A stretch of 64,000 nucleotides of DNA from positions 62,001 to 126,000 of the forward strand of contig JANXBW010000007.1 in the NCBI GenBank assembly GCA_025060325.1, given 5' to 3'. Numbering within the stretch: position 1 is the first letter of the stretch; each line of letters opens with the position of its first letter. Under the pieces are notes generated by a model. That model was given only the letters and a program-made list of their open reading frames with translations, was not told the origin of the DNA and ran no database searches. Shown here one piece after another: positions 1-64,000 of this stretch. The DNA is from Thermoguttaceae bacterium (GTDB lineage Bacteria; Planctomycetota; Planctomycetia; Pirellulales; Thermoguttaceae). Made by a program: the position numbers and the translations under genes.

Positions 1-210
1 ACAGCCATCATCGTCGCCTGGTATGGTGTGAATTTTGTCTTCGGAAGCGGTCTTCACTCTTATGGCGAGGGGACGGGTGGCGGGGGTTATGTGGCGCTGG
101 CGCTTGTGCTCAATTGGTTGTTTGTGGGCGCGGCATGGCTCCGATACAAAGCGGAGCTTCTTAGTCCGGGCGAAATCGGCCGGCAGCAACTCTCGGTCGA
201 AAGCGCATAA
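1..210 (+). CDS. Cytochrome c assembly protein (CcsA/CcmF-like), C-terminal fragment
   Basis: This is the 3' end of a gene that begins before the window; the reading frame is open from base 1. The visible 69 residues contain a membrane-like stretch and the motif WYGVNF followed by a conserved-looking GLHSYG and a glycine run. This resembles the last part of CcsA/ResC-type haem-handling proteins of system II cytochrome c maturation, where a WYGVN-FxLGxGLHSYGF motif near the C-terminus is typical. These proteins deliver haem across the membrane to CcsB for attachment to apocytochromes. The window also encodes a protein with two CxxCH haem sites (42944-46342), a possible client. The family call rests on a short fragment. 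Confidence 0.7.
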   Translation, partial: TAIIVAWYGVNFVFGSGLHSYGEGTGGGGYVALALVLNWLFVGAAWLRYKAELLSPGEIGRQQLSVESA

Positions 211-461
211 GCTTTCGATACGATACCCACCCCACTGAAAGCCGGAGTTGCTTAAGCGGGCGCCGCTGCACTGCGACAAAGCGGGAAACCGAGGGTTAGC
301 CCGGCGGCCGCCGTCAGAAACTTTTACCCCTACGGAACAAAGCTTTCGAAGTAGCGGTCGCCTTGGGCGTGCTTCCTCGATGCAAGTAAAAAGGCGCTTA
401 GCCAATTTCGCCCGATTGAGCGATCGAGACATGTACCTCGCAGAACCGAAACCCGCAAGGG

Positions 462-962
462 TTAACTGCCCGCCTCGCCCATAAGTCTGTAGCCGGCCAA
501 GCAACCGGGCTCTTCTTCCACCCAGACCTCGACCTCTTGAGGACTAGGTAGTCCTTTCTCCGCTGCCCGTTTCTCGACCTGCAGGGCAATAAATTCGGCA
601 AGCCGTTCTGCGGTCACATTATCCACATCGATAAGCGCACAAGCCGACCGGGGCAGTTCCAGCGTGCTCCTGCCGCATTGCACCCGAACCTGAGTGCGAT
701 CAAGCGTGATATCAATTGCCGGATTTCGCACCGGCAAGAGCACGCGATCGTTAAGTTCCGACAGTATCTCCCCCGCGAGGGATCTCAGCCGCCTGAAATC
801 GACGATATATCCATACCGACCCAGCTTCCCTCGCCATATCACTTCCACGCGGAAAGTGTGGCCGTGAATAGGTTCGCACCTTGTCCGGCCAAAGGTGATG
901 AAATGGGAAGCCGAAAACGCAAGGCCGGTAATCTTGATAGCAAAAAGCCCCGGGGATGGCAT
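462..962 (-). CDS. queD: 6-carboxy-/6-pyruvoyl-tetrahydropterin synthase family protein
   Basis: A 166-residue T-fold enzyme of the QueD/PTPS family, which acts on dihydroneopterin triphosphate in queuosine (QueD) or biopterin-type pathways. The zinc ligands are visible as His20 (FSASH) and His33/His35 (IHGH), and the usual nucleophile is Cys29, four residues before the first of the paired histidines. A VDF segment near residue 58, LND near 70 and an NVTAE-like segment near 130 also fit the family. The C-terminal acidic VWVEEEPG segment matches the region holding the catalytic Glu. The start at 962 gives the normal family length. No other queuosine gene is visible, so QueD rather than another T-fold paralog is inferred. 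It is divergent from the permease at 1292. Confidence 0.8.
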   Translation of the reverse strand: MPSPGLFAIKITGLAFSASHFITFGRTRCEPIHGHTFRVEVIWRGKLGRYGYIVDFRRLRSLAGEILSELNDRVLLPVRNPAIDITLDRTQVRVQCGRSTLELPRSACALIDVDNVTAERLAEFIALQVEKRAAEKGLPSPQEVEVWVEEEPGCLAGYRLMGEAGS

Positions 963-1291
963 CCTGGGAAGTTCCTATCGGGCTTGATTTGTTCAGGAGC
1001 CAAGGACGACCTGTGTAGACCCCAAAACCGATTGGGGTAAGCACAGCTTTTGCCTGTCTAAGTTTACCGGTCTAAAAAGTCAGAATTGTACCGCTCCGCC
1101 GCGACCACGTATTATCTTGGCCGAACTGCGGCCGCAATTTGGGGACGTAATCCGAGCGGCAACGACTCCTGCGCAACGGAAGGATTACGAACGGGGGCCT
1201 CTCTTTAATAGGGAAGCTATGGCCGCGGATTGGCCCATGTTGTCTGCGGAAAGATCCGCCAGCTGCAAAACCACAAGGCATCTTTCGACGC
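963..1291. other. Divergent intergenic region
   Basis: This 329-base stretch separates two divergently transcribed genes and presumably holds both promoters. No convincing -35/-10 pair, RNA or short gene was recognised. Confidence 0.4.
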
Positions 1292-2434
1292 ATGTATCCT
1301 GCGATTATCGACCGGTATTTGCTTCGCCAATACTTCTGGACGGCCTTGATAACCGCCATCGGCGTGGTCGGCCTATTTGTGATCTTCGATGGCTTCACAA
1401 ATTTGGAAGAGTTCCTCCGCGCGGCGGAAAAGCATGGGGGACTTCTGCCCCTTCTTGCCCGGTATTATGCATCACAAGCAGTGATGGTCTTTGATCGCAG
1501 TGCCTCGCTGGTGACACTTATTGCCGCCATGTTTACGATCACCTGGATCCAGCGGCATAACGAAATGACGGCGCTTCTGGCTGCAGGTATCCCCCGATGG
1601 CGGGTCATCTTGCCGGTGGGGGTTGCGTCCGCAGCGATTATTTTCTTAGCGGCGGCCAATCGGGAGATCGTCATTCCTCAACTACGGGATCAACTTGCCC
1701 AGCGGCCGCAGGATTTGATAGGGGATCGAGCCTTGCCATTTGTGCCGCGATTTGATCGGCAGACAAACATCCTGTTCCGTGGTCGCGCGTGTTATCGAGA
1801 GGGCAAACGGATCGCTGAGCCGAACCTTCTCCTTCCGCCGGAACTAGGCAGGCTTGGCCGGCAACTTTCCGCCCAGGTAGCGTTTTATCAACCCGCCGGC
1901 AAGGCTTACCCAAGTGGCTACCTCTTAAAAGGAGTCAACCGGCCAGCGAATATTGCTGAATTGCCGTCGGTGTGGCTGGGCGATTCCCCCGTCATAATCA
2001 CGCCTCGAGATGCGCCTAATTGGCTTAAGCCTGATGAATGCTTTGTTGTCACTTCCATCGATTTCGACCAGCTATGCGGTGGGACCGCCTTTCGCCAGTT
2101 TTCGTCAACTGCCTCGCTGATACGTGCCCTTCGAAATGCTAGTTTAGACTTGGGTGCGGACATCCGAGTGACCATCCATGCCCGGATCGTGCAGCCGCTG
2201 GCAGATTTCACCCTGCTTTTTTTGGGGTTGCCCCTGGTCATTCAGCGAGAAAACCGCAACGTGTTCGCAGCCATCGCCCTGTGTACGGTACTGACAGCAG
2301 CTTTTTTCGTAGTTTCTCTGGGGTTTCAACAATTGGGCGCGGCCTACTACATTGCACCCGCACTCGCCGCATGGGGGCCGCTTATGATCTTCGTTCCGGT
2401 GGCTTCCGTTCTTGCCGAAACTATCTGGGAGTAA
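1292..2434 (+). CDS. LptF/LptG family permease
   Basis: A 380-residue membrane protein of the YjgP/YjgQ family, the permease half of the ABC transporter that moves lipopolysaccharide or related lipids from the inner membrane toward the outer membrane. The N-terminus (IIDRYLLRQYFW, then a long hydrophobic helix) is diagnostic. There are about three membrane helices in the first 110 residues, a periplasmic beta-rich domain (about 120-270), and three helices at the C-terminus (LLFLGLPLVI and following). The conserved helix-loop with ITWIQRHNEM and AAGIPRW corresponds to the region contacting LptB. Only one permease is present here; a second copy or LptB must lie elsewhere. LptF and LptG cannot be told apart from this sequence alone. 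Confidence 0.85.
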   Translation: MYPAIIDRYLLRQYFWTALITAIGVVGLFVIFDGFTNLEEFLRAAEKHGGLLPLLARYYASQAVMVFDRSASLVTLIAAMFTITWIQRHNEMTALLAAGIPRWRVILPVGVASAAIIFLAAANREIVIPQLRDQLAQRPQDLIGDRALPFVPRFDRQTNILFRGRACYREGKRIAEPNLLLPPELGRLGRQLSAQVAFYQPAGKAYPSGYLLKGVNRPANIAELPSVWLGDSPVIITPRDAPNWLKPDECFVVTSIDFDQLCGGTAFRQFSSTASLIRALRNASLDLGADIRVTIHARIVQPLADFTLLFLGLPLVIQRENRNVFAAIALCTVLTAAFFVVSLGFQQLGAAYYIAPALAAWGPLMIFVPVASVLAETIWE

Positions 2435-2756
2435 CTCCGAGGAGGTTTATTCATTTGCGCGGGCCGGCCGGCAACAGAAGCCAAACTACGCCTTGCGCGG
2501 CGGAATTGGTGGCCAGCTACTCGTTTACGCTGACGCCAGCAAATCGAGCGGATTACCCGGCCAGCTAGGCGCGGGTACTTCCCACCGAAGGACAGATTCA
2601 GCTCGCCTGAGAAGATTCGAAAGAAAACGGATAGCCGCCCCTCGCTCCAAGTCGACGTGGAACCGGCGAAAGAAGGCTCGTAAACGTCCGGGATCTTCCG
2701 GTGCGGAGAAAGACGGTGTCAACCGCCTATGAAAAGCCACCCAGCGGCCAGGCCGT
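2435..2756. other. Intergenic region between convergent genes
   Basis: About 320 bases between the ends of two convergent genes. Short open frames here look like chance. No strong terminator hairpin was seen. Confidence 0.35.
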
Positions 2757-4301
2757 CTACCAAAAGTTGCTTCCCGGGTCGTCCCAAGCGCTCCTTGGGC
2801 GGGAGGAGCTTCCACCGGTTTGTCCGCTTCCACCAGAGGAGGCAGCAGCGGGAGCACCCTGGCCGGACGCCGGTGCGCTTGAGGCGCTAACAGCTGCCCC
2901 ACCCGGAGCCTGGGGAGCGGCTGGTGGTCCCCCTGGCCCAGCGGACGCCAGACCGGGGCTGCCGACCCCGGCAGGAGCAGCTCCCGACAGGGCCGCAAGA
3001 CATTCCTTCGGGGTTATCACTCCGTCGTTGTCCAGATCGTACCGGAGGAATTCCGCTACCACCGAGTCATTCCAGCTGGTGGCATATTCGGCCATCGAAA
3101 CCTGCCCGTCTTCGTCTTTATCACGACTGACGAACCAATCCGGGAGACCTTGCGGCAAGAGTTCGTGGGGACGCCGGAACCGCACAAATCGCGTCCCGTT
3201 ATTAGGAGTGGGCGAAGACTGTTGCCCTCCACCCCCCGGACTAACCACCTGTGGCGGCGGAGCCGAACCAGGTGGTCCACCCGAAGGACCTTCCCGCCGC
3301 CGGCCGAAATCTGCCGCGTACTGCTGCAATTCCTCGAGCGTAATCACCCCATCCCCGTTCCGGTCCATTTCTTTTGGATTACCCCGGAGCTCGCCCCACT
3401 CATCTTGCTCGAGGCGACCGGATTGGTTCCTATCGTTTCGGCGGAGAATGCTCTCGGCAAATTCGCGGATCCGCCTCTCCCGATCCGGATCGGACCCGGC
3501 CACTGACCTAGCACCGCCGGAAATGGGGCTAGCAGTCGGTGCGGTCAAATAGCGGCTGAGGGACATGGATAAAGCAACGCCCTGGCCGAAGCTGAGCGTT
3601 GCAGCCTCCGCTGAGGAGACACCGAAGCCTGGCACTAAACTGGGCCCAGGAGGCGCATTATTCGAAGAATTCGAAGAAGAGGACGACGATCGCTGTGGCT
3701 GCTGCGAGGTCTGCCCGCCCCTCTGCTGCCCGGAAGAAGAGCCACGATCGGACCCCCGATCCCCAGAACGGGAATCCCCTCGTGATCGTGCGGCCTCTAT
3801 CGCTCGGTCGATCGGTATGGGGCGGTTGGGATCCAGCCCGGCTCGCTCAGCCATAAAAGTGAAGAAGCGTCGCCGCTCCTCAGGGATCTCCCGAGGATCG
3901 ATCACTCCATCCCGGTTTGTATCAAGGCTTCGCAAAAAGCCTTCAAAACGGCTGGAGCGATCGGATGATCCCCCTTCAGAACGTCCGCGGTCGCCCTCGG
4001 GCCTGCCGAACCCTCGGCCTGGTCCGAAACCACCAGGAGGCCCGAAAGGCATCTGCCCGGGCATCCCACCCCGCATCCAGGGGGGACCTCCACCCTCCGG
4101 GCGCACAAAGCTGCCGGGTCCCCGATCACCTCCGAAACCGCCAAAACCTCCGGGAGGGCCGAAAAACATCGGTGGGCCGCCGCCCGGAAATCCCCCCATA
4201 TCAGGACCGCCAGGCCCCCATTGAGCCAACGACAACCCAGCGGACCACGTCAGAATGCTCACGGCGGCCAGAGCGAATGATTCGAATATCTCGACACGCA
4301 T
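2757..4301 (-). CDS. Secreted EF-hand protein with Gly/Pro-rich linkers
   Basis: A 514-residue exported protein. The chosen start at 4301 places a signal peptide (MRVEIFESF..., cleavage probably after SLAQ) at the N-terminus; an upstream in-frame start would add 21 residues in front of it. After a glycine/proline/phenylalanine-rich segment come EF-hand loops: DTNRDGVIDPRE, DRNQSGRLEQDE, DRNGDGVITLEE, DKDEDGQVSMAE and DLDNDGVITPKE. That gives five candidate calcium loops in three clusters, joined by Ser/Gln- and Pro-rich spacers, with a Pro/Gly/Ala/Ser-rich tail. Planctomycetes encode many exported EF-hand proteins of unknown role; calcium binding is likely from the loops, while the physiological function is unknown. 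Its antisense strand also shows long open frames caused by the biased composition. Confidence 0.8.
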   Translation of the reverse strand: MRVEIFESFALAAVSILTWSAGLSLAQWGPGGPDMGGFPGGGPPMFFGPPGGFGGFGGDRGPGSFVRPEGGGPPWMRGGMPGQMPFGPPGGFGPGRGFGRPEGDRGRSEGGSSDRSSRFEGFLRSLDTNRDGVIDPREIPEERRRFFTFMAERAGLDPNRPIPIDRAIEAARSRGDSRSGDRGSDRGSSSGQQRGGQTSQQPQRSSSSSSNSSNNAPPGPSLVPGFGVSSAEAATLSFGQGVALSMSLSRYLTAPTASPISGGARSVAGSDPDRERRIREFAESILRRNDRNQSGRLEQDEWGELRGNPKEMDRNGDGVITLEELQQYAADFGRRREGPSGGPPGSAPPPQVVSPGGGGQQSSPTPNNGTRFVRFRRPHELLPQGLPDWFVSRDKDEDGQVSMAEYATSWNDSVVAEFLRYDLDNDGVITPKECLAALSGAAPAGVGSPGLASAGPGGPPAAPQAPGGAAVSASSAPASGQGAPAAASSGGSGQTGGSSSRPRSAWDDPGSNFW

Positions 4302-4465
4302 GGAACAGCCAACCGCGTGTCTAAATCGGGGGGAAGGTGTGCCCCGCATGCTTAAAGCCCTCACACTGACGTCCGTTGATGCGAACCACCTGCGGCCGCT
4401 GAACCCGGTACTCGAAATTGACCTACACTGCCACCGGTGCCATTCTGAGTCACCAAATATCCCGA

Positions 4466-4491
4466 ACTCAGACTACCGACTCAGACTACCG
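4466..4491. repeat. Tandem repeat, 2 x 13 bp
   Basis: The 13-base unit ACTCAGACTACCG occurs twice head to tail with no mismatch. Its role is unknown, and it could be a chance duplication or a regulator half-site pair. Confidence 0.6.
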
Positions 4492-5041
4492 AAAACCGAG
4501 TTCTTTCCGGGGCCCCCTTGCAAACGCCGATCAAAGCCCATTTCGGGGTTGTCCTAGGCTTTGGCCTTCGCCGAGTTTCCTGCCTATGGGGCGGTGATGC
4601 GACTTAACACCGTGCCAGTTGTGCTCCGGCCATCGTTACCATGATACGCCCCTGGCTCCGCTGGCACCAACCGGATTCAACCCCTAGCGGAACTCCGCAG
4701 CCAGCGAAGCCTGCTGGCGCGAGGAATTAAAGCGCCATACGAGCAATTCCTAGCCAGCCGGCTCACAGATTCCGGATGCCGTTCGGCTCCCGGTGGGGCG
4801 CAAGGTTTAACAGCAAAAACTCACCGAGCCGACACCCGGCCGGGCTGACGCCCCCTCAGATATTTAAGAACCAACCGCCCTGCAAGTACGGCAGACTTTG
4901 GCCACCTACTTTATGACACAGCGGAATCTTGCAGGTGTCCCTAAATTCTTTAACCCCCGCGGTTCCGGTTAGTTTTCCCTGGGTTGCCCAGGGTGTTTCG
5001 GAGAACTCCCGGTCCAGTCAGAACAAATCTATCAGCCCCCG

Positions 5042-5067
5042 GACTGAAAGGGACTTTCCTTTCAGTC
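5042..5067. other. Perfect 10-bp-stem inverted repeat
   Basis: GACTGAAAGG pairs with CCTTTCAGTC across a 6-base loop. A second hairpin (CCCCC-TTTTT-GGGGG, 5109-5123) follows 40 bases later. There is no T-tract directly after the first stem, so it is not a standard terminator. It could be part of a structured leader or a small RNA for the gene starting at 5468. Confidence 0.45.
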
Positions 5068-5467
5068 ACCGACCTTTTTGGCGGCATGGGAGAGGCCCAG
5101 TCCCTGCCCCCCCTTTTTGGGGGAGCTTCTTGTCGGCCCGCCGAAACCTCTCAATCCCGCCTCGAGGGATGCGCACTTCGGGCAATCCGGCCAACCAATG
5201 GTCCCGCACCCTCACCTGCCATCACCGTGCGCTTCTTGGCGATTTATCGGGCTGTGTCTCTACCCCCCAAAAATGGTACAGCGACATGTGCCCTCTGTGC
5301 TTGGCTGTGCAGGTGATAGCGGAACCTTCGGTGCGGTTGCGGTGTTTAGAGAGTGAACCTCGAAAGCACGCGGGGCTCATGTGGAAACGCGCGGCGTTTG
5401 AGGGTGGTCCAGTAGGTCGGTTGTAGGTGTGTCAGGTTAGGCATCCTTTTTACAAGGAGGAGGTGCG

Positions 5468-6268
5468 ATGAAACCGCGGTGGATTGTCGGACTGGCGCTG
5501 GTGGTGAGTCTTCTAGGCGCAGCCGCTGCATTGGCTCAGCCCCCTGGCCCCGGGCCTGGCCGGTTTGGCCCTCCGGGCATGGGCGCTGGCGGATTCGGCT
5601 TTGGCGGCGGACTGCTCGGGCTGCTGCGCTTAGAGCAGGTGCAGAAGGAACTTGGCATCACCGAGGAGCAGCGGAATAAGCTGCAAGAGGTCGGTCGGCA
5701 GCTAATGGAAGAGGGCCGGGGGCGGTTCCAAGGCCTTCGGGATTTGCCGGAGGATCAAAGGCGGGCCCGCTTTGCCGAACTAATGGAGCAGAGCCGGCAA
5801 CGGGTGGAGGAGGCCGTTAAGCAGGTGCTCAGCGAGCAGCAAGTGAAGCGCCTCAAGCAGATTGAGTTGCAGCAGGCGCTTCAGGCCCCCGGCGGTGTGC
5901 GGGCGTTGACTCGGAAGGACGTTGTAGATGCGCTGGGCCTCAGCGGCGAGCAAGTGGAAAAAATCAATGCCCTTGCTGAGCGAATCCAGGAGCAGATGCG
6001 GGAGGCCTTCCGGCCTGGTGCTGGTCCCGAGGCCCGTGAACAGATGCGTCAGCGAATGGAGCAGCTGCGGACTGAAGCTCGGGCAGAAGTGGAAAAGATT
6101 CTCACCGCTGAGCAACTCGGCAAGCTAAAAGAGCTTCTCGGCGAGCCCTTCCGGTTAGAAATGCCGCGGTTTGGACCACCGCGAGGTGAAGGTGCTCCGC
6201 CTCAGGGCGGCGAAGGTGGGCGTCGAGGCCGTGTCCGCGGTGGTGAGCGTCAAGGCGCCCAGACCTAA
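5468..6268 (+). CDS. Secreted Spy/CpxP-like helical protein
   Basis: A 266-residue exported protein with a clear signal peptide (IVGLALVVSLLGAAAALAQ, cleavage about residue 24), then a Pro/Gly/Phe linker and two long charged helical segments. Each segment opens with a pattern like LGITEEQRNKL or LGLSGEQVEKI, followed by Arg/Glu/Gln-rich helices and a LxxEQxxxLKE element. This resembles LTxxQ-type periplasmic proteins (Spy/CpxP), which bind unfolded proteins or sense envelope stress. The C-terminus is Pro/Gly/Arg-rich. The start is fixed by a strong AAGGAGGAGG site 5 bases upstream. The chaperone role is inferred from the helical repeat pattern only; such proteins are common and uncharacterised in planctomycetes. 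Confidence 0.75.
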   Translation: MKPRWIVGLALVVSLLGAAAALAQPPGPGPGRFGPPGMGAGGFGFGGGLLGLLRLEQVQKELGITEEQRNKLQEVGRQLMEEGRGRFQGLRDLPEDQRRARFAELMEQSRQRVEEAVKQVLSEQQVKRLKQIELQQALQAPGGVRALTRKDVVDALGLSGEQVEKINALAERIQEQMREAFRPGAGPEAREQMRQRMEQLRTEARAEVEKILTAEQLGKLKELLGEPFRLEMPRFGPPRGEGAPPQGGEGGRRGRVRGGERQGAQT

Positions 6269-7043
6269 TCACGGGGAGTCGCCAGATCCCCGCACGGTTG
6301 GAACCCAAGGCGAGGTAGCTGATAAGCAGCTGGCGTAAAGACCTAGCCAATTGCCGGAGCGGGTGAGCGGCCTTGGGGAGGTGGAAAACTGCCCCAGGGT
6401 GGCGAGTCCGGCATAGGGGATCAAAGCGCCCGGGAGAGCTTTGGCGACACAAGGCCAAGTGCATCTCTCGGGCGCTTGCCCTTAAGGGACGGTCGCCCAC
6501 CCGACTCCGCAAGGATCGTTTTTTGGATCCGAAAACCTAAAGGGACAGGCTTTTTCGTGTCGGTGGCCGTACCCGCTTAAGGGGCGGAGCGTACAGGTCG
6601 AGGCCATCGCGCAAAGGAGCTCGGGATTTGGGCTTGTCACGCGATTGTGTGGGCAAGCCGGCGCGTGAAAGGGCCGTCACAAGGTTGCGACCGTTCGGTG
6701 GTTGAACTGCTTGAAAAGCACGTTACTGGGCCAGGCCACATGGTAGTGACGGAATGATAACTGCACAGGTGATGATCGAGTGGGATGTGAGTTGCGGGCA
6801 GCTTTAAGGGACCGGGGATGTGCAAGTTAAAGCCAGGTTTTTAGGCTGGGAGGCGAAATTGGCCTGGGCGGGCTCGGTGGCCGGAAAAATTGATTCCGGA
6901 TAGTCGGTTGGGGGGTTATGGTAAGAAGGGGGGCAGGAAAAACTTAACTGAGGGGTAAGGCGACGTAGGGATGCGTCGCTCCCGAGGGTGAGATCGCCGG
7001 CAAACCTTTGTCCGGATAGCAGCTATCGGCCAGGATTGGTGCC
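6269..7043. other. Intergenic region with structured leader of gspE
   Basis: No gene is supported in these 775 bases. A weak 6-bp hairpin (6272-6292) lies just after the preceding stop. The last 85 bases before gspE contain three consecutive hairpins, annotated separately. Confidence 0.4.
6960..7029 (+). promoter_or_regulatory. Candidate structured 5' leader of gspE
   Basis: Three adjacent inverted repeats precede gspE. GCGACG pairs with CGTCGC (6960-6979). CCGG at 6997-7000, extended by CAAA/TTTG, pairs with CCGG at 7012-7015. GATAG (7015-7019) pairs with CTATC (7023-7027), extendable with CC/GG. The second and third stems share CCGG at 7012-7015, so they are mutually exclusive. The third ends just before the AGGA ribosome-binding site (7032-7035). 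This could be a regulatory switch; no known riboswitch class was matched. Confidence 0.35.
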
Positions 7044-8750
7044 ATGGACATCGCTGAAGTTTTGCTGAGAAAAGGACTAGTGGATTCGCAGAAGCTGGAG
7101 CAGGCCAAAGCCGCCGCCGGGGACGGTGCGCGCCTGGACCAAGCGCTTGTCCGCCTTGGCTTGGTCCAGGAGGAGGCTTTGCTACGCGCTTTGGGCGAGG
7201 AGGTGGGCCTCCAGTATGTCGACTTGTCGGAAGTAGAAATTGACCTATCGCTTTTGAAGCGGTTTCCCCTCCGGCTGATCCACCGCGAGGCTATCTTCCC
7301 CATCCAACAGAAGAACGGGGCGATTGTCGTCGCCACGAGTGACCCCTTTAACCTTTATCCTCTGGACGAAGTAAGTGTGGCCACCGGCAAAACAGTTGTG
7401 CCGGTGTTAGCAAGTCGGTCGGAAATCAACAAGCTCATCAAGACCTACCTGGGCGTGGGTAGCGAGACGATCGAGGGACTGCTGGCCCAGGCCCAAGAGG
7501 ACGAAATCGAAGTGCTCGATCAGGGCGAGGGCGACGGTTCGGAACTGTCCCAGATGGCCCAAGAGCCTTCGGTTGTCCGATTAGTCAACGAGATTTTGTT
7601 GGAAGCGCTTGAGTTAGGGGCAAGCGACGTCCACATCGAGCCGCAAGCCTCTGGACTCCAAATTCGTTACCGACTGGATGGCGTGCTCCATCCGCAGCCG
7701 GTGCCGCCGGAGATCACGCGTTTCCAAGCAGCAATCGTTAGCCGCATCAAGATTATGGCCCGGCTCAATATCGCGGAGCGCCGCCTGCCTCAGGATGGTC
7801 GCATCCAGCTGAAAGTAGCCGGCCGGGAGGTGGACATCCGCGTGTCCATCATCCCCACTGTTCACGGCGAAGGGGTGGTGCTGCGTATCCTCGATAAAGG
7901 GGCGATGGAGTTTACCCTCTCCCGGCTGGGGATGAACGATCGGCTCCTGGCGATGTTCCGGGAGCTCATCCGGTTGCCACACGGGATCATTCTGGTCACC
8001 GGCCCGACTGGATCCGGGAAAACCACGACGCTTTATAGTGCGCTCCTGGAGATTCGCAATCCGGGCATCAAAATCATCACGACCGAAGACCCGGTGGAAT
8101 ATCAGTTAGAAGGCATTAGCCAAATCCAGGTCCATCCGAAGATAGGACTGACCTTTGCCCATTCGCTGCGAAGCATCTTGCGTCACGACCCGGATGTCAT
8201 TTTGGTGGGCGAAATCCGCGACCTGGAGACGGCCGAAAATGCCATTCAGGCCGCTTTGACTGGTCACCTTGTGTTTAGCACTTTGCACACCAATGATGCG
8301 GCAAGTGCCTACACCCGATTAATCGACATGGGAGTCGAGCCATTCTTGGTCTCAAGCACGGTGGAGGCGGTGATGGCCCAGCGGCTCGTGCGAACTCTCT
8401 GCGAGCATTGCAAGGAGCCATACCTGCCCAAACCTGAGGAATTGCCGGACGATTTCCCGCGAGAGCGGCTGAAAGATACGGTGATTTTTCGGCCGGTAGG
8501 ATGCAAAGCTTGTCGACATGTTGGCTACAAGGGCCGAGTCGGTCTCTTTGAACTTTTGGTCAGCACCAGCCGGATTCGTCAACTGGCCCACGATCGGGCA
8601 AGCAGTTGGGCTATTCAGCAGGCAGCCGTCGAGGAGGGCATGCGTCTTCTGCGTCAGGACGGTTGGGAGAAGGTCCTGGCGGGGCGAACAACCATCGAGG
8701 AAGTCGTTCGCGTGACCAAAGGCAACGACATAGCTTACGCTCATGCCTGA
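7044..8750 (+). CDS. gspE: Type II secretion ATPase GspE
   Basis: A 568-residue cytoplasmic hexameric ATPase that powers pseudopilus assembly. An N-terminal GspE-N/MshEN-type domain spans roughly residues 1-150. The catalytic part has Walker A GPTGSGKT (Gly320-Thr327), an Asp-box region (TTEDPVEYQ), Walker B (ILVGEIRD) and a His-box (FSTLHTND). A tetracysteine zinc site is present as Cys453/Cys456 and Cys487/Cys490, which is typical of GspE/PilB. AGGA lies 8 bases before the start. It opens a cluster of pseudopilin genes, so GspE is preferred over the type IV pilus homolog PilB; an archaeal-type origin is excluded by the N-domain. It overlaps gspF by 8 bases, which suggests translational coupling. 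Confidence 0.93.
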   Translation: MDIAEVLLRKGLVDSQKLEQAKAAAGDGARLDQALVRLGLVQEEALLRALGEEVGLQYVDLSEVEIDLSLLKRFPLRLIHREAIFPIQQKNGAIVVATSDPFNLYPLDEVSVATGKTVVPVLASRSEINKLIKTYLGVGSETIEGLLAQAQEDEIEVLDQGEGDGSELSQMAQEPSVVRLVNEILLEALELGASDVHIEPQASGLQIRYRLDGVLHPQPVPPEITRFQAAIVSRIKIMARLNIAERRLPQDGRIQLKVAGREVDIRVSIIPTVHGEGVVLRILDKGAMEFTLSRLGMNDRLLAMFRELIRLPHGIILVTGPTGSGKTTTLYSALLEIRNPGIKIITTEDPVEYQLEGISQIQVHPKIGLTFAHSLRSILRHDPDVILVGEIRDLETAENAIQAALTGHLVFSTLHTNDAASAYTRLIDMGVEPFLVSSTVEAVMAQRLVRTLCEHCKEPYLPKPEELPDDFPRERLKDTVIFRPVGCKACRHVGYKGRVGLFELLVSTSRIRQLAHDRASSWAIQQAAVEEGMRLLRQDGWEKVLAGRTTIEEVVRVTKGNDIAYAHA

Positions 8751-9948
8751 ATTTGCGTATGTGGCCCGGGATGCCACCGGGCGGAAAGTGGAAGGGGTAA
8801 TTGAAGCGGCCACGCGGGCGGAAGCAACAGCGGTATTGGCCGGCCGCGGGTTGTTCCCCGTCAGTGTCGACGGTCAATTACAAAGGCCGGAGAAAATCCG
8901 ATTCGGCCGGGTGCCACGTCAGCATCTGGCAACTGTTTATCGTCAACTGGCCGATCTTCTTCGCAACGGCGTGCCGCTCCTGCGGGCACTAGATGTCATT
9001 CGGCGGCAGACCTCGCACCGAGTGATCCGGGACGTCTTGGGGGAGGTTTACCGCCGCGTGGAAGACGGCGCCTCGCTGGGGGACGCGATGGCTCGCTTTG
9101 AGCCGGTCTTTGGCGAGATGGCCGTCAGCATGGTCCGGGCGGGGGGCGAGGGTGGCTTTCTAGAAGAGTCACTTGCTCGCGTAGCAGAATTCACCGCTAT
9201 TCAGGAGGACTTGCGGAAACGCACTCTGGGGGCAATGGCCTACCCGATCCTCCTTGCCATTATGGGCACGTTGGTGACGGTGGCCCTAATGGTCTTTTTT
9301 GTGCCTTGGTTTGAACCTCTGTTTGAAAGTCTCCGTCAACGAAACGAGTTGCCTTGGATTACGGAATTCCTTTTGTCAACAAGTACCCAGCTTAAGCGAT
9401 GGAGCCCGCTTCTGCTAGTGGGCTTAGTAGGGACGGTATGGGGCCTGAGGGCGTGGGCCCGCACAGATGCTGGACGGTGGTGGGTGGACGGATTTAAACT
9501 CCGCCTGCCGGTGGCAGGGAACATCTTCCGCAATTTTGCTGTGGCGCGGTTTTGTCGGGTGCTGGGTACCCTACTTCGCAACGGTGTGCCCATCGTGCGG
9601 GCATTAGAAATCTCCAGCACAGCCACTGGGAACCGATTATTTGCAGTGGCAATCCAGAAGGCGACGCAGGACATCACCGAAGGTCGTCAACTTGCACCGC
9701 CGCTTGCTGCCTCCGGCCATTTCCCGCCGACTGTGGTGGAAATGATCGCTGTGGCTGAGCAGGCCAACACCTTGGATTCGGTGCTTCTTGATATCGCCGA
9801 CACATTGGAGCGGGATACTTGGCGGCTCTTGGAACTAGCCGTGCGACTCCTTGAGCCGGTAATGCTTATGGTCATTGCATCCGTAGTACTTGTGCTGGTG
9901 ATCGCACTTCTTTACCCAATGCTGCGGATGAGCATGGCTATCGGGTAA
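8743..9948 (+). CDS. gspF: Type II secretion inner-membrane platform protein GspF
   Basis: A 401-residue polytopic protein with the two tandem T2SSF domains expected for GspF/PilC. The start MPEFAYVARDATG is the family signature. Domain one (about 60-185) contains the LADLLRNGVPLLRAL motif. Domain two (about 265-390) repeats it as LGTLLRNGVPIVRAL. Membrane helices lie near 165-190, 220-240 and 375-398. GspF sits in the inner membrane and couples GspE ATP hydrolysis to pseudopilin extrusion. Its ATG lies inside the end of gspE, so the two are almost certainly co-translated. Downstream comes a 363-base gap before the first pseudopilin. Confidence 0.93.
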   Translation: MPEFAYVARDATGRKVEGVIEAATRAEATAVLAGRGLFPVSVDGQLQRPEKIRFGRVPRQHLATVYRQLADLLRNGVPLLRALDVIRRQTSHRVIRDVLGEVYRRVEDGASLGDAMARFEPVFGEMAVSMVRAGGEGGFLEESLARVAEFTAIQEDLRKRTLGAMAYPILLAIMGTLVTVALMVFFVPWFEPLFESLRQRNELPWITEFLLSTSTQLKRWSPLLLVGLVGTVWGLRAWARTDAGRWWVDGFKLRLPVAGNIFRNFAVARFCRVLGTLLRNGVPIVRALEISSTATGNRLFAVAIQKATQDITEGRQLAPPLAASGHFPPTVVEMIAVAEQANTLDSVLLDIADTLERDTWRLLELAVRLLEPVMLMVIASVVLVLVIALLYPMLRMSMAIG

Positions 9949-10311
9949 AGATGACGGAGGGATTGGCGCTGTAAATCCGCCGCCAAAATGGACCCTTTAC
10001 GCGACCATGCCCAGGTACGTGCCAATAGGGGTTGTGCCCGCCGGGAAATGCCCCACTGGTGAGTGATGAGGTGGTGTCTTTAGCTTCCCCGGGGTGGGTT
10101 GAAAGTTTGCTTGGAGCAAGTTCTTAAGCCAGGTTGTCGACACCAAGGAGCGGGCGTAGAAATCCCCGAGCAAGATAATTTGGGACTCTCGCGCAAAAAG
10201 CATCTCGAAAGACGGTACGCTGGTGGTGGCTCCCAAGGGCAACAAACCGCGTGTTCATCCGATAAGATCCGCATTCGTTCCAATAAAGGACAGTCGACAG
10301 GGGGAAGTGGG
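9949..10311. other. Intergenic region gspF-gspG
   Basis: The gspG frame stays open back to 10099, but the extra residues show no family similarity and the normal prepilin leader is already long from 10312. No separate gene, hairpin or RNA was recognised. Confidence 0.4.
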
Positions 10312-10830
10312 ATGACCGCTCAAATCCACATAGGATCCGGCAATAAGTTGCTGGAGGCTTCCCAGGTCAGGCGGCATTACCGGAAGGCCAATTCGTGCCC
10401 CCCAAACCGCCGGAGAAAGCCAGCCGCCTTTACGCTCGTCGAAGTGCTCCTTGTGCTTGTGATTTTGGTGATCATCGGCTCGATCGCCGTCACCGCGTAT
10501 GGCCCTATTCAGCGGCGGGCTTATATCAACGCCGCCCGGTCCCAGATTAAGGCCTTCAAGACACCGTTAAATGCGTACCAGTTGGATGTGGGCGACTACC
10601 CATCAAGCGCCCAGGGACTGGAAGCCCTCCGCTATCCGCCGGGTGATCTCCCCGATCCTACAAAATGGCAGGGTCCCTATTTGGATAGCGATGTGCCCCT
10701 CGATCCCTGGGGGAATCCTTACCGGTACGAATATCCAGGCCGCTATGACCCGACTCAGCCAGATATTTGGTCGGCCGGGCCCGATGGCATAGACGGTACG
10801 GATGATGATATCGGCAGTTGGCAGCAATAG
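10312..10830 (+). CDS. gspG: Major pseudopilin GspG
   Basis: A 172-residue major pseudopilin. A long basic leader of 39 residues ends at PAA, followed by Phe40-Thr-Leu-Val-Glu44 and a hydrophobic helix. Cleavage would be after Ala39, so the usual Gly at -1 is replaced by Ala. Glu at +5 is kept. The globular part has the GspG hallmarks: LDVGDYPSSAQGLEAL, GPYLDSDVPLDPWGNPY and the calcium-site tail SAGPDGIDGTDDDI. The ATG at 10312 was chosen because AGGGGG lies shortly upstream; an in-frame start at 10099 would give an implausible leader of about 110 residues. It forms the shaft of the secretion pseudopilus. Confidence 0.92.
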   Translation: MTAQIHIGSGNKLLEASQVRRHYRKANSCPPNRRRKPAAFTLVEVLLVLVILVIIGSIAVTAYGPIQRRAYINAARSQIKAFKTPLNAYQLDVGDYPSSAQGLEALRYPPGDLPDPTKWQGPYLDSDVPLDPWGNPYRYEYPGRYDPTQPDIWSAGPDGIDGTDDDIGSWQQ

Positions 10831-10899
10831 CTTCCCAGACCGGGTTGGTGGAGCACATCGGGTGCAGCCGAATGAATCTCTTCCGAATGACGGTGCCCC

Positions 10900-11646
10900 A
10901 TGGTAGGCGGAAACTGGGCAAAGAAACCGCCGGCATGCTTCTGCGCTCCTCGCTGGGGCTGGTCCGCTTGTAAGCGTTCTCGGGTAACAGGTCCGGTTGA
11001 TTTACGGAAAGTTCCAACCGGCTTTACACTCCTTGAGGTCCTCCTTGTTCTGGCTCTTATGGTTGTTTTTGGGAGCATGGCATGGCCCGCTTTGCGCTGG
11101 ACACTGGGGGCGCAGCGCCTGCGAGCGGCGGCGGAACAAATCCGGGTGGAGTGGACGCGTACCCGATTGGCGGCGATCAAGAATCAAGTGCCCTATGTTT
11201 TTCGCTACGTTCCCGGCGAAAGCGTTTACACAATCGAGCCAGTAACTGGGGCGATGTCCACTTTCGGAAGCTTTCAAGGTTCGTGGGACATGCCCGTCGG
11301 TTATGCTGGGCAAATGGGGGATATTACAGCGGGAACTTTCGGGGCCGGACCGACTAGTTCGCAAGGTGCGGAGCGCTCTCTGCCGGAAGGAATCGTCTTC
11401 TTTTCGGGAACAAGCAACTTGGACCTCCGCGGTCAGACGATCCTGGAAGAGTGGTCCGCCCTCACAGGCAACTATGCGGCCGGCTGGATGGAGAGCGTGA
11501 TCTTCTACCCGGACGGCACAGCCACAGATGCCGAGGTGGTCCTCGAAAGTGACCAAGGTCGGCAGGTAAGCGTGTGGATCCGCGGGCTGACAGGAGTGGT
11601 CCAAGTGGGACCAGTGGTCCGGGCGGAGACCACATCCGGCTTGTAG
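10900..11646 (+). CDS. gspH: Minor pseudopilin GspH-like
   Basis: A 248-residue type IV pilin-like protein. The leader is 41 residues, with cleavage predicted between Gly41 and Phe42 (PTG|FTLLEV) followed by a hydrophobic helix. The next part, LRAAAEQIRVEWTRTRLAAIKNQV, is typical of GspH/FimT minor pseudopilins, and the rest is beta-rich. In the type II system GspH joins GspI, J and K at the tip or along the pseudopilus. The leader contains four cysteines or tryptophan-rich segments that are unusual, so the true start could lie further in. Order in the cluster (after gspG, before gspI) supports the call. Confidence 0.85.
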   Translation: MVGGNWAKKPPACFCAPRWGWSACKRSRVTGPVDLRKVPTGFTLLEVLLVLALMVVFGSMAWPALRWTLGAQRLRAAAEQIRVEWTRTRLAAIKNQVPYVFRYVPGESVYTIEPVTGAMSTFGSFQGSWDMPVGYAGQMGDITAGTFGAGPTSSQGAERSLPEGIVFFSGTSNLDLRGQTILEEWSALTGNYAAGWMESVIFYPDGTATDAEVVLESDQGRQVSVWIRGLTGVVQVGPVVRAETTSGL

Positions 11647-11867
11647 ATGAAAAACGAGACCGTTTACCGGAAGCTCAAGTAATAGTCTTGATTGTTGTCA
11701 ACGGGAGCAAGTACCAAAGGGGTCCGGCAAGACGAAGATGGGGTCGGACGACCGCTGAATGACCCAATTCCGCCCTCAGGAGTGGGCAACTGAATTTGCC
11801 AACAGACGTGTATATCCACACTTTGCTATCCAGCTTTTAGCCGAGAATTTGCCCGAGGCCTGCGGCG

Positions 11868-12587
11868 ATGCCGGGAGTATTCCGTCGCTCCCAATCAATT
11901 AGAGGTGCGTTCTCGCTACTTGAGGTGATCTTGGCGCTGGCCATCCTCGGAGGGGCGCTTGCCGTGCTTGGCGAAGTGGCTCGGATGGCCATGCGCAATG
12001 CCGCCCGAACACGCGACTTGGCCCAGGCTCAGCTTCTTTGCGAAGCAAAATTGGCCGAAATCCTTGCCGGCGTGGAACCGCCCGAACCTATCACCGGCGC
12101 CCCAATGGAGACAGGCCAGGTTCCGGATTGGCTCTACTCCATCGACGTGGCAGCCCTTGATGTCGAGGGCCTTATAGAAGTTCGCGTGACGGTCGAGCAA
12201 GACCTTCCACCGGAAAAGCGGCCAGTCCGGTACACGTTGGTCCGCTGGATGGTCGACCCGCTCAGTGTCACCGAGGTGGACTTAGTGGCGGAAGCAGAGG
12301 CGGCCTCCGAACAGGCATCCACCGGCCAGCAAAGAACTGGCACACAGTCCGGCTCAAGCCAGACGGGGACAAGCGGGACCCCAGGAGGTGGTTCAGGCAC
12401 ACCGGCGCCATCCGGTGGACCTTCAACCGAACCTTCGGGCGGCGCGATGCCGGGCGGACCGACCCCCAGCACACCCGGCTCAGCCCAGCCACCGCAAGGA
12501 CCAAATATGCCTCCTTCTGGCACACCGGGTGGTGGGCCCACTGGACCTGGTGAAAGTCGCCCGGAACAACCTTTCCGTGGGCGATAA
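11868..12587 (+). CDS. gspI: Minor pseudopilin GspI-like with Pro/Gly/Ser-rich tail
   Basis: A 239-residue pseudopilin. The short leader ends at RGA, with cleavage predicted between Ala14 and Phe15 (FSLLEVILALAIL), Glu at +5, and a hydrophobic helix. ARTRDLAQAQLLCEAKLAEILAG (about residues 45-67) matches the GspI helix in which the QLLCEAKLAE-like motif is typical. The globular domain is short (to about residue 140). The last 95 residues are low-complexity Gly/Pro/Ser/Thr/Gln, which is not a feature of proteobacterial GspI. It may be a flexible extension at the pseudopilus tip. There is a 221-base gap before it and 223 bases to gspJ. Confidence 0.82.
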   Translation: MPGVFRRSQSIRGAFSLLEVILALAILGGALAVLGEVARMAMRNAARTRDLAQAQLLCEAKLAEILAGVEPPEPITGAPMETGQVPDWLYSIDVAALDVEGLIEVRVTVEQDLPPEKRPVRYTLVRWMVDPLSVTEVDLVAEAEAASEQASTGQQRTGTQSGSSQTGTSGTPGGGSGTPAPSGGPSTEPSGGAMPGGPTPSTPGSAQPPQGPNMPPSGTPGGGPTGPGESRPEQPFRGR

Positions 12588-12609
12588 GGGGCCTGGTTAG
12601 TAGCCCTTT

Positions 12610-12753
12610 GTGCCGGGATCAAGGAGGGGAGGCATATTAAGCAAGCTGCTGGAAGAGGCAATCGAAAACAACGGAGTCGAAACGGCGGCATTAGGAACCA
12701 GTGAGATTGAGACAATTCAGATTGGGGTCGCGAGGATCCTGCGGTGCTCGTAG
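12610..12753 (+). CDS. Candidate 47-residue small protein between gspI and gspJ
   Basis: An open frame bounded by TAG at both ends with a GTG at 12610. Residues 9-47 read like an amphipathic helical protein (ILSKLLEEAIENNGVETA, then SEIETIQIGVARIL). A very strong ribosome-binding site (AAGGAGGGGAGG, 12621-12632) lies inside the frame, just before codons ATA and TTA at 12634. A shorter product with a non-standard start is therefore possible. No family was recognised. It may be chance, a remnant, or a real small gene. Confidence 0.25.
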   Translation: MPGSRRGGILSKLLEEAIENNGVETAALGTSEIETIQIGVARILRCS

Positions 12754-12810
12754 CTCCGTAAGTGCTCCAAACCAACCATCCGCGATGGCCTGCGGAAGGT
12801 GACGAGAAAG

Positions 12811-14001
12811 ATGAATGTCCATTTCGCGAGGCAAACCCAGGGAATGTGCCCAAGGTGCATGGCTCAAAGAGGCTTCACACTGCTTGAACTGGTATTAGCC
12901 TTCGGCCTACTGGTAGTGGTCCTGGGGGCGCTTGCTTTGTCCGTGGATCTCCATTTACGGGTATCGCAGCTTGGTAGGCAACGGGTGGAAGAAGCCCAGC
13001 TTGCGCGGGTAATTCTCCAGCGGATAGCCGACGACATTCGAGGTGCGGTGCCCCCGCAAACGGCAGATTTCGAGTCTCTTGCAAAAACCCTTTCCAGCCT
13101 ATTGGAAGGGGTGGAAACCTTGCCGCTTTCGGACGCGGGGCTAACCGAATCGGAGTCACAAGGGCAATCGGGTCAACAAACTTCCGGAGGTTCTAGTCAG
13201 CAAGGAACCAATCGGTCCTCAGGCAGTCAAAGTTCCGGGCAAATGTCAACGGGTAGTGGTGGCAGCATGTCAACCGGCTCAAGTGGCAGCGGAGAGACCA
13301 GCTCTGAAAGCGGTGAATCGGAAGAGGGGGAGGAGGAAACTACGGAAACCATCCTCGGCGTTCCGCGGTCTGTACCTGGGCTTTACGGTGGGCCAGATTG
13401 GCTTCAAGTGGACGTAAGCCGAATCCCCCGACCGGACGAATATCAGGCCTTTTGGCCCACGGGTATAACCGGCAGCGAAGGCTGGGAACTGAATCGCGTG
13501 AGCGAAATGAAAACTATCCTCTATGGCCTAATGATCCCCGGAAGCACCATGAGCATGTCCCAGACTTTGGTCAGCACGGATGCCTGGGGGCTGTACCGCG
13601 ACGAAGTGGACCGCGCCGCCGGAGCATTGGCCAGCGAGCAGAATGTGCTGGACCAAAAAGTCCGGAGTGTCGGCCCGCTTGCTCCAGAAGTCGTGTGGCT
13701 TGAGTTCTGGTACTTCGATGGCATCCAGTGGTATGACTCATGGGACAGCGAGGCGCAGGGTGGCCTTCCGGTGGCAATTGAGGTCATTATCGGCCTAGAT
13801 ATGTCCCGAAGCCCAGCCGTGGCAAACGCTGCGGCCACTGAGCTTGCTGGCTCCGAGCCGGTCCTCAATGAACCACAGACATTGTACCGGACGGTTATCT
13901 ATCTCCCAGTAGCACAGCCGACAGCAAGCCAGACGGCGAGCACGGAAGAGTTGTCAACAGGTTCGGAAACATCCGAACAATCGAGCTCGGGGTCTCAGTG
14001 A
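12811..14001 (+). CDS. gspJ: Minor pseudopilin GspJ-like with Ser/Gly-rich insert
   Basis: A 396-residue pseudopilin counted from the ATG at 12811; GTG at 12799 or internal Met codons at 12844 and 12859 are alternatives. Cleavage is predicted at RG|FTLLEL, followed by a hydrophobic helix and a segment (ARVILQRIADDIRGAV) typical of GspJ. About 75 residues of Ser/Gly/Gln/Thr-rich low complexity (near coordinates 13140-13350) interrupt the globular domain. The later part (TILYGLMIPG, VVWLEFWYFDGIQWYDSWD, LPVAIEVII) matches the GspJ beta domain, where a VxxLxFRYYDGxxWxxxWD-like motif is typical. The C-terminus is again Ser/Thr/Glu-rich. GspJ forms the pseudopilus tip with GspI and GspK. Confidence 0.85.
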   Translation: MNVHFARQTQGMCPRCMAQRGFTLLELVLAFGLLVVVLGALALSVDLHLRVSQLGRQRVEEAQLARVILQRIADDIRGAVPPQTADFESLAKTLSSLLEGVETLPLSDAGLTESESQGQSGQQTSGGSSQQGTNRSSGSQSSGQMSTGSGGSMSTGSSGSGETSSESGESEEGEEETTETILGVPRSVPGLYGGPDWLQVDVSRIPRPDEYQAFWPTGITGSEGWELNRVSEMKTILYGLMIPGSTMSMSQTLVSTDAWGLYRDEVDRAAGALASEQNVLDQKVRSVGPLAPEVVWLEFWYFDGIQWYDSWDSEAQGGLPVAIEVIIGLDMSRSPAVANAAATELAGSEPVLNEPQTLYRTVIYLPVAQPTASQTASTEELSTGSETSEQSSSGSQ

Positions 14002-14134
14002 GTTGGCAGGAGGGTTGGATGGTTTAGGCACATTCATAGCTCAATCGACAGAAAGTGGTCCGTTCTCCACTTAAAGAGCAGCGTAGTTTATTCGTTAACA
14101 GTCCGCAGATGTAAACGGATGGATCTAACTTAGA

Positions 14135-15829
14135 ATGCCACGGTCACAGCTGCCATCCTCAAAACGACCAAGAGCCAACAGGCGCTGGCGGGCCATGGTG
14201 CTTGTGCTCGTCCTGGCCGTGGTGCCGGTCTTAAGCCTCGTAGCGCTGACTTATTCTGAGCTGATGTTAACGGAGTATGAGGCGGCGATTATTTCCGGCA
14301 GGCGCGGCCAAGCACGGGAAATTGCCCTTTCCGGCCTGGATGCCGTCAGGATGTTCTTAACGCTGGATGCGGATACCCAAGCCCAAGCCGGCGGAAGTTA
14401 CGACAATCCCTCGTTGTGGTCGGAGAAGATCGTTGTCGACGATAGCGATCCGCGGGGGCGCGGCCGATTTACGATCATCGCTCCGAATCTCCAAGATGGT
14501 GACTACGCAGGCGTTCGTCATGGAATCCAAGACGAATCCACTCGGCTCAACCTTAACGCCCTGTTAGTAATCGAACAGCGCTTCCCGGGTGCGGGAAGAC
14601 AACTTCTGATGGCCTTGCCAGGGATGACCGAGGACGTGGCGGATGCCATCTTGGACTGGATCGATAGCGACGACGAGCCTCGCGAATTTGGCTGCGAGGC
14701 CGAGTACTATCTTTCCCTTGACCCTCCTTACCAGCCCAAAAACGGACCGTTGGAGACGATCGAGGAACTCCTGCTTGTTCGTGGCGTGACTCCGGAGCTT
14801 CTTTTCGGGGCAGACACTAACCGCAATGGTGTGCTCGATTCGGGCGACGCAGATCCGACCAGTTTGGCGGAACTTCAGGGCTTGGGGGAAGAGGCTTACC
14901 TCGGCTGGGCAAGCTACCTGACACTTTGGAGCATGGAGCTTAACTTAAAGCCGGACGGCACACCGAAAATCTACGTCAACAAAGACGACCTGGAAACCCT
15001 TTATTCGGAAATCGAGGAGGTCTTGGGAAGCACCTGGGCGACTTTCATTGTCGCCTACCGTCAGCAGCAACAGTCTAACGAAAGCGGAGGCGCCGGGAGT
15101 CAGGAAAATAACCCTCAAAATGATCAACAAGAAGGCGACGATGAAGGCGGGGGGCGCTCCGGAGGTTCCTCCTCGACCCAAGTAGAGACCGAACCTTCCG
15201 GGGAAATTGATTTCACTCGCCCGGCCCGAACCCGGATCCGCACCATCCTCGATTTGATCGGTGCCCAGGTCCGCGTCCAGTATGCTGACCAAGAAGAAAC
15301 GAAGACGTTGGCTTCCCCATGCCCCAATGAACCGGGGGCGATAGCCACGCAGCTACCCCTGCTGATGGAAAACTTGACCGCGGTCGATTCGCCGGTGCTA
15401 TTTGGTCGCATCAACATCAACTTGGCACCCCGGGCAGTCTTGCGGGGCATCCCCGGCATGAGCGACGAAATTGTCGAGGAGATCATTGCCCGACGTCCGC
15501 AAGATCCGTCTCAGGCGGATATCCTTTATCGATACGAAACTTGGATCCTCTGCGAAGGGATCGTCACTTTGGAGGAAATGAAAACCCTGATGCCGTTTAT
15601 ATGCGCGGGCGGATGTATCTACAGAGTCCAAGTGGTGGGCTACTACGACGGGGGCGGGCCGTTTTCCCGGCTTGAGGCCATTTTGGATGCAAGTAAGTTG
15701 CCCCCGCGGATTCTCTTTTGGCGCGACCTCAGCCATTTGGGCCTCGGGTGGACACCCCAGGGTGCATCGGCTGGTTTTATTGGCTGGTCGGGAGCTAGCG
15801 GGTGGGACCGGACTATAAACCGTTATTAG
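14135..15829 (+). CDS. gspK: Type II secretion minor pseudopilin GspK-like
   Basis: A 564-residue GspK family protein, larger than the usual 300-350. A basic N-terminus (ANRRWRAM) precedes a membrane helix (VLVLVLAVVPVLSLVAL, about 20-38) and a GspK-like helix (EAAIISGRRGQAREIALSGLD). A helix-hairpin-helix-like part contains LNLNALL, LPGMTEDVADAILDWIDSDDEPRE, YYLSL and PLETIEELLLVRGVTPELLFG, which are signature elements. A second such element (INLAPRAVLRGIPGMSDEIVEEIIARR) lies near residue 430. About 45 residues of Gln/Asn/Gly/Glu low complexity separate the two halves. GspK caps the pseudopilus. The prepilin cleavage site is poorly formed. Confidence 0.88.
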   Translation: MPRSQLPSSKRPRANRRWRAMVLVLVLAVVPVLSLVALTYSELMLTEYEAAIISGRRGQAREIALSGLDAVRMFLTLDADTQAQAGGSYDNPSLWSEKIVVDDSDPRGRGRFTIIAPNLQDGDYAGVRHGIQDESTRLNLNALLVIEQRFPGAGRQLLMALPGMTEDVADAILDWIDSDDEPREFGCEAEYYLSLDPPYQPKNGPLETIEELLLVRGVTPELLFGADTNRNGVLDSGDADPTSLAELQGLGEEAYLGWASYLTLWSMELNLKPDGTPKIYVNKDDLETLYSEIEEVLGSTWATFIVAYRQQQQSNESGGAGSQENNPQNDQQEGDDEGGGRSGGSSSTQVETEPSGEIDFTRPARTRIRTILDLIGAQVRVQYADQEETKTLASPCPNEPGAIATQLPLLMENLTAVDSPVLFGRININLAPRAVLRGIPGMSDEIVEEIIARRPQDPSQADILYRYETWILCEGIVTLEEMKTLMPFICAGGCIYRVQVVGYYDGGGPFSRLEAILDASKLPPRILFWRDLSHLGLGWTPQGASAGFIGWSGASGWDRTINRY

Positions 15830-16139
15830 CGGCCCCTCCCCGCCTCACCATGCCTGCGAAAACACCGCTCTGACCTGTATTTGCTCGACCTTCCCGCCAC
15901 GGTGAGCCAATAATGGAAAAAGAGTCGTCTCGGGCTCGGGACGCCGAGTTTGACTGCACCAGTAGCAGGGCTGATGTCGAGAATGTTTTGCGGAAGGTCA
16001 AGTAGCTTTTTACTTCCAGGGGGCGGGGTAAAAACGTTTGGAGTAAAAGAGAACAGGTTTCCGTGGGTACCGATTGGGGTTTGCCGAAAAGGGCAGCTTC
16101 CGGATTGCTCGGTAAGATAGCGAAACGCAGAGCCTATTT
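15830..16139. other. Intergenic region gspK-gspL
   Basis: A 310-base gap within the secretion cluster. It contains one short open frame that could encode a 30-residue peptide (15913-16005). Otherwise nothing was recognised. Confidence 0.35.
15913..16005 (+). CDS. Candidate 30-residue peptide
   Basis: ATG to TAG encodes a charged peptide beginning MEKESSRARDAEF and ending ENVLRKVK. No good ribosome-binding site and no family match were recognised. Reported only because its codons look gene-like. Confidence 0.15.
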   Translation: MEKESSRARDAEFDCTSSRADVENVLRKVK

Positions 16140-17684
16140 ATGCCCAAAGTCGTAGCGTTTGAATGGAATGCGGAGCAACTGCGGGTCATTCAAGCGCGGA
16201 TTGCTGGCCGGTCCGCTAGCTTGGAGAAATTGTGGACCTTCAACCTGCCCACTCCGCCTGAAGAGCGCGATCAGCCGGAGACTCCTCTTTCAGAGAAACT
16301 TGCTCAACAAGTTGGCGAGCTTTTAGGGTCGTTGAAGCTTCCGCGGTGCGAAGCCCTGGTTGTCGTTAGCCGGGCCCATGTGGAACTTCGCCAATTGACA
16401 CTACCGCCGGCTCCGGATGAAGAATTGCCGGACATGGTCCGCTTTCAGGCCAGCCGGGAGTTCACGGCCCTTGAGGAGGACTGGCCTCTTGACTTTTGCC
16501 CCTTGGATGCCGATCCCTCGCAACCGCGCAATGTGCTAGCCGCGGCTATGCATCCGCGGTTGATGGCTCGCTTGCAGGAGGTGTGCCAAAGACATCGTCT
16601 ACGTCTCGTACGCGTGGGTGTCCGGCCGTTTACGGCCGCGTCGGTTATCCTCCGTGCCGGTGCGGACATTCGGAGCACGCCAGCTTTGCTGGTGGGGCTT
16701 TTTTCGGACGAAGCCGATCTGTCGCTTATCCTCGACGGCCAGGTCGTCCTCAGTCGCTGTGCCCGCTTGCACGGCGATCCGCTTCAAGACGAGCAAGGTG
16801 TTTTTGACCTCGTGGGGCAGGTCAGGCGGACGATCGCGGCAGCACAGGGGATGCTCGGGGCCCGCCGGGTGGAGAAGGTTGTGCTTTGCGGCGCCGGTCA
16901 AGCAACCCTGGCACTGGCCGAGCGACTACGTGGGGAATTGCGCCAGGAGATTGTGGTCTTTGACCCCACGCTCCTTCCGGCCATTGCGGGAGCCATCGGT
17001 CAAGTTGGGGCAGATACCCTCGGCCAATTCGTGCCTTTGGTCGGCATTTTGGAAGAGCACGCCGGGCAAGCTCCGCCGACCCTCGATTTTGTCCATCCGC
17101 GGCGTCGGCCGGCCCCACCGAGCCGTCGGCCTTATGTGGTGGCAGGCCTGGTGACCGCAGCGATAGTCCTGGCTGGCACTTTTGTCTACGGCTACGCTCA
17201 GGATGTCGCCAGACGAGAGGAGATTCGCCAACTACAAGACCGCCTTAAGTCGCTTGAGGCTCGCGATCGACAGCTTAGCCAACTAGAGCAGAAGGTCAAC
17301 GAGCTGTCGGCTTGGGAAGGGGAAAGCGTCAACTGGTTGGATGAGCTTTATCGGCTGGCCAGCAAGTTGCCCGGAAGCGAAGAACTGATGCTCCGGCAGA
17401 TTAAGGGCACGGCTGTCGCCGGGGGAGGACAGATAGAAATCGACGGCGTGGCACGGTCGCTTGAGGCCATTCAGAAGGCCGAGCTTGACCTTCAGGACGA
17501 CACTCACGCTGTCGCCGGGAAGAGTAAAAATGAATTAGCTTCCGGGAAGCATTATCGGTACGAATTTCGGTCCACTATCCGCGTCCAAAGGCAGGCGGAA
17601 AAGACCGCGCAGACAGGGGCTTCGCGGACAAGTCCCGCTCGCACCGTCCGAAGAACCCTCCTGCCGCCTCGGGGACAACCGTAA
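16140..17684 (+). CDS. gspL: GspL-like (PilM-PilN type) assembly protein
   Basis: A 514-residue bitopic protein. Residues 1-310 resemble the actin-like cytoplasmic fold of PilM/GspL: short acidic start MPKVVAFEWN, LLVGLF-S-DEADLSLI as a phosphate-type loop and VEKVVLCGAG near 240. Then a basic proline-rich stretch, one membrane helix (YVVAGLVTAAIVLAGTFVYGY, about 330-350), a coiled coil (EEIRQLQDRLKSLEARDRQL) and a PilN-like ferredoxin-type periplasmic domain (WLDELYRLASKLP, IEIDGVARSLEAI). GspL links GspE to GspM in the inner membrane. The stop overlaps the next start (TAATG), which suggests coupled translation. Distinguishing GspL from a fused PilM-PilN is not possible, and the two are homologous. 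Confidence 0.82.
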   Translation: MPKVVAFEWNAEQLRVIQARIAGRSASLEKLWTFNLPTPPEERDQPETPLSEKLAQQVGELLGSLKLPRCEALVVVSRAHVELRQLTLPPAPDEELPDMVRFQASREFTALEEDWPLDFCPLDADPSQPRNVLAAAMHPRLMARLQEVCQRHRLRLVRVGVRPFTAASVILRAGADIRSTPALLVGLFSDEADLSLILDGQVVLSRCARLHGDPLQDEQGVFDLVGQVRRTIAAAQGMLGARRVEKVVLCGAGQATLALAERLRGELRQEIVVFDPTLLPAIAGAIGQVGADTLGQFVPLVGILEEHAGQAPPTLDFVHPRRRPAPPSRRPYVVAGLVTAAIVLAGTFVYGYAQDVARREEIRQLQDRLKSLEARDRQLSQLEQKVNELSAWEGESVNWLDELYRLASKLPGSEELMLRQIKGTAVAGGGQIEIDGVARSLEAIQKAELDLQDDTHAVAGKSKNELASGKHYRYEFRSTIRVQRQAEKTAQTGASRTSPARTVRRTLLPPRGQP

Positions 17685-18751
17685 TGGGGTTGACACGTCG
17701 GGAATTAGTCCTTGCCGTTGTGACCGGGCTGCTACTTATCCTGCTAGCCGGGCGGACAGTGTGGACGGAACTTTTTGGCACCGGTCGGCAGCTGCGGCAA
17801 CTCCGCGCGAATTTGGCGCAGCAGGTCGCCCGGCTGGAAACTCGCGTGGCTAGGCAGAAAAAGCTCGAAGCGCAGTTGGAGGCCTTCAAGCAACGATCTT
17901 TGCCCGGTAACACCGCCGTGGCCCGGTCCGTTTACGGGCACTGGCTCCTTGAGTTGGCGAAAAAATCCGGTTGGCAAAATACCTATCTGGACAGTGGCGA
18001 CTCTCGGGCGGCCGGCTTTTACAGCAGCTTTCGCTTCAACTTAAAAGGCGACGCCCGGTGGGAGGGATTGGCTCGATTTTTGTACGGCTTTTATAGCGCC
18101 GATTATCTTCATCGGATTCGGCTTCTTACCCTCCAGCCGAAGGAGCGCTCCGACCAGCTGGAGGTCAACCTCAGCGTGGAGGCCCTTGCGCTTGAAGAAG
18201 CAACAAGCAAAGAGAATTTGCCCGAAAGGCCGCCGCGGTCTTTGCCCGCTGGAGATGAACGAGCTTATAGTGATCTTTTGGCCAGGCGAAACATCTTCGC
18301 CCCCTACAGTCCGCCTCGGGAAACACCGTCAGTCCGGGTAGTAAACACTCCCCCACCCACACCACCGCCTCCACCACCGTTTGACGCAAGCCGATTTGCC
18401 TTTTTGACGGGGATTGTGGGTCCGCCGGACCAGTTGGAGGCGTGGATCCTCAGCCGAACCGAGGGGAAAACCTATGTGCTCCGTGAAGGGGAGAGCTTCC
18501 AAATTGGTCTTTTACGTGGACGAATCGTTCGGCTGGAACTTCGCGCGGCGGAAATTGAGGCCGACGGGCGGCGGTGGCGGGTGGCAATTGGAGAGAGCCT
18601 CCGCCCGATGATGGGGGTCATTTCGGGGTTCGGTGGCCCCACTTCTCCGCCCAGCACTTCTGGCACCCCATCGCCTGTTATCCCAGCCCAGGTCCCGCCG
18701 ACAACACCGGGCACGCCTGCCTCTGCCGCGCTCGCTCCCACCTCCGGATAG
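17684..18751 (+). CDS. GspM/PilO-like protein fused to a GspC/PilP-like domain
   Basis: A 355-residue bitopic protein. An N-terminal membrane helix (LVLAVVTGLLLILLAGRTV, about 7-27) is followed by a coiled coil (about 36-75) and a PilO/GspM-like periplasmic domain (about 80-185) containing WEGLARFLYGFYSADYLHRI and LEVNLSVEAL. After a linker comes LLARRNIFAPY, then a Pro-run (about 223-233), then FLTGIVGPPDQLEAWI, KTYVLREGESF, RIVRLELRAAEIEADGRRW and LGES-like elements. These resemble the homology region of GspC/PilP, which in other systems contacts the secretin. The tail is Pro/Thr/Ser-rich. A single protein may thus replace separate GspM and GspC. Start overlaps the gspL stop by one base. 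Confidence 0.7.
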   Translation: MGLTRRELVLAVVTGLLLILLAGRTVWTELFGTGRQLRQLRANLAQQVARLETRVARQKKLEAQLEAFKQRSLPGNTAVARSVYGHWLLELAKKSGWQNTYLDSGDSRAAGFYSSFRFNLKGDARWEGLARFLYGFYSADYLHRIRLLTLQPKERSDQLEVNLSVEALALEEATSKENLPERPPRSLPAGDERAYSDLLARRNIFAPYSPPRETPSVRVVNTPPPTPPPPPPFDASRFAFLTGIVGPPDQLEAWILSRTEGKTYVLREGESFQIGLLRGRIVRLELRAAEIEADGRRWRVAIGESLRPMMGVISGFGGPTSPPSTSGTPSPVIPAQVPPTTPGTPASAALAPTSG

Positions 18752-18936
18752 CACTCCGGAACATGCCCCATCTTATCCGAGACGTCCCTTGGTGCAATTC
18801 TTCTGGCCGAGAGGGGCTGACTTGGCCATCAGAAACCAAAAGGCCAAGGCCTTCTCGGCTTTAGCGGAAGCCTTACGTTCGTCAACCGCGGTCGCGCGAC
18901 AGATTTGGCCTGAAAACTTACGGCCATGTGCACGAA

Positions 18937-20208
18937 TTATTTGCCCGGCCTTGGCCGGGGCGCACCCGGGGGCAAAAGCTCAAGCGGTCTCGGCGCCTGA
19001 AGGGGCACGAGGAGCTTGGCAACTTTTCCGTCCGCGCGGACGACCTTCCCCCCTGAAGCCTCAATACATCGCTCCGCCAGCTGGCAGAGGATGTCTACCT
19101 GCTCGGAAATTGCGATTTCCGCCGGAAGCTGTGGCCGTGTGCGGTTGACATAGCGGTCCACCACCTGGCATTGAGGTAGCTGCCGGATCCGCTTCCAGCC
19201 CAAGAGTGTCCCGACGACTGCCCCAGCAGTGGCCGCGTTGCAGTCCGCATCATGGCCTAAAGCCATGGCGTACTGAAGGGTGCGGTAGAAATCACCCTTG
19301 CCGTAAAGAAGGGCAAGGCAAACTAAAGCTCCATTTGTGGGGGTCGAATTATCATTCCAGCCCCGCTCTACAACACACTGACGATGCACCTGTTGCCGAG
19401 CTGCCTTCCAGTCGTCGCGCCATGTTCCCAAGGCTTCGCGAGCATCAGCCACTGCCTCTCGAAGCGCGCAGGCCGGATCAGTCGCCCCCAACGCTTTGTC
19501 AATTAGTTCATCAACAGAGCCACGGTGGAAAAACGCCAGGCTCACCATGCTGGCCCAAAATTGCGCTGCCTGGAGTGGCTCGCCGGAAACAGCTATCCGA
19601 GCATAATGGAGCGCAAGCTGCGAAGCCTTTTGCGGCATTCCCGGGGCTATAAGACCGTAAGATTCCACCGCGAATTGTCCGGACAAGTTGTACCACGCAT
19701 GAGGATTCCGACCAAAGTCGCCAGTCTCTGGCGGCAAAGTCCCTTGCTCCATAAGCTCGCGAGCGGCTTTGTTTGCCCGCCACACCCCCTGGTTCATATT
19801 GGCCTTCCAAATTTCGGCAAGCCGTGGGTATGGCAGGAAGAGCATCCCCTCTTTGTACATAAAGTAAAGATGCGTCCACTCAATGTCGTTATCGTCATCG
19901 CTTCGGGCGCCGCCAGCCAGGAAAGTAAACTCCGGCAACTCCTCGCGCGGATTCTCCCGGTATTTGAATTCGTGCGGCAATCCCTCAATGCCTCCGATGA
20001 GCATCCCCACCCAACCGCCGTAAATGCGGTCCCGCAGCTCGTCGGCCGAAAGTTCGGCCAGTTCCTGAGCTATGGTCGGCCTGGCAAAGCTAAGGACAAG
20101 GGTAAAAACAAAAAGTACCCGCACCGGCCGCAGCCCGTTTCCAGCAAGAGTTCTCCTAGATGGCTGCACGTCGATAAATGATCGCTGGGCACTTTGTGTA
20201 CAAGACAT
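18937..20208 (-). CDS. Secreted ADP-ribosylglycohydrolase family protein
   Basis: A 423-residue member of the ADP-ribosyl-glycohydrolase family, whose members cleave ADP-ribose from proteins or small molecules using two metal ions. The start at 20208 was chosen because GGGGGAGG lies about 8 bases upstream and a signal peptide follows (VRVLFVFTLVLSFARPTIAQ). An upstream in-frame TTG (20274) overlaps the preceding stop. Metal-site motifs are present: GGWVGMLIGGIEG near the start of the domain, SDDDNDIEW (usual TDDT region) and GHDADCNAATAGAVVGTLLG (usual GxDTD region), with slight variation. An export signal is unusual for cytoplasmic ADP-ribose turnover; such secreted forms recur in planctomycetes. 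It lies 63 bases after a DUF6268-like gene, probably in one transcript. Confidence 0.85.
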   Translation of the reverse strand: MSCTQSAQRSFIDVQPSRRTLAGNGLRPVRVLFVFTLVLSFARPTIAQELAELSADELRDRIYGGWVGMLIGGIEGLPHEFKYRENPREELPEFTFLAGGARSDDDNDIEWTHLYFMYKEGMLFLPYPRLAEIWKANMNQGVWRANKAARELMEQGTLPPETGDFGRNPHAWYNLSGQFAVESYGLIAPGMPQKASQLALHYARIAVSGEPLQAAQFWASMVSLAFFHRGSVDELIDKALGATDPACALREAVADAREALGTWRDDWKAARQQVHRQCVVERGWNDNSTPTNGALVCLALLYGKGDFYRTLQYAMALGHDADCNAATAGAVVGTLLGWKRIRQLPQCQVVDRYVNRTRPQLPAEIAISEQVDILCQLAERCIEASGGKVVRADGKVAKLLVPLQAPRPLELLPPGAPRPRPGK

Positions 20209-20270
20209 GAAGTGAGCCTCCCCCAAGGCAAATTTCGATGGCGAGCCCCAATCCCATGCAGCCGACCGCC

Positions 20271-21320
20271 TCAATAGCTGAGGCTTAGCCGAATCAGGGC
20301 AGTGTCACCCGGGCGCAGCTTCGTCGAGTCATCCTCAAAGGTCAGCTTTCTGCCAAAAACATATCCCCCTTCTAGCCGCCAGGAAAGTCGGTAAGCGGCT
20401 TTCTGTTCGATCCCCACAAGGAGGCGAAAATCGCGATAGGTGGCGACATCTCGAGTGCCGGTGGCTCGTTCCACAGACCAAGTCCCGCCGCCAAATTCCC
20501 CAGCGACATAGAGCCAGTTTTCCGCCTCCGGGCGGTCAAGCAAAAACCACTGGATCTGTCTTGCCACCCTGGGCCGGGGCATGAGCAGTTCGAAAACCCA
20601 ATCCCGGCTCGGCTGCCACACCAGGCCGGCTACCGGAACCACGCCCACATCTTCCCGGTCAAGGTAGGCCGCTCCAAAACTGAGAATAAGCGTGGGCTTC
20701 CATTGAAAAACAGCAACGGCATGCGCAGGAAGCCTAAATGTTGACGAATCAACAAACGCAAAATCCCCGCAAAGTCCAGGTGTCAGTCCCAGATCGATTT
20801 TCCATCGCTCGGATAAAGTGGGGAGCCAGCGTAGCTGTAGATATGCCTCGTAGAGCCGCGGCGGCAGGTCTGTCACCTCCGGTCCTTCAAGAAAGTAAAC
20901 AGCAAACCCAGGGGTCAGGACCAGCGGCCGGCGAAGATCCGGAAAAGGTGCCCCCCAGACTGATTTGACCTCCCACTGAAAAAACCCCAATTCTTCCGCG
21001 CCGCCGGGCGCAAGCCAACTGTGGTGAGCGATAAGCCGTTGGAATGCCCCTGGGCGGACAGGAGGCGCAATCAAAAGGGAAGGCGCAAGCCCAGCGGCGC
21101 TTTCCGCGGCCGATTCCGGTTCGGTGCCGGAGGCCGGGATCTCCGGAAGTGTCACCGGCTCGCTTGGCCCGAGGTAAATGGTCTCGGGCTCTGAAGGGGG
21201 CATTACCGTCGGAAACTGTGCCCCAACCCACACGCTAAGGGTAAACGTCCACAAGAGGAGGGAAAGGATTGCCGGCGAGGCCCACTTTGCCCGATCACGA
21301 TTACCTTTGGAAATGCCCAT
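20271..21320 (-). CDS. DUF6268-like outer-membrane barrel protein, copy A
   Basis: A 349-residue exported protein of a planctomycete family that I place in DUF6268 from memory. There is a signal peptide (LSLLLWTFTLSVWVGAQ), a Pro/Glu/Ser linker to about residue 70, and then a beta-rich domain. Alternating segments (LYEAYLQLRWLPTL, LILSFGAAYLDREDV, WLYVAGEFGGGTWSV, LSWRLEGGYVFGRKL) and a C-terminal strand ending in Tyr (ALIRLSLSY) suggest an outer-membrane barrel. It is clearly homologous to the next upstream gene; shared elements include PLVLTPGFAVYF / PLLITPGFAFQF and YLDRE / YLDRN. ATG at 21320 follows an in-frame GTG. The function is unknown. Confidence 0.7.
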   Translation of the reverse strand: MGISKGNRDRAKWASPAILSLLLWTFTLSVWVGAQFPTVMPPSEPETIYLGPSEPVTLPEIPASGTEPESAAESAAGLAPSLLIAPPVRPGAFQRLIAHHSWLAPGGAEELGFFQWEVKSVWGAPFPDLRRPLVLTPGFAVYFLEGPEVTDLPPRLYEAYLQLRWLPTLSERWKIDLGLTPGLCGDFAFVDSSTFRLPAHAVAVFQWKPTLILSFGAAYLDREDVGVVPVAGLVWQPSRDWVFELLMPRPRVARQIQWFLLDRPEAENWLYVAGEFGGGTWSVERATGTRDVATYRDFRLLVGIEQKAAYRLSWRLEGGYVFGRKLTFEDDSTKLRPGDTALIRLSLSY

Positions 21321-21486
21321 CACAATTTTGCTGGGTTCCGAAAGCCGTTAAGTTCCGGAAAAAAACGGCTGTGCAACAAGAAAAGCTCCGAAAAGCATCA
21401 CATGTTGCGGAAAACTCCCCTAGCAAACCTGCCCCAACTGCCCCATTGTTAACGCCCGCCAAAAGTTGTCCGTCCTCTCCGCCGAA

Positions 21487-22932
21487 TTAGTAGGCAATAG
21501 CTCCGCGAATGTAAATTGTCGAATTTGGCCGAAAGGCCGGTATTGCCGGTTGACCAATGGGTTCCACGTAGACGATCTCCCGCCCAAAAGCGCCGCCTAG
21601 CTCGACTAGCCCAGTAAGCTGACGCACGGTGATGAACTCCACCCCTAGCCCGACTCGAATATCGTTGTAATCGATTTCGTAGGGATGCGGTCCGTAACCG
21701 GGCTGATCAAGGTCCACCGTCCAAGCATCCCCTCCGTATTCGCCTCGCAGGTAAAGCCACCACTCGACCGTGCTATAGCCGGGCAGCCTTAAGGCCAAGC
21801 GCGGGTTGGGGAAGACGGCCTCCAACTTAGCATCGGCTGTCGGCGTCCACACAAGTCCGCCCGCCGGCAAGATCTTCACTCGATTGCGATCAAGGTACCA
21901 CACCCCCAACTTCAGCTTCATATCTGGCGCAAGCGTGATCACTCCTAGGCCTCGCCCTTGAATCCGGAGAGCTTCTTCCACCCATTCTTCAAAATCGCAG
22001 TACACGCCTAATCTTACTGCCAGCTCGGCACCAACGATTTGGCTAAGCTGTGGATGCCACTCGGTGTGGAGGAATGCTTCGTAGGTCCGCGGGGGAAGCT
22101 CTGCCGGAGGGCCTTCAGGACCATTCCAAAATTGGAAGGCAAAGCCGGGGGTTATCAGCAGTGGCCACTCAAGCTGAAAGACAGGTACCGCGAACGTAGC
22201 CGTTAGCTCCACATCGGTCAAACCCAGCTCCTCCGCTCCGTCCCCTGGCATCCACAGCGCGTCAATGCCGACGGTCTCTAGGAATCGCTTGGCTTGATTC
22301 CAAGTTTCCTGAATCTGCGGAAAGATGGTTCCCGTTGCCGGCTCGCTGATAAGTTCTGAGGGCGGCATGGTGCCTGGCGGGGCGAACGGATCCCAATTTG
22401 GTGGGGGGTTGCTCGGCACGGTTCCGGGGCCGGTTGTGGAGGGCAAACCAGTAGTCCCCGGCGGTGTCGGGGGAGTTCCCTGTTGCGCCACGGTGATCGC
22501 GCCGACTCCGGCACTGTTTTGCGTCGGAGTCCCGCCCAGTGTAGTACTTCCCCTACCCGCACTGGAGATTGGACTTATCGCAGGATCAGGCGGGAGCCCA
22601 GGTGGCGAACTAAACGCCGGCCGGTTGGGGGAGATTGGGCTAATACGGGTGGCCGAACTGTTCCCCACCCCAGGGGAAAGGGGACTGCCCCCGAGGGCTC
22701 CAGATGCTTGACTGGCCGTTCGACTGCCCGGGGCTACCTGTACAGTCCCGGATGGAAACTGAATCCGCTGGGCGTAAACAAGCCAGTCCGGCGATATTCC
22801 GATCGGCAGAAAACTAAGGAAAACAACCCCCGCGGCCAAAAGGAAACCGGTTCCCGGGCCAGTTGCAAAACGACCCCTTCGATGCGTTTTTGCTATCACA
22901 TTCATAGGGGCAATTCGAATAGAGCTTGGCAT
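21487..22932 (-). CDS. DUF6268-like outer-membrane barrel protein, copy B
   Basis: A 481-residue paralog of the adjacent downstream gene. After a signal-anchor-like segment (GFLLAAGVVFLSFLPIGI) comes a long Pro/Gly/Ser/Thr-rich spacer of about 140 residues, then the same beta-rich domain (PLLITPGFAFQFW, PRTYEAFLHTEWHP, LKLGVWYLDRNRVKILPAGGLVW, WWLYLRGEYGGDAW) ending with a strand and a final Tyr (YIRGAIAY). ATG at 22932 is one option; 22905 gives a more compact signal peptide, and no strong ribosome-binding site decides. The spacer could place the barrel relative to the cell wall. It lies 166 bases upstream of copy A, and the pair plus the ADP-ribosylglycohydrolase probably form one transcription unit. 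Function unknown. Confidence 0.68.
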   Translation of the reverse strand: MPSSIRIAPMNVIAKTHRRGRFATGPGTGFLLAAGVVFLSFLPIGISPDWLVYAQRIQFPSGTVQVAPGSRTASQASGALGGSPLSPGVGNSSATRISPISPNRPAFSSPPGLPPDPAISPISSAGRGSTTLGGTPTQNSAGVGAITVAQQGTPPTPPGTTGLPSTTGPGTVPSNPPPNWDPFAPPGTMPPSELISEPATGTIFPQIQETWNQAKRFLETVGIDALWMPGDGAEELGLTDVELTATFAVPVFQLEWPLLITPGFAFQFWNGPEGPPAELPPRTYEAFLHTEWHPQLSQIVGAELAVRLGVYCDFEEWVEEALRIQGRGLGVITLAPDMKLKLGVWYLDRNRVKILPAGGLVWTPTADAKLEAVFPNPRLALRLPGYSTVEWWLYLRGEYGGDAWTVDLDQPGYGPHPYEIDYNDIRVGLGVEFITVRQLTGLVELGGAFGREIVYVEPIGQPAIPAFRPNSTIYIRGAIAY

Positions 22933-23813
22933 CAGGAAGGACCGTCGCGAACTAAGTAGGCCCCCATCCGCCCTCCCCGCCAAGTAGCCGTAGGGACCGA
23001 ATGGGCGAGAAGTTCTGGCCTCTCCGACACGCCCCCAATCCCAAAGGGCACCCAGCCGCCGGATGGTTTACGCGGTGGAGAGGCTCTGCTACTTCGCCCC
23101 CACGGACAAGTGCGCTTTGGTTTCGCGCATCTCTTCTGCGTGGACCTCGGGGCATTTTCCTTTTTGCCGGGTGCCTTTTAGGGCCCCCACAAACCCCTAC
23201 GAATCCGTTCTGCCAAATGACAAGCTTGTCGATAAGATTTCCTTAGAAGGGCAGTATAACGAGTGTGCCCGACGAGAGATGTGGGCACAACGGCAAGCAC
23301 CTGCCGCTGGCTGCCATTCAGGCGTCGAAATCTTGATCCCCCAAAGAGCTGCGCATCACTTGGGTCAAATTGCGCACTGTAGTGCCCGGATTGGAAACCG
23401 GTCAACGCCCAATCTGAATCGGGCGCCGCTCAGGGAACGACGGTGCCAGGACTAGGCGGCCCTTGCCAAAGGGAAACCCGCATGACCCATGACCGGGAGG
23501 GCAGCTACTACGTCCGCCGGCCGGCTCCCGCCACTGCGAAGTAACCGCCTCCATCGAAGGTGTTGAACTTTTACTTTGATTTCCCGATTTGCCGGATTAA
23601 GCTGAATGATGGGGAAGAGCTGGGATTTGCCGACGAAACTTTCTCCTATCGGTAAGAATTTGTGCTGCGGATGAGAGATGGGCAGGGAAGTAGGTTCAAG
23701 AGGCCTTTAGGCGTCCCGGCTTAAGGCGGTAGCCGGCCGAAGTCCTTCCGAGGCTTACACTTAGGGAATTGTTGAAGGCCCGATTCGTCGGGTAATCGTG
23801 GAGGTCCAAATCA
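22933..23813. other. Intergenic region between divergent genes
   Basis: An 881-base gap. A 20-codon open frame at 23482-23544 and a few longer ones look like chance. It should contain promoters for both flanking genes, but no clear site was recognised. A GGAGG site lies about 12 bases before the gene at 23814. Confidence 0.35.
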
Positions 23814-24641
23814 ATGAAGGTTTTGAACATGGCTCGTCTTATCGGGGTTGTGGCATTAGGGGCTTGCTTGGTTGTTGCTGGAGGCCCGGGTTGGTCCGCC
23901 GAGCAGAAAGCGTCCCCGCAAGCTCCCGAAGCTGTGGAGGTTGACCTTTTTGGGGCGATCGAAGCGGGACAGATCGATGTTCGCTTGATCCCTAAGGATT
24001 CCAAGCAGTGCACTGTCATGGTGAAGAATAAGACGGACAAACCCCTCCGGATTAAGCTACCCTCGGCGTTTGTGGGCGTTCCGGTGCTTGCGCAATTCGA
24101 GGGCGGTTTGGATGGTGGAGGTTTCGGTCGCCGGGGCCGGGGCGGTGGTTATGACGGAGGGTACGGCGGTGGTGCCCAGGCCTTCGGAGGAGGCTGGGGT
24201 GGCGGTTGGGGTGGAATGGGCGGTTGGGGTGGAATGGGCGGCTGGGGCGGAATGTGGAATATCGCCCCCGAGCGCACCGTCAGCTTTAAGTTGCAAACCG
24301 TTTGCCTGGATTATGGCAAGCCCGAACCCAGACCCCAGATGACATATCAGATCAAAAAGATCGAGGAGTACACCGACAACAAGGTTCTCCATGAGGTAAT
24401 CCGGGCATTGGCTGCGGGAGTCGTACCCCAGAAGATTGCCCAGCTTGCAGCCTGGCATGTGGCAAACGGAGTCAGTTGGCAGGAGTTGGCAAGTCAAGTC
24501 TATCGCCACGCAAATGGAATGCGGACGCCCATCTATTCGCCGGCCGAAATCCAAGCCGCCATGCAGTTAGTGGCCGCGGCACAGAAGCGCGTCGAAGAGC
24601 AAAAGGATTCAACCGGTTACCAATCTGTGAGCATGAAGTAA
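23814..24641 (+). CDS. Secreted glycine-rich repeat protein (planctomycete hypothetical)
   Basis: A 275-residue exported protein with a signal peptide (IGVVALGACLVVAGGPGWSA). Residues about 40-95 form a compact conserved-looking domain (VDLFGAIEAGQIDVRLIPKDS, KNKTDKPLRIKLPSAFVGVP). A Gly-rich segment follows with GGG-Y-D repeats and then three WGGMGG units encoded by 18-bp direct repeats. The C-terminal part (about 150-275) is helical, ends in VAAAQKRVEEQKD, and includes VCLDYGKPEPRP. I recall similar uncharacterised proteins in planctomycetes. The Gly-rich segment may serve as a flexible or surface-exposed region. A good intrinsic terminator follows at 24798. No enzymatic motif is visible. 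Confidence 0.75.
   Translation: MKVLNMARLIGVVALGACLVVAGGPGWSAEQKASPQAPEAVEVDLFGAIEAGQIDVRLIPKDSKQCTVMVKNKTDKPLRIKLPSAFVGVPVLAQFEGGLDGGGFGRRGRGGGYDGGYGGGAQAFGGGWGGGWGGMGGWGGMGGWGGMWNIAPERTVSFKLQTVCLDYGKPEPRPQMTYQIKKIEEYTDNKVLHEVIRALAAGVVPQKIAQLAAWHVANGVSWQELASQVYRHANGMRTPIYSPAEIQAAMQLVAAAQKRVEEQKDSTGYQSVSMK
24204..24257 (+). repeat. Coding tandem repeat, 3 x 18 bp
   Basis: Two identical 18-bp units (24204-24221, 24222-24239) and a third diverged copy (24240-24257) encode GWGGMG units. Being a multiple of 3, the repeat number can vary without breaking the frame. Confidence 0.85.
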
Positions 24642-24797
24642 ATAGCTTAGGCCACTTGTTACAGTGCGAGTGGAGTCCGAAGCTGACGCACCCCAAGCCG
24701 CTTTTAAGTGGGGAATTGGGGCCTTTCCAGGCCAGGTGCGGATGACTCCAGGTCAGCAAATGTAAACGCAAAGCAGGCGACGTCTAAAATTCTAGAA

Positions 24798-24834
24798 GGC
24801 CGACCTGCCGCAACCAGGTCGGCCCTCTTATTTT
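24798..24834 (+). terminator. Intrinsic terminator
   Basis: GGCCGACCTG pairs perfectly with CAGGTCGGCC across a 7-base loop (24798-24824), followed by CTCTTATTTT. It ends the transcript of the glycine-rich protein and may also serve the converging gene (24931-27081). Confidence 0.8.
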
Positions 24835-24930
24835 GTCAACTTAGCTCGTGATGACTAATTCCTGATTGAAGCCTGATCCTATCCTGGGCTACCCCTTGGT
24901 GGGGGAATCCTGCCCGGAGGGAGAGCCGGC

Positions 24931-27081
24931 TCATTCGAACTTGATGTGCTCGGTGTGGGGCAGCTTGGCGAGTGCTTCCCGCAACCTTTGCGGCGCCTCT
25001 TTGAGCCGAACGGAGCGCGGTCCCATGGCAACTGCAAGCCATGGGATATCCGTCGTTGCCAAAAGCCCAAAACAGAAGAAGTCCGGCCGGGAGGTGACAT
25101 CCCAATTGTTTTCGATCACCTCTTGGAGGGAGCCTAGCGGCCGTACGAGCACAAGGGCGTCGATTGCCTCCTGGTCCATGAGGGCAGCAAGAAGGGCAGC
25201 AAGGCAACTTCGCTGGCCCCAAGCGATAAGCTCAATGGGTTTGTTACCGACCTGGGATCTCCACCATCGGGCGGCGGCGGCAATTTCGGAGGCCTGGAGT
25301 CCCACCGTCCGCTCCCCGACGCTGGCAAGGAGGAGGTGCCAAAGATAATTAATTGCCCTCTCACTATAGCCTGTCGGGCGGACCAGAAGCACGCGTCGAT
25401 TGTGGCGGACTAACTCAAGCACCCGTTGACAAACCGCTGTGTTGTCCTCTTCGCTTACCAAGAGAACCCAGGGGGGCGAAGCGGTCTCACCTCCGCCTTG
25501 AGGGTTATTCCCCGAGGTCTGTCCCGGCACAAACTCCACAGCCGGGGTTGTCCACGTGCCATCTTGAACGATCCGCCAAATGCGAACCACATACCCTGGC
25601 GCTTTTTCCTCGAAAACAAGCTCGCTTTCTGGGCGAAAGCGACGGAACCGGACGGTGGACTCCACTTGCTCCCGGTGCTTCTGCACCCAATTCCGATAAG
25701 CGGCAGCTTCGGCCGGCGGTGAAGGTCCTGCTGGCAAGTGAGCAGCTAACTGCCGGGCCAACTTGTTGAAGTCGGCGTTATCCTCCGGTAGGGGGACATA
25801 GAGTTCCTCGGCCGATTTGAGTTCGGCTTCCGAGGGGATTTCCGTCGCATCGAAGGAGGCTGGATCATCCGCAAAGAAGTCGCGCAGCATCCGGTAAAAG
25901 GCCTGGCGGTTGTCAACCTCGTAATTGTGCGTACCGGGCTCGTAGTTGATGTGGGTGCGGAGAAAGTCCCCTTTGCCGTAAAGTTCGTAAACAGGCCGGG
26001 CAGCTTTCACGAGCGGTTCTAGGGCATAGCCGGCCTCAAAACAGCACTCGTCTTTGGCGTTATAAGTTAAGAGCGCCGGCCGAGGTGCCAAAAGCGCCGT
26101 AAGGTGCGTGTAATCTGCCAAGGCGGCCAAATCGGTCGGTGTTTGCTCAGAGTCGCCCAGATCCTTGTGGTGCCATACCCGAGTGCGAAAGCTTGAATAC
26201 CCCGCCACCGGATTGGCCAATTTAATCCGTGTATCCAGCGAGCTAAGAACAATTGTTTGCCAGCCACCGCCGGAAAGCCCCGTCATCCCAATTCTGGTCG
26301 GATCAACTTGTTCCAGGCTGAGCAGCACATCCACACCGCGCTGCATGTTTAAAAAGAAAACTGCCAGCCCACTTACCCCACACAAGTCCAGTTGATTCAT
26401 CCGTCCGTGGTGATAACCGGGTGAACTTAGCTGGCCCATGCCCACCCATTCGATGTTGAGAGCGATCACGCCTTTCTTGGCCATGTTGATACAGCGTAAC
26501 TGCTTTGGCGGGTATTGCTTACCAAGCGGGGTGTGCCCGTTGACATTAAGGACAGCCGGTACCCTGCCAGTTATTTTCTCTGGTTCGTAAAGAACTGCCG
26601 GGACCCAGAGGCCAGGGAGGGCCTCATAGCGTAGTTTCCGTAGACGATAACCCGGTCCGGCAGGAATGGGATCGAGCCATTCCACCCGCAGTGGATGCTC
26701 GCGCCACTCCCGAGGGACGCCGCGAAAGACAATCTTCTCTAAGATTCGGGCCCGGAGGCTATTGGCATAGGCCTCCCAAGCTTCCACGTTTTCCGGTATC
26801 GATAGTTCGGCCACCTTGGACTCGCAAAAACGCTGGACTTCCAGCAAACAAAGATTTTGTACTGACGAACGCTCTATGAAACCCAGTATCTGCTTTAATT
26901 CCGCCTCCTGGCCCCACGTTGCGTAAGGGTGGAAGACGAAACACAATAGCACGAAGCTGCATATGACCGAGGATTGGGCATAAGGTGGTTGCCGACCCTC
27001 TGGGGCTGGCAAGCTCCGGTTGGTCACATTTGCCGACGCGAAGCGTTCACAATTGGCTTGCGGCTGCTGCTCGAGTTTCAT
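24931..27081 (-). CDS. Secreted alpha/beta hydrolase, acetyl xylan esterase-like
   Basis: A 716-residue exported hydrolase. The start at 27081 has AAGGAG 8 bases upstream, and a hydrophobic signal segment (SSVICSFVLLCFVFHPYATWG) ends near residue 57. The core (about 120-400) has an alpha/beta-hydrolase pattern: PAVLNVNGHTPLGK, VIALNIEWVGMG, then the nucleophile elbow GLSGGG, TRIKLANPVAGYSS, ALLTYNAKDECCF with a candidate acid residue, and a candidate His in GTHNYEVDNR. This resembles acetyl xylan esterase/cephalosporin deacetylase-type enzymes. The last 300 residues contain a second Rossmann-like segment (VLLVRPTGY, ELIAWGQRS) of uncertain role, perhaps a degenerate second hydrolase domain. 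The substrate is likely a polysaccharide ester (inference). Confidence 0.75.
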   Translation of the reverse strand: MKLEQQPQANCERFASANVTNRSLPAPEGRQPPYAQSSVICSFVLLCFVFHPYATWGQEAELKQILGFIERSSVQNLCLLEVQRFCESKVAELSIPENVEAWEAYANSLRARILEKIVFRGVPREWREHPLRVEWLDPIPAGPGYRLRKLRYEALPGLWVPAVLYEPEKITGRVPAVLNVNGHTPLGKQYPPKQLRCINMAKKGVIALNIEWVGMGQLSSPGYHHGRMNQLDLCGVSGLAVFFLNMQRGVDVLLSLEQVDPTRIGMTGLSGGGWQTIVLSSLDTRIKLANPVAGYSSFRTRVWHHKDLGDSEQTPTDLAALADYTHLTALLAPRPALLTYNAKDECCFEAGYALEPLVKAARPVYELYGKGDFLRTHINYEPGTHNYEVDNRQAFYRMLRDFFADDPASFDATEIPSEAELKSAEELYVPLPEDNADFNKLARQLAAHLPAGPSPPAEAAAYRNWVQKHREQVESTVRFRRFRPESELVFEEKAPGYVVRIWRIVQDGTWTTPAVEFVPGQTSGNNPQGGGETASPPWVLLVSEEDNTAVCQRVLELVRHNRRVLLVRPTGYSERAINYLWHLLLASVGERTVGLQASEIAAAARWWRSQVGNKPIELIAWGQRSCLAALLAALMDQEAIDALVLVRPLGSLQEVIENNWDVTSRPDFFCFGLLATTDIPWLAVAMGPRSVRLKEAPQRLREALAKLPHTEHIKFE

Positions 27082-28125
27082 CGGTCGCTCCTTTGCAAAC
27101 CTCCGTTCGTTCTCGCATTTTCAACTACCGAATCACCTTCGGGATGGGGGAAGATCGCTTGACCGCGTCCGATGCACAAGCGCCCGATCTCCGAGGCCGC
27201 CTACCACCCATTTTGGGAAAAAGCTTTGCCGCTTCAAACCTCTTTCCGTGGGGGAATAACCACCTCTTTGAGGAAACTTCGGCCATCTGGAATCAGAAAG
27301 TTCGTCCACGCGCTGGTGATCCCCGTTCTCGTCATGACTCATCAACATCCCGGCTTTGCGCCTCTCAAGTCGCCAGCGGTTATAACCTCTGGCAAGATCG
27401 CCTGCAATTCTTAGGATTGGAAAACATTTGCTGGCAACTTGCTGCAGCTTGGCCCATAGTCGCTTCCCCGCCAAAACGACTAATTCAGAAATCGACAACT
27501 GTCTCTGACTCAATTGTCGAAGTCGCCCACCCTACGGTGCCGGCCGTCAGGCGCCCCAGGTGAAATACCGGCTTAGATTTTGATAACAGCGGCTTGCCAC
27601 CGAGGTCAGAGGAATCCTCCTCACACGCGCCTCGAAGCCATCTTTTGCAGGGAGCCTTTTTGCGGATCAAGCGGTCTCTTGCCGGGAACAAAGCCCCGGA
27701 TATGCCCGAGATCGCGTTGGAACCAAACGATGAGTCGGTTGCCCCCGAAACGGAAAAAATGCGCGCTAGCAAATTCCACCGCAGGGGATCCCCGTCGCTT
27801 CCGAAAAGCGCCAGGGTGGAAACATTCCCCCGTATCATGCTCTGGAATCATCTGCAGGACTTTCCCGCCAGATCAAATCCCACTCAGTTCGAGGGTGAGA
27901 CCGCCTTCTTTGGGAGGGAAGGTTGGGTAGAATTAATGCACAATTTGCTTGTTTTAGCTTGCGCTTAAGCAGAGACGACCGTTCTTGGCGAAAGACGGAC
28001 CGGCCTTACTTCCGCATGGAAAAATTGCGCGAAGGAAAAGTCGCATTCCTGTTGGTCGGGGTCCAACGGGGTGCGATCTGAAAGAGTGGCAAGAGTAGCT
28101 TCCGATCGGAAAGAGACGGCAATTA
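27082..28125. other. Long intergenic region
   Basis: A 1044-base gap between divergently transcribed genes. Several open frames of 75-190 codons exist on both strands, but none has gene-like composition, a good ribosome-binding site or a recognisable family, and they overlap one another. No hairpin terminator or RNA gene was recognised. Confidence 0.35.
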
Positions 28126-29694
28126 ATGCTCCTGTCAGCTGGTACCTTATCCCCCTTAAGCCAAAATCCAAATGTCCTCGGCGCGATTGACATCGGGTCC
28201 AATGCCATTCGGCTGGCGGTAGCGCAGGTGCTTTCGGACGGCGAAATCGAAATGCTTGAGCATCTCCAGCGAGCCGTTCGGCTGGGACATGATACGTTTC
28301 GCCGGAACCGGTTAAGCCCGGAAAGCCTTCGCTCGGCTGTAAACATTCTGCGCGATTTCCGCCGCGTTCTGGAGCTGTATCAAGTCGGCCGACTGCGGGC
28401 CGTGGCCACCAGTGCGATTCGGGAGGCGACCAACGCCGATGCCTTTTTGGACCGCGTGTCGATGGCTACCGGACTAGAGGTAGAGGTAATCAGTACGGCC
28501 GAGGAGAGCCGGCTCACCTTGTCGGCTGTGTACCGCTGTTTGGGCGAGATGTTTTTCCATTCCGGGGACCGGATTCTGGTGGCGGAAGTGGGCGGGGGAA
28601 GCACTCTGCTTACTGTGCTAGAAGGCCCAGCGGTTCGCAGCTTCCGCAGTGCCCGGCTAGGTTCGATTCGGATGCAGGAGCTTTTAGGCCTCTACGAGGA
28701 GAACCCCGGCCAGGCCGGCGCTTTGCTGCGGCGGTATATCGCTAAGGTCGTCAGCGCCTTGGAAGGGACCATCGACTTTCGAAGTGTCAACAAAATGGTA
28801 GCCGTGGGGGCCGACGCTCGCTTTGCTGCCCGCGAAGTGGGCACGCCTTGCATCCCGCCAAATGTTTACGTTGTCTCGGCTGCCGACTTGGCTGAACTTG
28901 TAGACCGCTGCCAGTCTGCCACAGTCGAGGAGCTTAGTCGCCGGCATGCGTTGCCCCTGGCCGAGGCCGAAACGATTGTTCCTTCTCTTTTGGTTTATCA
29001 GAAGCTTCTAGCGCAAACAAATACCAGCCAGATGTATGTGGCCTTTGTCTCCATGCGGGACGGGCTTATCTTAGAATTGGCGCGAGAGATATTGGGCAAG
29101 GATGATCCGCTTTTTAGTCAAAGCGTCCTCTATGCGGCCGAAACGATCGCCGAGCGATATCGTGTGGATATCTCTCACGCCCGGACCGTCCGCGACTTGT
29201 GTGTGCAGATCTTCGGGGTGCTTCAAGAGGAACATCGGCTGGGACTTCGTGAACGGCTGCTGCTGGAGGTAGCGGCACTTCTCCATGAGGTGGGTGGCTT
29301 CGTAAGCAGTCAGGCTCACCACAAGCACAGTTTTTACATCATTTCCAATACGGAAATTTATGGTCTTAACCGTTTGGAAACTCAGATTGTTGCCCACGTG
29401 GCACGGTACCACCGCCGCAGTGGCCCAAAGCCGTCGCACCTTGAGTACATGGCGTTACCCCTTGCGGCACGAATGACGATTAACAAGCTGGCGGCAATTC
29501 TCCGCGTGGCAGACGCGTTATCACGGGTGCAATTAGGACCGGATAATCAGCTATCTATTCGCAAGACGCGCGAGGAGCTTATCATCACTGTGCCCGGCCC
29601 CATTGACCGCCTGCTGGAACGCCGGGCCATGGCCTTAAAGGGTAGCCTGTTTGAGGAAATTTTTGGCCTTCGCATCAGGCTGGAAGAGGGTTAG
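28126..29694 (+). CDS. ppx: Exopolyphosphatase, Ppx/GppA family
   Basis: A 522-residue cytoplasmic enzyme that removes terminal phosphate from polyphosphate (Ppx) or hydrolyses pppGpp (GppA). The ASKHA phosphate loops are visible: GAIDIGSNAIRLAVA (about 18-32), ATSAIREATNADAF (about 88-101), STAEESR, and VAEVGGGSTLL (about 153-163). The C-terminal half has an HD-like helical region (LLLEVAALLHEVGG, HHKHSFYIISNTEIYGL, VARYHRRSGP), which in this family binds substrate; the metal pair is HE here rather than HD. It lies 176 bases upstream of ppk1 on the same strand, which favours Ppx over GppA and suggests coordinated polyphosphate turnover. Confidence 0.9.
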   Translation: MLLSAGTLSPLSQNPNVLGAIDIGSNAIRLAVAQVLSDGEIEMLEHLQRAVRLGHDTFRRNRLSPESLRSAVNILRDFRRVLELYQVGRLRAVATSAIREATNADAFLDRVSMATGLEVEVISTAEESRLTLSAVYRCLGEMFFHSGDRILVAEVGGGSTLLTVLEGPAVRSFRSARLGSIRMQELLGLYEENPGQAGALLRRYIAKVVSALEGTIDFRSVNKMVAVGADARFAAREVGTPCIPPNVYVVSAADLAELVDRCQSATVEELSRRHALPLAEAETIVPSLLVYQKLLAQTNTSQMYVAFVSMRDGLILELAREILGKDDPLFSQSVLYAAETIAERYRVDISHARTVRDLCVQIFGVLQEEHRLGLRERLLLEVAALLHEVGGFVSSQAHHKHSFYIISNTEIYGLNRLETQIVAHVARYHRRSGPKPSHLEYMALPLAARMTINKLAAILRVADALSRVQLGPDNQLSIRKTREELIITVPGPIDRLLERRAMALKGSLFEEIFGLRIRLEEG

Positions 29695-29870
29695 ACTGGC
29701 CCAAGTGTAAACTGTTTATCGCCAGCCAAAGCAGCAGGCATCGACCGATCGGGAAGCCTCAACAGCCTAGCGCTTTTCGGTTGGTTGTCAGGAGGCAAGT
29801 CCCGAGGACAGGTGTGCCGCTTACTTGATGATTAGATTGAGGATTTTAGCTGAGTAATATCGCTCCACCG

Positions 29871-31988
29871 ATGACCACCGCCGCTGTGGATAAAAGTAAG
29901 GTTGAGCCGGCTTTTTTTAATCGCGAGCTGAGCTGGCTGGAGTTTAATGACCGAGTCCTGCGAGAGGGTCTTTCGCCCGATGTACCACTTCTGGAGCGGC
30001 TGCGCTTCCTGGCCATTGTGGACACCAACCTTGAAGAATTCCTGATGATCCGCATAGCGGGCCTTAAGCAGCAAGAGCGGGCCGGCATTTCCCACCGAGA
30101 TTTTTCCGGCTTGACCCCGCGGGAGCAGTTGGAAAAGGTTTCCGCTCGGATCCGTCGGTTAGTGGCGGATCACCAGGCAGCCATTCGCGAAGTTTTTGAC
30201 CTCCTGGCCGGCGAAGGACTGGAACTTGTCCGCCGCGGTGCTTGGAGAAGCGAAGATCGCTCGGCCCTTCGGTCTTATTGGACGGAAGTATTGCAGCCGG
30301 TGTTGACGCCCCTTGCTATTGCTGAGCTTGATCCGCCGCCCCTTTTGGCTGGTCAACAACTCCACGTGGCTTTTCTGGTGGCCAAGGTCCCCCCGCAAAG
30401 CGAGCCACGACTAGTGGTTTTCCCCGTTCCCGCTGGCTTTAGCCGTTTTATTCCCCTGCCCGGCAAAGATAAACAGCGTTTTGCCCTTCTGGAGGAAGTG
30501 GTCGCTGAATATGCCCCCGAGCTATTCGCCCGGGAAAAGATCCTCGAGTCCGGGGCGTTTGTTGTCATTCGGGACGCCGATGTAGCCATCGACGAAGAGG
30601 ATGCGCGAGATCTCTTAGAAACGGTCGAGCAAGCGGTGCTTGCTCGGCGGCGCCGCCTCCCGGTGTGCATGTTTGTCACCGCGGACATGCCGGAGAAACT
30701 TAAGGACCAATTAATCGGTTGGTTTGGGCTAAAAAGGGAGGAGGTCTACACTGTCACCGAGCTGCTTCGCCCCGGAGCACTTCACGAGCTGGTTCAGCGC
30801 GTCGGGTTTCATCACTTGCGCTACCCGGACTGGCCTCCGCAATATCCGGCGGATTTTGCCTCAGGACGAAGTCTCTGGGAGACAATTGCCGAAAAGGATA
30901 TTCTCCTGTTCCACCCCTATGAATCCTTCGACCCGGTCATCGAATTGCTGCAGCAAGCAGCCGAAGATCCCAATGTCCTGGCAATTAAGCAAACCCTGTA
31001 TCGGACCAGCGGGGACTCGCCTGTTGTGCAGGCCCTAGCCGAGGCAGCACGCAACGGTAAAGAGGTCACGGTTATTGTCGAGCTGAAAGCGCGGTTCGAC
31101 GAAGCCCGCAATGTGCGCTGGGCCCGCATGCTGGAGGATGCCGGGTGCCACGTTGTTTATGGATTGGCCGGGATTAAAATCCATGCCAAAGCCTTGTTAA
31201 TCGTGCGGCGGGAAACTGGCCGGATCAGACGCTATGTACACTTGTCAACTGGGAACTACAACGAAAGAACTGCTCGTGTTTATTCAGACATCGGGTTCTT
31301 GACCTGCGATCCGGAAATTGCCGCCGATGTGGCTAGTCTCTTTAATTTGCTGACGGGTCGATCGGAGCCTACTGGCTGGCGGAAGATTGCTGTCGAGCCA
31401 CGACAACTGAAGCGAAAATTCCTCGACCTTATAGCTCGGGAGGCACTGGCGGCAAGTTCCGATCAAACCGCAATTATCATGGCTAAGGTGAACTCCCTGG
31501 AGGATCCGGACATAATTCAGGCGCTTTACGAGGCAAGCGGTGCCGGAGTGAAGATTTGGTTAAACGTTCGTGGGATTTGCTGTCTACGGCCGGGCGTACC
31601 GGGACTGTCGGACAATATTGAGGTACGCTCGATTGTCGATCGCTTCTTGGAGCACGCCCGGATCTTCTATTTCCACAATCGGGGAACTCCCGAGGTCTAT
31701 CTCTCCAGTGCTGACTGGATGCGACGCAACTTGGATCGGCGAATCGAGCTGCTCTGGCCGGTCACCGATGAGCGACTCCGTCGACGTTTGAAAGCCGCCT
31801 TAGATCTTTATTTTGCGGACAATGTGAAGGCTTATCGCTTGCAGCCGGATGGCACATACGAACGCCTTCGGCCGGAAGGTGAAACGCTTCGGGCGCAGGA
31901 AAAACTTTATCTGGAATGCGTAGAGGCAACTCGCCGAGCGGAGTTGTCCCCTATGCGTTTTCATCCACTTCAGCGGCCCGAGAGCTAG
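29871..31988 (+). CDS. ppk1: Polyphosphate kinase 1
   Basis: A 705-residue PPK1, which makes inorganic polyphosphate from ATP. The N-domain begins FFNRELSWLEFNDRVL and continues LRFLAIVDTNLEEFLMIRIAGL. The catalytic histidine is His438 (KIHAKALLI), and the second conserved histidine is His595 (LEHARIFYFHN), close to E. coli positions 435 and 592. VHLSTGNYNERTARVYSDIG, LYRTSGDSP and LSSADWMRRNLDRRIELLWPV are further signatures of the PLD-like C-terminal domains. Full length is normal for the family. Its last 38 bases overlap the end of the convergent GYF-domain gene (31951). Confidence 0.96.
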   Translation: MTTAAVDKSKVEPAFFNRELSWLEFNDRVLREGLSPDVPLLERLRFLAIVDTNLEEFLMIRIAGLKQQERAGISHRDFSGLTPREQLEKVSARIRRLVADHQAAIREVFDLLAGEGLELVRRGAWRSEDRSALRSYWTEVLQPVLTPLAIAELDPPPLLAGQQLHVAFLVAKVPPQSEPRLVVFPVPAGFSRFIPLPGKDKQRFALLEEVVAEYAPELFAREKILESGAFVVIRDADVAIDEEDARDLLETVEQAVLARRRRLPVCMFVTADMPEKLKDQLIGWFGLKREEVYTVTELLRPGALHELVQRVGFHHLRYPDWPPQYPADFASGRSLWETIAEKDILLFHPYESFDPVIELLQQAAEDPNVLAIKQTLYRTSGDSPVVQALAEAARNGKEVTVIVELKARFDEARNVRWARMLEDAGCHVVYGLAGIKIHAKALLIVRRETGRIRRYVHLSTGNYNERTARVYSDIGFLTCDPEIAADVASLFNLLTGRSEPTGWRKIAVEPRQLKRKFLDLIAREALAASSDQTAIIMAKVNSLEDPDIIQALYEASGAGVKIWLNVRGICCLRPGVPGLSDNIEVRSIVDRFLEHARIFYFHNRGTPEVYLSSADWMRRNLDRRIELLWPVTDERLRRRLKAALDLYFADNVKAYRLQPDGTYERLRPEGETLRAQEKLYLECVEATRRAELSPMRFHPLQRPES

Positions 31989-33426
31989 GTTCTGCTGCCC
32001 GCTCGCGGTCCTCTGCGTTAAGCCTTTCCCATCCTAGCCGGCAAAGGGGCACAAGCACCCATCCCGCTGACACAATCAAAAATGCAGAAAGTGTCAACCA
32101 AAGATTGTCAAAGAGATCCAACAGTCCAAAGTTTATCTTTTCCGCTTGAGAAGCTGCGGAGGGTGTTAGAAACTTTGCCGCCCCCAATTCCCTTGCCACT
32201 CCTGGCGAAAAAAGAGACTTACCCAGTTCATAAGCCAACCTCAAGTCTACGATTGCCGCGGCCGAGCTTAGGAGGCCGGCCAACGTGGGAACCGTTTGCA
32301 CCAACAGCCGGGCAAGCCAACCGAGGATCCGTCCCGGCAACTTCTTGAGTTCCCACGCAGGGTCGCGCAAAAAGCAAGCCGCCTCCCCATGGGTCAAAGC
32401 CCCGGGGAAGGACAGGATGCTCAGAGCGATCGCTTGGGCCTGCACGAAACCTATAAAACCCAACATGAGAGAAGCGAAGCCCTCGGGAGTGTTCGCATGG
32501 TGGGTCGCTAAAAGCAAGCCGCCCAAACCAACGATCCAAATTCCCGCAGCGGCTGTCCTTGCCCAATGAACGGGCAATGGATCGCAGTCTACCCACGGGG
32601 CAAGGAGGTTGAGACGATGAAGCATTCGGGAGAAGGGCACCCCCGCGACGGCCAGCCCGAGTTTCACCAAAACGAGGGCCAAGGGCAGAATGATCATGCC
32701 GGCCCCTACCTTAATAGAGACAATGGCGGCCAAAATGACACTGGCTGCCGCCCCCACTGCCAGCCCGCCAATGAAAATCGCGGGCATGGTCGAGTTGACG
32801 CACTGAAGGGTGTCCTGGATTAGCTCGCCGAGCGGACCTTGCGCAGCACGGGGGGCCATGGTCAAGGCTACTTGCACATGTGCCCGGGGAGGAACCTCTA
32901 ACTCGCTTGAGCTGACAGGTGCAGCGGCGGTTTCTGGGATTACCCCGGGCGAACTGACCATGGGTGGCGACGCCGCGAAATCCGCCTGGCCTGGGGGTCT
33001 TTCGGGGAGCGTCGCAGCCCCAAATGAGGCGGGGCCCTGCCCTGTGCCGCCCTCTTCGACCGACGGCGCTTCGAGGAAACTCTCAGGCAAGGGAACGTAC
33101 TGGATTTCGGAAGGAGCGAGCTCTGCCTGAACGGAGAACCTCTCCCCTCCGGTACGCGCCTCTTGAATGGGTACGCCTGATGGGGGGACGGCGGGGGAGG
33201 ATGATTCCGGGCTAGGGGGAGGAGCTTTCTCTTTGCTAGGGGCAGCCGGCGGTTGAGGGAAAATGCCGCGGACCCTCCGCGCCTGTACCCATCCGGGCAA
33301 TCCCGGCCGCCACACCAAATCCGTGGGCTTAAGCCGACCGGTTGCTGCCAGCTCCTTGAGGTGGGAGCCGGAGACCGGCCCAACTGGCTGATTGCCCAAC
33401 AAGTAGTACCATCCGGACTTCGCCAT
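31951..33426 (-). CDS. GYF-domain (GYF_2) membrane protein
   Basis: A 491-residue protein. Residues 1-58 form a GYF_2-type domain (WYYLLGNQPVGPVSGSHLKELAATG, then LVWRPGLPGWVQAR), a fold widespread in planctomycete membrane proteins and thought to bind proline-rich peptides. About 130 residues of Pro/Glu/Ser-rich linker follow. From about residue 215 on there are five or six hydrophobic helices (VASVILAAIVSIKVGAG, GIWIVGLGGLLLATHH, FASLMLGFIGFVQAQAIALSILS, a further helical pair, and LWLTLSAFLIVSAGWVLVPL). The C-terminus is charged. The helical part resembles Yip1/DUF-type membrane domains but is not assigned. Its 3' end overlaps ppk1 by 38 bases in convergent orientation. Function unknown. 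Confidence 0.75.
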   Translation of the reverse strand: MAKSGWYYLLGNQPVGPVSGSHLKELAATGRLKPTDLVWRPGLPGWVQARRVRGIFPQPPAAPSKEKAPPPSPESSSPAVPPSGVPIQEARTGGERFSVQAELAPSEIQYVPLPESFLEAPSVEEGGTGQGPASFGAATLPERPPGQADFAASPPMVSSPGVIPETAAAPVSSSELEVPPRAHVQVALTMAPRAAQGPLGELIQDTLQCVNSTMPAIFIGGLAVGAAASVILAAIVSIKVGAGMIILPLALVLVKLGLAVAGVPFSRMLHRLNLLAPWVDCDPLPVHWARTAAAGIWIVGLGGLLLATHHANTPEGFASLMLGFIGFVQAQAIALSILSFPGALTHGEAACFLRDPAWELKKLPGRILGWLARLLVQTVPTLAGLLSSAAAIVDLRLAYELGKSLFSPGVARELGAAKFLTPSAASQAEKINFGLLDLFDNLWLTLSAFLIVSAGWVLVPLCRLGWERLNAEDRERAAEPSSRAAEVDENA

Positions 33427-33865
33427 CAGCTCCCCTCACCGTCACAGCTTTCCCTAACGCTCGCGGTTTTCCATTATCGATTCTGGCCAACGGGTCGGGC
33501 ATTGCGAAAGCCGCGGATACCGAAATTTGGACCCTCGGGAAAGTTCGACAGTTGTTCGTTCGGCACAGAGGTTTCTCCTCCCAACTGCCAATGGGCCAAA
33601 ATGCCGCCGGTCGCCCGGCCCCATGACCGGGAAAGTGTGCCGGTCCTTGGGCGCACCAGCCGGCGGACTTCCTCCCCGGCTTGGCTTGGGAGTTTCAAGT
33701 CCACTTAACCGGGTACCCGTGCTGGTCACTATGCCCCTCCTTTTCACCCCGTTTAACCTCGCTTTAATGCATGGGCAGGACCAGACCGCTGAGGTATCGC
33801 CGCTTTACGTTAAAGGTTCCATGGCTATGCCGGATGGAGCAAAATCGTTCTAATCAGGACGCCGG
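33427..33865. other. Intergenic region
   Basis: A 439-base gap between divergent genes. Two overlapping minus-strand frames (33454-33747 and 33474-33704) were considered and not accepted. No RNA or terminator was recognised. Confidence 0.35.
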
Positions 33866-34765
33866 ATGGGCGAGCGAATTTGGTCGCTTGATGATCCGCG
33901 AATTGCCTTTTACCGAAACCTTCGGGAGCGAACCCTCCGCGGAGAAAGTATCTTCTTGGCCGAGGGGAAGGTGGTCACCGAACGATTGCTCCGCAGTCCT
34001 TACCAGGTTGAATCCCTCTTGTTGGATGAGCGGTATGAAGGGGATCTTGCGCCGCTTGTCCCGCCGGGGGTCCCCATTTACGTCACCACGGAAAAACTCC
34101 TTGAACAAATTGTGGGCTTCAAGTATCACCAGGGCGTCCTGGCAGCCGGCAGGCGCAAGCCGGAGCCCTCTTTCACCGAGGTCCTGCCAGAGCTGGCGGG
34201 GCGGCCAAAGCTTCGCTTAATCGTCTGCCCGGAAGTCACCAAACCGGAGAATCTGGGGCTCATTTTTCGGACGGCCGCTGCTTTCGATCTCGAAGGGGTT
34301 ATTCTTGGCCCTCAGGCTTGCGATCCGTTCTCGCGGCGCGTGCTCCGGGTGTCCATGGGCGCCGTGCTTTTTAGTCGCTTCGCCCGCAGCCGACACCTGG
34401 TTGAGGATTTGGCCACTCTGCGGAGCAAGCTAGGGGTCAAAATTGTGGCCACCGTGGTCGATCCAAATGCCGAGCGGCTGGAAGACTTCCGTTTTCCGGA
34501 GAAAGTAGCCCTTCTGGTCGGAGGGGAATACTACGGACTTCCCCAGCCGCTTGTCGATATCGCCGACCACCGGGTTACCATTCCGATGAGCGACAAAGTA
34601 GACTCGCTTAACTTGGGGGTGGCCACGGGCATTTTCGTCTACCAAATGTGTCGGCAACACGCCAGCCGACAAGGAGAAAGTGACCAGCCACCACACCGGC
34701 CGAGCTCCAAAGGGGGGTTAAACAAGTCTTCCAGGCCGGGCGAAGCGCTTCCGCCAGCTTGCTGA
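33866..34765 (+). CDS. TrmH/SpoU-family RNA methyltransferase
   Basis: A 299-residue SAM-dependent 2'-O-ribose methyltransferase of the SPOUT superfamily. An N-terminal substrate-binding domain (FLAEGKVVTERLL, HQGVLAAGR) is followed by the trefoil-knot catalytic domain. Motif 1 is NLGLIFRTAAAF, motif 2 is LLVGGEYYGLP, and motif 3 is VTIPMSDKVDSLNLGVATGIFVYQM. The conserved Asn, Arg, Glu and Ser-Leu-Asn residues of SpoU enzymes are present. The target could be tRNA or 23S rRNA. The last 30 residues are charged and low in similarity. It precedes tmk on the same strand by 106 bases. Confidence 0.9.
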   Translation: MGERIWSLDDPRIAFYRNLRERTLRGESIFLAEGKVVTERLLRSPYQVESLLLDERYEGDLAPLVPPGVPIYVTTEKLLEQIVGFKYHQGVLAAGRRKPEPSFTEVLPELAGRPKLRLIVCPEVTKPENLGLIFRTAAAFDLEGVILGPQACDPFSRRVLRVSMGAVLFSRFARSRHLVEDLATLRSKLGVKIVATVVDPNAERLEDFRFPEKVALLVGGEYYGLPQPLVDIADHRVTIPMSDKVDSLNLGVATGIFVYQMCRQHASRQGESDQPPHRPSSKGGLNKSSRPGEALPPAC

Positions 34766-34871
34766 GCTAAGCGTCGAAAAGCGGCTATACTGCTAGCGTT
34801 GATTTTTTTGTTGACAAAACTAACGTCTGTTACCATCCCCATGTGATAGGAAAATTGGCTTTCATCCGCCT

Positions 34872-35492
34872 ATGTTCATTGCCTTCGAAGGTGGTGACGG
34901 CGTCGGCAAGACCACACAACTTGAGCTTTTGGCTTTCGCGCTGGCAGAGCGCGGGTGGCCGGTGGTCTGCTTTCGCGACCCCGGCTCGACCGCCTTAGGT
35001 GAGGAACTCCGCGGCATTCTTTTGCGACGCCAGGAGCTACCCATTAGTCCCGTGGCAGAGACGCTCCTTTACATGGCTGCCCGGGCACAGCTGGTTGACG
35101 AAAAAATCCGGCCGGCCTTAGCCGAAGGGAAAGTCGTCCTGTGCGATCGCTTTCTTCTTTCCAATGTCGTTTACCAAGGGTACGGGTGTGGGCTAGACCC
35201 AAGGCAAGTCTGGGAGATCGGCCGTGTGGCCACCGGTGGCGTCCTTCCCACGTTGACACTGGTGCTTGACCTTCCGGAAGACGAGGCCGTCAAGAGAAGA
35301 AAAGCCTCCCCCGACCGCTTGGAGGCTCGAGACGCCGAGTTCCATCGCCGCGTTCGGGAAGGGTTTCTGGCGGAGGCTGCCAAAGCCCCGACATCGACCG
35401 TTGTGGTCGATGCAAGTCCTCCCACACAGGAGGTGCATCGGCGCATTCTTGAAATTGTCTTAGAAAGACTCCACCAACGTGGTAAGAAGTAG
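34872..35492 (+). CDS. tmk: Thymidylate kinase
   Basis: A 206-residue dTMP kinase, which makes dTDP for DNA synthesis. The P-loop GGDGVGKTT (residues 7-15) is followed by RDPGSTALGEELR (the DR[xE]PG-type motif, here RDPG), then the LID and substrate elements DRFLLSNVVYQGYG and DLPEDEAVKRRK. Total length is normal. It lies 122 bases upstream of holB on the same strand, an arrangement common in bacteria. A T7 tract lies about 70 bases before the start. Confidence 0.94.
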   Translation: MFIAFEGGDGVGKTTQLELLAFALAERGWPVVCFRDPGSTALGEELRGILLRRQELPISPVAETLLYMAARAQLVDEKIRPALAEGKVVLCDRFLLSNVVYQGYGCGLDPRQVWEIGRVATGGVLPTLTLVLDLPEDEAVKRRKASPDRLEARDAEFHRRVREGFLAEAAKAPTSTVVVDASPPTQEVHRRILEIVLERLHQRGKK

Positions 35493-35613
35493 CGCGACAT
35501 TAACAGTTCCAATGTTGACAAATCGGAATTTGCTACTCCTCCGGGCAGGTAAATAAGCGCCGGCAGACTTGAACGATCATATCCAGGCTTTGCCCTAGGG
35601 GAAAGAGGGGCCA

Positions 35614-36666
35614 ATGAGCTGGGAAGGCTTAATCGGCCATGATGAGTGGGTAGACCGCTTCCGCCAAGCAGTGAAGCGCGGACGCTTGGCCCATGCGTTT
35701 TTATTTGTCGGCCCACCCGGTGTCGGCAAGCGCCGTTTTGCCATCCTTTTGGCCAAAAGCCTTTTTTGCCGGGGACCGCAGGCAGCCAACTTACAACCGT
35801 GCGGCAGTTGCCAAAATTGCATCTTGGTCGAGGCGGGCACTCATCCGGATCTTCTTCTGCTCGCAAAGCCGGAGGACAAGTCGGAGTTCCCCGTAGAGCT
35901 CTTAATAGGCGATCGCCAGCATCGTGGTCAGGAGGGAGCCTGCCGGTCGCTTGCGTTAAAGCCCGTGCTGGCTTCCCGACGCATTCTGATTATCGACGAT
36001 GCCGATTTCTTCAACCCCGAAAGTGCCAATGCCCTCCTTAAGACAATCGAAGAACCACCGCCCGGCGCCGTCGTGATCCTTATTGCTACGTCCCTGGCCC
36101 GGCAACTTCCCACGATACGTAGTCGCTGCCAGATAATCCGCTTTCGGGCACTCCCTCTAGCAACAGTAGCAAGCAAACTTGTGGAGCTTGGCTATGTGGA
36201 CAATCTGCCGGAGGCGGAAAGGCTTGCCGAGGTAAGCGGGGGAAGCATCGGCCGGGCCATCGACCTTGCACAGACCGAAGCGGTCCACTTTCGTCGTGAA
36301 TTAATTGATGGTCTCGAGAAGCTTCCCCGCTCGCTTGCGAGCCTCGTGGAAAGCACAACAAGCTTTTCCGAAAAAGGGCAAAGCTCTGCCGAATCCAAGA
36401 GCCGGGTTCGACTTGTGCTGGAATGGTCCGCCACATACTTCGCCGATCGGTTGCGGCAAGGCTCCGCGCCAGCATCAAAGGCGCCGGCTTCCAGTACAAG
36501 TGCACAAGGGCACTCCAGTCCCTGGAGTACATCGGCCGACAAACTCTTGCGTGCCCTCGAGCTGACCCTCCAGATGGGCGATTACGTAGAACGTAATGTC
36601 AACAGGGCGTGTCTCCTCCAAGCGTGGCTCCAAAACCTCGCCCAGCTTGCTGGCCAAGTCCCCTAA
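35614..36666 (+). CDS. holB: DNA polymerase III delta-prime subunit-like (HolB)
   Basis: A 350-residue AAA+ clamp-loader subunit. Walker A-like GPPGVGKRRFA occurs near residue 35; Arg follows Lys where a Thr/Ser is normal, as in delta-prime proteins that do not hydrolyse ATP. A zinc-binding CGSCQNC cluster follows near residue 65. Walker B-like ILIIDDADFFN, LLKTIEEPPPGAVVILIA, and the SRCQIIRF segment (sensor/arginine-finger region) are present. The C-terminal third is helical with a Ser/Ala/Pro-rich loop. The clamp loader loads the beta clamp on primed DNA. It follows tmk, the usual neighbour of holB. Confidence 0.9.
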   Translation: MSWEGLIGHDEWVDRFRQAVKRGRLAHAFLFVGPPGVGKRRFAILLAKSLFCRGPQAANLQPCGSCQNCILVEAGTHPDLLLLAKPEDKSEFPVELLIGDRQHRGQEGACRSLALKPVLASRRILIIDDADFFNPESANALLKTIEEPPPGAVVILIATSLARQLPTIRSRCQIIRFRALPLATVASKLVELGYVDNLPEAERLAEVSGGSIGRAIDLAQTEAVHFRRELIDGLEKLPRSLASLVESTTSFSEKGQSSAESKSRVRLVLEWSATYFADRLRQGSAPASKAPASSTSAQGHSSPWSTSADKLLRALELTLQMGDYVERNVNRACLLQAWLQNLAQLAGQVP

Positions 36667-37138
36667 GGGGGCCGGCCTCTAAAGGAGCTTGTGGAAAAGC
36701 CACTAGTACCTTCACAACACCCCATAGTGAAAATGCGATGTCCTTGCCGCCCTCAGGGAAGCACGGGTGCCCTTGCCCGGCGGCGCAATTAAACTGGGAT
36801 TCTCCCCTGCCCTGTGAGGGACTAGGCTGGGCGGATTCTTCAGTAAAGCAAGTAAAGCCCCCGGAGTTTCGCCCGGCAAAGATTTCGGGAAAAGGGGTTG
36901 CTCATGCCGCGCGGTAGGGACGCGCTAGCTTTGCCCTCGACGCGAGGTTACACTTTAGCTCACGCGGCTTTCCCAAATAGCCCGGGTTGAGTCCTCCCTA
37001 AGAAGGGGTGCAGCGCCCCAGGCGAGCTACCTGCTAAAGGCAAAGGCTCTCCGTAGCGGTTGGCAGGCTTTCCCTTTGGTAAACACGCAAATAGAGTTTC
37101 GACCTCATTTGGTCTGTTGACAAAAGGAGGAAAAGGCA
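36667..37138. other. Intergenic region
   Basis: A 472-base gap. A strong ribosome-binding site (AAAAGGAGGAAAAGG) precedes the gene at 37139. Nothing else was recognised. Confidence 0.4.
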
Positions 37139-38008
37139 ATGGAAAGGCGAAACTTTGTTCTTGGTGGGCTTACCGCACTTGCCGCAACGACCTTCCCCAT
37201 CGGTTGGAAAAAGTCGCTGGCAGCCTCTCAGCGCAAGAAGCGGGTCCTTTACTTTACCCGCTCGGTGGGATTTGAACACTCAGTGGTGCGTCGGGAGGGC
37301 GACGAGTTAGCCCATTCGGAAAAGATCCTGGTTGAGCTGGGGCAAAAGGCAGGCTTTGAAGTCATCTGCACCAAGGATGGCCGCGTCTTTGACGAAGATC
37401 TAGGCAGATTCGATGCCTTTGCGTTTTACACAACCGGCGACTTGACCCGGCCGGACAGGTCGGGCACCCCGCCCATGTCGCCGGAAGGCAAGCAGCGGCT
37501 GCTGGATGCCGTGGCAGCCGGTAAGGGATTTATTGGGTTCCACTCCGCCACCGACACTTTCCATTCTCGTGGCAACGAAATCGACCCGTACATCGCCATG
37601 ATAGGAGGCGAGTTCATCGTCCATGGGCGGCAACAGGAGGCGACGCTCATCAACACCTCACCGAAATTCCCCGGAATGGCCAAGATTGGGCAGCGGATAC
37701 GCCTATTCGAAGAGTGGTACGCTCTCAAGAATTTCGCTCCTGACCTGCACGTTATCTTCGTCCAAGATACTGAAGGGATGATCGACGATTGCTACCAGCG
37801 TCCGCCTTTCCCGGCCACCTGGGCTCGAATGCATGGGAAAGGACGTGTTTACTACACATCCTTAGGTCATCGGGAAGACATCTGGACAAACCCAATCGTG
37901 CAGGAAATCTTCCTCGGCGCATTTGCCTGGGTACTGGGCCAGGTGGACGCCGATATCCCGCCAAATATCAACGAGGTTACTCCGCAGGCCAATCAGCTGA
38001 AGCGATAG
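37139..38008 (+). CDS. Secreted ThuA-domain protein
   Basis: A 289-residue exported protein. The N-terminus carries a twin-arginine-like signal (ERRNFVLGGL, then a hydrophobic stretch). The remaining domain is ThuA, a class I glutamine-amidotransferase-like fold found in trehalose-utilisation proteins and, in planctomycetes, in many secreted proteins. Elements seen include RVLYFTRSVGFEHSVV, ILVELGQKAGFEV, FDAFAFYTTGDL, GKGFIGFHSATDTFH and GGEFIVHGRQQ, then HEVWY-type residues and RVYYTSLGHREDIWTNP near the end. Biochemical activity of this family is not established; sugar-related roles are usual guesses. Twin-arginine export is inferred from the RRxF pattern. Confidence 0.85.
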   Translation: MERRNFVLGGLTALAATTFPIGWKKSLAASQRKKRVLYFTRSVGFEHSVVRREGDELAHSEKILVELGQKAGFEVICTKDGRVFDEDLGRFDAFAFYTTGDLTRPDRSGTPPMSPEGKQRLLDAVAAGKGFIGFHSATDTFHSRGNEIDPYIAMIGGEFIVHGRQQEATLINTSPKFPGMAKIGQRIRLFEEWYALKNFAPDLHVIFVQDTEGMIDDCYQRPPFPATWARMHGKGRVYYTSLGHREDIWTNPIVQEIFLGAFAWVLGQVDADIPPNINEVTPQANQLKR

Positions 38009-39132
38009 CAAACAGAGAAACCCGGGAGACGCTCCTGCAAAGCAAGCCCCCGAGACGGAAGGGGAGATCGCGAACGTTCGGCTTTCGGAGTGTGCCGAGT
38101 CGGAAGCTCCTCGCCCGTTGCGGGAAGTTTCAGCAGTTTGCGCGATGCCTGTCAAATCACACTCGGGCTATTGGGCTCTGCCAACCAATTAGTCTGCCCT
38201 CCGCGGCCTGGACGCCGTGATCAGGATAATTGGCCATTTGCCGGCAAACTAACCATGCGGATTGGCCTTGCGAGCCTGGGGCCTAAGCGGAGCCTTTCCC
38301 GCAAGGATGGGGGGAAAGAGCCTACCGAGTTGAGAACGTGAGGGTTCGCCTCCCGGGGTGCGCGGGCCAGTTTGATTGCTACTGCGCGGATAATTCGCGG
38401 CGTGAGCCTCTCGCGATAAGTCTCTGCCTGTTTCTTGCTGGTCGGCCCAACCTCTTTCCTGTTTGCGTTGGTTGAAAGGGGCGCCGCTTTACTTTCGGGC
38501 CGGTTTTATCGCGTCCCACACGCCATCGGTTAAAGCATAAATGCTTGATGCACACCGTCCCCGCCGGGGCGGGAAAAAGCTTAACCGCTTCCGCCCATAA
38601 ATAAACAAACCCCGCTCCCGGCGTGGGACCGGCCTTCGCTTCCGTGCTCCCTTGCCTTTCACGACCCGCCCCCAGAGGTGTTCAAGAGACGTTGAAAATC
38701 CAGCCCTTGTCTTGCTTGCGTCGGGCATGCCGACACACTTGGGAAATGGATGGACAACTGCCGCCGAAGCCACCTCGGCAAATTATGCCACACAGGGGGA
38801 AACGGGCACTTTCTCGTCTTCGGTCGTGTACAAGTGTAAAACGCTCGCAATACCCATCCGAAAAACATCCCTGCTGTTAGAAAAGATCCCAAGTTGTAAA
38901 CGGTCGGAAGCTACATGGGAAAGACAAGTGACCCTCATGACTCGCTCAATTGCGGGGTAGGGTTTTCGGGGGTTGATCCTGTGACCCGCACGGGCACGTC
39001 TCCGGGGAAACCCATGCATCCGCCAAGCCCTCCTCGAGATTCGGAGCAATTGTCATCGCAGGCAGACTGTCAAAAGTGGATTAGCCTCCGGTAGACCCGG
39101 CTCACTTTCTCTCCTTGCTCGACGGAGTGCGT
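38009..39132. other. Long intergenic region
   Basis: No gene is supported in these 1124 bases between convergent genes. Short frames on both strands overlap, lack ribosome-binding sites and show no family. A small CCCC-GCC-GGGG hairpin lies near 38560. No terminator was clear. Confidence 0.35.
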
Positions 39133-40665
39133 TTATGAACTTCCCGCCCCGAGCGGAAGGACAAGCCGAGCTAACTCGAAAAGCTCCCGCCGCGCTAGCA
39201 CAAGATAGAGAAGCACTCCGAGGCCAACAAGGGCAGCCAACCGGATCACCTCTCCTGCACCGGCAAATGAGAGCACCATCCGCCCTACGGCCACAGCCAT
39301 GCCCATGAGCAGCGTCGCTCTCACCGATGGCCAAATTGCCCGACAGACTTCCTCCACGGCGATCTTCGCGATTTGCAAAACCGCCAATAGGTAAGCTGGG
39401 AAGGCAAGCAGTCCGAGGGCTCCCGTGTAGAAGCTGGCGACGATCTCCAAAGGATAGTTCGTCCACGATCCGACGGCAAGGCCGGCCAGCACAGCCGAGG
39501 TTTGAAGAGCTGCTAAAGTTGTACACGCCAATGCTAAGGGCCTTCCTTTGCCGGCCGCGGCTAAGACGGTGCCAAAATTCTGAACAAATGCCTGAGAAAC
39601 AATCGTTAGCGCCAAGATGGCAAGGAGAGGACCAGCCGGCCGCCATTGTCCCCCACCGAGAATGCTCATCACTTCCGGCCCGACCAACGCCAGCCCCACG
39701 GTGGCCGGAAACATCGTCGCCGCGATTATCCGGAAACAAATCAGGAGGATCGCCCGGAAGAAAGCCGGGTCTTCTTGCGCCCGGGATAAAGCGGGCAGCA
39801 TGATTGTCGACAATCTTGTGATGACAAGTTGCACCGGCCGGGATGCTAGATTGTACGCCTGGCTATAAAGTGCCGCCGCCCGAACTCCCAGCGCATATCC
39901 TAGGCAAACTTTGTCCACTTGTGTGGCCACAAAGTGCATAAAGGTAGCCCAGGTGCATAGCCCACCAAATCGGATCATTCCCAAGATGCCGGCTCCGCGT
40001 AGCGTTAGCTTTGGGCGGAACGGCTCAAGCGTCCACACCAAGAGATCGAATACTGCCAGCTCAATATACATCTGAGCAACAAGTGCCCACACATGCCATC
40101 CGTTGACGGCAGCCGCTATGGCTACAAGGTTGCCCGACACCCCCGCTGCCAAGCGGATAGCTGCCGCCGCCCCGAGCCGCAGTCGCCGCTGAAGGAGCGC
40201 ATAATGCTGGAGTCCCAGGGTCGCCAAAAGATTGGTCCCGGCCAGCACCGCGGTGACCTCAAGGAGCATTGGTTGTCGATAAAACCAGGCCACAACGGGG
40301 GCGGCCGCGGCCACACCGAGCGTTACCAAAGCGCCAAGAAGTTGCTGTACCCAAAACAACGCGGAAACTTGGGAGACATCAAGCTCCGGCCGTTGAATGG
40401 TGGCGACGTCTAGACCCGACGTGACCACGATCCGCGCCAGATACAGTAGCGGCACCACCATGGCCAAAAGGCCGTAAGGGTCAACACCGAGGACCCGGTA
40501 GAGAATCGCCAAGAAGACGAGGTTGGCAAGTTGATGAACGGCCTCGATAAGCACCACGGCACTTGCTCCGCGGCGGATCCGCCCGGCAAGCTGCCGCCTT
40601 GTTTCCTCATTCCCATGAACATCACAGCAGAGATCGTTCGTCAACCCTGTGCCTTCAACTAGCAA
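39133..40665 (-). CDS. Polysaccharide flippase (Wzx/O-antigen transporter type)
   Basis: A 510-residue polytopic protein of the MOP superfamily. After a short cytoplasmic N-terminus come 12-14 hydrophobic helices. The first segment (AVVLIEAVHQLANLVFLAILYRVLGVDPYGLLAMV) matches the Wzx/WzxC pattern in which ARxLGPxxYG is typical. Segments near 245-300 (FATQVDKVCLGYALGVRAAALYSQAYNL) and near 340 (LALVGPEVMSILGGGQWRPAGPLL) also fit, as does the LGxxWxxA pattern. Such proteins flip undecaprenyl-linked oligosaccharides across the inner membrane. No glycosyltransferase genes are adjacent, so the substrate is unknown. The N-terminal start is uncertain by up to about 20 residues. Confidence 0.85.
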   Translation of the reverse strand: MLVEGTGLTNDLCCDVHGNEETRRQLAGRIRRGASAVVLIEAVHQLANLVFLAILYRVLGVDPYGLLAMVVPLLYLARIVVTSGLDVATIQRPELDVSQVSALFWVQQLLGALVTLGVAAAAPVVAWFYRQPMLLEVTAVLAGTNLLATLGLQHYALLQRRLRLGAAAAIRLAAGVSGNLVAIAAAVNGWHVWALVAQMYIELAVFDLLVWTLEPFRPKLTLRGAGILGMIRFGGLCTWATFMHFVATQVDKVCLGYALGVRAAALYSQAYNLASRPVQLVITRLSTIMLPALSRAQEDPAFFRAILLICFRIIAATMFPATVGLALVGPEVMSILGGGQWRPAGPLLAILALTIVSQAFVQNFGTVLAAAGKGRPLALACTTLAALQTSAVLAGLAVGSWTNYPLEIVASFYTGALGLLAFPAYLLAVLQIAKIAVEEVCRAIWPSVRATLLMGMAVAVGRMVLSFAGAGEVIRLAALVGLGVLLYLVLARRELFELARLVLPLGAGSS

Positions 40666-41152
40666 GATTCGTGACGTGTACCGAACAAACCTCTTCTCAC
40701 GGCGAAAAGCTGTTGTTAAAGTGAACCACCGGGTTAAATCGCTAAGCTGGCATGACCGGCCGGAGAGTGTTAATCATCCCCCGCCGGACAAAGTGGTGCT
40801 CAAGCCATTACCCAATAAGCTGGTACCTTCCGTCGGCAGTAGAACTTCTCAAGCTTCCCGTACCAAGTATGCCTAAACACCGCACCCACCAACCGGTTAT
40901 TCGGCTTTCGCCTCTTAAAGGCCTAATAGGTCGGGCAAGCCTTTTGGCCGGATAGTAGGCCGGCAATCCCAAAATTAGAATAGCTTATTCGAACTCCTTC
41001 CTTTCAAGCACACTGTGGCCGGCAGTTTGGCGGCGGGAAACCCGCGGCTGGCAGCGCAGGCGCCGCCGGCTTTCCAGCAGGCGTTCGGTTTGGCAGCCCA
41101 GAATGCAGCTTGAAGTCTAGCAGTCCTTTCTTCTACCAAGGAGGAAGTGCCA
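40666..41152. other. Intergenic region
   Basis: A 487-base gap between divergent genes. Some GC-rich inverted repeats occur near 41020-41080. AAGGAGGA (41138-41145) is the ribosome-binding site that decides the sulfatase start. No RNA gene was recognised. Confidence 0.4.
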
Positions 41153-42706
41153 ATGTCGCGCTTAGGTTTGCCGTCCCTAACCGTCAATGGGCACTTGGGG
41201 AAAAATATTCTCGTATGCAGTACACGCGTTTTTTCGGCCACAGTTCTCCTGGCAACGATTCTGTTAGGTATTCCAAGCTTTAGCGCGGGAGCCTCCCAGC
41301 CCGCCGCCGGCAAACCAAACATCTTGTTTATCGCCATTGACGACCTTAACGATTGGACCGGCTTTCTTGGAGGACACCCTCAGGCGCAAACCCCTCATTT
41401 GGACGGTTTGGCCAAGCGGGGAATGGTCTTCACGCGGGCCTATTGTGCGGCTCCAGCGTGCAACCCTTCCCGAACGGCTATTCTGACGGGGATTATGCCG
41501 GCCAGTTCCGGTGTCTACCACAACAACAATCCCTGGCGACCGCAGCTGCCGGAGGCCGTAACCTTATTCCAACATTTTCGTCAACACAACTACAAAGTTT
41601 TTGGCGGCGGAAAGCTCTTCCATGGCCCATTCAACGATGTGCTCTCGTGGGAGATGTACTGGGCCAGGCCGGGTGACCCCATGCCGCCAGGCCGGCCGCT
41701 CAATGGCATTCCCAATGCGGCCCAGTTTGACTGGGGCCCACTTGATGTGGACGATGGAGCGATGGGCGACGCCAAATTGACGGACTGGGCCATTTGGTTC
41801 CTCCAACAAGAGCACGACCGTCCATTCTTCCTTGCAGTCGGCTATATTCGCCCGCATTTACCGTGGTATGTTCCCCGGCCTTACTTCGAGCGGTTTCCCC
41901 TCGCCAATGTTATCCTTCCGCGCGTTAAAGAAAATGACCTCGACGATATTCCGCCGCTTGGGCGTAAGATTGCCAATCCCCAAGGCGATCACGCCCGCGT
42001 ATTAGCCACCAACAATTGGCATCGCGCCGTCCAAGGATACTTGGCTAGTATCGCCTTTGTGGACTACCAGGTGGGGCGATTACTCCAGGCCTTTTATCAA
42101 AGCCCTTATGTGGACAATACGATCGTCGTCCTTTGGGGTGATCACGGTTGGCATCTGGGACAAAAACAACACTGGCGAAAATTCGCTCTTTGGGAGGAGG
42201 CCACCCGCGTTCCCTTGATCATTGTTGTCCCTGGGCTCACAAAGCCCGGGAGTCGCTGCGGCCGAACTGTCAACCTGGCCGATCTTTACCCCACGCTGTG
42301 CGAATTGGCAGGCCTGCCTATCCCACCCCAAGTGGAAACCCGCAGCCTGGTGCCTCTCTTGAAAGATCCGGAGCATCCCTGGGACCGGCCGGCAATCACT
42401 ACGCACGGCTACATGAACCACGCAGTGCGGTCGGAGCAGTACCGGTACATTCGCTACAGCGATGGGAGCGAAGAGCTTTATGACCACGAAGTCGACCCGC
42501 TTGAGTGGACAAACTTAGCGAACGATCCCAAGTACCAACAAATCAAGGATGAATTGGCCAAATGGCTGCCCCAGGTCAACCGCGAGGAAGGCCCACGGGT
42601 ACAGGAGAGGCAACCAGCCCGCATCCGCAGGCAGCGCAAAACCGCTGACCTCCCGCCCGCTATTCGAGCTTATTTGGCTCAGGAATGGTTTGGCGAAATA
42701 CCGTGA
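41153..42706 (+). CDS. Secreted cysteine-type sulfatase
   Basis: A 517-residue exported sulfatase. ATG at 41153 was preferred over GTG at 41147 because of AAGGAGGA 7 bases upstream. A signal peptide (VFSATVLLATILLGIPSFSA) precedes the domain. PNILFIAIDDLNDW supplies metal ligands, and the active-site motif is Cys103-Asn-Pro-Ser-Arg107, whose Cys must be converted to formylglycine. FFLAVGYIRPHLPW and VVLWGDHGWHLGQKQHW complete the site. The sequence resembles the iduronate-2-sulfatase-like branch. It would release sulfate from sulfated polysaccharides outside the cytoplasm. The next gene carries a domain related to the sulfatase-maturating enzyme FGE, though without catalytic cysteines. Confidence 0.94.
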   Translation: MSRLGLPSLTVNGHLGKNILVCSTRVFSATVLLATILLGIPSFSAGASQPAAGKPNILFIAIDDLNDWTGFLGGHPQAQTPHLDGLAKRGMVFTRAYCAAPACNPSRTAILTGIMPASSGVYHNNNPWRPQLPEAVTLFQHFRQHNYKVFGGGKLFHGPFNDVLSWEMYWARPGDPMPPGRPLNGIPNAAQFDWGPLDVDDGAMGDAKLTDWAIWFLQQEHDRPFFLAVGYIRPHLPWYVPRPYFERFPLANVILPRVKENDLDDIPPLGRKIANPQGDHARVLATNNWHRAVQGYLASIAFVDYQVGRLLQAFYQSPYVDNTIVVLWGDHGWHLGQKQHWRKFALWEEATRVPLIIVVPGLTKPGSRCGRTVNLADLYPTLCELAGLPIPPQVETRSLVPLLKDPEHPWDRPAITTHGYMNHAVRSEQYRYIRYSDGSEELYDHEVDPLEWTNLANDPKYQQIKDELAKWLPQVNREEGPRVQERQPARIRRQRKTADLPPAIRAYLAQEWFGEIP

Positions 42707-42943
42707 TTTGATGAGCGGGGTTACCTTCCTGTTAACAGAGCAAAAGATTTACTAGCGGCGCCGAGGGTCCCTGACACCGGGTTAAGATCCCATTATCTGC
42801 CTTCACTTGCGAGACTTAATTGCAAAACAGGCTTCCTCCAGGCTGAGGAAGAGGGCTGGCTTTTGTCTCCAAAAGATACTGCTGGGCACCGGGATAACCG
42901 CAAGTATTTCCCGTAGTCGATTTACGCTCAATGGAGCAGCAAA

Positions 42944-45900
42944 ATGGATCATCTCGGTAAATTTCGGTCTGGCCGGCTGAAGGGGTTCGTGTTCACATTT
43001 TCGCTTGCGATTCTTCTCTTGAAAGTGGCATCTCTTAGCGCCCGGTGCGACGAAGTGAACTCTTCCCCCAGCCGGGTTGGTGATCACCTAATTTATCAGA
43101 TGTCAACTCTTGGGCGAGCTATCGATGATCTTGCCGCAGCATATCCGCCCGAGGAGTTCCCCGCCTACCAACTAAAGGCCGAGCTAGAGGACCTAAAAGA
43201 GAAGCTTATCTTGCTACCGGCAGCCCGTGATCAAGTCGCCGCAAGATTCCGCCAAGTTCAGCAGGAATACCTTCGGCATCATCCGCTTCTTAAGGGGGAG
43301 AAATTGCTTATTGTGAAGCGCCGCCCTCGTTTCTTGTCGCCCGAAGGCAAACCCACTCCTCGTGGACCGGCCGGCCTTGAGCTGGCAATGCCCTCCAATC
43401 ACGAGTGCAATTCGTCCTTAGCCCGTATCGGGTATGACAATGAAATTGCCATTTTAGAGCTCATTTCGCCGGAAGGAGTGCTGCGAACACTCTATCGGCC
43501 TGAGCACAGCGGCTATGTGGGGGAAATCGATCTTCACTACTCTGGCACGCGGTTTTTGTTTACTCAGTCCGACCCGGAGAGCTGGAAGATTTGGGAATTT
43601 GACCTTTCGACCGGTAAGGTTCGGCAGGTGACGGACCTGCCGCCAGATGTGGATGCGATGGACCCTTGCTACCTACCCGACGGAGGGATCATTTTCGGGT
43701 CGACGGCGTGTTTTCAAGCCGTTCCATGTTGGCACGGGTTAAAAAGGGTGGTCAACCTTTACCGACTTGAGCCGGACGGGCGGACAGTGCGGCGACTGTG
43801 CTTCGATCAGGATCATGACCTCCATCCGGTTCTCCTACCCAATGGGCAAATCCTTTATAACCGCTGGGATTACACGGGAATTAGCCATATTTACTTACGG
43901 CAGCTTATGGTGATAAATCCGGACGGTACGGGCCAGCGGGCTGTTTACGGTAGTAACTCCTGGTTTCCCAATGCGCTTTATTTTGCCCGTCCTATGCCGG
44001 GTGACAGTCAACGCTTTGTGGCAATCCTGTCGGGCTATCATGGCCCCCACCGGATGGGTTGGTTGGTGCTTGTGGACATCTCCCGCGGTTGGTTTGAGGA
44101 GACTGGCATCGTGGCCCGAATTAGCGGTCAGGGACAGCCAGTGGAAAAAAGAATTGTGGATGAACTCGTCAAGGACGACTGGCCGCGATTCCTCCACCCT
44201 TACCCGCTCAGTGACAAGTACTTCCTGGTGGCTTGTCAACCAAAGCCGGGCGCTCCCTGGGGCATCTATTTGGCCGACGTGTTCGACAATCTCATCCTCG
44301 TCAAAGAGGAACCGGGCTGGGCACTGCTTGAACCAGTGCCCTTGCGTCCCCAACCCCTCCCGCCGGTGTTGGCCTCCCGGGTCAACCTGCGTGATCAAGA
44401 GGCGACGGTTTATCTCCACGACATTTACCGCGGCCCGGGACTTGCCGGAGTCCCGCGTGGCACGGTGAGGAAGCTCCGCATCGTTGCCTACCACTTTGGC
44501 TATCCGGGATTGGCTGGGCCGGACCTCATCGGTTACGGCGGGCCTTGGGAGGCCATGCAAATCTTAGGAACGGTTCCCCTGCTCGAAGATGGTTCGGCGA
44601 TCTTCCGCGTGCCGGCCAATACCCCCCTGGCTATTCAAGCCCTCGATGCGGAAGGAAAGGCCGTGCAACTCATGCGAAGTTGGTTTACAGCGATGCCGGG
44701 GGAGAAGGTTTCTTGCGTCGGTTGCCACGAACCCCCAAGCGAAGTACCAACGGCCGTTGCCGAAGCCGCCTTCAGCCAGCCAGCGGCCATCGAGCCTTGG
44801 TACGGTCCGCCGAGGGGGTTTTCCTTTCTCCGGGAAGTTCAGCCCGTGCTCAACAAATACTGTGTCTCCTGTCATAATGGCCGGGACGCACCGCTTGACC
44901 TAAGACCCCCAGAGGAAGTGCCCCACTATCGGGGATTGTCCGTCTCCAAGCTTGCCCGGGAAAGGATGCATCCGGCCGTCGCCACCCTTACAGGTGGCGT
45001 TGTTAAATTTGCCCCGGCATACGAGGCACTCCTCCCTTACATTCGCCGCGTGGGTATCGAGGATGATGTGTCACTTCTTTTCCCGGGGGAATACCACGCC
45101 GACACAAGCCCCCTTGTGCAACTGCTTTATGGGGGCCACTACGGCATTTGGCTTGATGGGGAAAGTTGGGATCGGCTTGTTACCTGGATTGATCTTAACG
45201 CCCCTTGCCACGGCCGCTGGAGCGAGGTAGTTCCCATCCCGGACGGTATGCACGAAAAGCGAAAGGAGATGTGGGAGCGATTTGGCGGCCCGGCTCAGGA
45301 TCCGGAAATCCTTCCCATCAATTTGCCGCAACCCGACTTTTGCGCACTACCCCGCAGTGACGCGCCCTCTCAGCCGGACGACATGGCTGTGGACTTTCCT
45401 CTAACGCCTGCTCAAGCGGAAGCAAGGCAAAAAGCCCTGGACGAAACGTGTCGTCACATTCCGCTGCCAGGGGCTCGACCCCTTGTGTTTGTGCGCTTGC
45501 CGCCGGGGGAATGTTTAATCGGGGACCGAGCCGGCTGGGAGGATGAAAAACCGCGGCGGCAATTTCGCTTGGAGAAACCGCTGTGGATCTCCGCTTTTGA
45601 GATTACCAACGAGCAGTTCCGGCTCTACTCCCCCGGTCACACTCCCCGGTACTACCAAAAGCGGCATGCTCGTGTTGACGACCCAGGTCTGCCACTAGAT
45701 CATCCCGACCAGCCAGTGGTGCGGGTCTCCTGGGAGGAAGCGATGGGGTTTTGCCGGTGGCTAAGTGAGAGGACGGGGCTTCACTTTGACTTACCCACAG
45801 AAGAGGAATGGGAGTATGCGGCCCGGGCGGGTAGCGATTCTCCATTTTTCTTTGGCGGCTTAGATACCGATTTTTCGCCTTACGCCAATCTGGGCGACAA

Positions 45901-46342
45901 AACTTTTGGCGTAGGGCTTTTGCCCCAAATAACCGGCGGCCTGGAACACCTGATCCGGGAAGGAGGACCGCTAGCCGAGGCGCGCTTTGACGACGGGCAC
46001 TCGGTAACTGCCCCCGTAGGATCGTTTCGTCCCAACGCTTGGGGACTTTATGACGTCCACGGCAATGCCGCCGAGTGGACAAAATCGCCGTATGTTCCCC
46101 GCGGGCTACCGGAGACAGACACTTCGGACCCGGCGCTGCCAGAAAACCCAAGCCACTTGTCCACTCGCCGGGTTGTGCGAGGGGGTTCTTTCTTCACTCC
46201 GCCGCGATGGGCACGCGCGGGCATTCGCCGCGGCCACTGGCCTTGGCAACGTGTCTTCGACGTGGGCTTCCGCGTCGTCCTGCGAGATGAAGAAGCCACC
46301 GACACCAAGGAAGCGCGAAAACCGTTTGCCCAAGAACCGTAA
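42944..46342 (+). CDS. HzsA-like propeller / dihaem cytochrome c / FGE-like fusion protein
   Basis: A 1132-residue exported protein. A signal-like segment (GFVFTFSLAILLLKVASLS) opens it. Residues about 150-420 contain PD40-type propeller repeats (YSGTRFLFTQSD, YLPDGGIIFGST, LLPNGQILYNRWDY). A region to about 600 resembles hydrazine-synthase-alpha-related proteins and ends with SCVGCH (Cys591-His595); a second haem site is Cys640-Val-Ser-Cys643-His644. Residues about 846-1120 form an FGE/SUMF1-like domain (ITNEQFRLY, VSWEEAMGFCRWLSERTG, PTEEEWEYAAR, YDVHGNAAEW, VVRGGSF, DVGFRVVL). At the two positions where FGE enzymes have catalytic cysteines (human Cys336/Cys341) there are Thr1085 and Ala1090. 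It lies 237 bases after the sulfatase. The redox partner and reaction are unknown. Confidence 0.85.
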   Translation: MDHLGKFRSGRLKGFVFTFSLAILLLKVASLSARCDEVNSSPSRVGDHLIYQMSTLGRAIDDLAAAYPPEEFPAYQLKAELEDLKEKLILLPAARDQVAARFRQVQQEYLRHHPLLKGEKLLIVKRRPRFLSPEGKPTPRGPAGLELAMPSNHECNSSLARIGYDNEIAILELISPEGVLRTLYRPEHSGYVGEIDLHYSGTRFLFTQSDPESWKIWEFDLSTGKVRQVTDLPPDVDAMDPCYLPDGGIIFGSTACFQAVPCWHGLKRVVNLYRLEPDGRTVRRLCFDQDHDLHPVLLPNGQILYNRWDYTGISHIYLRQLMVINPDGTGQRAVYGSNSWFPNALYFARPMPGDSQRFVAILSGYHGPHRMGWLVLVDISRGWFEETGIVARISGQGQPVEKRIVDELVKDDWPRFLHPYPLSDKYFLVACQPKPGAPWGIYLADVFDNLILVKEEPGWALLEPVPLRPQPLPPVLASRVNLRDQEATVYLHDIYRGPGLAGVPRGTVRKLRIVAYHFGYPGLAGPDLIGYGGPWEAMQILGTVPLLEDGSAIFRVPANTPLAIQALDAEGKAVQLMRSWFTAMPGEKVSCVGCHEPPSEVPTAVAEAAFSQPAAIEPWYGPPRGFSFLREVQPVLNKYCVSCHNGRDAPLDLRPPEEVPHYRGLSVSKLARERMHPAVATLTGGVVKFAPAYEALLPYIRRVGIEDDVSLLFPGEYHADTSPLVQLLYGGHYGIWLDGESWDRLVTWIDLNAPCHGRWSEVVPIPDGMHEKRKEMWERFGGPAQDPEILPINLPQPDFCALPRSDAPSQPDDMAVDFPLTPAQAEARQKALDETCRHIPLPGARPLVFVRLPPGECLIGDRAGWEDEKPRRQFRLEKPLWISAFEITNEQFRLYSPGHTPRYYQKRHARVDDPGLPLDHPDQPVVRVSWEEAMGFCRWLSERTGLHFDLPTEEEWEYAARAGSDSPFFFGGLDTDFSPYANLGDKTFGVGLLPQITGGLEHLIREGGPLAEARFDDGHSVTAPVGSFRPNAWGLYDVHGNAAEWTKSPYVPRGLPETDTSDPALPENPSHLSTRRVVRGGSFFTPPRWARAGIRRGHWPWQRVFDVGFRVVLRDEEATDTKEARKPFAQEP

Positions 46343-46422
46343 AAGGTTCAGCCCCTGGGCGCCTCGAAGCTATTCCGGCAAAGACCGTACTAAAGGTGAT
46401 TTGGCCGCCCTTTGGCCGGCCA

Positions 46423-47829
46423 TTACGGTTGCTCGACCACCCAAATGTTGTTGACAGCCTGGGCAGGTTTAAGGTTGGTGATAATTTGGCCGGTGAGGCT
46501 AGCCGAGCCAGTCCCTTCGGCAATGGCGATTTCAACCGGCTCGGGCGACTGCTTTCCTTCAGCAGGCCAGAGGACTATTTGCTCCGTCTTCCCCTCCGAC
46601 CGGGGCTTACCCGCCGGGACAGTAGTCAAAAGGAAACTCACCCGCACACCTTCTTTTTCGTTTACGCTTACCCCCAGTTGGTAGCGCTTGCCCGGGCGGA
46701 GCATCACAACGGCGCTTTGCCAAACGCGCCCCACTCTTTGAGGTGTGGCCATCCAGCGATCAGGTTCGTCCACACCGAGCGTGGACAAGCAAAAGTCAGG
46801 GTTATACACGAGGTTTCCCGGCGGATCTGTTGACGAAAGTTCAAGGTCGATTTTCGTCAAGTTACCCGGGCCTAGTGTTACCTCCTTTTCCGCTAGCAAA
46901 GCCCCGGGACGGTAAGCCACCAGGCGATACGTCCCCGGCGGAAGATTTCGCCATCGCGCCGTGCCCACCCAGGGGCCATCTCCCGGTGGTTGATCCGCCT
47001 CAGCACAGGTGGCATAAGGCGTCCCCAACAGCACCACCCGCGGTTCTTGCTCGTTGTTACCGGGCAGAGCCGGGGCGCGGATCTTTACTTCAAGAGCGGC
47101 TGTCCCGGGAATGTCTTCCTCCTTTAGACCAAGCACAAAAAGCGTGTACAACAAATCGGCCGTCACCCGGGTTGTCTCAAGAGCCGATTCCAAAACGATC
47201 GGTTCGATCTTCTCTCGATCGGGAAAGACGGCCAAGGCCCGATCAGCCCGCTCGCTCGAAAAGGCTACCAACTGCTCAATCCGCTTGCGGAGGCCCACGA
47301 GCGCCTCTTCCTCATTCGTCCCCAAAAGCTGTGGACGATAACCCTCAATTCGGATTAAATCAGCTCGGACCCAAGTCTCCAGCTCACCATGATGTGGACA
47401 ATTGGGCTTGGCGTGAGGCGGGGCGCCCACATCTTCCACAAAGTGAAGAATCGGCCCAATCTGCCGGGCGGCATTGGTTGGCGTCTCGGTTCGCAACGCC
47501 TGAAGTGCTCGCCGAAAGTACGGTTCGAAGGCGGCTTCCACCTGTGGCATCACGTGGCTGATATGCTGCGGCATTGCCGGGATAAGGAGGTAGTCATCCG
47601 CATAGTATCGCCCCAGATCCCGTCCACGATGGTCCGGAAGCAAACAGTGTTGGAGCAAAGCGTTGACGTTTTCCTCCCCAAGCCGGGCTTTGATCTCCGG
47701 CAAGTTGGGAAGGACATCAAGCGCAGCGCGGGTAATTTCCGGATGTGGCCCCCAAGCAAAAGTAGCGGAACTCCACAGGCAAACCGCCAAAAACCAGACG
47801 ATTATCCTCGTGAAAGGCGCCCGAAGCAT
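46423..47829 (-). CDS. Secreted zinc phospholipase C/P1 nuclease-fold protein
   Basis: A 468-residue exported protein; the start at 47829 has AAAGGAG 8 bases upstream and a clean signal peptide (IIVWFLAVCLWSSATFA). Predicted cleavage at Ala25|Trp26 would leave an N-terminal Trp, the residue whose amino group binds zinc in phospholipase C and P1 nuclease. Further ligands are plausible: His29 (WGPHPEIT), PDHRGRDLG, HFVEDVGAPPHA and HHGELETW. The fold would occupy about residues 26-250. The rest contains a carboxypeptidase-regulatory-like beta domain (ARWRNLPPGTYRLVAYRPG) and a jelly-roll-like C-terminal domain starting near LVYNPDF, perhaps for carbohydrate binding. The substrate is unknown. 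It converges on the dihaem fusion gene with an 80-base gap. Confidence 0.72.
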   Translation of the reverse strand: MLRAPFTRIIVWFLAVCLWSSATFAWGPHPEITRAALDVLPNLPEIKARLGEENVNALLQHCLLPDHRGRDLGRYYADDYLLIPAMPQHISHVMPQVEAAFEPYFRRALQALRTETPTNAARQIGPILHFVEDVGAPPHAKPNCPHHGELETWVRADLIRIEGYRPQLLGTNEEEALVGLRKRIEQLVAFSSERADRALAVFPDREKIEPIVLESALETTRVTADLLYTLFVLGLKEEDIPGTAALEVKIRAPALPGNNEQEPRVVLLGTPYATCAEADQPPGDGPWVGTARWRNLPPGTYRLVAYRPGALLAEKEVTLGPGNLTKIDLELSSTDPPGNLVYNPDFCLSTLGVDEPDRWMATPQRVGRVWQSAVVMLRPGKRYQLGVSVNEKEGVRVSFLLTTVPAGKPRSEGKTEQIVLWPAEGKQSPEPVEIAIAEGTGSASLTGQIITNLKPAQAVNNIWVVEQP

Positions 47830-48339
47830 TCTCCCACTCCTTTCTGATTGGTCAACAGGTGAAAGAAAGCCGAGCGTATAATCCCCGCACTTACTCGAAA
47901 ACGGGCCAGGAATATATACAATATTGCCAGGCGGACCCCGGGAAATGGTGCTGTCGACCCCTTGGGTAGGGAACATCAACTAACATCCCGGCATAGGGGC
48001 AGTTACCGGCCGAGTCGCCCCGGACTTGCCCGCTGCGCAAGGCGCCCCCTTTTGGTTCCCGGATCGTCCAAATGGCATTAAGGATTGGCCCTGCAATTTT
48101 ACCCACCCTTAACTCCCATTGCATCTTTTAAGAAGCGCTCTGTGCCTTGTTCGGTTAGACCACTCGGAACACCGGGGCACGACGGACTCTGCTGAGGAAG
48201 CCTCTCAACCGCTTTTGGACCCTCCGGCACAACTCTTCGCCCAGAAGTTACCCGTGCCGAAAGAGGGCAAACAAAAGAGGTTCACTTGGCTTCAAGGTAC
48301 AAGTCTTTTCGCCCAAATAACAGTTAACGATGATACCGC
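47830..48339. other. Intergenic region
   Basis: A 510-base gap between two minus-strand genes; nothing supported was recognised in it. Confidence 0.35.
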
Positions 48340-49206
48340 TCAGCCCGGCTGCCAAAGGACAAAGATCCCAGCCCGTAAAGTCCGCCCGGTTGCCGAACGA
48401 AGAGCCATTTGTCCGCAAAGATAGCCCGCCGGGGCAAGTTGTGGCAAGGCACTTTTGGCAATTGTCAACAGCTTCTGAGGGGTATATCCGGTGGCATGAG
48501 CGGTGAGAACCAAAAATCGGCAGCGATCGCCCACCAAACGAGAACACCCTTCCAAGAGCGGCCGAAGATGCTTATCGATGTGCCAAAGCTCGCCTTTTGG
48601 CCCGTGACCATAAGTCGGCGGGTCAATAATTAGGGCATCGTAATTCCGTCCCCGGCGAGCTTCCCTCTCCACAAAGCGCCGGGCATCTTCACAAATCCAA
48701 TGGATTTTCGGCGCGCCTAGCCCGGAAAGTTCCACATTCTTTTTTGCCCAGGTGAGGACGTTCCTAGCGGCGTCGACATGATAAACTTCAGCTCCGGTAG
48801 CCGCGGCAACAAGTGTCGCCCCACCCGTGTAAGCAAAAAGGTGCAAGATCCTGCAGGGACTGCCAAGGCCACTCAGTCGATCGTGGATCCAGTGCCAAAT
48901 CGAGTCTTGTTCCGGGAAAAGACCAATGTGCCCAAAAGGCGTACATTTAATCAACAAGCGAATATCCTGCCACTGGACAAGCCAATTCTCGGGCGGTTGG
49001 CGCCGGAAAAGCCATTGACCTTTCTGATCGGTTTGGCGGATAAATCGGGCCTCGGCCAACTCCCAGCGTGAAGGAACGGCTTTGGGCCAGCGTGCTGCCG
49101 GTGCTGGTCGATCAATGACGTATCCAGCCACCCGCTCAAGCTTTCGCCCCTCTCCACAGTCTAGAAGCTCGTAAACTTCAGGATCCCAATGGGCTTCGAG
49201 GATCAT
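48340..49206 (-). CDS. Class I SAM methyltransferase, RlmI/RlmK-like
   Basis: A 288-residue enzyme whose start is placed at 49206 (GAGG 6 bases upstream), with 49212 as an alternative; a longer frame reaches 49596 but adds unrelated residues. An N-terminal beta-rich part of about 110 residues lacks a full PUA domain. The Rossmann domain shows motif I LHLFAYTGGATLVAA, HVDAARNVLTWAKKNVELSGL (SAM-binding acidic residue), and motif IV DALIIDPPTYG, then LLEGCSRLVG and FLVLTAHA. This pattern belongs to the RlmI/RlmK group of 23S rRNA cytosine or guanine methyltransferases. The exact target is not known. Confidence 0.82.
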   Translation of the reverse strand: MILEAHWDPEVYELLDCGEGRKLERVAGYVIDRPAPAARWPKAVPSRWELAEARFIRQTDQKGQWLFRRQPPENWLVQWQDIRLLIKCTPFGHIGLFPEQDSIWHWIHDRLSGLGSPCRILHLFAYTGGATLVAAATGAEVYHVDAARNVLTWAKKNVELSGLGAPKIHWICEDARRFVEREARRGRNYDALIIDPPTYGHGPKGELWHIDKHLRPLLEGCSRLVGDRCRFLVLTAHATGYTPQKLLTIAKSALPQLAPAGYLCGQMALRSATGRTLRAGIFVLWQPG

Positions 49207-49432
49207 AAACATCCTCGCCCCTAAGCCGCCAAAGCCGCTATATTCCTTTCCTTCCGTTGACAAGCGCCTTTTGGTCTGCCATGTTGGGCAAACATCCTGA
49301 TTCTCTCCGCATGCCGCGATTATTAAGAAGCTTCCCGCTATCGGTTGACGGCACCTTATACGGCGGATCGTTTTGTTAACCGCACAGCGTCTCAGCCAGA
49401 CGGGAAAGAGCCGATAAGCCAATCGCTTTTGG

Positions 49433-50281
49433 CTATCCATTGGTTGGTCGATAGCCGATAAGCTTTTGCGCCCGAGTCGTGGGAAATCGTGCCGGGGGAC
49501 ATCTTCCCCCAATATGTAAACAAGTCCACCAGCGCCACCTTTCCCTTTTATCGCTTGCCACAGCTTCGGCAGCCCTTTGGAGCGCCTCGATAGCATCGGC
49601 GCGAAGGACCCAGCCTAGCCGCCTAGCTTCTGCCGGTGGCGGAACCCGGTCCATGACGCGGCCGACCCGCAGCACTAGCACCCGCAGAAGCTTTTCGCGG
49701 GCGAATTCTCGACAGACAAATTCTGCCAAGTACTCTGCCAGGCCATGCTCATCGTCCACGGCCCGCGGCCGCCAGTCTTCATCTACAAGAAAATCCTCAT
49801 CGTAAAGCTCAAACATCCTCAAGGTGCTAACTAGAAGGCAACCTTTCACACCTGCAGCAACTGCCGCCTGGAGGAGCTGGTAAGTCCGCCGGGTTGCCTC
49901 TTCCACGCGGGCTGCCGGCGGGATAGCTCCTACTTCCGGCACGCAAATCACCACCGCCTCACGCAGAGCAAGTGCCCGTTGTAACTCCTGCCGATTGTCC
50001 ACATCGATCGGAGCGGCAGGAAATCCCTCAGGAACCGCTAAATTTCCCCCATCCACCGGAACCCAGCGGAGGACCTCAACCGCAAGCCGGCCCCTCAGCT
50101 GCGCGATAGCTTCCTGAATCCAAGTCGGGAAAGCCGAGCCCGCAAACACAAGCCTAACGCGGGCTTCGACCGGCGGTTGGTTTTCTATGACCAGTGCCGG
50201 CTGGGAAGCACTACCCGTAGCAAGTCCACGCGAGCCAGCAGCCGCCACTGTGCCAGAAAGCAAGAATCCTCGACGGTCCAT
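49433..50281 (-). CDS. Exported SDR-like (epimerase-type) protein, probably inactive
   Basis: A 282-residue protein with a twin-arginine-like N-terminus (DRRGFLLSGTVAAAG). The rest resembles the extended short-chain dehydrogenase/epimerase fold: a strand RVRLVFAGSAF, an AVVICVPEVG segment, VKGCLLVSTLRMFELYDED and LRVLVLRVGRVMD. The usual glycine-rich NAD loop is absent, and the catalytic YxxxK is replaced by YLAEF. Catalysis is therefore doubtful, and it might bind a ligand instead. The start has GGAGAAGGG just upstream. It follows hemB by 15 bases, so the two are probably co-transcribed. Confidence in a fold assignment is moderate. Confidence 0.6.
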   Translation of the reverse strand: MDRRGFLLSGTVAAAGSRGLATGSASQPALVIENQPPVEARVRLVFAGSAFPTWIQEAIAQLRGRLAVEVLRWVPVDGGNLAVPEGFPAAPIDVDNRQELQRALALREAVVICVPEVGAIPPAARVEEATRRTYQLLQAAVAAGVKGCLLVSTLRMFELYDEDFLVDEDWRPRAVDDEHGLAEYLAEFVCREFAREKLLRVLVLRVGRVMDRVPPPAEARRLGWVLRADAIEALQRAAEAVASDKRERWRWWTCLHIGGRCPPARFPTTRAQKLIGYRPTNG

Positions 50282-50296
50282 GCCCTTCTCCGGAGC

Positions 50297-51337
50297 TTAC
50301 TGGGGGCTTAACACTGGAGAGGACTTTTCCAAAAGCGGAGCTAATTCCTTGGCCCAGTAGGTGATGATGATCGCTGCCCCTGCCCGGCGAATGCACGTCA
50401 ACAGCTCGAGGGCTGCCCCTTTTTCGTCAAGCCAACCCTGACTTGCCGCCGCCTTAAGCATGCTATATTCCCCGGAAACTTGATAGGCTGCCACCGGCAC
50501 ACCGGGGAAATGATCCCGCACAAGCCGGATTATGTCCAAATACGGCAGAGCGGGCTTAACCATCACCATGTCGGCGCCTTCTTCTAGGTCCAGTGCCACT
50601 TCCCGGAGAGCCTGCCCCGGGTCGCTAGCCGGGTCCATCTGATAGCTGCGCCGGTCGCCAAATTGCGGAGCACATTCGGCAGCTTGGCGGAAGGGACCAT
50701 ACAGCGTGCTAGCAAACTTTGCCGCATAACTGAGAATGGGAACGTGGTGAAAACCTTCCCCGTCTAAAGCCGCCCGGATGGTGCGAATCATCCCGTCCAT
50801 CATCCCGCTAGGGGCAATTACGTCGCTGCCGGCCCGCGCGTGCACAACCGCCTGGTAGGCAAGCTCTGCAAGTGTCCGATCATTGTCAACGGTAGGCTCC
50901 CTCTGTCCCGGAAGGCTCCCCAGGATCCCACAATGTCCGTGGCTCGTGTATTCGCAAAAGCAAAGATCTGTGATAACCAAAAGCTCGGGTGCTGCTCCCT
51001 TACAAGCGTCGATGGCTTCCGGGATTATCCCCCGCTCCCGCAGGGCCGAGCTACCCCGTGGATCTTTGTACTCCGGAATCCCAAAAAGGATGATGCCGCC
51101 CAATCCAAGCTGAAAAGCAGCTTGTGCCTCCTCAGCGGCCAGATCGGGCGACAATTGATAATGCCCGGGCATGGAGGGAATCGGGCGACGAACTCCCTTT
51201 CCCGGCCGAACGAAAATGGGCAGCACCAAATTCCGCGGCGAAACACTAACTTCGGCCACCAAACGCCGGATCTTAGGCAACTCCCGTAATCGCCGAAGCC
51301 GTACCGACGGAAATCTGCCAAAAAAATGGGCGTTCAT
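50297..51337 (-). CDS. hemB: Porphobilinogen synthase (delta-aminolevulinic acid dehydratase)
   Basis: A 346-residue enzyme that condenses two 5-aminolevulinate molecules in haem biosynthesis. Active-site lysines lie in SYAAKFAS and MVKPALPYLD. A zinc-type cysteine cluster DLCFCEYTSHGHCG (CxCx7C) indicates active-site zinc. VLPIFV, PSMPGHYQ, IAPSGMMDGMI and AAYQVSGEYSML are family signatures. ATG at 51337 was preferred to the in-frame GTG at 51367 because it gives the normal length. It is the first gene of a short minus-strand unit with the SDR-like gene. Haem made here would feed the c-type cytochromes also seen in the window. Confidence 0.95.
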   Translation of the reverse strand: MNAHFFGRFPSVRLRRLRELPKIRRLVAEVSVSPRNLVLPIFVRPGKGVRRPIPSMPGHYQLSPDLAAEEAQAAFQLGLGGIILFGIPEYKDPRGSSALRERGIIPEAIDACKGAAPELLVITDLCFCEYTSHGHCGILGSLPGQREPTVDNDRTLAELAYQAVVHARAGSDVIAPSGMMDGMIRTIRAALDGEGFHHVPILSYAAKFASTLYGPFRQAAECAPQFGDRRSYQMDPASDPGQALREVALDLEEGADMVMVKPALPYLDIIRLVRDHFPGVPVAAYQVSGEYSMLKAAASQGWLDEKGAALELLTCIRRAGAAIIITYWAKELAPLLEKSSPVLSPQ

Positions 51338-51704
51338 ATCGTTCCACCACCCATCACAATCACGCACTTTCCCTTGGGTACTATCAGCCTAGCCCTCAAG
51401 CGAGTTGCCAAATTGCCACCGCTCACACGATACTCAGGGGGCCGATAGCTTCCAAGAGAGCCGTTGCTTTCCTGCCGGGATCCGGTTCCCGGATTAATCG
51501 CCCCTTGTTGATCACATCTGTACGTCCCAGAGACCCGCCCATCCGGGATAACGCGGAAAATCATCCTTCGGAGCTAAACCTCTCCTTCCTCGGAGGCGGG
51601 ACTCCGGCGGTTGACTGAGGACTTTCCCCCACTGCGGAAAAAAGCGCCGTCGAACAATTTCGGAAATTAGCAGGCGTGCCGCTCAGTTGATCTGCCCGTT
51701 GAGT
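51338..51704. other. Intergenic region
   Basis: A 367-base gap between two minus-strand genes. Nothing supported was recognised in it. Confidence 0.35.
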
Positions 51705-53618
51705 CTAGTTTTCTTTGGGCACGGAGGGAGACGCGGTACTCGGCGGGTTGGACGGAGGCGGCCCGGAAGAAGCCCGTTGACTTGTGCGAAGCTCGGCTTC
51801 TAGCGCTCGGGCTTCGGCCACAATCTGGGCCGCCCACCGTTTGCCCTCATATAAAGTGAGGATTGCTTGACAAAGTGCAAGGGCGCGTTCCGGTTCGGTC
51901 TCCTGTAACGCCCGTGCCTGCCGGAGCCGGCTTTCCAAAGCCTGAAGCAAATCCCCCTGGGCCTTATCCAGTTCTTCCCGCAGCCGAGCAAGACGCCGGC
52001 GGGCTAACTCGACGCATTGATGAGCTGGCCCAGTGGGATCATTTGCCGATCCCTCACTGGGACTGTAAAGAGCGATGAGCGCCTCCAACTTCTCAGCTGC
52101 GAGGTCCGGGTCAATTCGCAGCAGGCCGATGGCCTCAAGGTACGCCCGCTCTACCGGGGCCAATTTCCCCAGCTCCATCTGCCCACGCAATCCCCGCTCG
52201 AACTGCCGTTCTAGGCGATAGAGCTCAATTTCGTTGCGAAATTCCTGAAGCTTCCCCACTCGTGGATCGTCGGGGAATCGCAGGAGAAATTGTGCGATGT
52301 CATCTTCCACGACCAAAAGGGCGTCAACACCGCCGGCCTCCGCTTGCCTTATGACCCGGTTGTAAAGCTGGTCGGCCGTGGGGGGCTGCAAACTATACCA
52401 TACAACTGTGCCTACGGAAACAAGAGCCAGGACTAGCACCCAAGTCTGAAGCGAGATCAACGGCCTTGAGGGCTCAGCAGCTACTTCCTCCGTCTTGCCC
52501 AACTCCTCTGGCGGGACGACTACAAATCGTCCAGTTTGCCGCGGGGAGGCAGCTTCTGCCTCGGCGGACAGCGATGGTTTTTCTTCCGCCTCCTTATAGA
52601 TGCGAAAGGCTGAGGTTTCCTTGGTTTCCGGCAATTCACTGGCCGAGCCGGCAGCCATGCTTGCCGGCAAGACGGCAACAGTAGGCAGCGGTTCCGTGGC
52701 AGGGGCGTCTTCCTCGGCGGGGGCGCGGTTGGTGAGGATAAAGCAGGAGCTGTCAAACGGTGTCACCTTGGTGGCCGCAGCTTCCCGGCTTTCCCTGTCA
52801 ACAACAAGCCGGAGTAATTCTTCCAGCCGCCGTCCCAAGGCCACCGCGGTCCCAATTCGGCGTTCCGGATCGCGCTGTAGGAGTTGGCAGATAACCGCCT
52901 CCAACTCCCGGGGGACATCGCCGTTATAGAGCCGCAGCGGATCCGGCGGTTCCGTCCGCTTTTTTTCCAACAGTTCCAAAGCCGAACGGGCCCGATAAGG
53001 TGGCCGGCCCGCCAGAAGCGCATAAAGTACTGCCCCTAAGCTATACAAGTCGCAGCGGTGGTCAACGCGTTTTCCCTCGGCCTGCTCGGGGGCCATGTAC
53101 TCGATCGTTCCCAGCACATTGCCTGCCGAGGTTAGGCCGGTGACCCCAAAAAGCCGGGCGATGCCAAAGTCCGACAGTTTCACCGTGCCCTCTGGGGTCC
53201 GCAGCAGATTGGCCGGCTTAATGTCCCGATGAATGATGCCGCGATCATGGGCATGGCGCAAAGCTCCGCACACTTGCAGCCCGATAAGGATCGTCTCCCG
53301 GGGTGTAAATCGCCGGCCTTGATGGAGCTCCTGTTCGAGGCTTGGGCCACGAACCAGCTCCATCGCATAAAACAGGGTGTCTCCCTCCTCTCCAAAGCCG
53401 ATGAGCCGGACAATGTTGGGATGATTGAGTTTACGAAGAGCTTCGATTTCGGCTTCAAATCGTTGACGAAAACCTTCTTCGCGACTGACCGAGGCGGCAA
53501 GGACCTTGATGGCTGCCGGTTCACCAGTTCGGCTGTCTACTCCCTCGTAAACCCAACCCATTCCCCCCCGGCCGATGAGGCGGACAATTGTGTACGGTCC
53601 GAGGCGTTCCGGATGCAT
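51705..53618 (-). CDS. Membrane-anchored Ser/Thr protein kinase
   Basis: A 637-residue PknB-type kinase. The catalytic domain covers about 8-275, with a glycine loop GRGGMGWVY (16-24), Lys38, Glu57, HRDIKPAN (Asp132), DFG (Asp150) and MAPEQ. All catalytic residues are present. After a Glu/Pro/Ser-rich linker, one membrane helix (TWVLVLALVSVGTVVWYSL, about 390-410) leads to an extracytoplasmic helical region of about 190 residues rich in Glu, Arg and Leu, with TPR-like repeats (ALALCQAILTLYEGKRWA). The C-terminus is Pro/Ser-rich. It lies 54 bases after phoU on the same strand, so the two are probably co-transcribed. The signal sensed is unknown. Confidence 0.92.
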   Translation of the reverse strand: MHPERLGPYTIVRLIGRGGMGWVYEGVDSRTGEPAAIKVLAASVSREEGFRQRFEAEIEALRKLNHPNIVRLIGFGEEGDTLFYAMELVRGPSLEQELHQGRRFTPRETILIGLQVCGALRHAHDRGIIHRDIKPANLLRTPEGTVKLSDFGIARLFGVTGLTSAGNVLGTIEYMAPEQAEGKRVDHRCDLYSLGAVLYALLAGRPPYRARSALELLEKKRTEPPDPLRLYNGDVPRELEAVICQLLQRDPERRIGTAVALGRRLEELLRLVVDRESREAAATKVTPFDSSCFILTNRAPAEEDAPATEPLPTVAVLPASMAAGSASELPETKETSAFRIYKEAEEKPSLSAEAEAASPRQTGRFVVVPPEELGKTEEVAAEPSRPLISLQTWVLVLALVSVGTVVWYSLQPPTADQLYNRVIRQAEAGGVDALLVVEDDIAQFLLRFPDDPRVGKLQEFRNEIELYRLERQFERGLRGQMELGKLAPVERAYLEAIGLLRIDPDLAAEKLEALIALYSPSEGSANDPTGPAHQCVELARRRLARLREELDKAQGDLLQALESRLRQARALQETEPERALALCQAILTLYEGKRWAAQIVAEARALEAELRTSQRASSGPPPSNPPSTASPSVPKEN

Positions 53619-53672
53619 AAAGATGGCTCCCCCGTGGCTGCCGCCCGCCAGGGAAAAGAGTTGTTTGCCCGC

Positions 53673-54341
53673 TTAGCCTTCACCATCGCCGGCCTGATGC
53701 CGCACGATTTCCCCCTCCACCAAGTAGATGACATCCTCGGCCAAATTTGTCGCATGATCCGCAATCCGCTCCAGATTGCGTGAAGCGGCCATGATGGCAA
53801 GAGCCGGCCCCAGCAAGTTGATATCGCTTCGAATGACTTCTTCCGCCCAGCGGCGGACGGAGCGCTTCATCTCATCCACTTCGGCGTCGCGACGAAGGAC
53901 ACTTCGGGCAAGGCTGCTTTGTCCCTGCACCAACGCGTCCACACTATCGCGCAGCATCTGCTGAACCGCACCGCACATCTCGGCAAGAACGCCGGGCAGT
54001 TCTACCGGTGGCTTCTTGCAAAGGGTCTGCGTCTTGCGGGCTATGTTGACTGCCAGATCGCCAATGCGTTCCAGGTCGTTGTTCATTTTCAAAGCGCAGA
54101 CTATAAACCGCAGATCGCGAGCCACCGGTTGATAAAGAGCGAGGATTTTGAGGCACTCTTCCTCCAGCTCGATTTCCGCATGGTCAATTTCTTTATCATC
54201 ACGAATGATCTGCTCGGCCAGGGCGGAGTCTCGCTCAACAAACGAGCGCACGGCTCGGTCCACCTGATCAAGCGCCCGGTTGCTCAACCTCAATAAGCTG
54301 TCTTTGACTTTGCCTAATTCCCGCTGAAAGTGGACCGTCAT
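53673..54341 (-). CDS. phoU: Phosphate transport system regulator PhoU
   Basis: A 222-residue protein made of two PhoU three-helix repeats. ATG at 54341 was preferred to GTG at 54347 because GAGGGGG lies 5 bases upstream. Metal-site motifs of PhoU are visible: EIDHAEIELEEECLKIL, ALKMNNDLERIGDLAVNIA in the first repeat and AEVDEMK, AASRNLERIADHATNLAED in the second. PhoU binds iron or other metals and inhibits Pho signalling through PstSCAB/PhoR. The pst genes are not adjacent. Its downstream partner is a Ser/Thr kinase rather than phoB/phoR, an unusual neighbour. The window also holds ppx and ppk1. Confidence 0.93.
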   Translation of the reverse strand: MTVHFQRELGKVKDSLLRLSNRALDQVDRAVRSFVERDSALAEQIIRDDKEIDHAEIELEEECLKILALYQPVARDLRFIVCALKMNNDLERIGDLAVNIARKTQTLCKKPPVELPGVLAEMCGAVQQMLRDSVDALVQGQSSLARSVLRRDAEVDEMKRSVRRWAEEVIRSDINLLGPALAIMAASRNLERIADHATNLAEDVIYLVEGEIVRHQAGDGEG

Positions 54342-55436
54342 GCGCACCCCCTCGGCAAAACCTAGTGAGTTTTGTCAGCAGAACACAACCGAGACACGCC
54401 TCCAGAAGGCTCGGGCTTCTACGAGAAGCTCCCCGCCCCCTTACAAGTTTTGTTCCTCTCCCCCTAGCAAAAGGTTCCTCCGGCCAAATTACTCCGCGTG
54501 CGCATATCCATGGTGGGCCCACGGCCAAACGGCCCGGACACAAAAACCTACCCAATCCCCGGAATGATACGCCACCGGGAAGCCGACCGCAGGAAGAGGC
54601 AACCGCGGTTTTCGCCGGCCGATACCTTCGATTATTATAGCCGCTATTAGGATTCGCAGGATTTCCTGGGTCCTGGTCAAAATTTCCCGGTCCCAAGCCC
54701 TCGACTTTTCTAAAACGTCTTTTGGCGGTCGCCCAGAAGTCTTAGGCGTGCTTTCTCCCCCCACCAAAAAGTCCTTCCAGCCAAGACCGGCCCCTTCTTG
54801 GGTAGGGGACTTGGAAGCCAGGTCTTTTTCTCATAGCGGCGCCGAGTCGTGGCCCCCCGATTGGAAACGTCGAGCTGTCCCTTACAAGCGATCCGGCTCT
54901 CGGGAGCGAATCGGATGATGGAGTACCTTGACGGTCGTTTGCCGTAAACCGGCTCCTGCCTCCTCCCGAAATTCTTCGGTGGCCATAGCCGGCCTAAACA
55001 GCTTGCGGTTGAAGCTCCGGCTAGCTTTCCCACCGGCTTGGAGCGGCCTTTGAATTCACATACAGCCTCCTGCGTGCAAGAAAGGCCAAGGCTTACAAGC
55101 TCAGCCCACCTGATTCAAAAGGTTTATGGATTTATCCCGTTGAGTGCGACCAACCAAGCGCGGGTATGACCGGTTGACCCAGAAAGCCCCGGTGATCAGA
55201 ATGTTAGCCATCTATAGGCCAAAGCTTAACTTTCGCCCCGGCCCGAGGCCCTGTCTTTTGCCAGGCAGGATTTCCGCATGTTTCGCGATGGTGCTTGGCT
55301 TGACCCTCGGCCGCCCGAGCCGAATTGATATCTTCCGGTTATCGCGCGGATGAGGATGTGCTCATGGGCTAGGAGGGCAGCACCCGGGCCTGTGGCTACG
55401 GACGCGGAGAGCCATCCCTGATAAAGAGCCAAGAGA
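54342..55436. other. Long intergenic region
   Basis: A 1095-base gap between divergently oriented genes. One small minus-strand frame (54882-54986) is noted separately. Other frames overlap one another and look like chance. No RNA gene was recognised. Confidence 0.35.
54882..54986 (-). CDS. Candidate 34-residue small protein
   Basis: ATG to TAA encodes a charged small protein starting MATEEFREEAGAGLRQ and ending with HHPIRSREPDRL. The composition looks gene-like. No ribosome-binding site lies close to this ATG; an AGGAGG site further upstream (near 55070) is followed by a different, short frame. It may be a remnant or chance. Confidence 0.2.
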   Translation of the reverse strand: MATEEFREEAGAGLRQTTVKVLHHPIRSREPDRL

Positions 55437-55763
55437 ATGCGAGCAGTCATTGCTGTCCTTCTTGCCCTTAGCCTCGTAACGGTGGTAGGTTTTGCCGTTT
55501 TCATGGCATCCGCGCAGGTGCTCGACACTCTCGGCGACCCAGCCGCCGCCACTGTGTGCCGATACCTTTCCCTCGCGTTGGCATTGGGTTGGGTTATCGA
55601 GCAGATTCTGTTGCTATCGGCCCTTGCGGCGCAGGCTTTAGGGCTCAGTTGGCCGGGACGAGAACCGATGGCAGGAGAGAATACTTGGCCTGCGGACGAG
55701 GCCGGGGCAATGCCGCCGGAAGAGGACGACGAGGAGTCATCGGCCCTTCCACCGCGGGGATAG
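55437..55763 (+). CDS. Small membrane protein, unknown function
   Basis: A 108-residue protein with two predicted membrane helices, about residues 3-27 (VIAVLLALSLVTVVGFAVFMAS) and 43-70 (LSLALALGWVIEQILLLSALAAQAL). A soluble C-terminus is rich in Glu, Asp and Pro (PPEEDDEESS). The ribosome-binding site is weak (AAGAG). Antisense frames exist, but the hydrophobic pattern favours this strand. It lies 213 bases before the ROK kinase gene. No family was recognised. Confidence 0.55.
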   Translation: MRAVIAVLLALSLVTVVGFAVFMASAQVLDTLGDPAAATVCRYLSLALALGWVIEQILLLSALAAQALGLSWPGREPMAGENTWPADEAGAMPPEEDDEESSALPPRG

Positions 55764-55976
55764 CCGGGATACACAAGAGGCTTCATCCGCCCTGTTTATT
55801 TAGGGGCAGAGAAGCCTGCCAATTAGCCTGTGTGCACAAACCAGTTTACCTATCACTCGCCCATTGGCAATAAAACAGGGGGGATAGCCGGGCGGGGATT
55901 TCGTCGCCGGCTGTTTACGTTCGGACAGGCAAGGTCGAACCACGAGCAATCTTGCAAGCACCGCAGGACAGGAGCG

Positions 55977-57026
55977 ATGAATACGTCAACAGGTGTACAG
56001 TACATCGACCGCAGGGACGCTCAGGCACCCTTTTTCGTGGGCGTCGATCTCGGCGGAACGAATACTAAGATTGGAGTTGTCGATGATTTAGGGCGGCCGC
56101 TGGCTAGTATTAGTATCCCCACTCAGGCCGAAAAAGGCCCAGAAGACGCCGTGCGGCGGATGGGCGAGGCAGTGGCGGAAGTAGTTCGCAAGGCGGGCCT
56201 CCAGATGCAGGAGATCGCTCGGGTGGGGCTGGGTTCGCCCGGAACAATGGACATCCCCCGCGGGATGCTCTTAAAGCCTGTCAACTTAGTCGGCTGGGAT
56301 AATTACCCCATCCGCGACCGCCTAAGCCACTATTGTGCCGGTTTGCCCGTTGCCTTTATCAACGACGCAGCAGCCGCCGCCTACGGGGAGTATTGGGTCG
56401 GAAGTGGCCGGGGCTTCCACAGCCTGGTGTTGCTCACCTTGGGCACTGGGATTGGCTGTGGAATAATCATTGGCGATCTATCGATCGACGGGGAAAATAG
56501 CCACGGGGCTGAGTGTGGACATATTATTATCAACCCGGCCGATGATGCCCGGTGGTGTAACTGCGGCCAGCGCGGACACTTAGAGGCTTATGCAAGCGCC
56601 ACCGCTGTGATCCGGAGAACTCGGGAAGCCCTAGAAGCGAATGTTCCTAGCTCGCTCCATGAGCGGCTGCGGCGGGGCGAGCAGCTTTCGCCCAAAATGG
56701 TAGCCGAGGAGGCCGAAAAAGGCGACGCCTTGTCGCGACAGATTGTTTTCGAAACGGCCCACTACCTAGCCATCGGCATAGCCACCTTGATTCACACCAT
56801 CGACCCTAATGGCGTCCTCCTGGGCGGGGCGATGACTTTCGGCGGACATGGCTCGCCCTTGGGACGGGAATTCCTGGAGCGAATCCGCCAGGAAACTCGG
56901 CGTCGCATCTTCCCAGTGTTAGCAGAGCGAACGATCATCGATTTTGCGGCCCTCGGCTCGGATGCCGGATTCATTGGGGCTGCCGGTGTGGCCCGGGTGG
57001 AACACAAGCGAGTGACAGGGGGCTGA
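55977..57026 (+). CDS. ROK-family glucokinase
   Basis: A 349-residue ROK sugar kinase, most likely a glucokinase. ATG at 55977 follows AGGAG closely; the frame is open further upstream, but the extra residues are not family-like. The ATP loop is GVDLGGTNTKIGVV (about 22-35). The catalytic Asp is in FINDAAAAAYGE. The glucokinase region has GTGIGCGIII and HGAECGHI. The zinc site is CNCGQRGHLEAYAS; in most ROK proteins the residue before LE is Cys, whereas here it is His. DPNGVLLGGAM marks the C-terminal part. The enzyme would phosphorylate glucose or N-acetyl sugars on entry into glycolysis. No regulator gene is adjacent. Confidence 0.9.
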   Translation: MNTSTGVQYIDRRDAQAPFFVGVDLGGTNTKIGVVDDLGRPLASISIPTQAEKGPEDAVRRMGEAVAEVVRKAGLQMQEIARVGLGSPGTMDIPRGMLLKPVNLVGWDNYPIRDRLSHYCAGLPVAFINDAAAAAYGEYWVGSGRGFHSLVLLTLGTGIGCGIIIGDLSIDGENSHGAECGHIIINPADDARWCNCGQRGHLEAYASATAVIRRTREALEANVPSSLHERLRRGEQLSPKMVAEEAEKGDALSRQIVFETAHYLAIGIATLIHTIDPNGVLLGGAMTFGGHGSPLGREFLERIRQETRRRIFPVLAERTIIDFAALGSDAGFIGAAGVARVEHKRVTGG

Positions 57027-58007
57027 GGACAGGATGTGCCCCCGGCCACGGGGAGCCTTTGGCTGAGGAAATCGGATTTCGCTCGCTAAACCTCCGGAAT
57101 AGTGCATCGGGGCTCGAGATGAGCCTTGTTTGAGACTTTCCCGACCGGCGGGGAGCTCCACTCAAATCCCGTGAGCTGCGCAGACGCCTTGTTTTAACCT
57201 TACGCGCTATCGGCTCAATCGGGCACAGCCGATCGGCTAAACGGTGCAAAGTCGGTAGTTGACCCGCCGCAGATACATATGCGCGGTGCTCTCACAAAAT
57301 ATGGGCGACTGGCTGTTCGGCCCGACACGCTCAAAACGGAATCTCCTAACGGAGCTTCCAATCCTCTTAACCGGCTTCACTATACCAACAGTAGTTCAGC
57401 CAGCCCCGAGGAGAAATGCTCACAAAAGAGAGGTAAATCCGAGCCGAAGAATTAGGCTTCGATCCTGATTAGATCACTGATATTCTAATTATATTCGTCC
57501 AAGCGAAAGCCGCACCAATTTTCTCACCGAGTGCTGAGCCACGCGATGCACCAGGGGGATTGCTCTCCGCCTGGCCTCCGGCGTCCCGGCAAGCAGTTAG
57601 ACTCGTGCTTGGCACTCTAAGGTGAGTAGACCCTCCTGCAGCGGGGAAAATTTGTGCTGGCACCTTCCGCAGTTCTGTGCGGGGTCGCGCAAACTCCGAC
57701 AGACGTGGTTACTAGCGACCCAACTTTGGCGTTAAAATGTAGGAGGAGTAACTACAGAGCCTAGGGGAGAAGATCGGGAGGGAGGAGTGGGCCAAATTCA
57801 TCGGGGGCCAATCCCGGCAAGGACGAAAGGGTACGCCGGGAGAAGCCGGCGAAGTTTTAGCGGAGTGCGACCAAGCGCTAGCGATTGGGCCGGCCCGTCC
57901 TTAGCGGCCATCAAGAAGGCCATTTGGGAGTAGTCACGGGGCTTGGACCAAGGCCTTAGTTTGGGGCCCGGTCCAAACGTGTTGTCTAGATGCTTTGCAA
58001 GTTGAAC
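57027..58007. other. Long intergenic region
   Basis: A 981-base gap. An AT-rich stretch (about 57450-57500) stands out from the GC-rich surroundings. No gene, terminator or mobile-element end was recognised. Confidence 0.35.
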
Positions 58008-58091
58008 GGAGGGTATCCGAATTGGTGAGGAGCCAGACTCGAAATCTGGTGCCGGCTCTGCCGGTTGCGGGTTCGAGTCCCGCACCCTCCG
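58008..58091 (+). tRNA. tRNA-Ser (anticodon CGA)
   Basis: An 84-base class II tRNA. The acceptor GGAGGGT (58008-58014) pairs with ACCCTCC (58084-58090), with G as discriminator at 58091. The anticodon stem CCAGA/TCTGG (58033-58037 and 58045-58049) encloses the loop CTCGAAA, anticodon CGA at 58040-58042, which reads UCG. A long variable arm and the T-arm (GCGGG-TTCGAGT-CCCGC) fit serine. CCA is not encoded. Confidence 0.95.
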
Positions 58092-58421
58092 CTTGGTAGT
58101 TCGCAACGTTGATAATTTCCTGTTGGAAGACCGGGTTCATCTTCCCTCTTTTTGCCTCGTCCTTTCTTTTGACCCTGCGGCTACTACGTACACCGATCGC
58201 TCGCCAGCAGTCTCGCTTTCTTTGCGTGGGCTTTGGCCAACAAAACACCAAGCGGTTTGACGCAGGGTCGAAGTTACAGCACTTGGTCCTCGCGATCGCC
58301 ACGGTCGGCATCTCACCAGAAGAGTTGACACCGCCGGTTAGGCTACTTCGCGGCCCCAAAACTCCACAAGCCCACATACCTGATGAGCCGACCGCCACAT
58401 GCATTCTCCGGACGGGCGATC
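58092..58421. other. Intergenic region
   Basis: A 330-base gap between the tRNA and the end of mqnC. Nothing supported was recognised in it. Confidence 0.35.
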
Positions 58422-59522
58422 CTACGCGGGTGGGATGGCCTCGGGTGCGTCGATAAGTTGGTAGTAGACGTTTCGCCGCCGCGGAACGAACCCGGCATCG
58501 CGAATGGCTTGGCGGATTTCGGCTTCCGTGGTGCGAAAGCGGACGCCGGTAGCAGCCACTACGTTCTCTTCGATCATCACACTGCCCAGGTCGTTTGCTC
58601 CGAAGTGCAGCGCCACCTGAGCTACCGCCAGACCTTGCGTAACCCAGCTTGCCTGAATGTTGACGAAGTTGTCAAGGAAAAGCCGGGCGATGGCCAAAGT
58701 CCGCAAGTATTCGGCTGTTCCCACCCGCGGCAGGTTCGCTAGGGCCGTATTGCCGGGTTGGAACGTCCACGGAATAAATGCAATAAACCCCCCAGTTTCA
58801 TCCTGCAGGGCACGGATCTTTGCCAGGTGCTCAATCCGCTCCTGACGGGTCTCCACATGCCCGAACATCATCGTGGCCGAACTTCGCCCGCCAAGGTGGT
58901 GCCAGGTTTGCATGACCTCGAGCCAACCGGCCGCTGAGACTTTGTGAGGACTGACGGACTCGCGCACTCGGTCCACAAGGATTTCCGCCCCGCCGCCCGG
59001 AAGGGTTCCTAGTCCAGCAGCTCGCAACCGCTGAAGCACGTCGCGAACCGAGAGGCCGGAAATCTTGGACAAATGATGAATTTCCGGTGGGCTAAAACCG
59101 TGGATATTAATCCCGGGAAACGTGCGCTTGATCTGCCGCAACAAATCCTCGTACCACTCAAGCGGCAAATCAGGGTGAAGACCGCCCTGCAAAAGGATTT
59201 GGTCACCGCCCAAGGCGATTGTTTCTTCGATTTTTTGTCGCAGGGTGTCCCAATCGATCACAAAGGCGTCGGGCGAATTCGGCTTTCGCCAAAACGCACA
59301 AAAACGGCACCCGGACACACAGATGTTTGTGTAGTTGATGTTACGATCAACGTGATACGTGCGAAACGGGCTAGGGTGCAACTTTTGGGTTCGCGCTTTG
59401 GCGGCCTCACCCAAAAGCGGAAGGGGCGCCTCGTAAAGCGCAAGGGCCTCCTCGACGGAAAGGCGCTTTCCGTCGATTGCCCGGCAAAGTATTTTCCGAA
59501 AACGATCGCCGCTAGTTCCCAT
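58422..59522 (-). CDS. mqnC: Cyclic dehypoxanthinyl futalosine synthase (MqnC)
   Basis: A 366-residue radical SAM enzyme of the futalosine menaquinone pathway; it cyclises dehypoxanthine futalosine. The iron-sulfur ligands are Cys68, Cys72 and Cys75 (CVSGCRFC). INYTNIC, LQGGLHPDLPLEWYEDL, HGFSPPEI, LPGGGAEIL and GSVMIEENVVAATG are MqnC signatures; the YTN and GGLHPDLP patterns separate it from MqnE. It follows mqnA on the minus strand with a 143-base gap. This organism probably makes menaquinone without the MenA-F route. Confidence 0.93.
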   Translation of the reverse strand: MGTSGDRFRKILCRAIDGKRLSVEEALALYEAPLPLLGEAAKARTQKLHPSPFRTYHVDRNINYTNICVSGCRFCAFWRKPNSPDAFVIDWDTLRQKIEETIALGGDQILLQGGLHPDLPLEWYEDLLRQIKRTFPGINIHGFSPPEIHHLSKISGLSVRDVLQRLRAAGLGTLPGGGAEILVDRVRESVSPHKVSAAGWLEVMQTWHHLGGRSSATMMFGHVETRQERIEHLAKIRALQDETGGFIAFIPWTFQPGNTALANLPRVGTAEYLRTLAIARLFLDNFVNIQASWVTQGLAVAQVALHFGANDLGSVMIEENVVAATGVRFRTTEAEIRQAIRDAGFVPRRRNVYYQLIDAPEAIPPA

Positions 59523-59665
59523 CGATAATTAACAAAGGCGGTATTCCAAACCAAATGAAAACCTGCTGCCGTCGGAGGAAAACTGGGTCAACAACAAGGC
59601 CAGGCACTCCCGCACCCAAAAGACATGACCTTTTTCATTAACGAACTTTCAACCCGCCCGATAGG

Positions 59666-60490
59666 CTAGGAGCTTGAGTACTCTAGGATACGGCGACTGG
59701 TAACCAGCGTTCGGAAAAGCTCAAGTCCTCGCACTGTGTCGTCATCCAAGTAAAACCACAAATTGTCTCGAAGGTAATGCTTGCACTCAGATATTGACCA
59801 GCCCACTTGGCCCGCATGACGCTGGCAAATCTCGTCGATGCGCTCAAGGCCGATATCACGAGCCAAAGCAAGCAGTCGATTCAGTTTTTCACACTTCACC
59901 TCCGGCCGGCCAAGCCATAAGGCAAAAACAAACGGCAAACCTGTCCAATTTGTCCACAATTGGCCCAAATCCCAAACAAAGGGCCAGCCGTCGCATGCAT
60001 ACCCGATCGCCCGGTCGCCGATAAGGAGCACCGCGTCGGTCTCCACCCTTTGGGGCGGCGTTTCAAGCGGCAATGGAATAACAACGGGCGAGATACCGAA
60101 TCTCTCCTGGAGCAGGAGTCTTGTCAACGCTATGCTCGTGCGCGAAGAGATATCCGCAGCAAGGGTTCGTATTTCCGAAAGGTCTTTTCGGCCTAAAAGA
60201 ACAACACTTCGCACCGGTCCGCGACAGGCGATGCAGGCATCAGACAGAGGACACCATTCCGGATGGCGGAACCACTCCACAACCGGCACAAGCCCGACAT
60301 CGATTTCGCCGGCAGCCAACTGATCGCTCAGCCGAGCGGGGGTGTCAAACCGGAGAACCGCTTCCGGCAGCACCTCCGGCAAAAACTCTACTAGCGGCCG
60401 GCTGTTTAGATAGCTGACAACTCCCAGGCGAAGCGGGCCATTCGCCTGACTGTGAGCACAGTCCTGAGCGAAATTCCTCGGCGTGTACAT
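59666..60490 (-). CDS. mqnA: Chorismate dehydratase (MqnA)
   Basis: A 274-residue enzyme of the MqnA family, the first step of the futalosine menaquinone pathway (chorismate to 3-enolpyruvylbenzoate). The opening LRLGVVSYLNSRPLV, DTPARLSDQLAAGEIDVGLVPVVE, SSRTSIALTRLLL, DAVLLIGDRAI and FVWDLGQLWTNWTGLPFVFALW are all family elements. ATG at 60490 was chosen; the frame extends to a GTG at 60565, and no strong ribosome-binding site decides. It lies upstream of mqnC on the same strand. mqnB, D and E are not in the window. Confidence 0.92.
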   Translation of the reverse strand: MYTPRNFAQDCAHSQANGPLRLGVVSYLNSRPLVEFLPEVLPEAVLRFDTPARLSDQLAAGEIDVGLVPVVEWFRHPEWCPLSDACIACRGPVRSVVLLGRKDLSEIRTLAADISSRTSIALTRLLLQERFGISPVVIPLPLETPPQRVETDAVLLIGDRAIGYACDGWPFVWDLGQLWTNWTGLPFVFALWLGRPEVKCEKLNRLLALARDIGLERIDEICQRHAGQVGWSISECKHYLRDNLWFYLDDDTVRGLELFRTLVTSRRILEYSSS

Positions 60491-60824
60491 GTCAACGACA
60501 CAAATGGAAGGCGAGACCAATCTTGACTGGCAAACAGTGGTCGTTCCCGACGGCAACAGACCCACGGGGTAAGTGGCGAATTATATTCCGATCCACCTCC
60601 GAGGTGTCACATCGACAGCTATGCCACTTTGTGGGGGAATGAAACGCTCGGGTAGTCCGAAACTAAGCGCCGGCAACAAGGCGGCCTGCCGGACCAGGCT
60701 TTAAGCTAGGCTTTTCCTAGGGAGGCGGGACCGGGTAGCGGGCCGACTTTTCCGCGTCCTTACGTTGGCCACCTGAAAGAGCCGACAACTCGGGACTTTT
60801 TTGCCACCACGGAGCTGAGGCCGC
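60491..60824. other. Intergenic region between divergent genes
   Basis: A 334-base gap expected to hold promoters of mqnA and of the ATPase gene. No clear site was recognised. Confidence 0.35.
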
Positions 60825-62501
60825 ATGTTTCGAGCTTTGCGCAACCGGTCGGTCAAAGACCCTTTGGAGCGTGTGTCCGGACAAACGCCTCCTTCTCACA
60901 CCTCGGATCCTGAGGGCCCGAGACATCCCACTTCCGTGGAGGGCCCCGGTGGCGAAGCGCCCAGTGAGACGCTCCGAACCAACATGGTCTCAAACCTCTC
61001 AGCGCTGCAAAACACCAAGGACGTGGCAGACTCCATGCCGTCCCCTACCCTCTCAGTACCCCAGGAGGCAGAGTCAAGCCCCTCAGACTTGGAATGCGTG
61101 TCCGAAACCCAAGAAGCTCAGGCAGCCGATCGGAGCCCTATACTTGGTGACTTGCCCGGGCCTTTGACAAGGTTTCCGACCAGTATCGGGGCTGAGGGAA
61201 GTTCTGCATCCGGGACAGTCACGCCCGAGGATTTTGATCCCGAATCCGATTTCGTCCCCATTGAGCCTCGAAGTTTCGAGGAGGCCAAGCTGACCGAAAC
61301 AGAAGTGGAAGGTCTGATTCTTAAGTTCTTGCTTGCTCGGGGGGAAGCAACGGGCCGGCAAATCGCCGATCAACTGAAGCTACCTTTCATCCTCATCGAG
61401 CGGCTCTTACGGACGATGAAAAACGACCAACTGGTAGCCCATCGGGGGGCCGCCCCAATGAACGACTACGTCTTTCAACTGACGGAAATGGGGCGGGAGC
61501 GAGCTCGGCGGTTGGTGGCCCACTGCTCATATTTCGGAGCCGCCCCGGTGGCCTTGACCGACTACGTCAGGGCCGTCCACCTGCAGTCGTTAACTCGCCG
61601 GGTGCCTTCCAAGGAGGCTCTGGAGGCTGCCTTCGCCGATCTGGTCATGGGCCAGGGCCTCCTCGACCGATTGGGGCCGGCTGTTTGCTCCGGGCGGGGG
61701 CTCTTCCTGTACGGGGCACCCGGGAATGGTAAGACGAGCATCGCTGAGCGCGTAACCCGAGCGTTCGGACCGACCATTTGGATTCCCCGGGCGCTCGGTG
61801 TGGATGGCGAAATCATTCGTCTATTCGACCCGGTTATTCACGAAGAGGTACCGCTCGAAGAGGCACCGGGACTTTACGACGGCAGGCCGATCGACCGGCG
61901 GTGGGTGCGAATTCGTCGGCCAACAATAATCGCTGGCGGCGAACTGACCATGGCGTCGCTGGAGGTGACTTTGGCCTCCACCGGCATTTGCGAGGCACCC
62001 CTGCAGCTGAAGGCCAACTGCGGGACGCTGGTGATAGACGACTTTGGCCGGCAACGGATCCCGGTGGCCGAGCTTCTTAATCGTTGGATCGTTCCACTTG
62101 AAAAAAGGGTGGATTTCCTGAGCCTCCCCAACGGCAAAAAGATCACGGTGCCGTTCGATCAGCTGATTATTTTCTCGACCAATCTGGAGCCCCGACAGCT
62201 GGTGGATGAGGCATTTTTGCGGAGAATCCCCTACAAAATTGAGGTTCCAGACCCCACTGAAGATGATTTCCGGGTCCTTTTCCGCCGGGTGGCCGGACAG
62301 CTAGGGCTAACCTGCTCGGATGAGGCGGTCGAATATCTCTTGGAAAAGCACTATCGGCAGACAGGGCGGCCGATGCGGTTCTGCCACCCCCGGGACCTCC
62401 TGCTTCAAGTGCGAAATTACTGTCTTTATCACGCACTCCCGCTGGAGGTGAAGCCGGAGTACCTCGACGTCGCCGTGGCTACCTACTTTTCGGTCGTATA
62501 A
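60825..62501 (+). CDS. Winged-helix AAA+ ATPase, unknown function
   Basis: A 558-residue protein. The first 150 residues are low-complexity and probably disordered. Residues about 155-230 form a winged helix-like domain ([19 protein letters not shown], then [19 protein letters not shown], and [15 protein letters not shown]). The AAA+ domain shows Walker A GAPGNGKT (Gly297-Thr304), Walker B LVIDDFG (Asp405/Asp406), and a sensor-like IIFSTNLEP followed by [14 protein letters not shown] and a helical lid ([28 protein letters not shown]). The family is common in planctomycetes, but its role is not known to me. A DNA-binding remodeller or a regulator is an inference from the winged helix. No partner gene is adjacent. 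Confidence 0.75.
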
Positions 62502-62832
62502 TGGCCCCCAAATCGTCGCAACTTCCTTTCCACCAGAGCCGTTCGCCCGATGGTTTGAGGCGCACCCAGCAGCCCTTTCCGGAGCTGCCATGCCTCTGCC
62601 CTGAGCAGAATGTGCCGGACGGCAGATCCGAAGACTGCCAGAGCCCCCCGGCCAACAATCGCGCCCAAACTCAAAAGTGGGTGGTGCAAAACTTGTGGCA
62701 TTCGCAGGCTCCCTCGGGCTTCCCGGTAAGCTGGGCCGCGGAGTAATGGGCGACGAGTTTGAACGCCTCCCGGTCCAGAGGCCCCCTTTAACCTAAGAAA
62801 TGAGAAAAAAGCCCGCCAAGCCAATAAAGCGA
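62502..62832. other. Intergenic region
   Basis: A 331-base stretch. An 81-codon frame starts within the preceding stop (62501-62746) but is not accepted because its composition is random-like and no family is recognised. Confidence 0.35.
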
Positions 62833-62868
62833 CAAGGCCGCCCCGGGGAAACCCCGGTAGCGGCCTTG
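62833..62868 (-). terminator. Hairpin terminator, downstream of tRNA-Arg
   Basis: CAAGGCCGC pairs with GCGGCCTTG around an inner stem CCGGGG-AAA-CCCCGG (one bulge on one side, two bases on the other). On the minus strand it lies 31 bases after the tRNA end and is followed by a moderately T-rich stretch including a T6 run about 25 bases on. It could also act for the plus-strand ATPase gene. Confidence 0.65.
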
Positions 62869-62899
62869 CGTGGGGCGACGGGAGGGCATGGGGCTGCAA

Positions 62900-63414
<515 letters not shown>

Positions 63415-64000
63415 TTACCGCGGCCTTTGAGCAGCCTCGGCGGCCGGCAGTTCTTTTACCACCCGGCTCCATCCGGGCGGCGTCCGGGGCTTGACCCAAC
63501 TCTCTTCAAACAGTCCCAAAGGGTCCAGGATGTTCTTTGCGTTGATCTTCATGTCTTGGAACCGAAAGACGGTGCGATTCTTCCCATTGGGTTCCACCAA
63601 CTCCAAGGCAAACGGGGTCATGTCCTGCCAAAGGATGATCATGGTCGCTCGCTGGAAGTTCGCAGCATCGCTTTGCCACTTTGGCCAGGCTTCAAGCCAG
63701 ACCTGACCTTGGGCTTGAGACGGCGTCACTAACCGCAGGTAATATCGATTCCTTAACTCAGCGGCCTTTGCCCCAAACACGAATGGCAACGGTCCTGCAC
63801 TCATCGGCCGTTCTTGAGCTTCCGGCGGCAGGGGGTACTCGATAAGCTGCTTTTGAGAGTAATCAAATTCGTAAATGGCCTTTCCATCACAGATCCATTG
63901 CTCCGCCCGCGGCTCGGAAATGTCCTTCGGCTGAAAAACGCGAAAGAGCCCTTTGTTCGGAGCCGCGTACTTGATCTCACCCTGGTCAATGGCCACTGGC
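63415..64000 (-). CDS. TIGR03009-like exported protein, C-terminal part
   Basis: The 3' end of a minus-strand gene whose start lies beyond the window; the frame is open to the last base. The visible 195 residues contain WICDGKAIYEFDYSQKQLIEY, PLPFVFGAKAAELRNRYYLRL, VWLEAWPKWQSDAANFQRATM and KNRTVFRFQDMKIN. These match the pattern of lipoprotein-localisation-type (LolA-like) beta folds and, more specifically, the planctomycete TIGR03009 family. The role of TIGR03009 proteins is unknown. Confidence 0.7.
   Translation of the reverse strand, partial: PVAIDQGEIKYAAPNKGLFRVFQPKDISEPRAEQWICDGKAIYEFDYSQKQLIEYPLPPEAQERPMSAGPLPFVFGAKAAELRNRYYLRLVTPSQAQGQVWLEAWPKWQSDAANFQRATMIILWQDMTPFALELVEPNGKNRTVFRFQDMKINAKNILDPLGLFEESWVKPRTPPGWSRVVKELPAAEAAQRPR

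Follow-up and report, generated by a model that had tools for sequence, protein, structure and literature searches.

The open reading frame at 42944..46342 of the window, by which we mean the whole stretch of 64,000 nucleotides analysed here from a Thermoguttaceae bacterium, encodes a protein in which the complete domain plan of HzsA, the alpha subunit of hydrazine synthase (HZS), is predicted to be joined to an additional C-terminal domain of the FGE family. Such fusions form one clade and keep their form from planctomycetes to Bacteroidota of the human gut; we found no description of them in the literature, and they represent a form of HZS-like alpha protein not described earlier. We propose, with a probability of roughly one half, that the fusion protein acts as alpha subunit in an exported HZS-like tetrahaem c-type cytochrome complex, the added domain being a cap for recognition or docking. 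Most likely it is neither a hydrazine synthase nor an FGE. Probably it serves a redox step in the use of sugars rather than the making of hydrazine. HZS-like proteins are widespread outside anammox bacteria and have been taken as signs of new anammox lineages; in the fusion clade they are connected with sugar genes, with a haem partner that recurs and with an FGE-like module, and the presence of this clade in culturable gut Bacteroidota opens the reaction to deletion and growth tests. The first-pass annotation of the window recognised the combination of domains and missed the beta-gamma partner, the single origin, the neighbourhood of lyxose-isomerase, DhaK and LsrF genes in other phyla, and the loss of Tyr591, all of which are presented below.

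Domain architecture and haem sites

The gene is a single uninterrupted frame from the ATG at 42944 to the stop at 46342 (1132 aa), and its parts are listed in Table 1. Pfam searches, alignment and structure prediction agree with the initial description of a propeller, two CxxCH sites and an FGE-like domain in one polypeptide. The probable Sec signal at the N-terminus is consistent with the two c-type haem sites.

Table 1. Features of the fusion gene and its upstream neighbour (positions in the window; residues of the encoded protein)
Feature	Position	Strand	Basis
FGE-capped HzsA-like (alpha) protein	42944..46342	+	frame, Pfam domains, model superposition
N-terminal hydrophobic segment, residues 1-35, probable Sec signal peptide	42944..43048	+	inspection of sequence
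TolB/HzsA-like beta-propeller, residues ~117-470	43292..44353	+	5c2v_A aligned over 117-764; TolB chains up to 470
HZS_alpha middle domain, residues 506-596	44459..44731	+	Pfam PF18582, E 2e-27
Haem alpha-I site, C591-V-G-C-H595	44714..44728	+	CxxCH invariant in 82/82 aligned fusion relatives; compared with 6 anammox-type HzsA
Haem alpha-II site, C640-V-S-C-H644	44861..44875	+	invariant in 82/82
His732, candidate distal ligand of haem alpha-II	45137..45139	+	kept in 81/82; gapped alignment with HzsA
FGE/SUMF1-like (C-type-lectin fold) domain, residues 849-1112	45488..46279	+	PF03781, E 4e-43; model Z scores
His899 in FDPxHDS-type motif	45638..45640	+	81/82 in fusions
Thr1085 and Ala1090, FGE copper-cysteine positions	46196..46213	+	motif alignment, 82 relatives
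Neighbouring sulfatase with CNPSR motif, 237 bp upstream	41147..42706	+	Pfam PF00884, E 1e-47; association weak

The AlphaFold2 model of the fusion, built on 74 sequences (residue = model number + 35), has a mean pLDDT of 90.1 and a pTM of 0.89, and the latter value suggests that the orientation of the FGE-like domain is fixed relative to the rest of the protein. According to VIA-align, residues 117-764 superimpose on 5c2v_A (HzsA) with Z 32.8 (560 aligned, 2.9 A), while the C-terminal part matches TvpA (Z 28.7), PvdO (Z 28.5) and FGE (Z ~24), the PvdO/FGE superposition spanning residues ~830-1115. The model thus confirms the predicted propeller, HZS-alpha fold and FGE fold, and bears out the structural assignment of the first-pass annotation; taken together, the superpositions indicate a complete HzsA plan extended by one FGE-family domain.

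Like HzsA from Kuenenia stuttgartiensis (PDB 5C2V), the fusion possesses a propeller, a middle domain with haem alpha-I, a C-terminal domain with haem alpha-II, a candidate distal His and a beta-gamma partner. It differs in the absence of Tyr591, in sequence (~22% identity), in the extra C-terminal FGE-like domain, and in not being restricted to anammox bacteria. All six anammox-type HzsA sequences contain the motif CxGCHDGSY, with Tyr591 as the proximal ligand of haem alpha-I. Most fusions have CVGCHE, and the place of Tyr591 is taken mostly by Asn, next most commonly by Ser (found in the window protein four positions after the haem alpha-I His), and never by Tyr, in agreement with the absence of Tyr591 reported for HZS-like clades I-III (PMC12758564). 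His732 aligns with a conserved HzsA His near the distal ligand of haem alpha-II, a correspondence of moderate quality as the alignment is gapped; in clade I HZS-like proteins, by contrast, the distal His is reported to be absent (PMC12758564).

It is because Tyr591 is absent that we do not regard the fusion as a hydrazine synthase. The HzsA fold and the HzsBC-like partner would fit the synthesis of hydrazine, or hydrazine-like N-N chemistry, by bacteria that do not perform anammox, and hzsABC-like genes of Phycisphaerae have indeed been proposed to indicate possible novel anammox (PMC10732223). However, the Tyr found in all six anammox-type HzsA compared is missing, the fusion scores 41.6 bits against the NCBIfam HzsA equivalog, for which the cut-off is 800, the beta-gamma family has no conserved Cys in the gamma-Cys165 region, and among the bacteria that carry fusions are inhabitants of gut and rumen, with sugar genes next to the fusion in gut Bacteroidota. 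On the missing Tyr591 and the scores we reject a true hydrazine synthase, and we consider this and the related chemistry extremely improbable.

Spread and single origin of the fusion

Scanning species genomes returned 523 relatives, of which 80 were kept, nearly all of them full-length fusions, from Planctomycetota, Verrucomicrobiota, Hydrogenedentota, Lentisphaerae, Kiritimatiellae, Armatimonadota, Spirochaetes and Sumerlaeota. A search of plasmid records added Parabacteroides distasonis, Phocaeicola massiliensis and Aureibacter tunicatorum (two copies), although the P. distasonis record, which bears mfd, may be chromosomal. Identity is 35-36% in the three Bacteroidota fusions aligned. The annotation "SUMF1/EgtB/PvdO family nonheme iron enzyme" is attached to three of the four Bacteroidota fusions; the record for Phocaeicola is unannotated. 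The N-terminal extensions of long relatives mostly show no clear Pfam family, save for NPCBM in Parabacteroides and a weak DUF4960 in two.

A tree of 102 HZS parts (quick method, midpoint root) has a branch (SH-aLRT 100) that sets the 74 fused rows apart; anammox-type HzsA is found on a different branch. The domain-architecture search across planctomycetes located the fusion in 13 of 294 Planctomycetota genomes. The first-pass annotation had named, as a finding that would refute it, homologs with separate haem and FGE-like genes, the fusion being an annotation or assembly artefact. Chance, an artefact or a frameshift is ruled out by end-to-end conservation across many genomes and phyla; relatives with only the FGE or only the alpha part are known, but all fused rows fall into one clade, and separate genes as the norm were not seen. 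With HZS-like clades I-IV (PMC12758564; Phycisphaerae, PMC10732223) the fusions share the pairing of an alpha gene with a fused beta-gamma gene, and with clades I-III also the missing Tyr591; they differ from them in forming a clade of their own and in the co-occurrence of a lyxose-isomerase-like cupin. Term searches of these two papers found no mention of an FGE-like domain.

A recurring beta-gamma partner

An HzsBC-like dihaem protein of ~590-650 aa is encoded near the fusion in 15 of 79 other loci. Eight of these 15 partner genes lie on the same strand as the fusion with gaps of -48 to 57 bp, and two copies run off the end of a contig. The partner matches the 5C2V sequences of HZS beta (1e-33) and gamma (9e-25), and its match to NCBIfam hydrazine_BC is far below the cut-off. 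A model of the copy from the window genome superimposes on 5C2V beta with Z 44.2, 11 above the next propeller; the matches listed by VIA-align for this model are propellers only, and the gamma part is assigned from sequence.

The beta-gamma gene is present in 13/13 fusion genomes versus 19/281 others among the 294 Planctomycetota (Fisher 2e-14), and versus 10/38 genomes with only unfused HZS_alpha (2e-6), as well as in 19 of 20 fusion-bearing genomes reached via loci of other taxa; these figures should be read with the caveat that the profiles were built from fusion neighbours, which favours partner-like sequences, and that related genomes are not independent. In two genomes (G019 and G192) the fusion is the sole HZS_alpha protein, and the beta-gamma gene adjoins it. 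Three loci from Phycisphaerales/Phycisphaerae (L017, L019, L023) have an operon-like arrangement of fusion, unfused HZS alpha and beta-gamma, i.e. two alphas and one beta-gamma. Up to 36 HZS_alpha proteins per genome are found beside one to three beta-gamma proteins in G145, G277, G160 and others. Many alphas may thus share one beta-gamma core, which may serve several alphas with different recognition modules. With such an excess, the beta-gamma of some genomes may really belong to another alpha; in G167, a close relative, the alpha gene near beta-gamma is an unfused one.

In the window the fusion gene stands alone, with the sulfatase upstream on the same strand and the next downstream gene on the other strand. 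The beta-gamma gene of this genome is unlinked, on another contig (C55:89921-91795), and its product is 48% identical to the L019 copy. The same contig carries, at 128-136 kb, another HZS locus, which is clade-I-like and whose beta-gamma has 10 haems. This locus (L129:6550-13906) encodes an alpha protein, a protein of 574 aa where the published arrangement has its FG-GAP gene, and a beta-gamma with eight extra haem motifs.

From the fold and the partner linkage we infer a physical complex in which the alpha chain (propeller, haem alpha-I domain and haem alpha-II domain) would work with the beta-gamma chain, itself predicted to consist of a seven-bladed propeller and a MauG/peroxidase-like dihaem domain. 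Electrons could move, in one direction or the other, between the dihaem domain of beta-gamma and haem alpha-I, and at haem alpha-I a small organic molecule, most likely derived from a sugar, would be oxidised or reduced outside the cytoplasm. The C-terminal FGE-like domain, as a non-copper module with the C-type-lectin fold, might hold the substrate or dock a partner beside the haem module.

The FGE-like domain and the sugar-gene neighbourhood

The FGE-like domain belongs with PvdO, FGE and PorK/GldK (PF03781), with which it shares the C-type-lectin FGE fold, the GGS motif region and the retained family motifs, and from which it is set apart by its fusion to a dihaem module, its His899 motif and the lack of the copper cysteines. 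By the motif GGS-x-x-[C]-x4-[C], Thr1085 and Ala1090 occupy the positions of Cys336 and Cys341 of human FGE, exactly as first annotated. In the relatives position 1085 is Asp in 74/82, position 1090 is Ala in 53, Cys in 23 and Ser in 5, and both Cys occur together in 0/82. The original view that an HzsA-like dihaem module is fused to an FGE-like fold unable to act as a canonical copper FGE therefore holds. The weight that it placed on the lost cysteines, on the other hand, was too great: they are absent, but among FGE-family domains of six genomes only about 1 in 22 has both (the one at L167), so that their absence is the ordinary state of the family, and the Cys-less PvdO, with the same fold, is tied to an oxidation. 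The missing pair rules out canonical copper FGE chemistry and does not speak against catalysis as such. In one further genome (G040) we noted about 60 FGE-family domain hits, often paired within 1000-aa frames.

A sulfatase with a CNPSR motif directly upstream (Table 1) raises the question of whether the protein activates or otherwise serves this enzyme, making formylglycine outside the cytoplasm. In favour of this, the genome, which is 95.6% complete, has about 30 sulfatase genes, several with a CxPSR motif, and only three FGE-family domains, none of which has the full copper-cysteine pair, and a search of it for an anaerobic sulfatase maturase gave nothing above the cut-off. Against the idea stand the absence of both copper cysteines from the fusion, its occurrence in so few Planctomycetota genomes, and the fact that sulfatases make up just 5 of 105 nearest neighbours of fusions. 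The absent Cys pair and the neighbour count rule out sulfatase activation as the main role, and we regard the idea in general as very improbable.

It is also conceivable, though in our opinion unlikely, that the FGE-like domain is itself a PvdO-type catalytic oxidoreductase working without copper cysteines, with the haem module serving just to supply electrons or take them away. In structure PvdO ranks among the best matches, and it is a strong sequence match as well; the final oxidation of dihydropyoverdine depends on it, the purified protein has no detectable cofactor, and it may need an electron transport partner (PMC6206403). His899 and the Asp at position 1085 of most relatives would provide conserved features for such an activity. 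But the NCBIfam PvdO equivalog gives 99.7 bits, with a cut-off of 500, and the domain resembles TvpA, which is a variable protein, and PorK, a ring lipoprotein of the T9SS, to about the same degree, hence the fold cannot tell catalysis from binding. As to TvpA, an assignment of the protein as a variable protein of a DGR was considered and rejected, as no reverse transcriptase family was found among the window genes scanned.

PorK/GldK chains are the top sequence matches of the domain (E 3e-19; 4e-38 by profile), which would fit a purely structural or docking module, e.g. one for the cell envelope, whose ligand pocket is not used. This we find doubtful, given that the family motifs are retained and that His899 is nearly invariant in the fused clade (one Bacteroidota fusion lacks its equivalent); among the FGE-family domains sampled in six genomes the motif FDPxHDS, present in most fusions, is seen only in fusions. 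Moreover, paralogs carry modules of carbohydrate-binding type: of the seven other HZS_alpha proteins of the window genome scanned (those outside the clade-I-like locus), four have Laminin_G_3 or F5/8 type C (discoidin) modules. Together with the NPCBM module of the Parabacteroides fusion, this makes the earlier suggestion that the FGE-like fold binds a glycan or a partner plausible. A similar pairing is known from PSCyt cytochromes, some members of which have carbohydrate-binding modules and which are often encoded near sulfatases (PMC5615132). The likeness lies in the combination of a cytochrome module with carbohydrate-binding modules; the difference is that here the fold is that of HZS_alpha, and PSCyt1-3 domains had no Pfam match in the protein at E 0.01.

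If the protein is, as we prefer, an alpha subunit capped for recognition or docking, the genes found near a part of the family make sugar-derived compounds the best lead to its substrate. A cupin that matches D-lyxose/D-mannose isomerases occurs near fusions; in Planctomycetota it is present in 7/13 fusion genomes versus 0/281 others, and it is found in Bacteroidota too, a co-occurrence pointing to sugar metabolism. Several members start with a twin-arginine-like segment, so the cupin may be exported. Some fusions, mostly those of Hydrogenedentota and Phycisphaerae loci, have genes similar to DhaK, DhaL and LsrF nearby, and an IclR gene is near the fusion in three loci; beyond beta-gamma, cupin, Dak, LsrF and IclR we found no strongly conserved neighbourhood. 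The P. distasonis run reads IclR, beta-gamma, chorismatase-like protein, cupin, fusion, CcsA/ResB, small protein, DhaK, DhaL, LsrF, propeller, MFS and GH130. Its chorismatase-like protein (L197:8986-10077) is FkbO/Hyg5-like with a RidA-like end, and has a counterpart in Aureibacter pAT2. A more specific scheme, which we put forward only tentatively, would be a new extracytoplasmic tetrahaem sugar oxidoreductase of gut Bacteroidota and PVC bacteria, in which an FGE-capped alpha, beta-gamma and a periplasmic lyxose-isomerase-like cupin act on a sugar or sugar-derived ketone, and the product passes to DhaK/DhaL and LsrF. In the window genome, where the beta-gamma gene is unlinked and the cupin was not found, the assignment to sugars is weaker than in Bacteroidota or Hydrogenedentota. 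Elsewhere in the window, positions 7044-15829 contain type II secretion genes (T2SSE, T2SSK).
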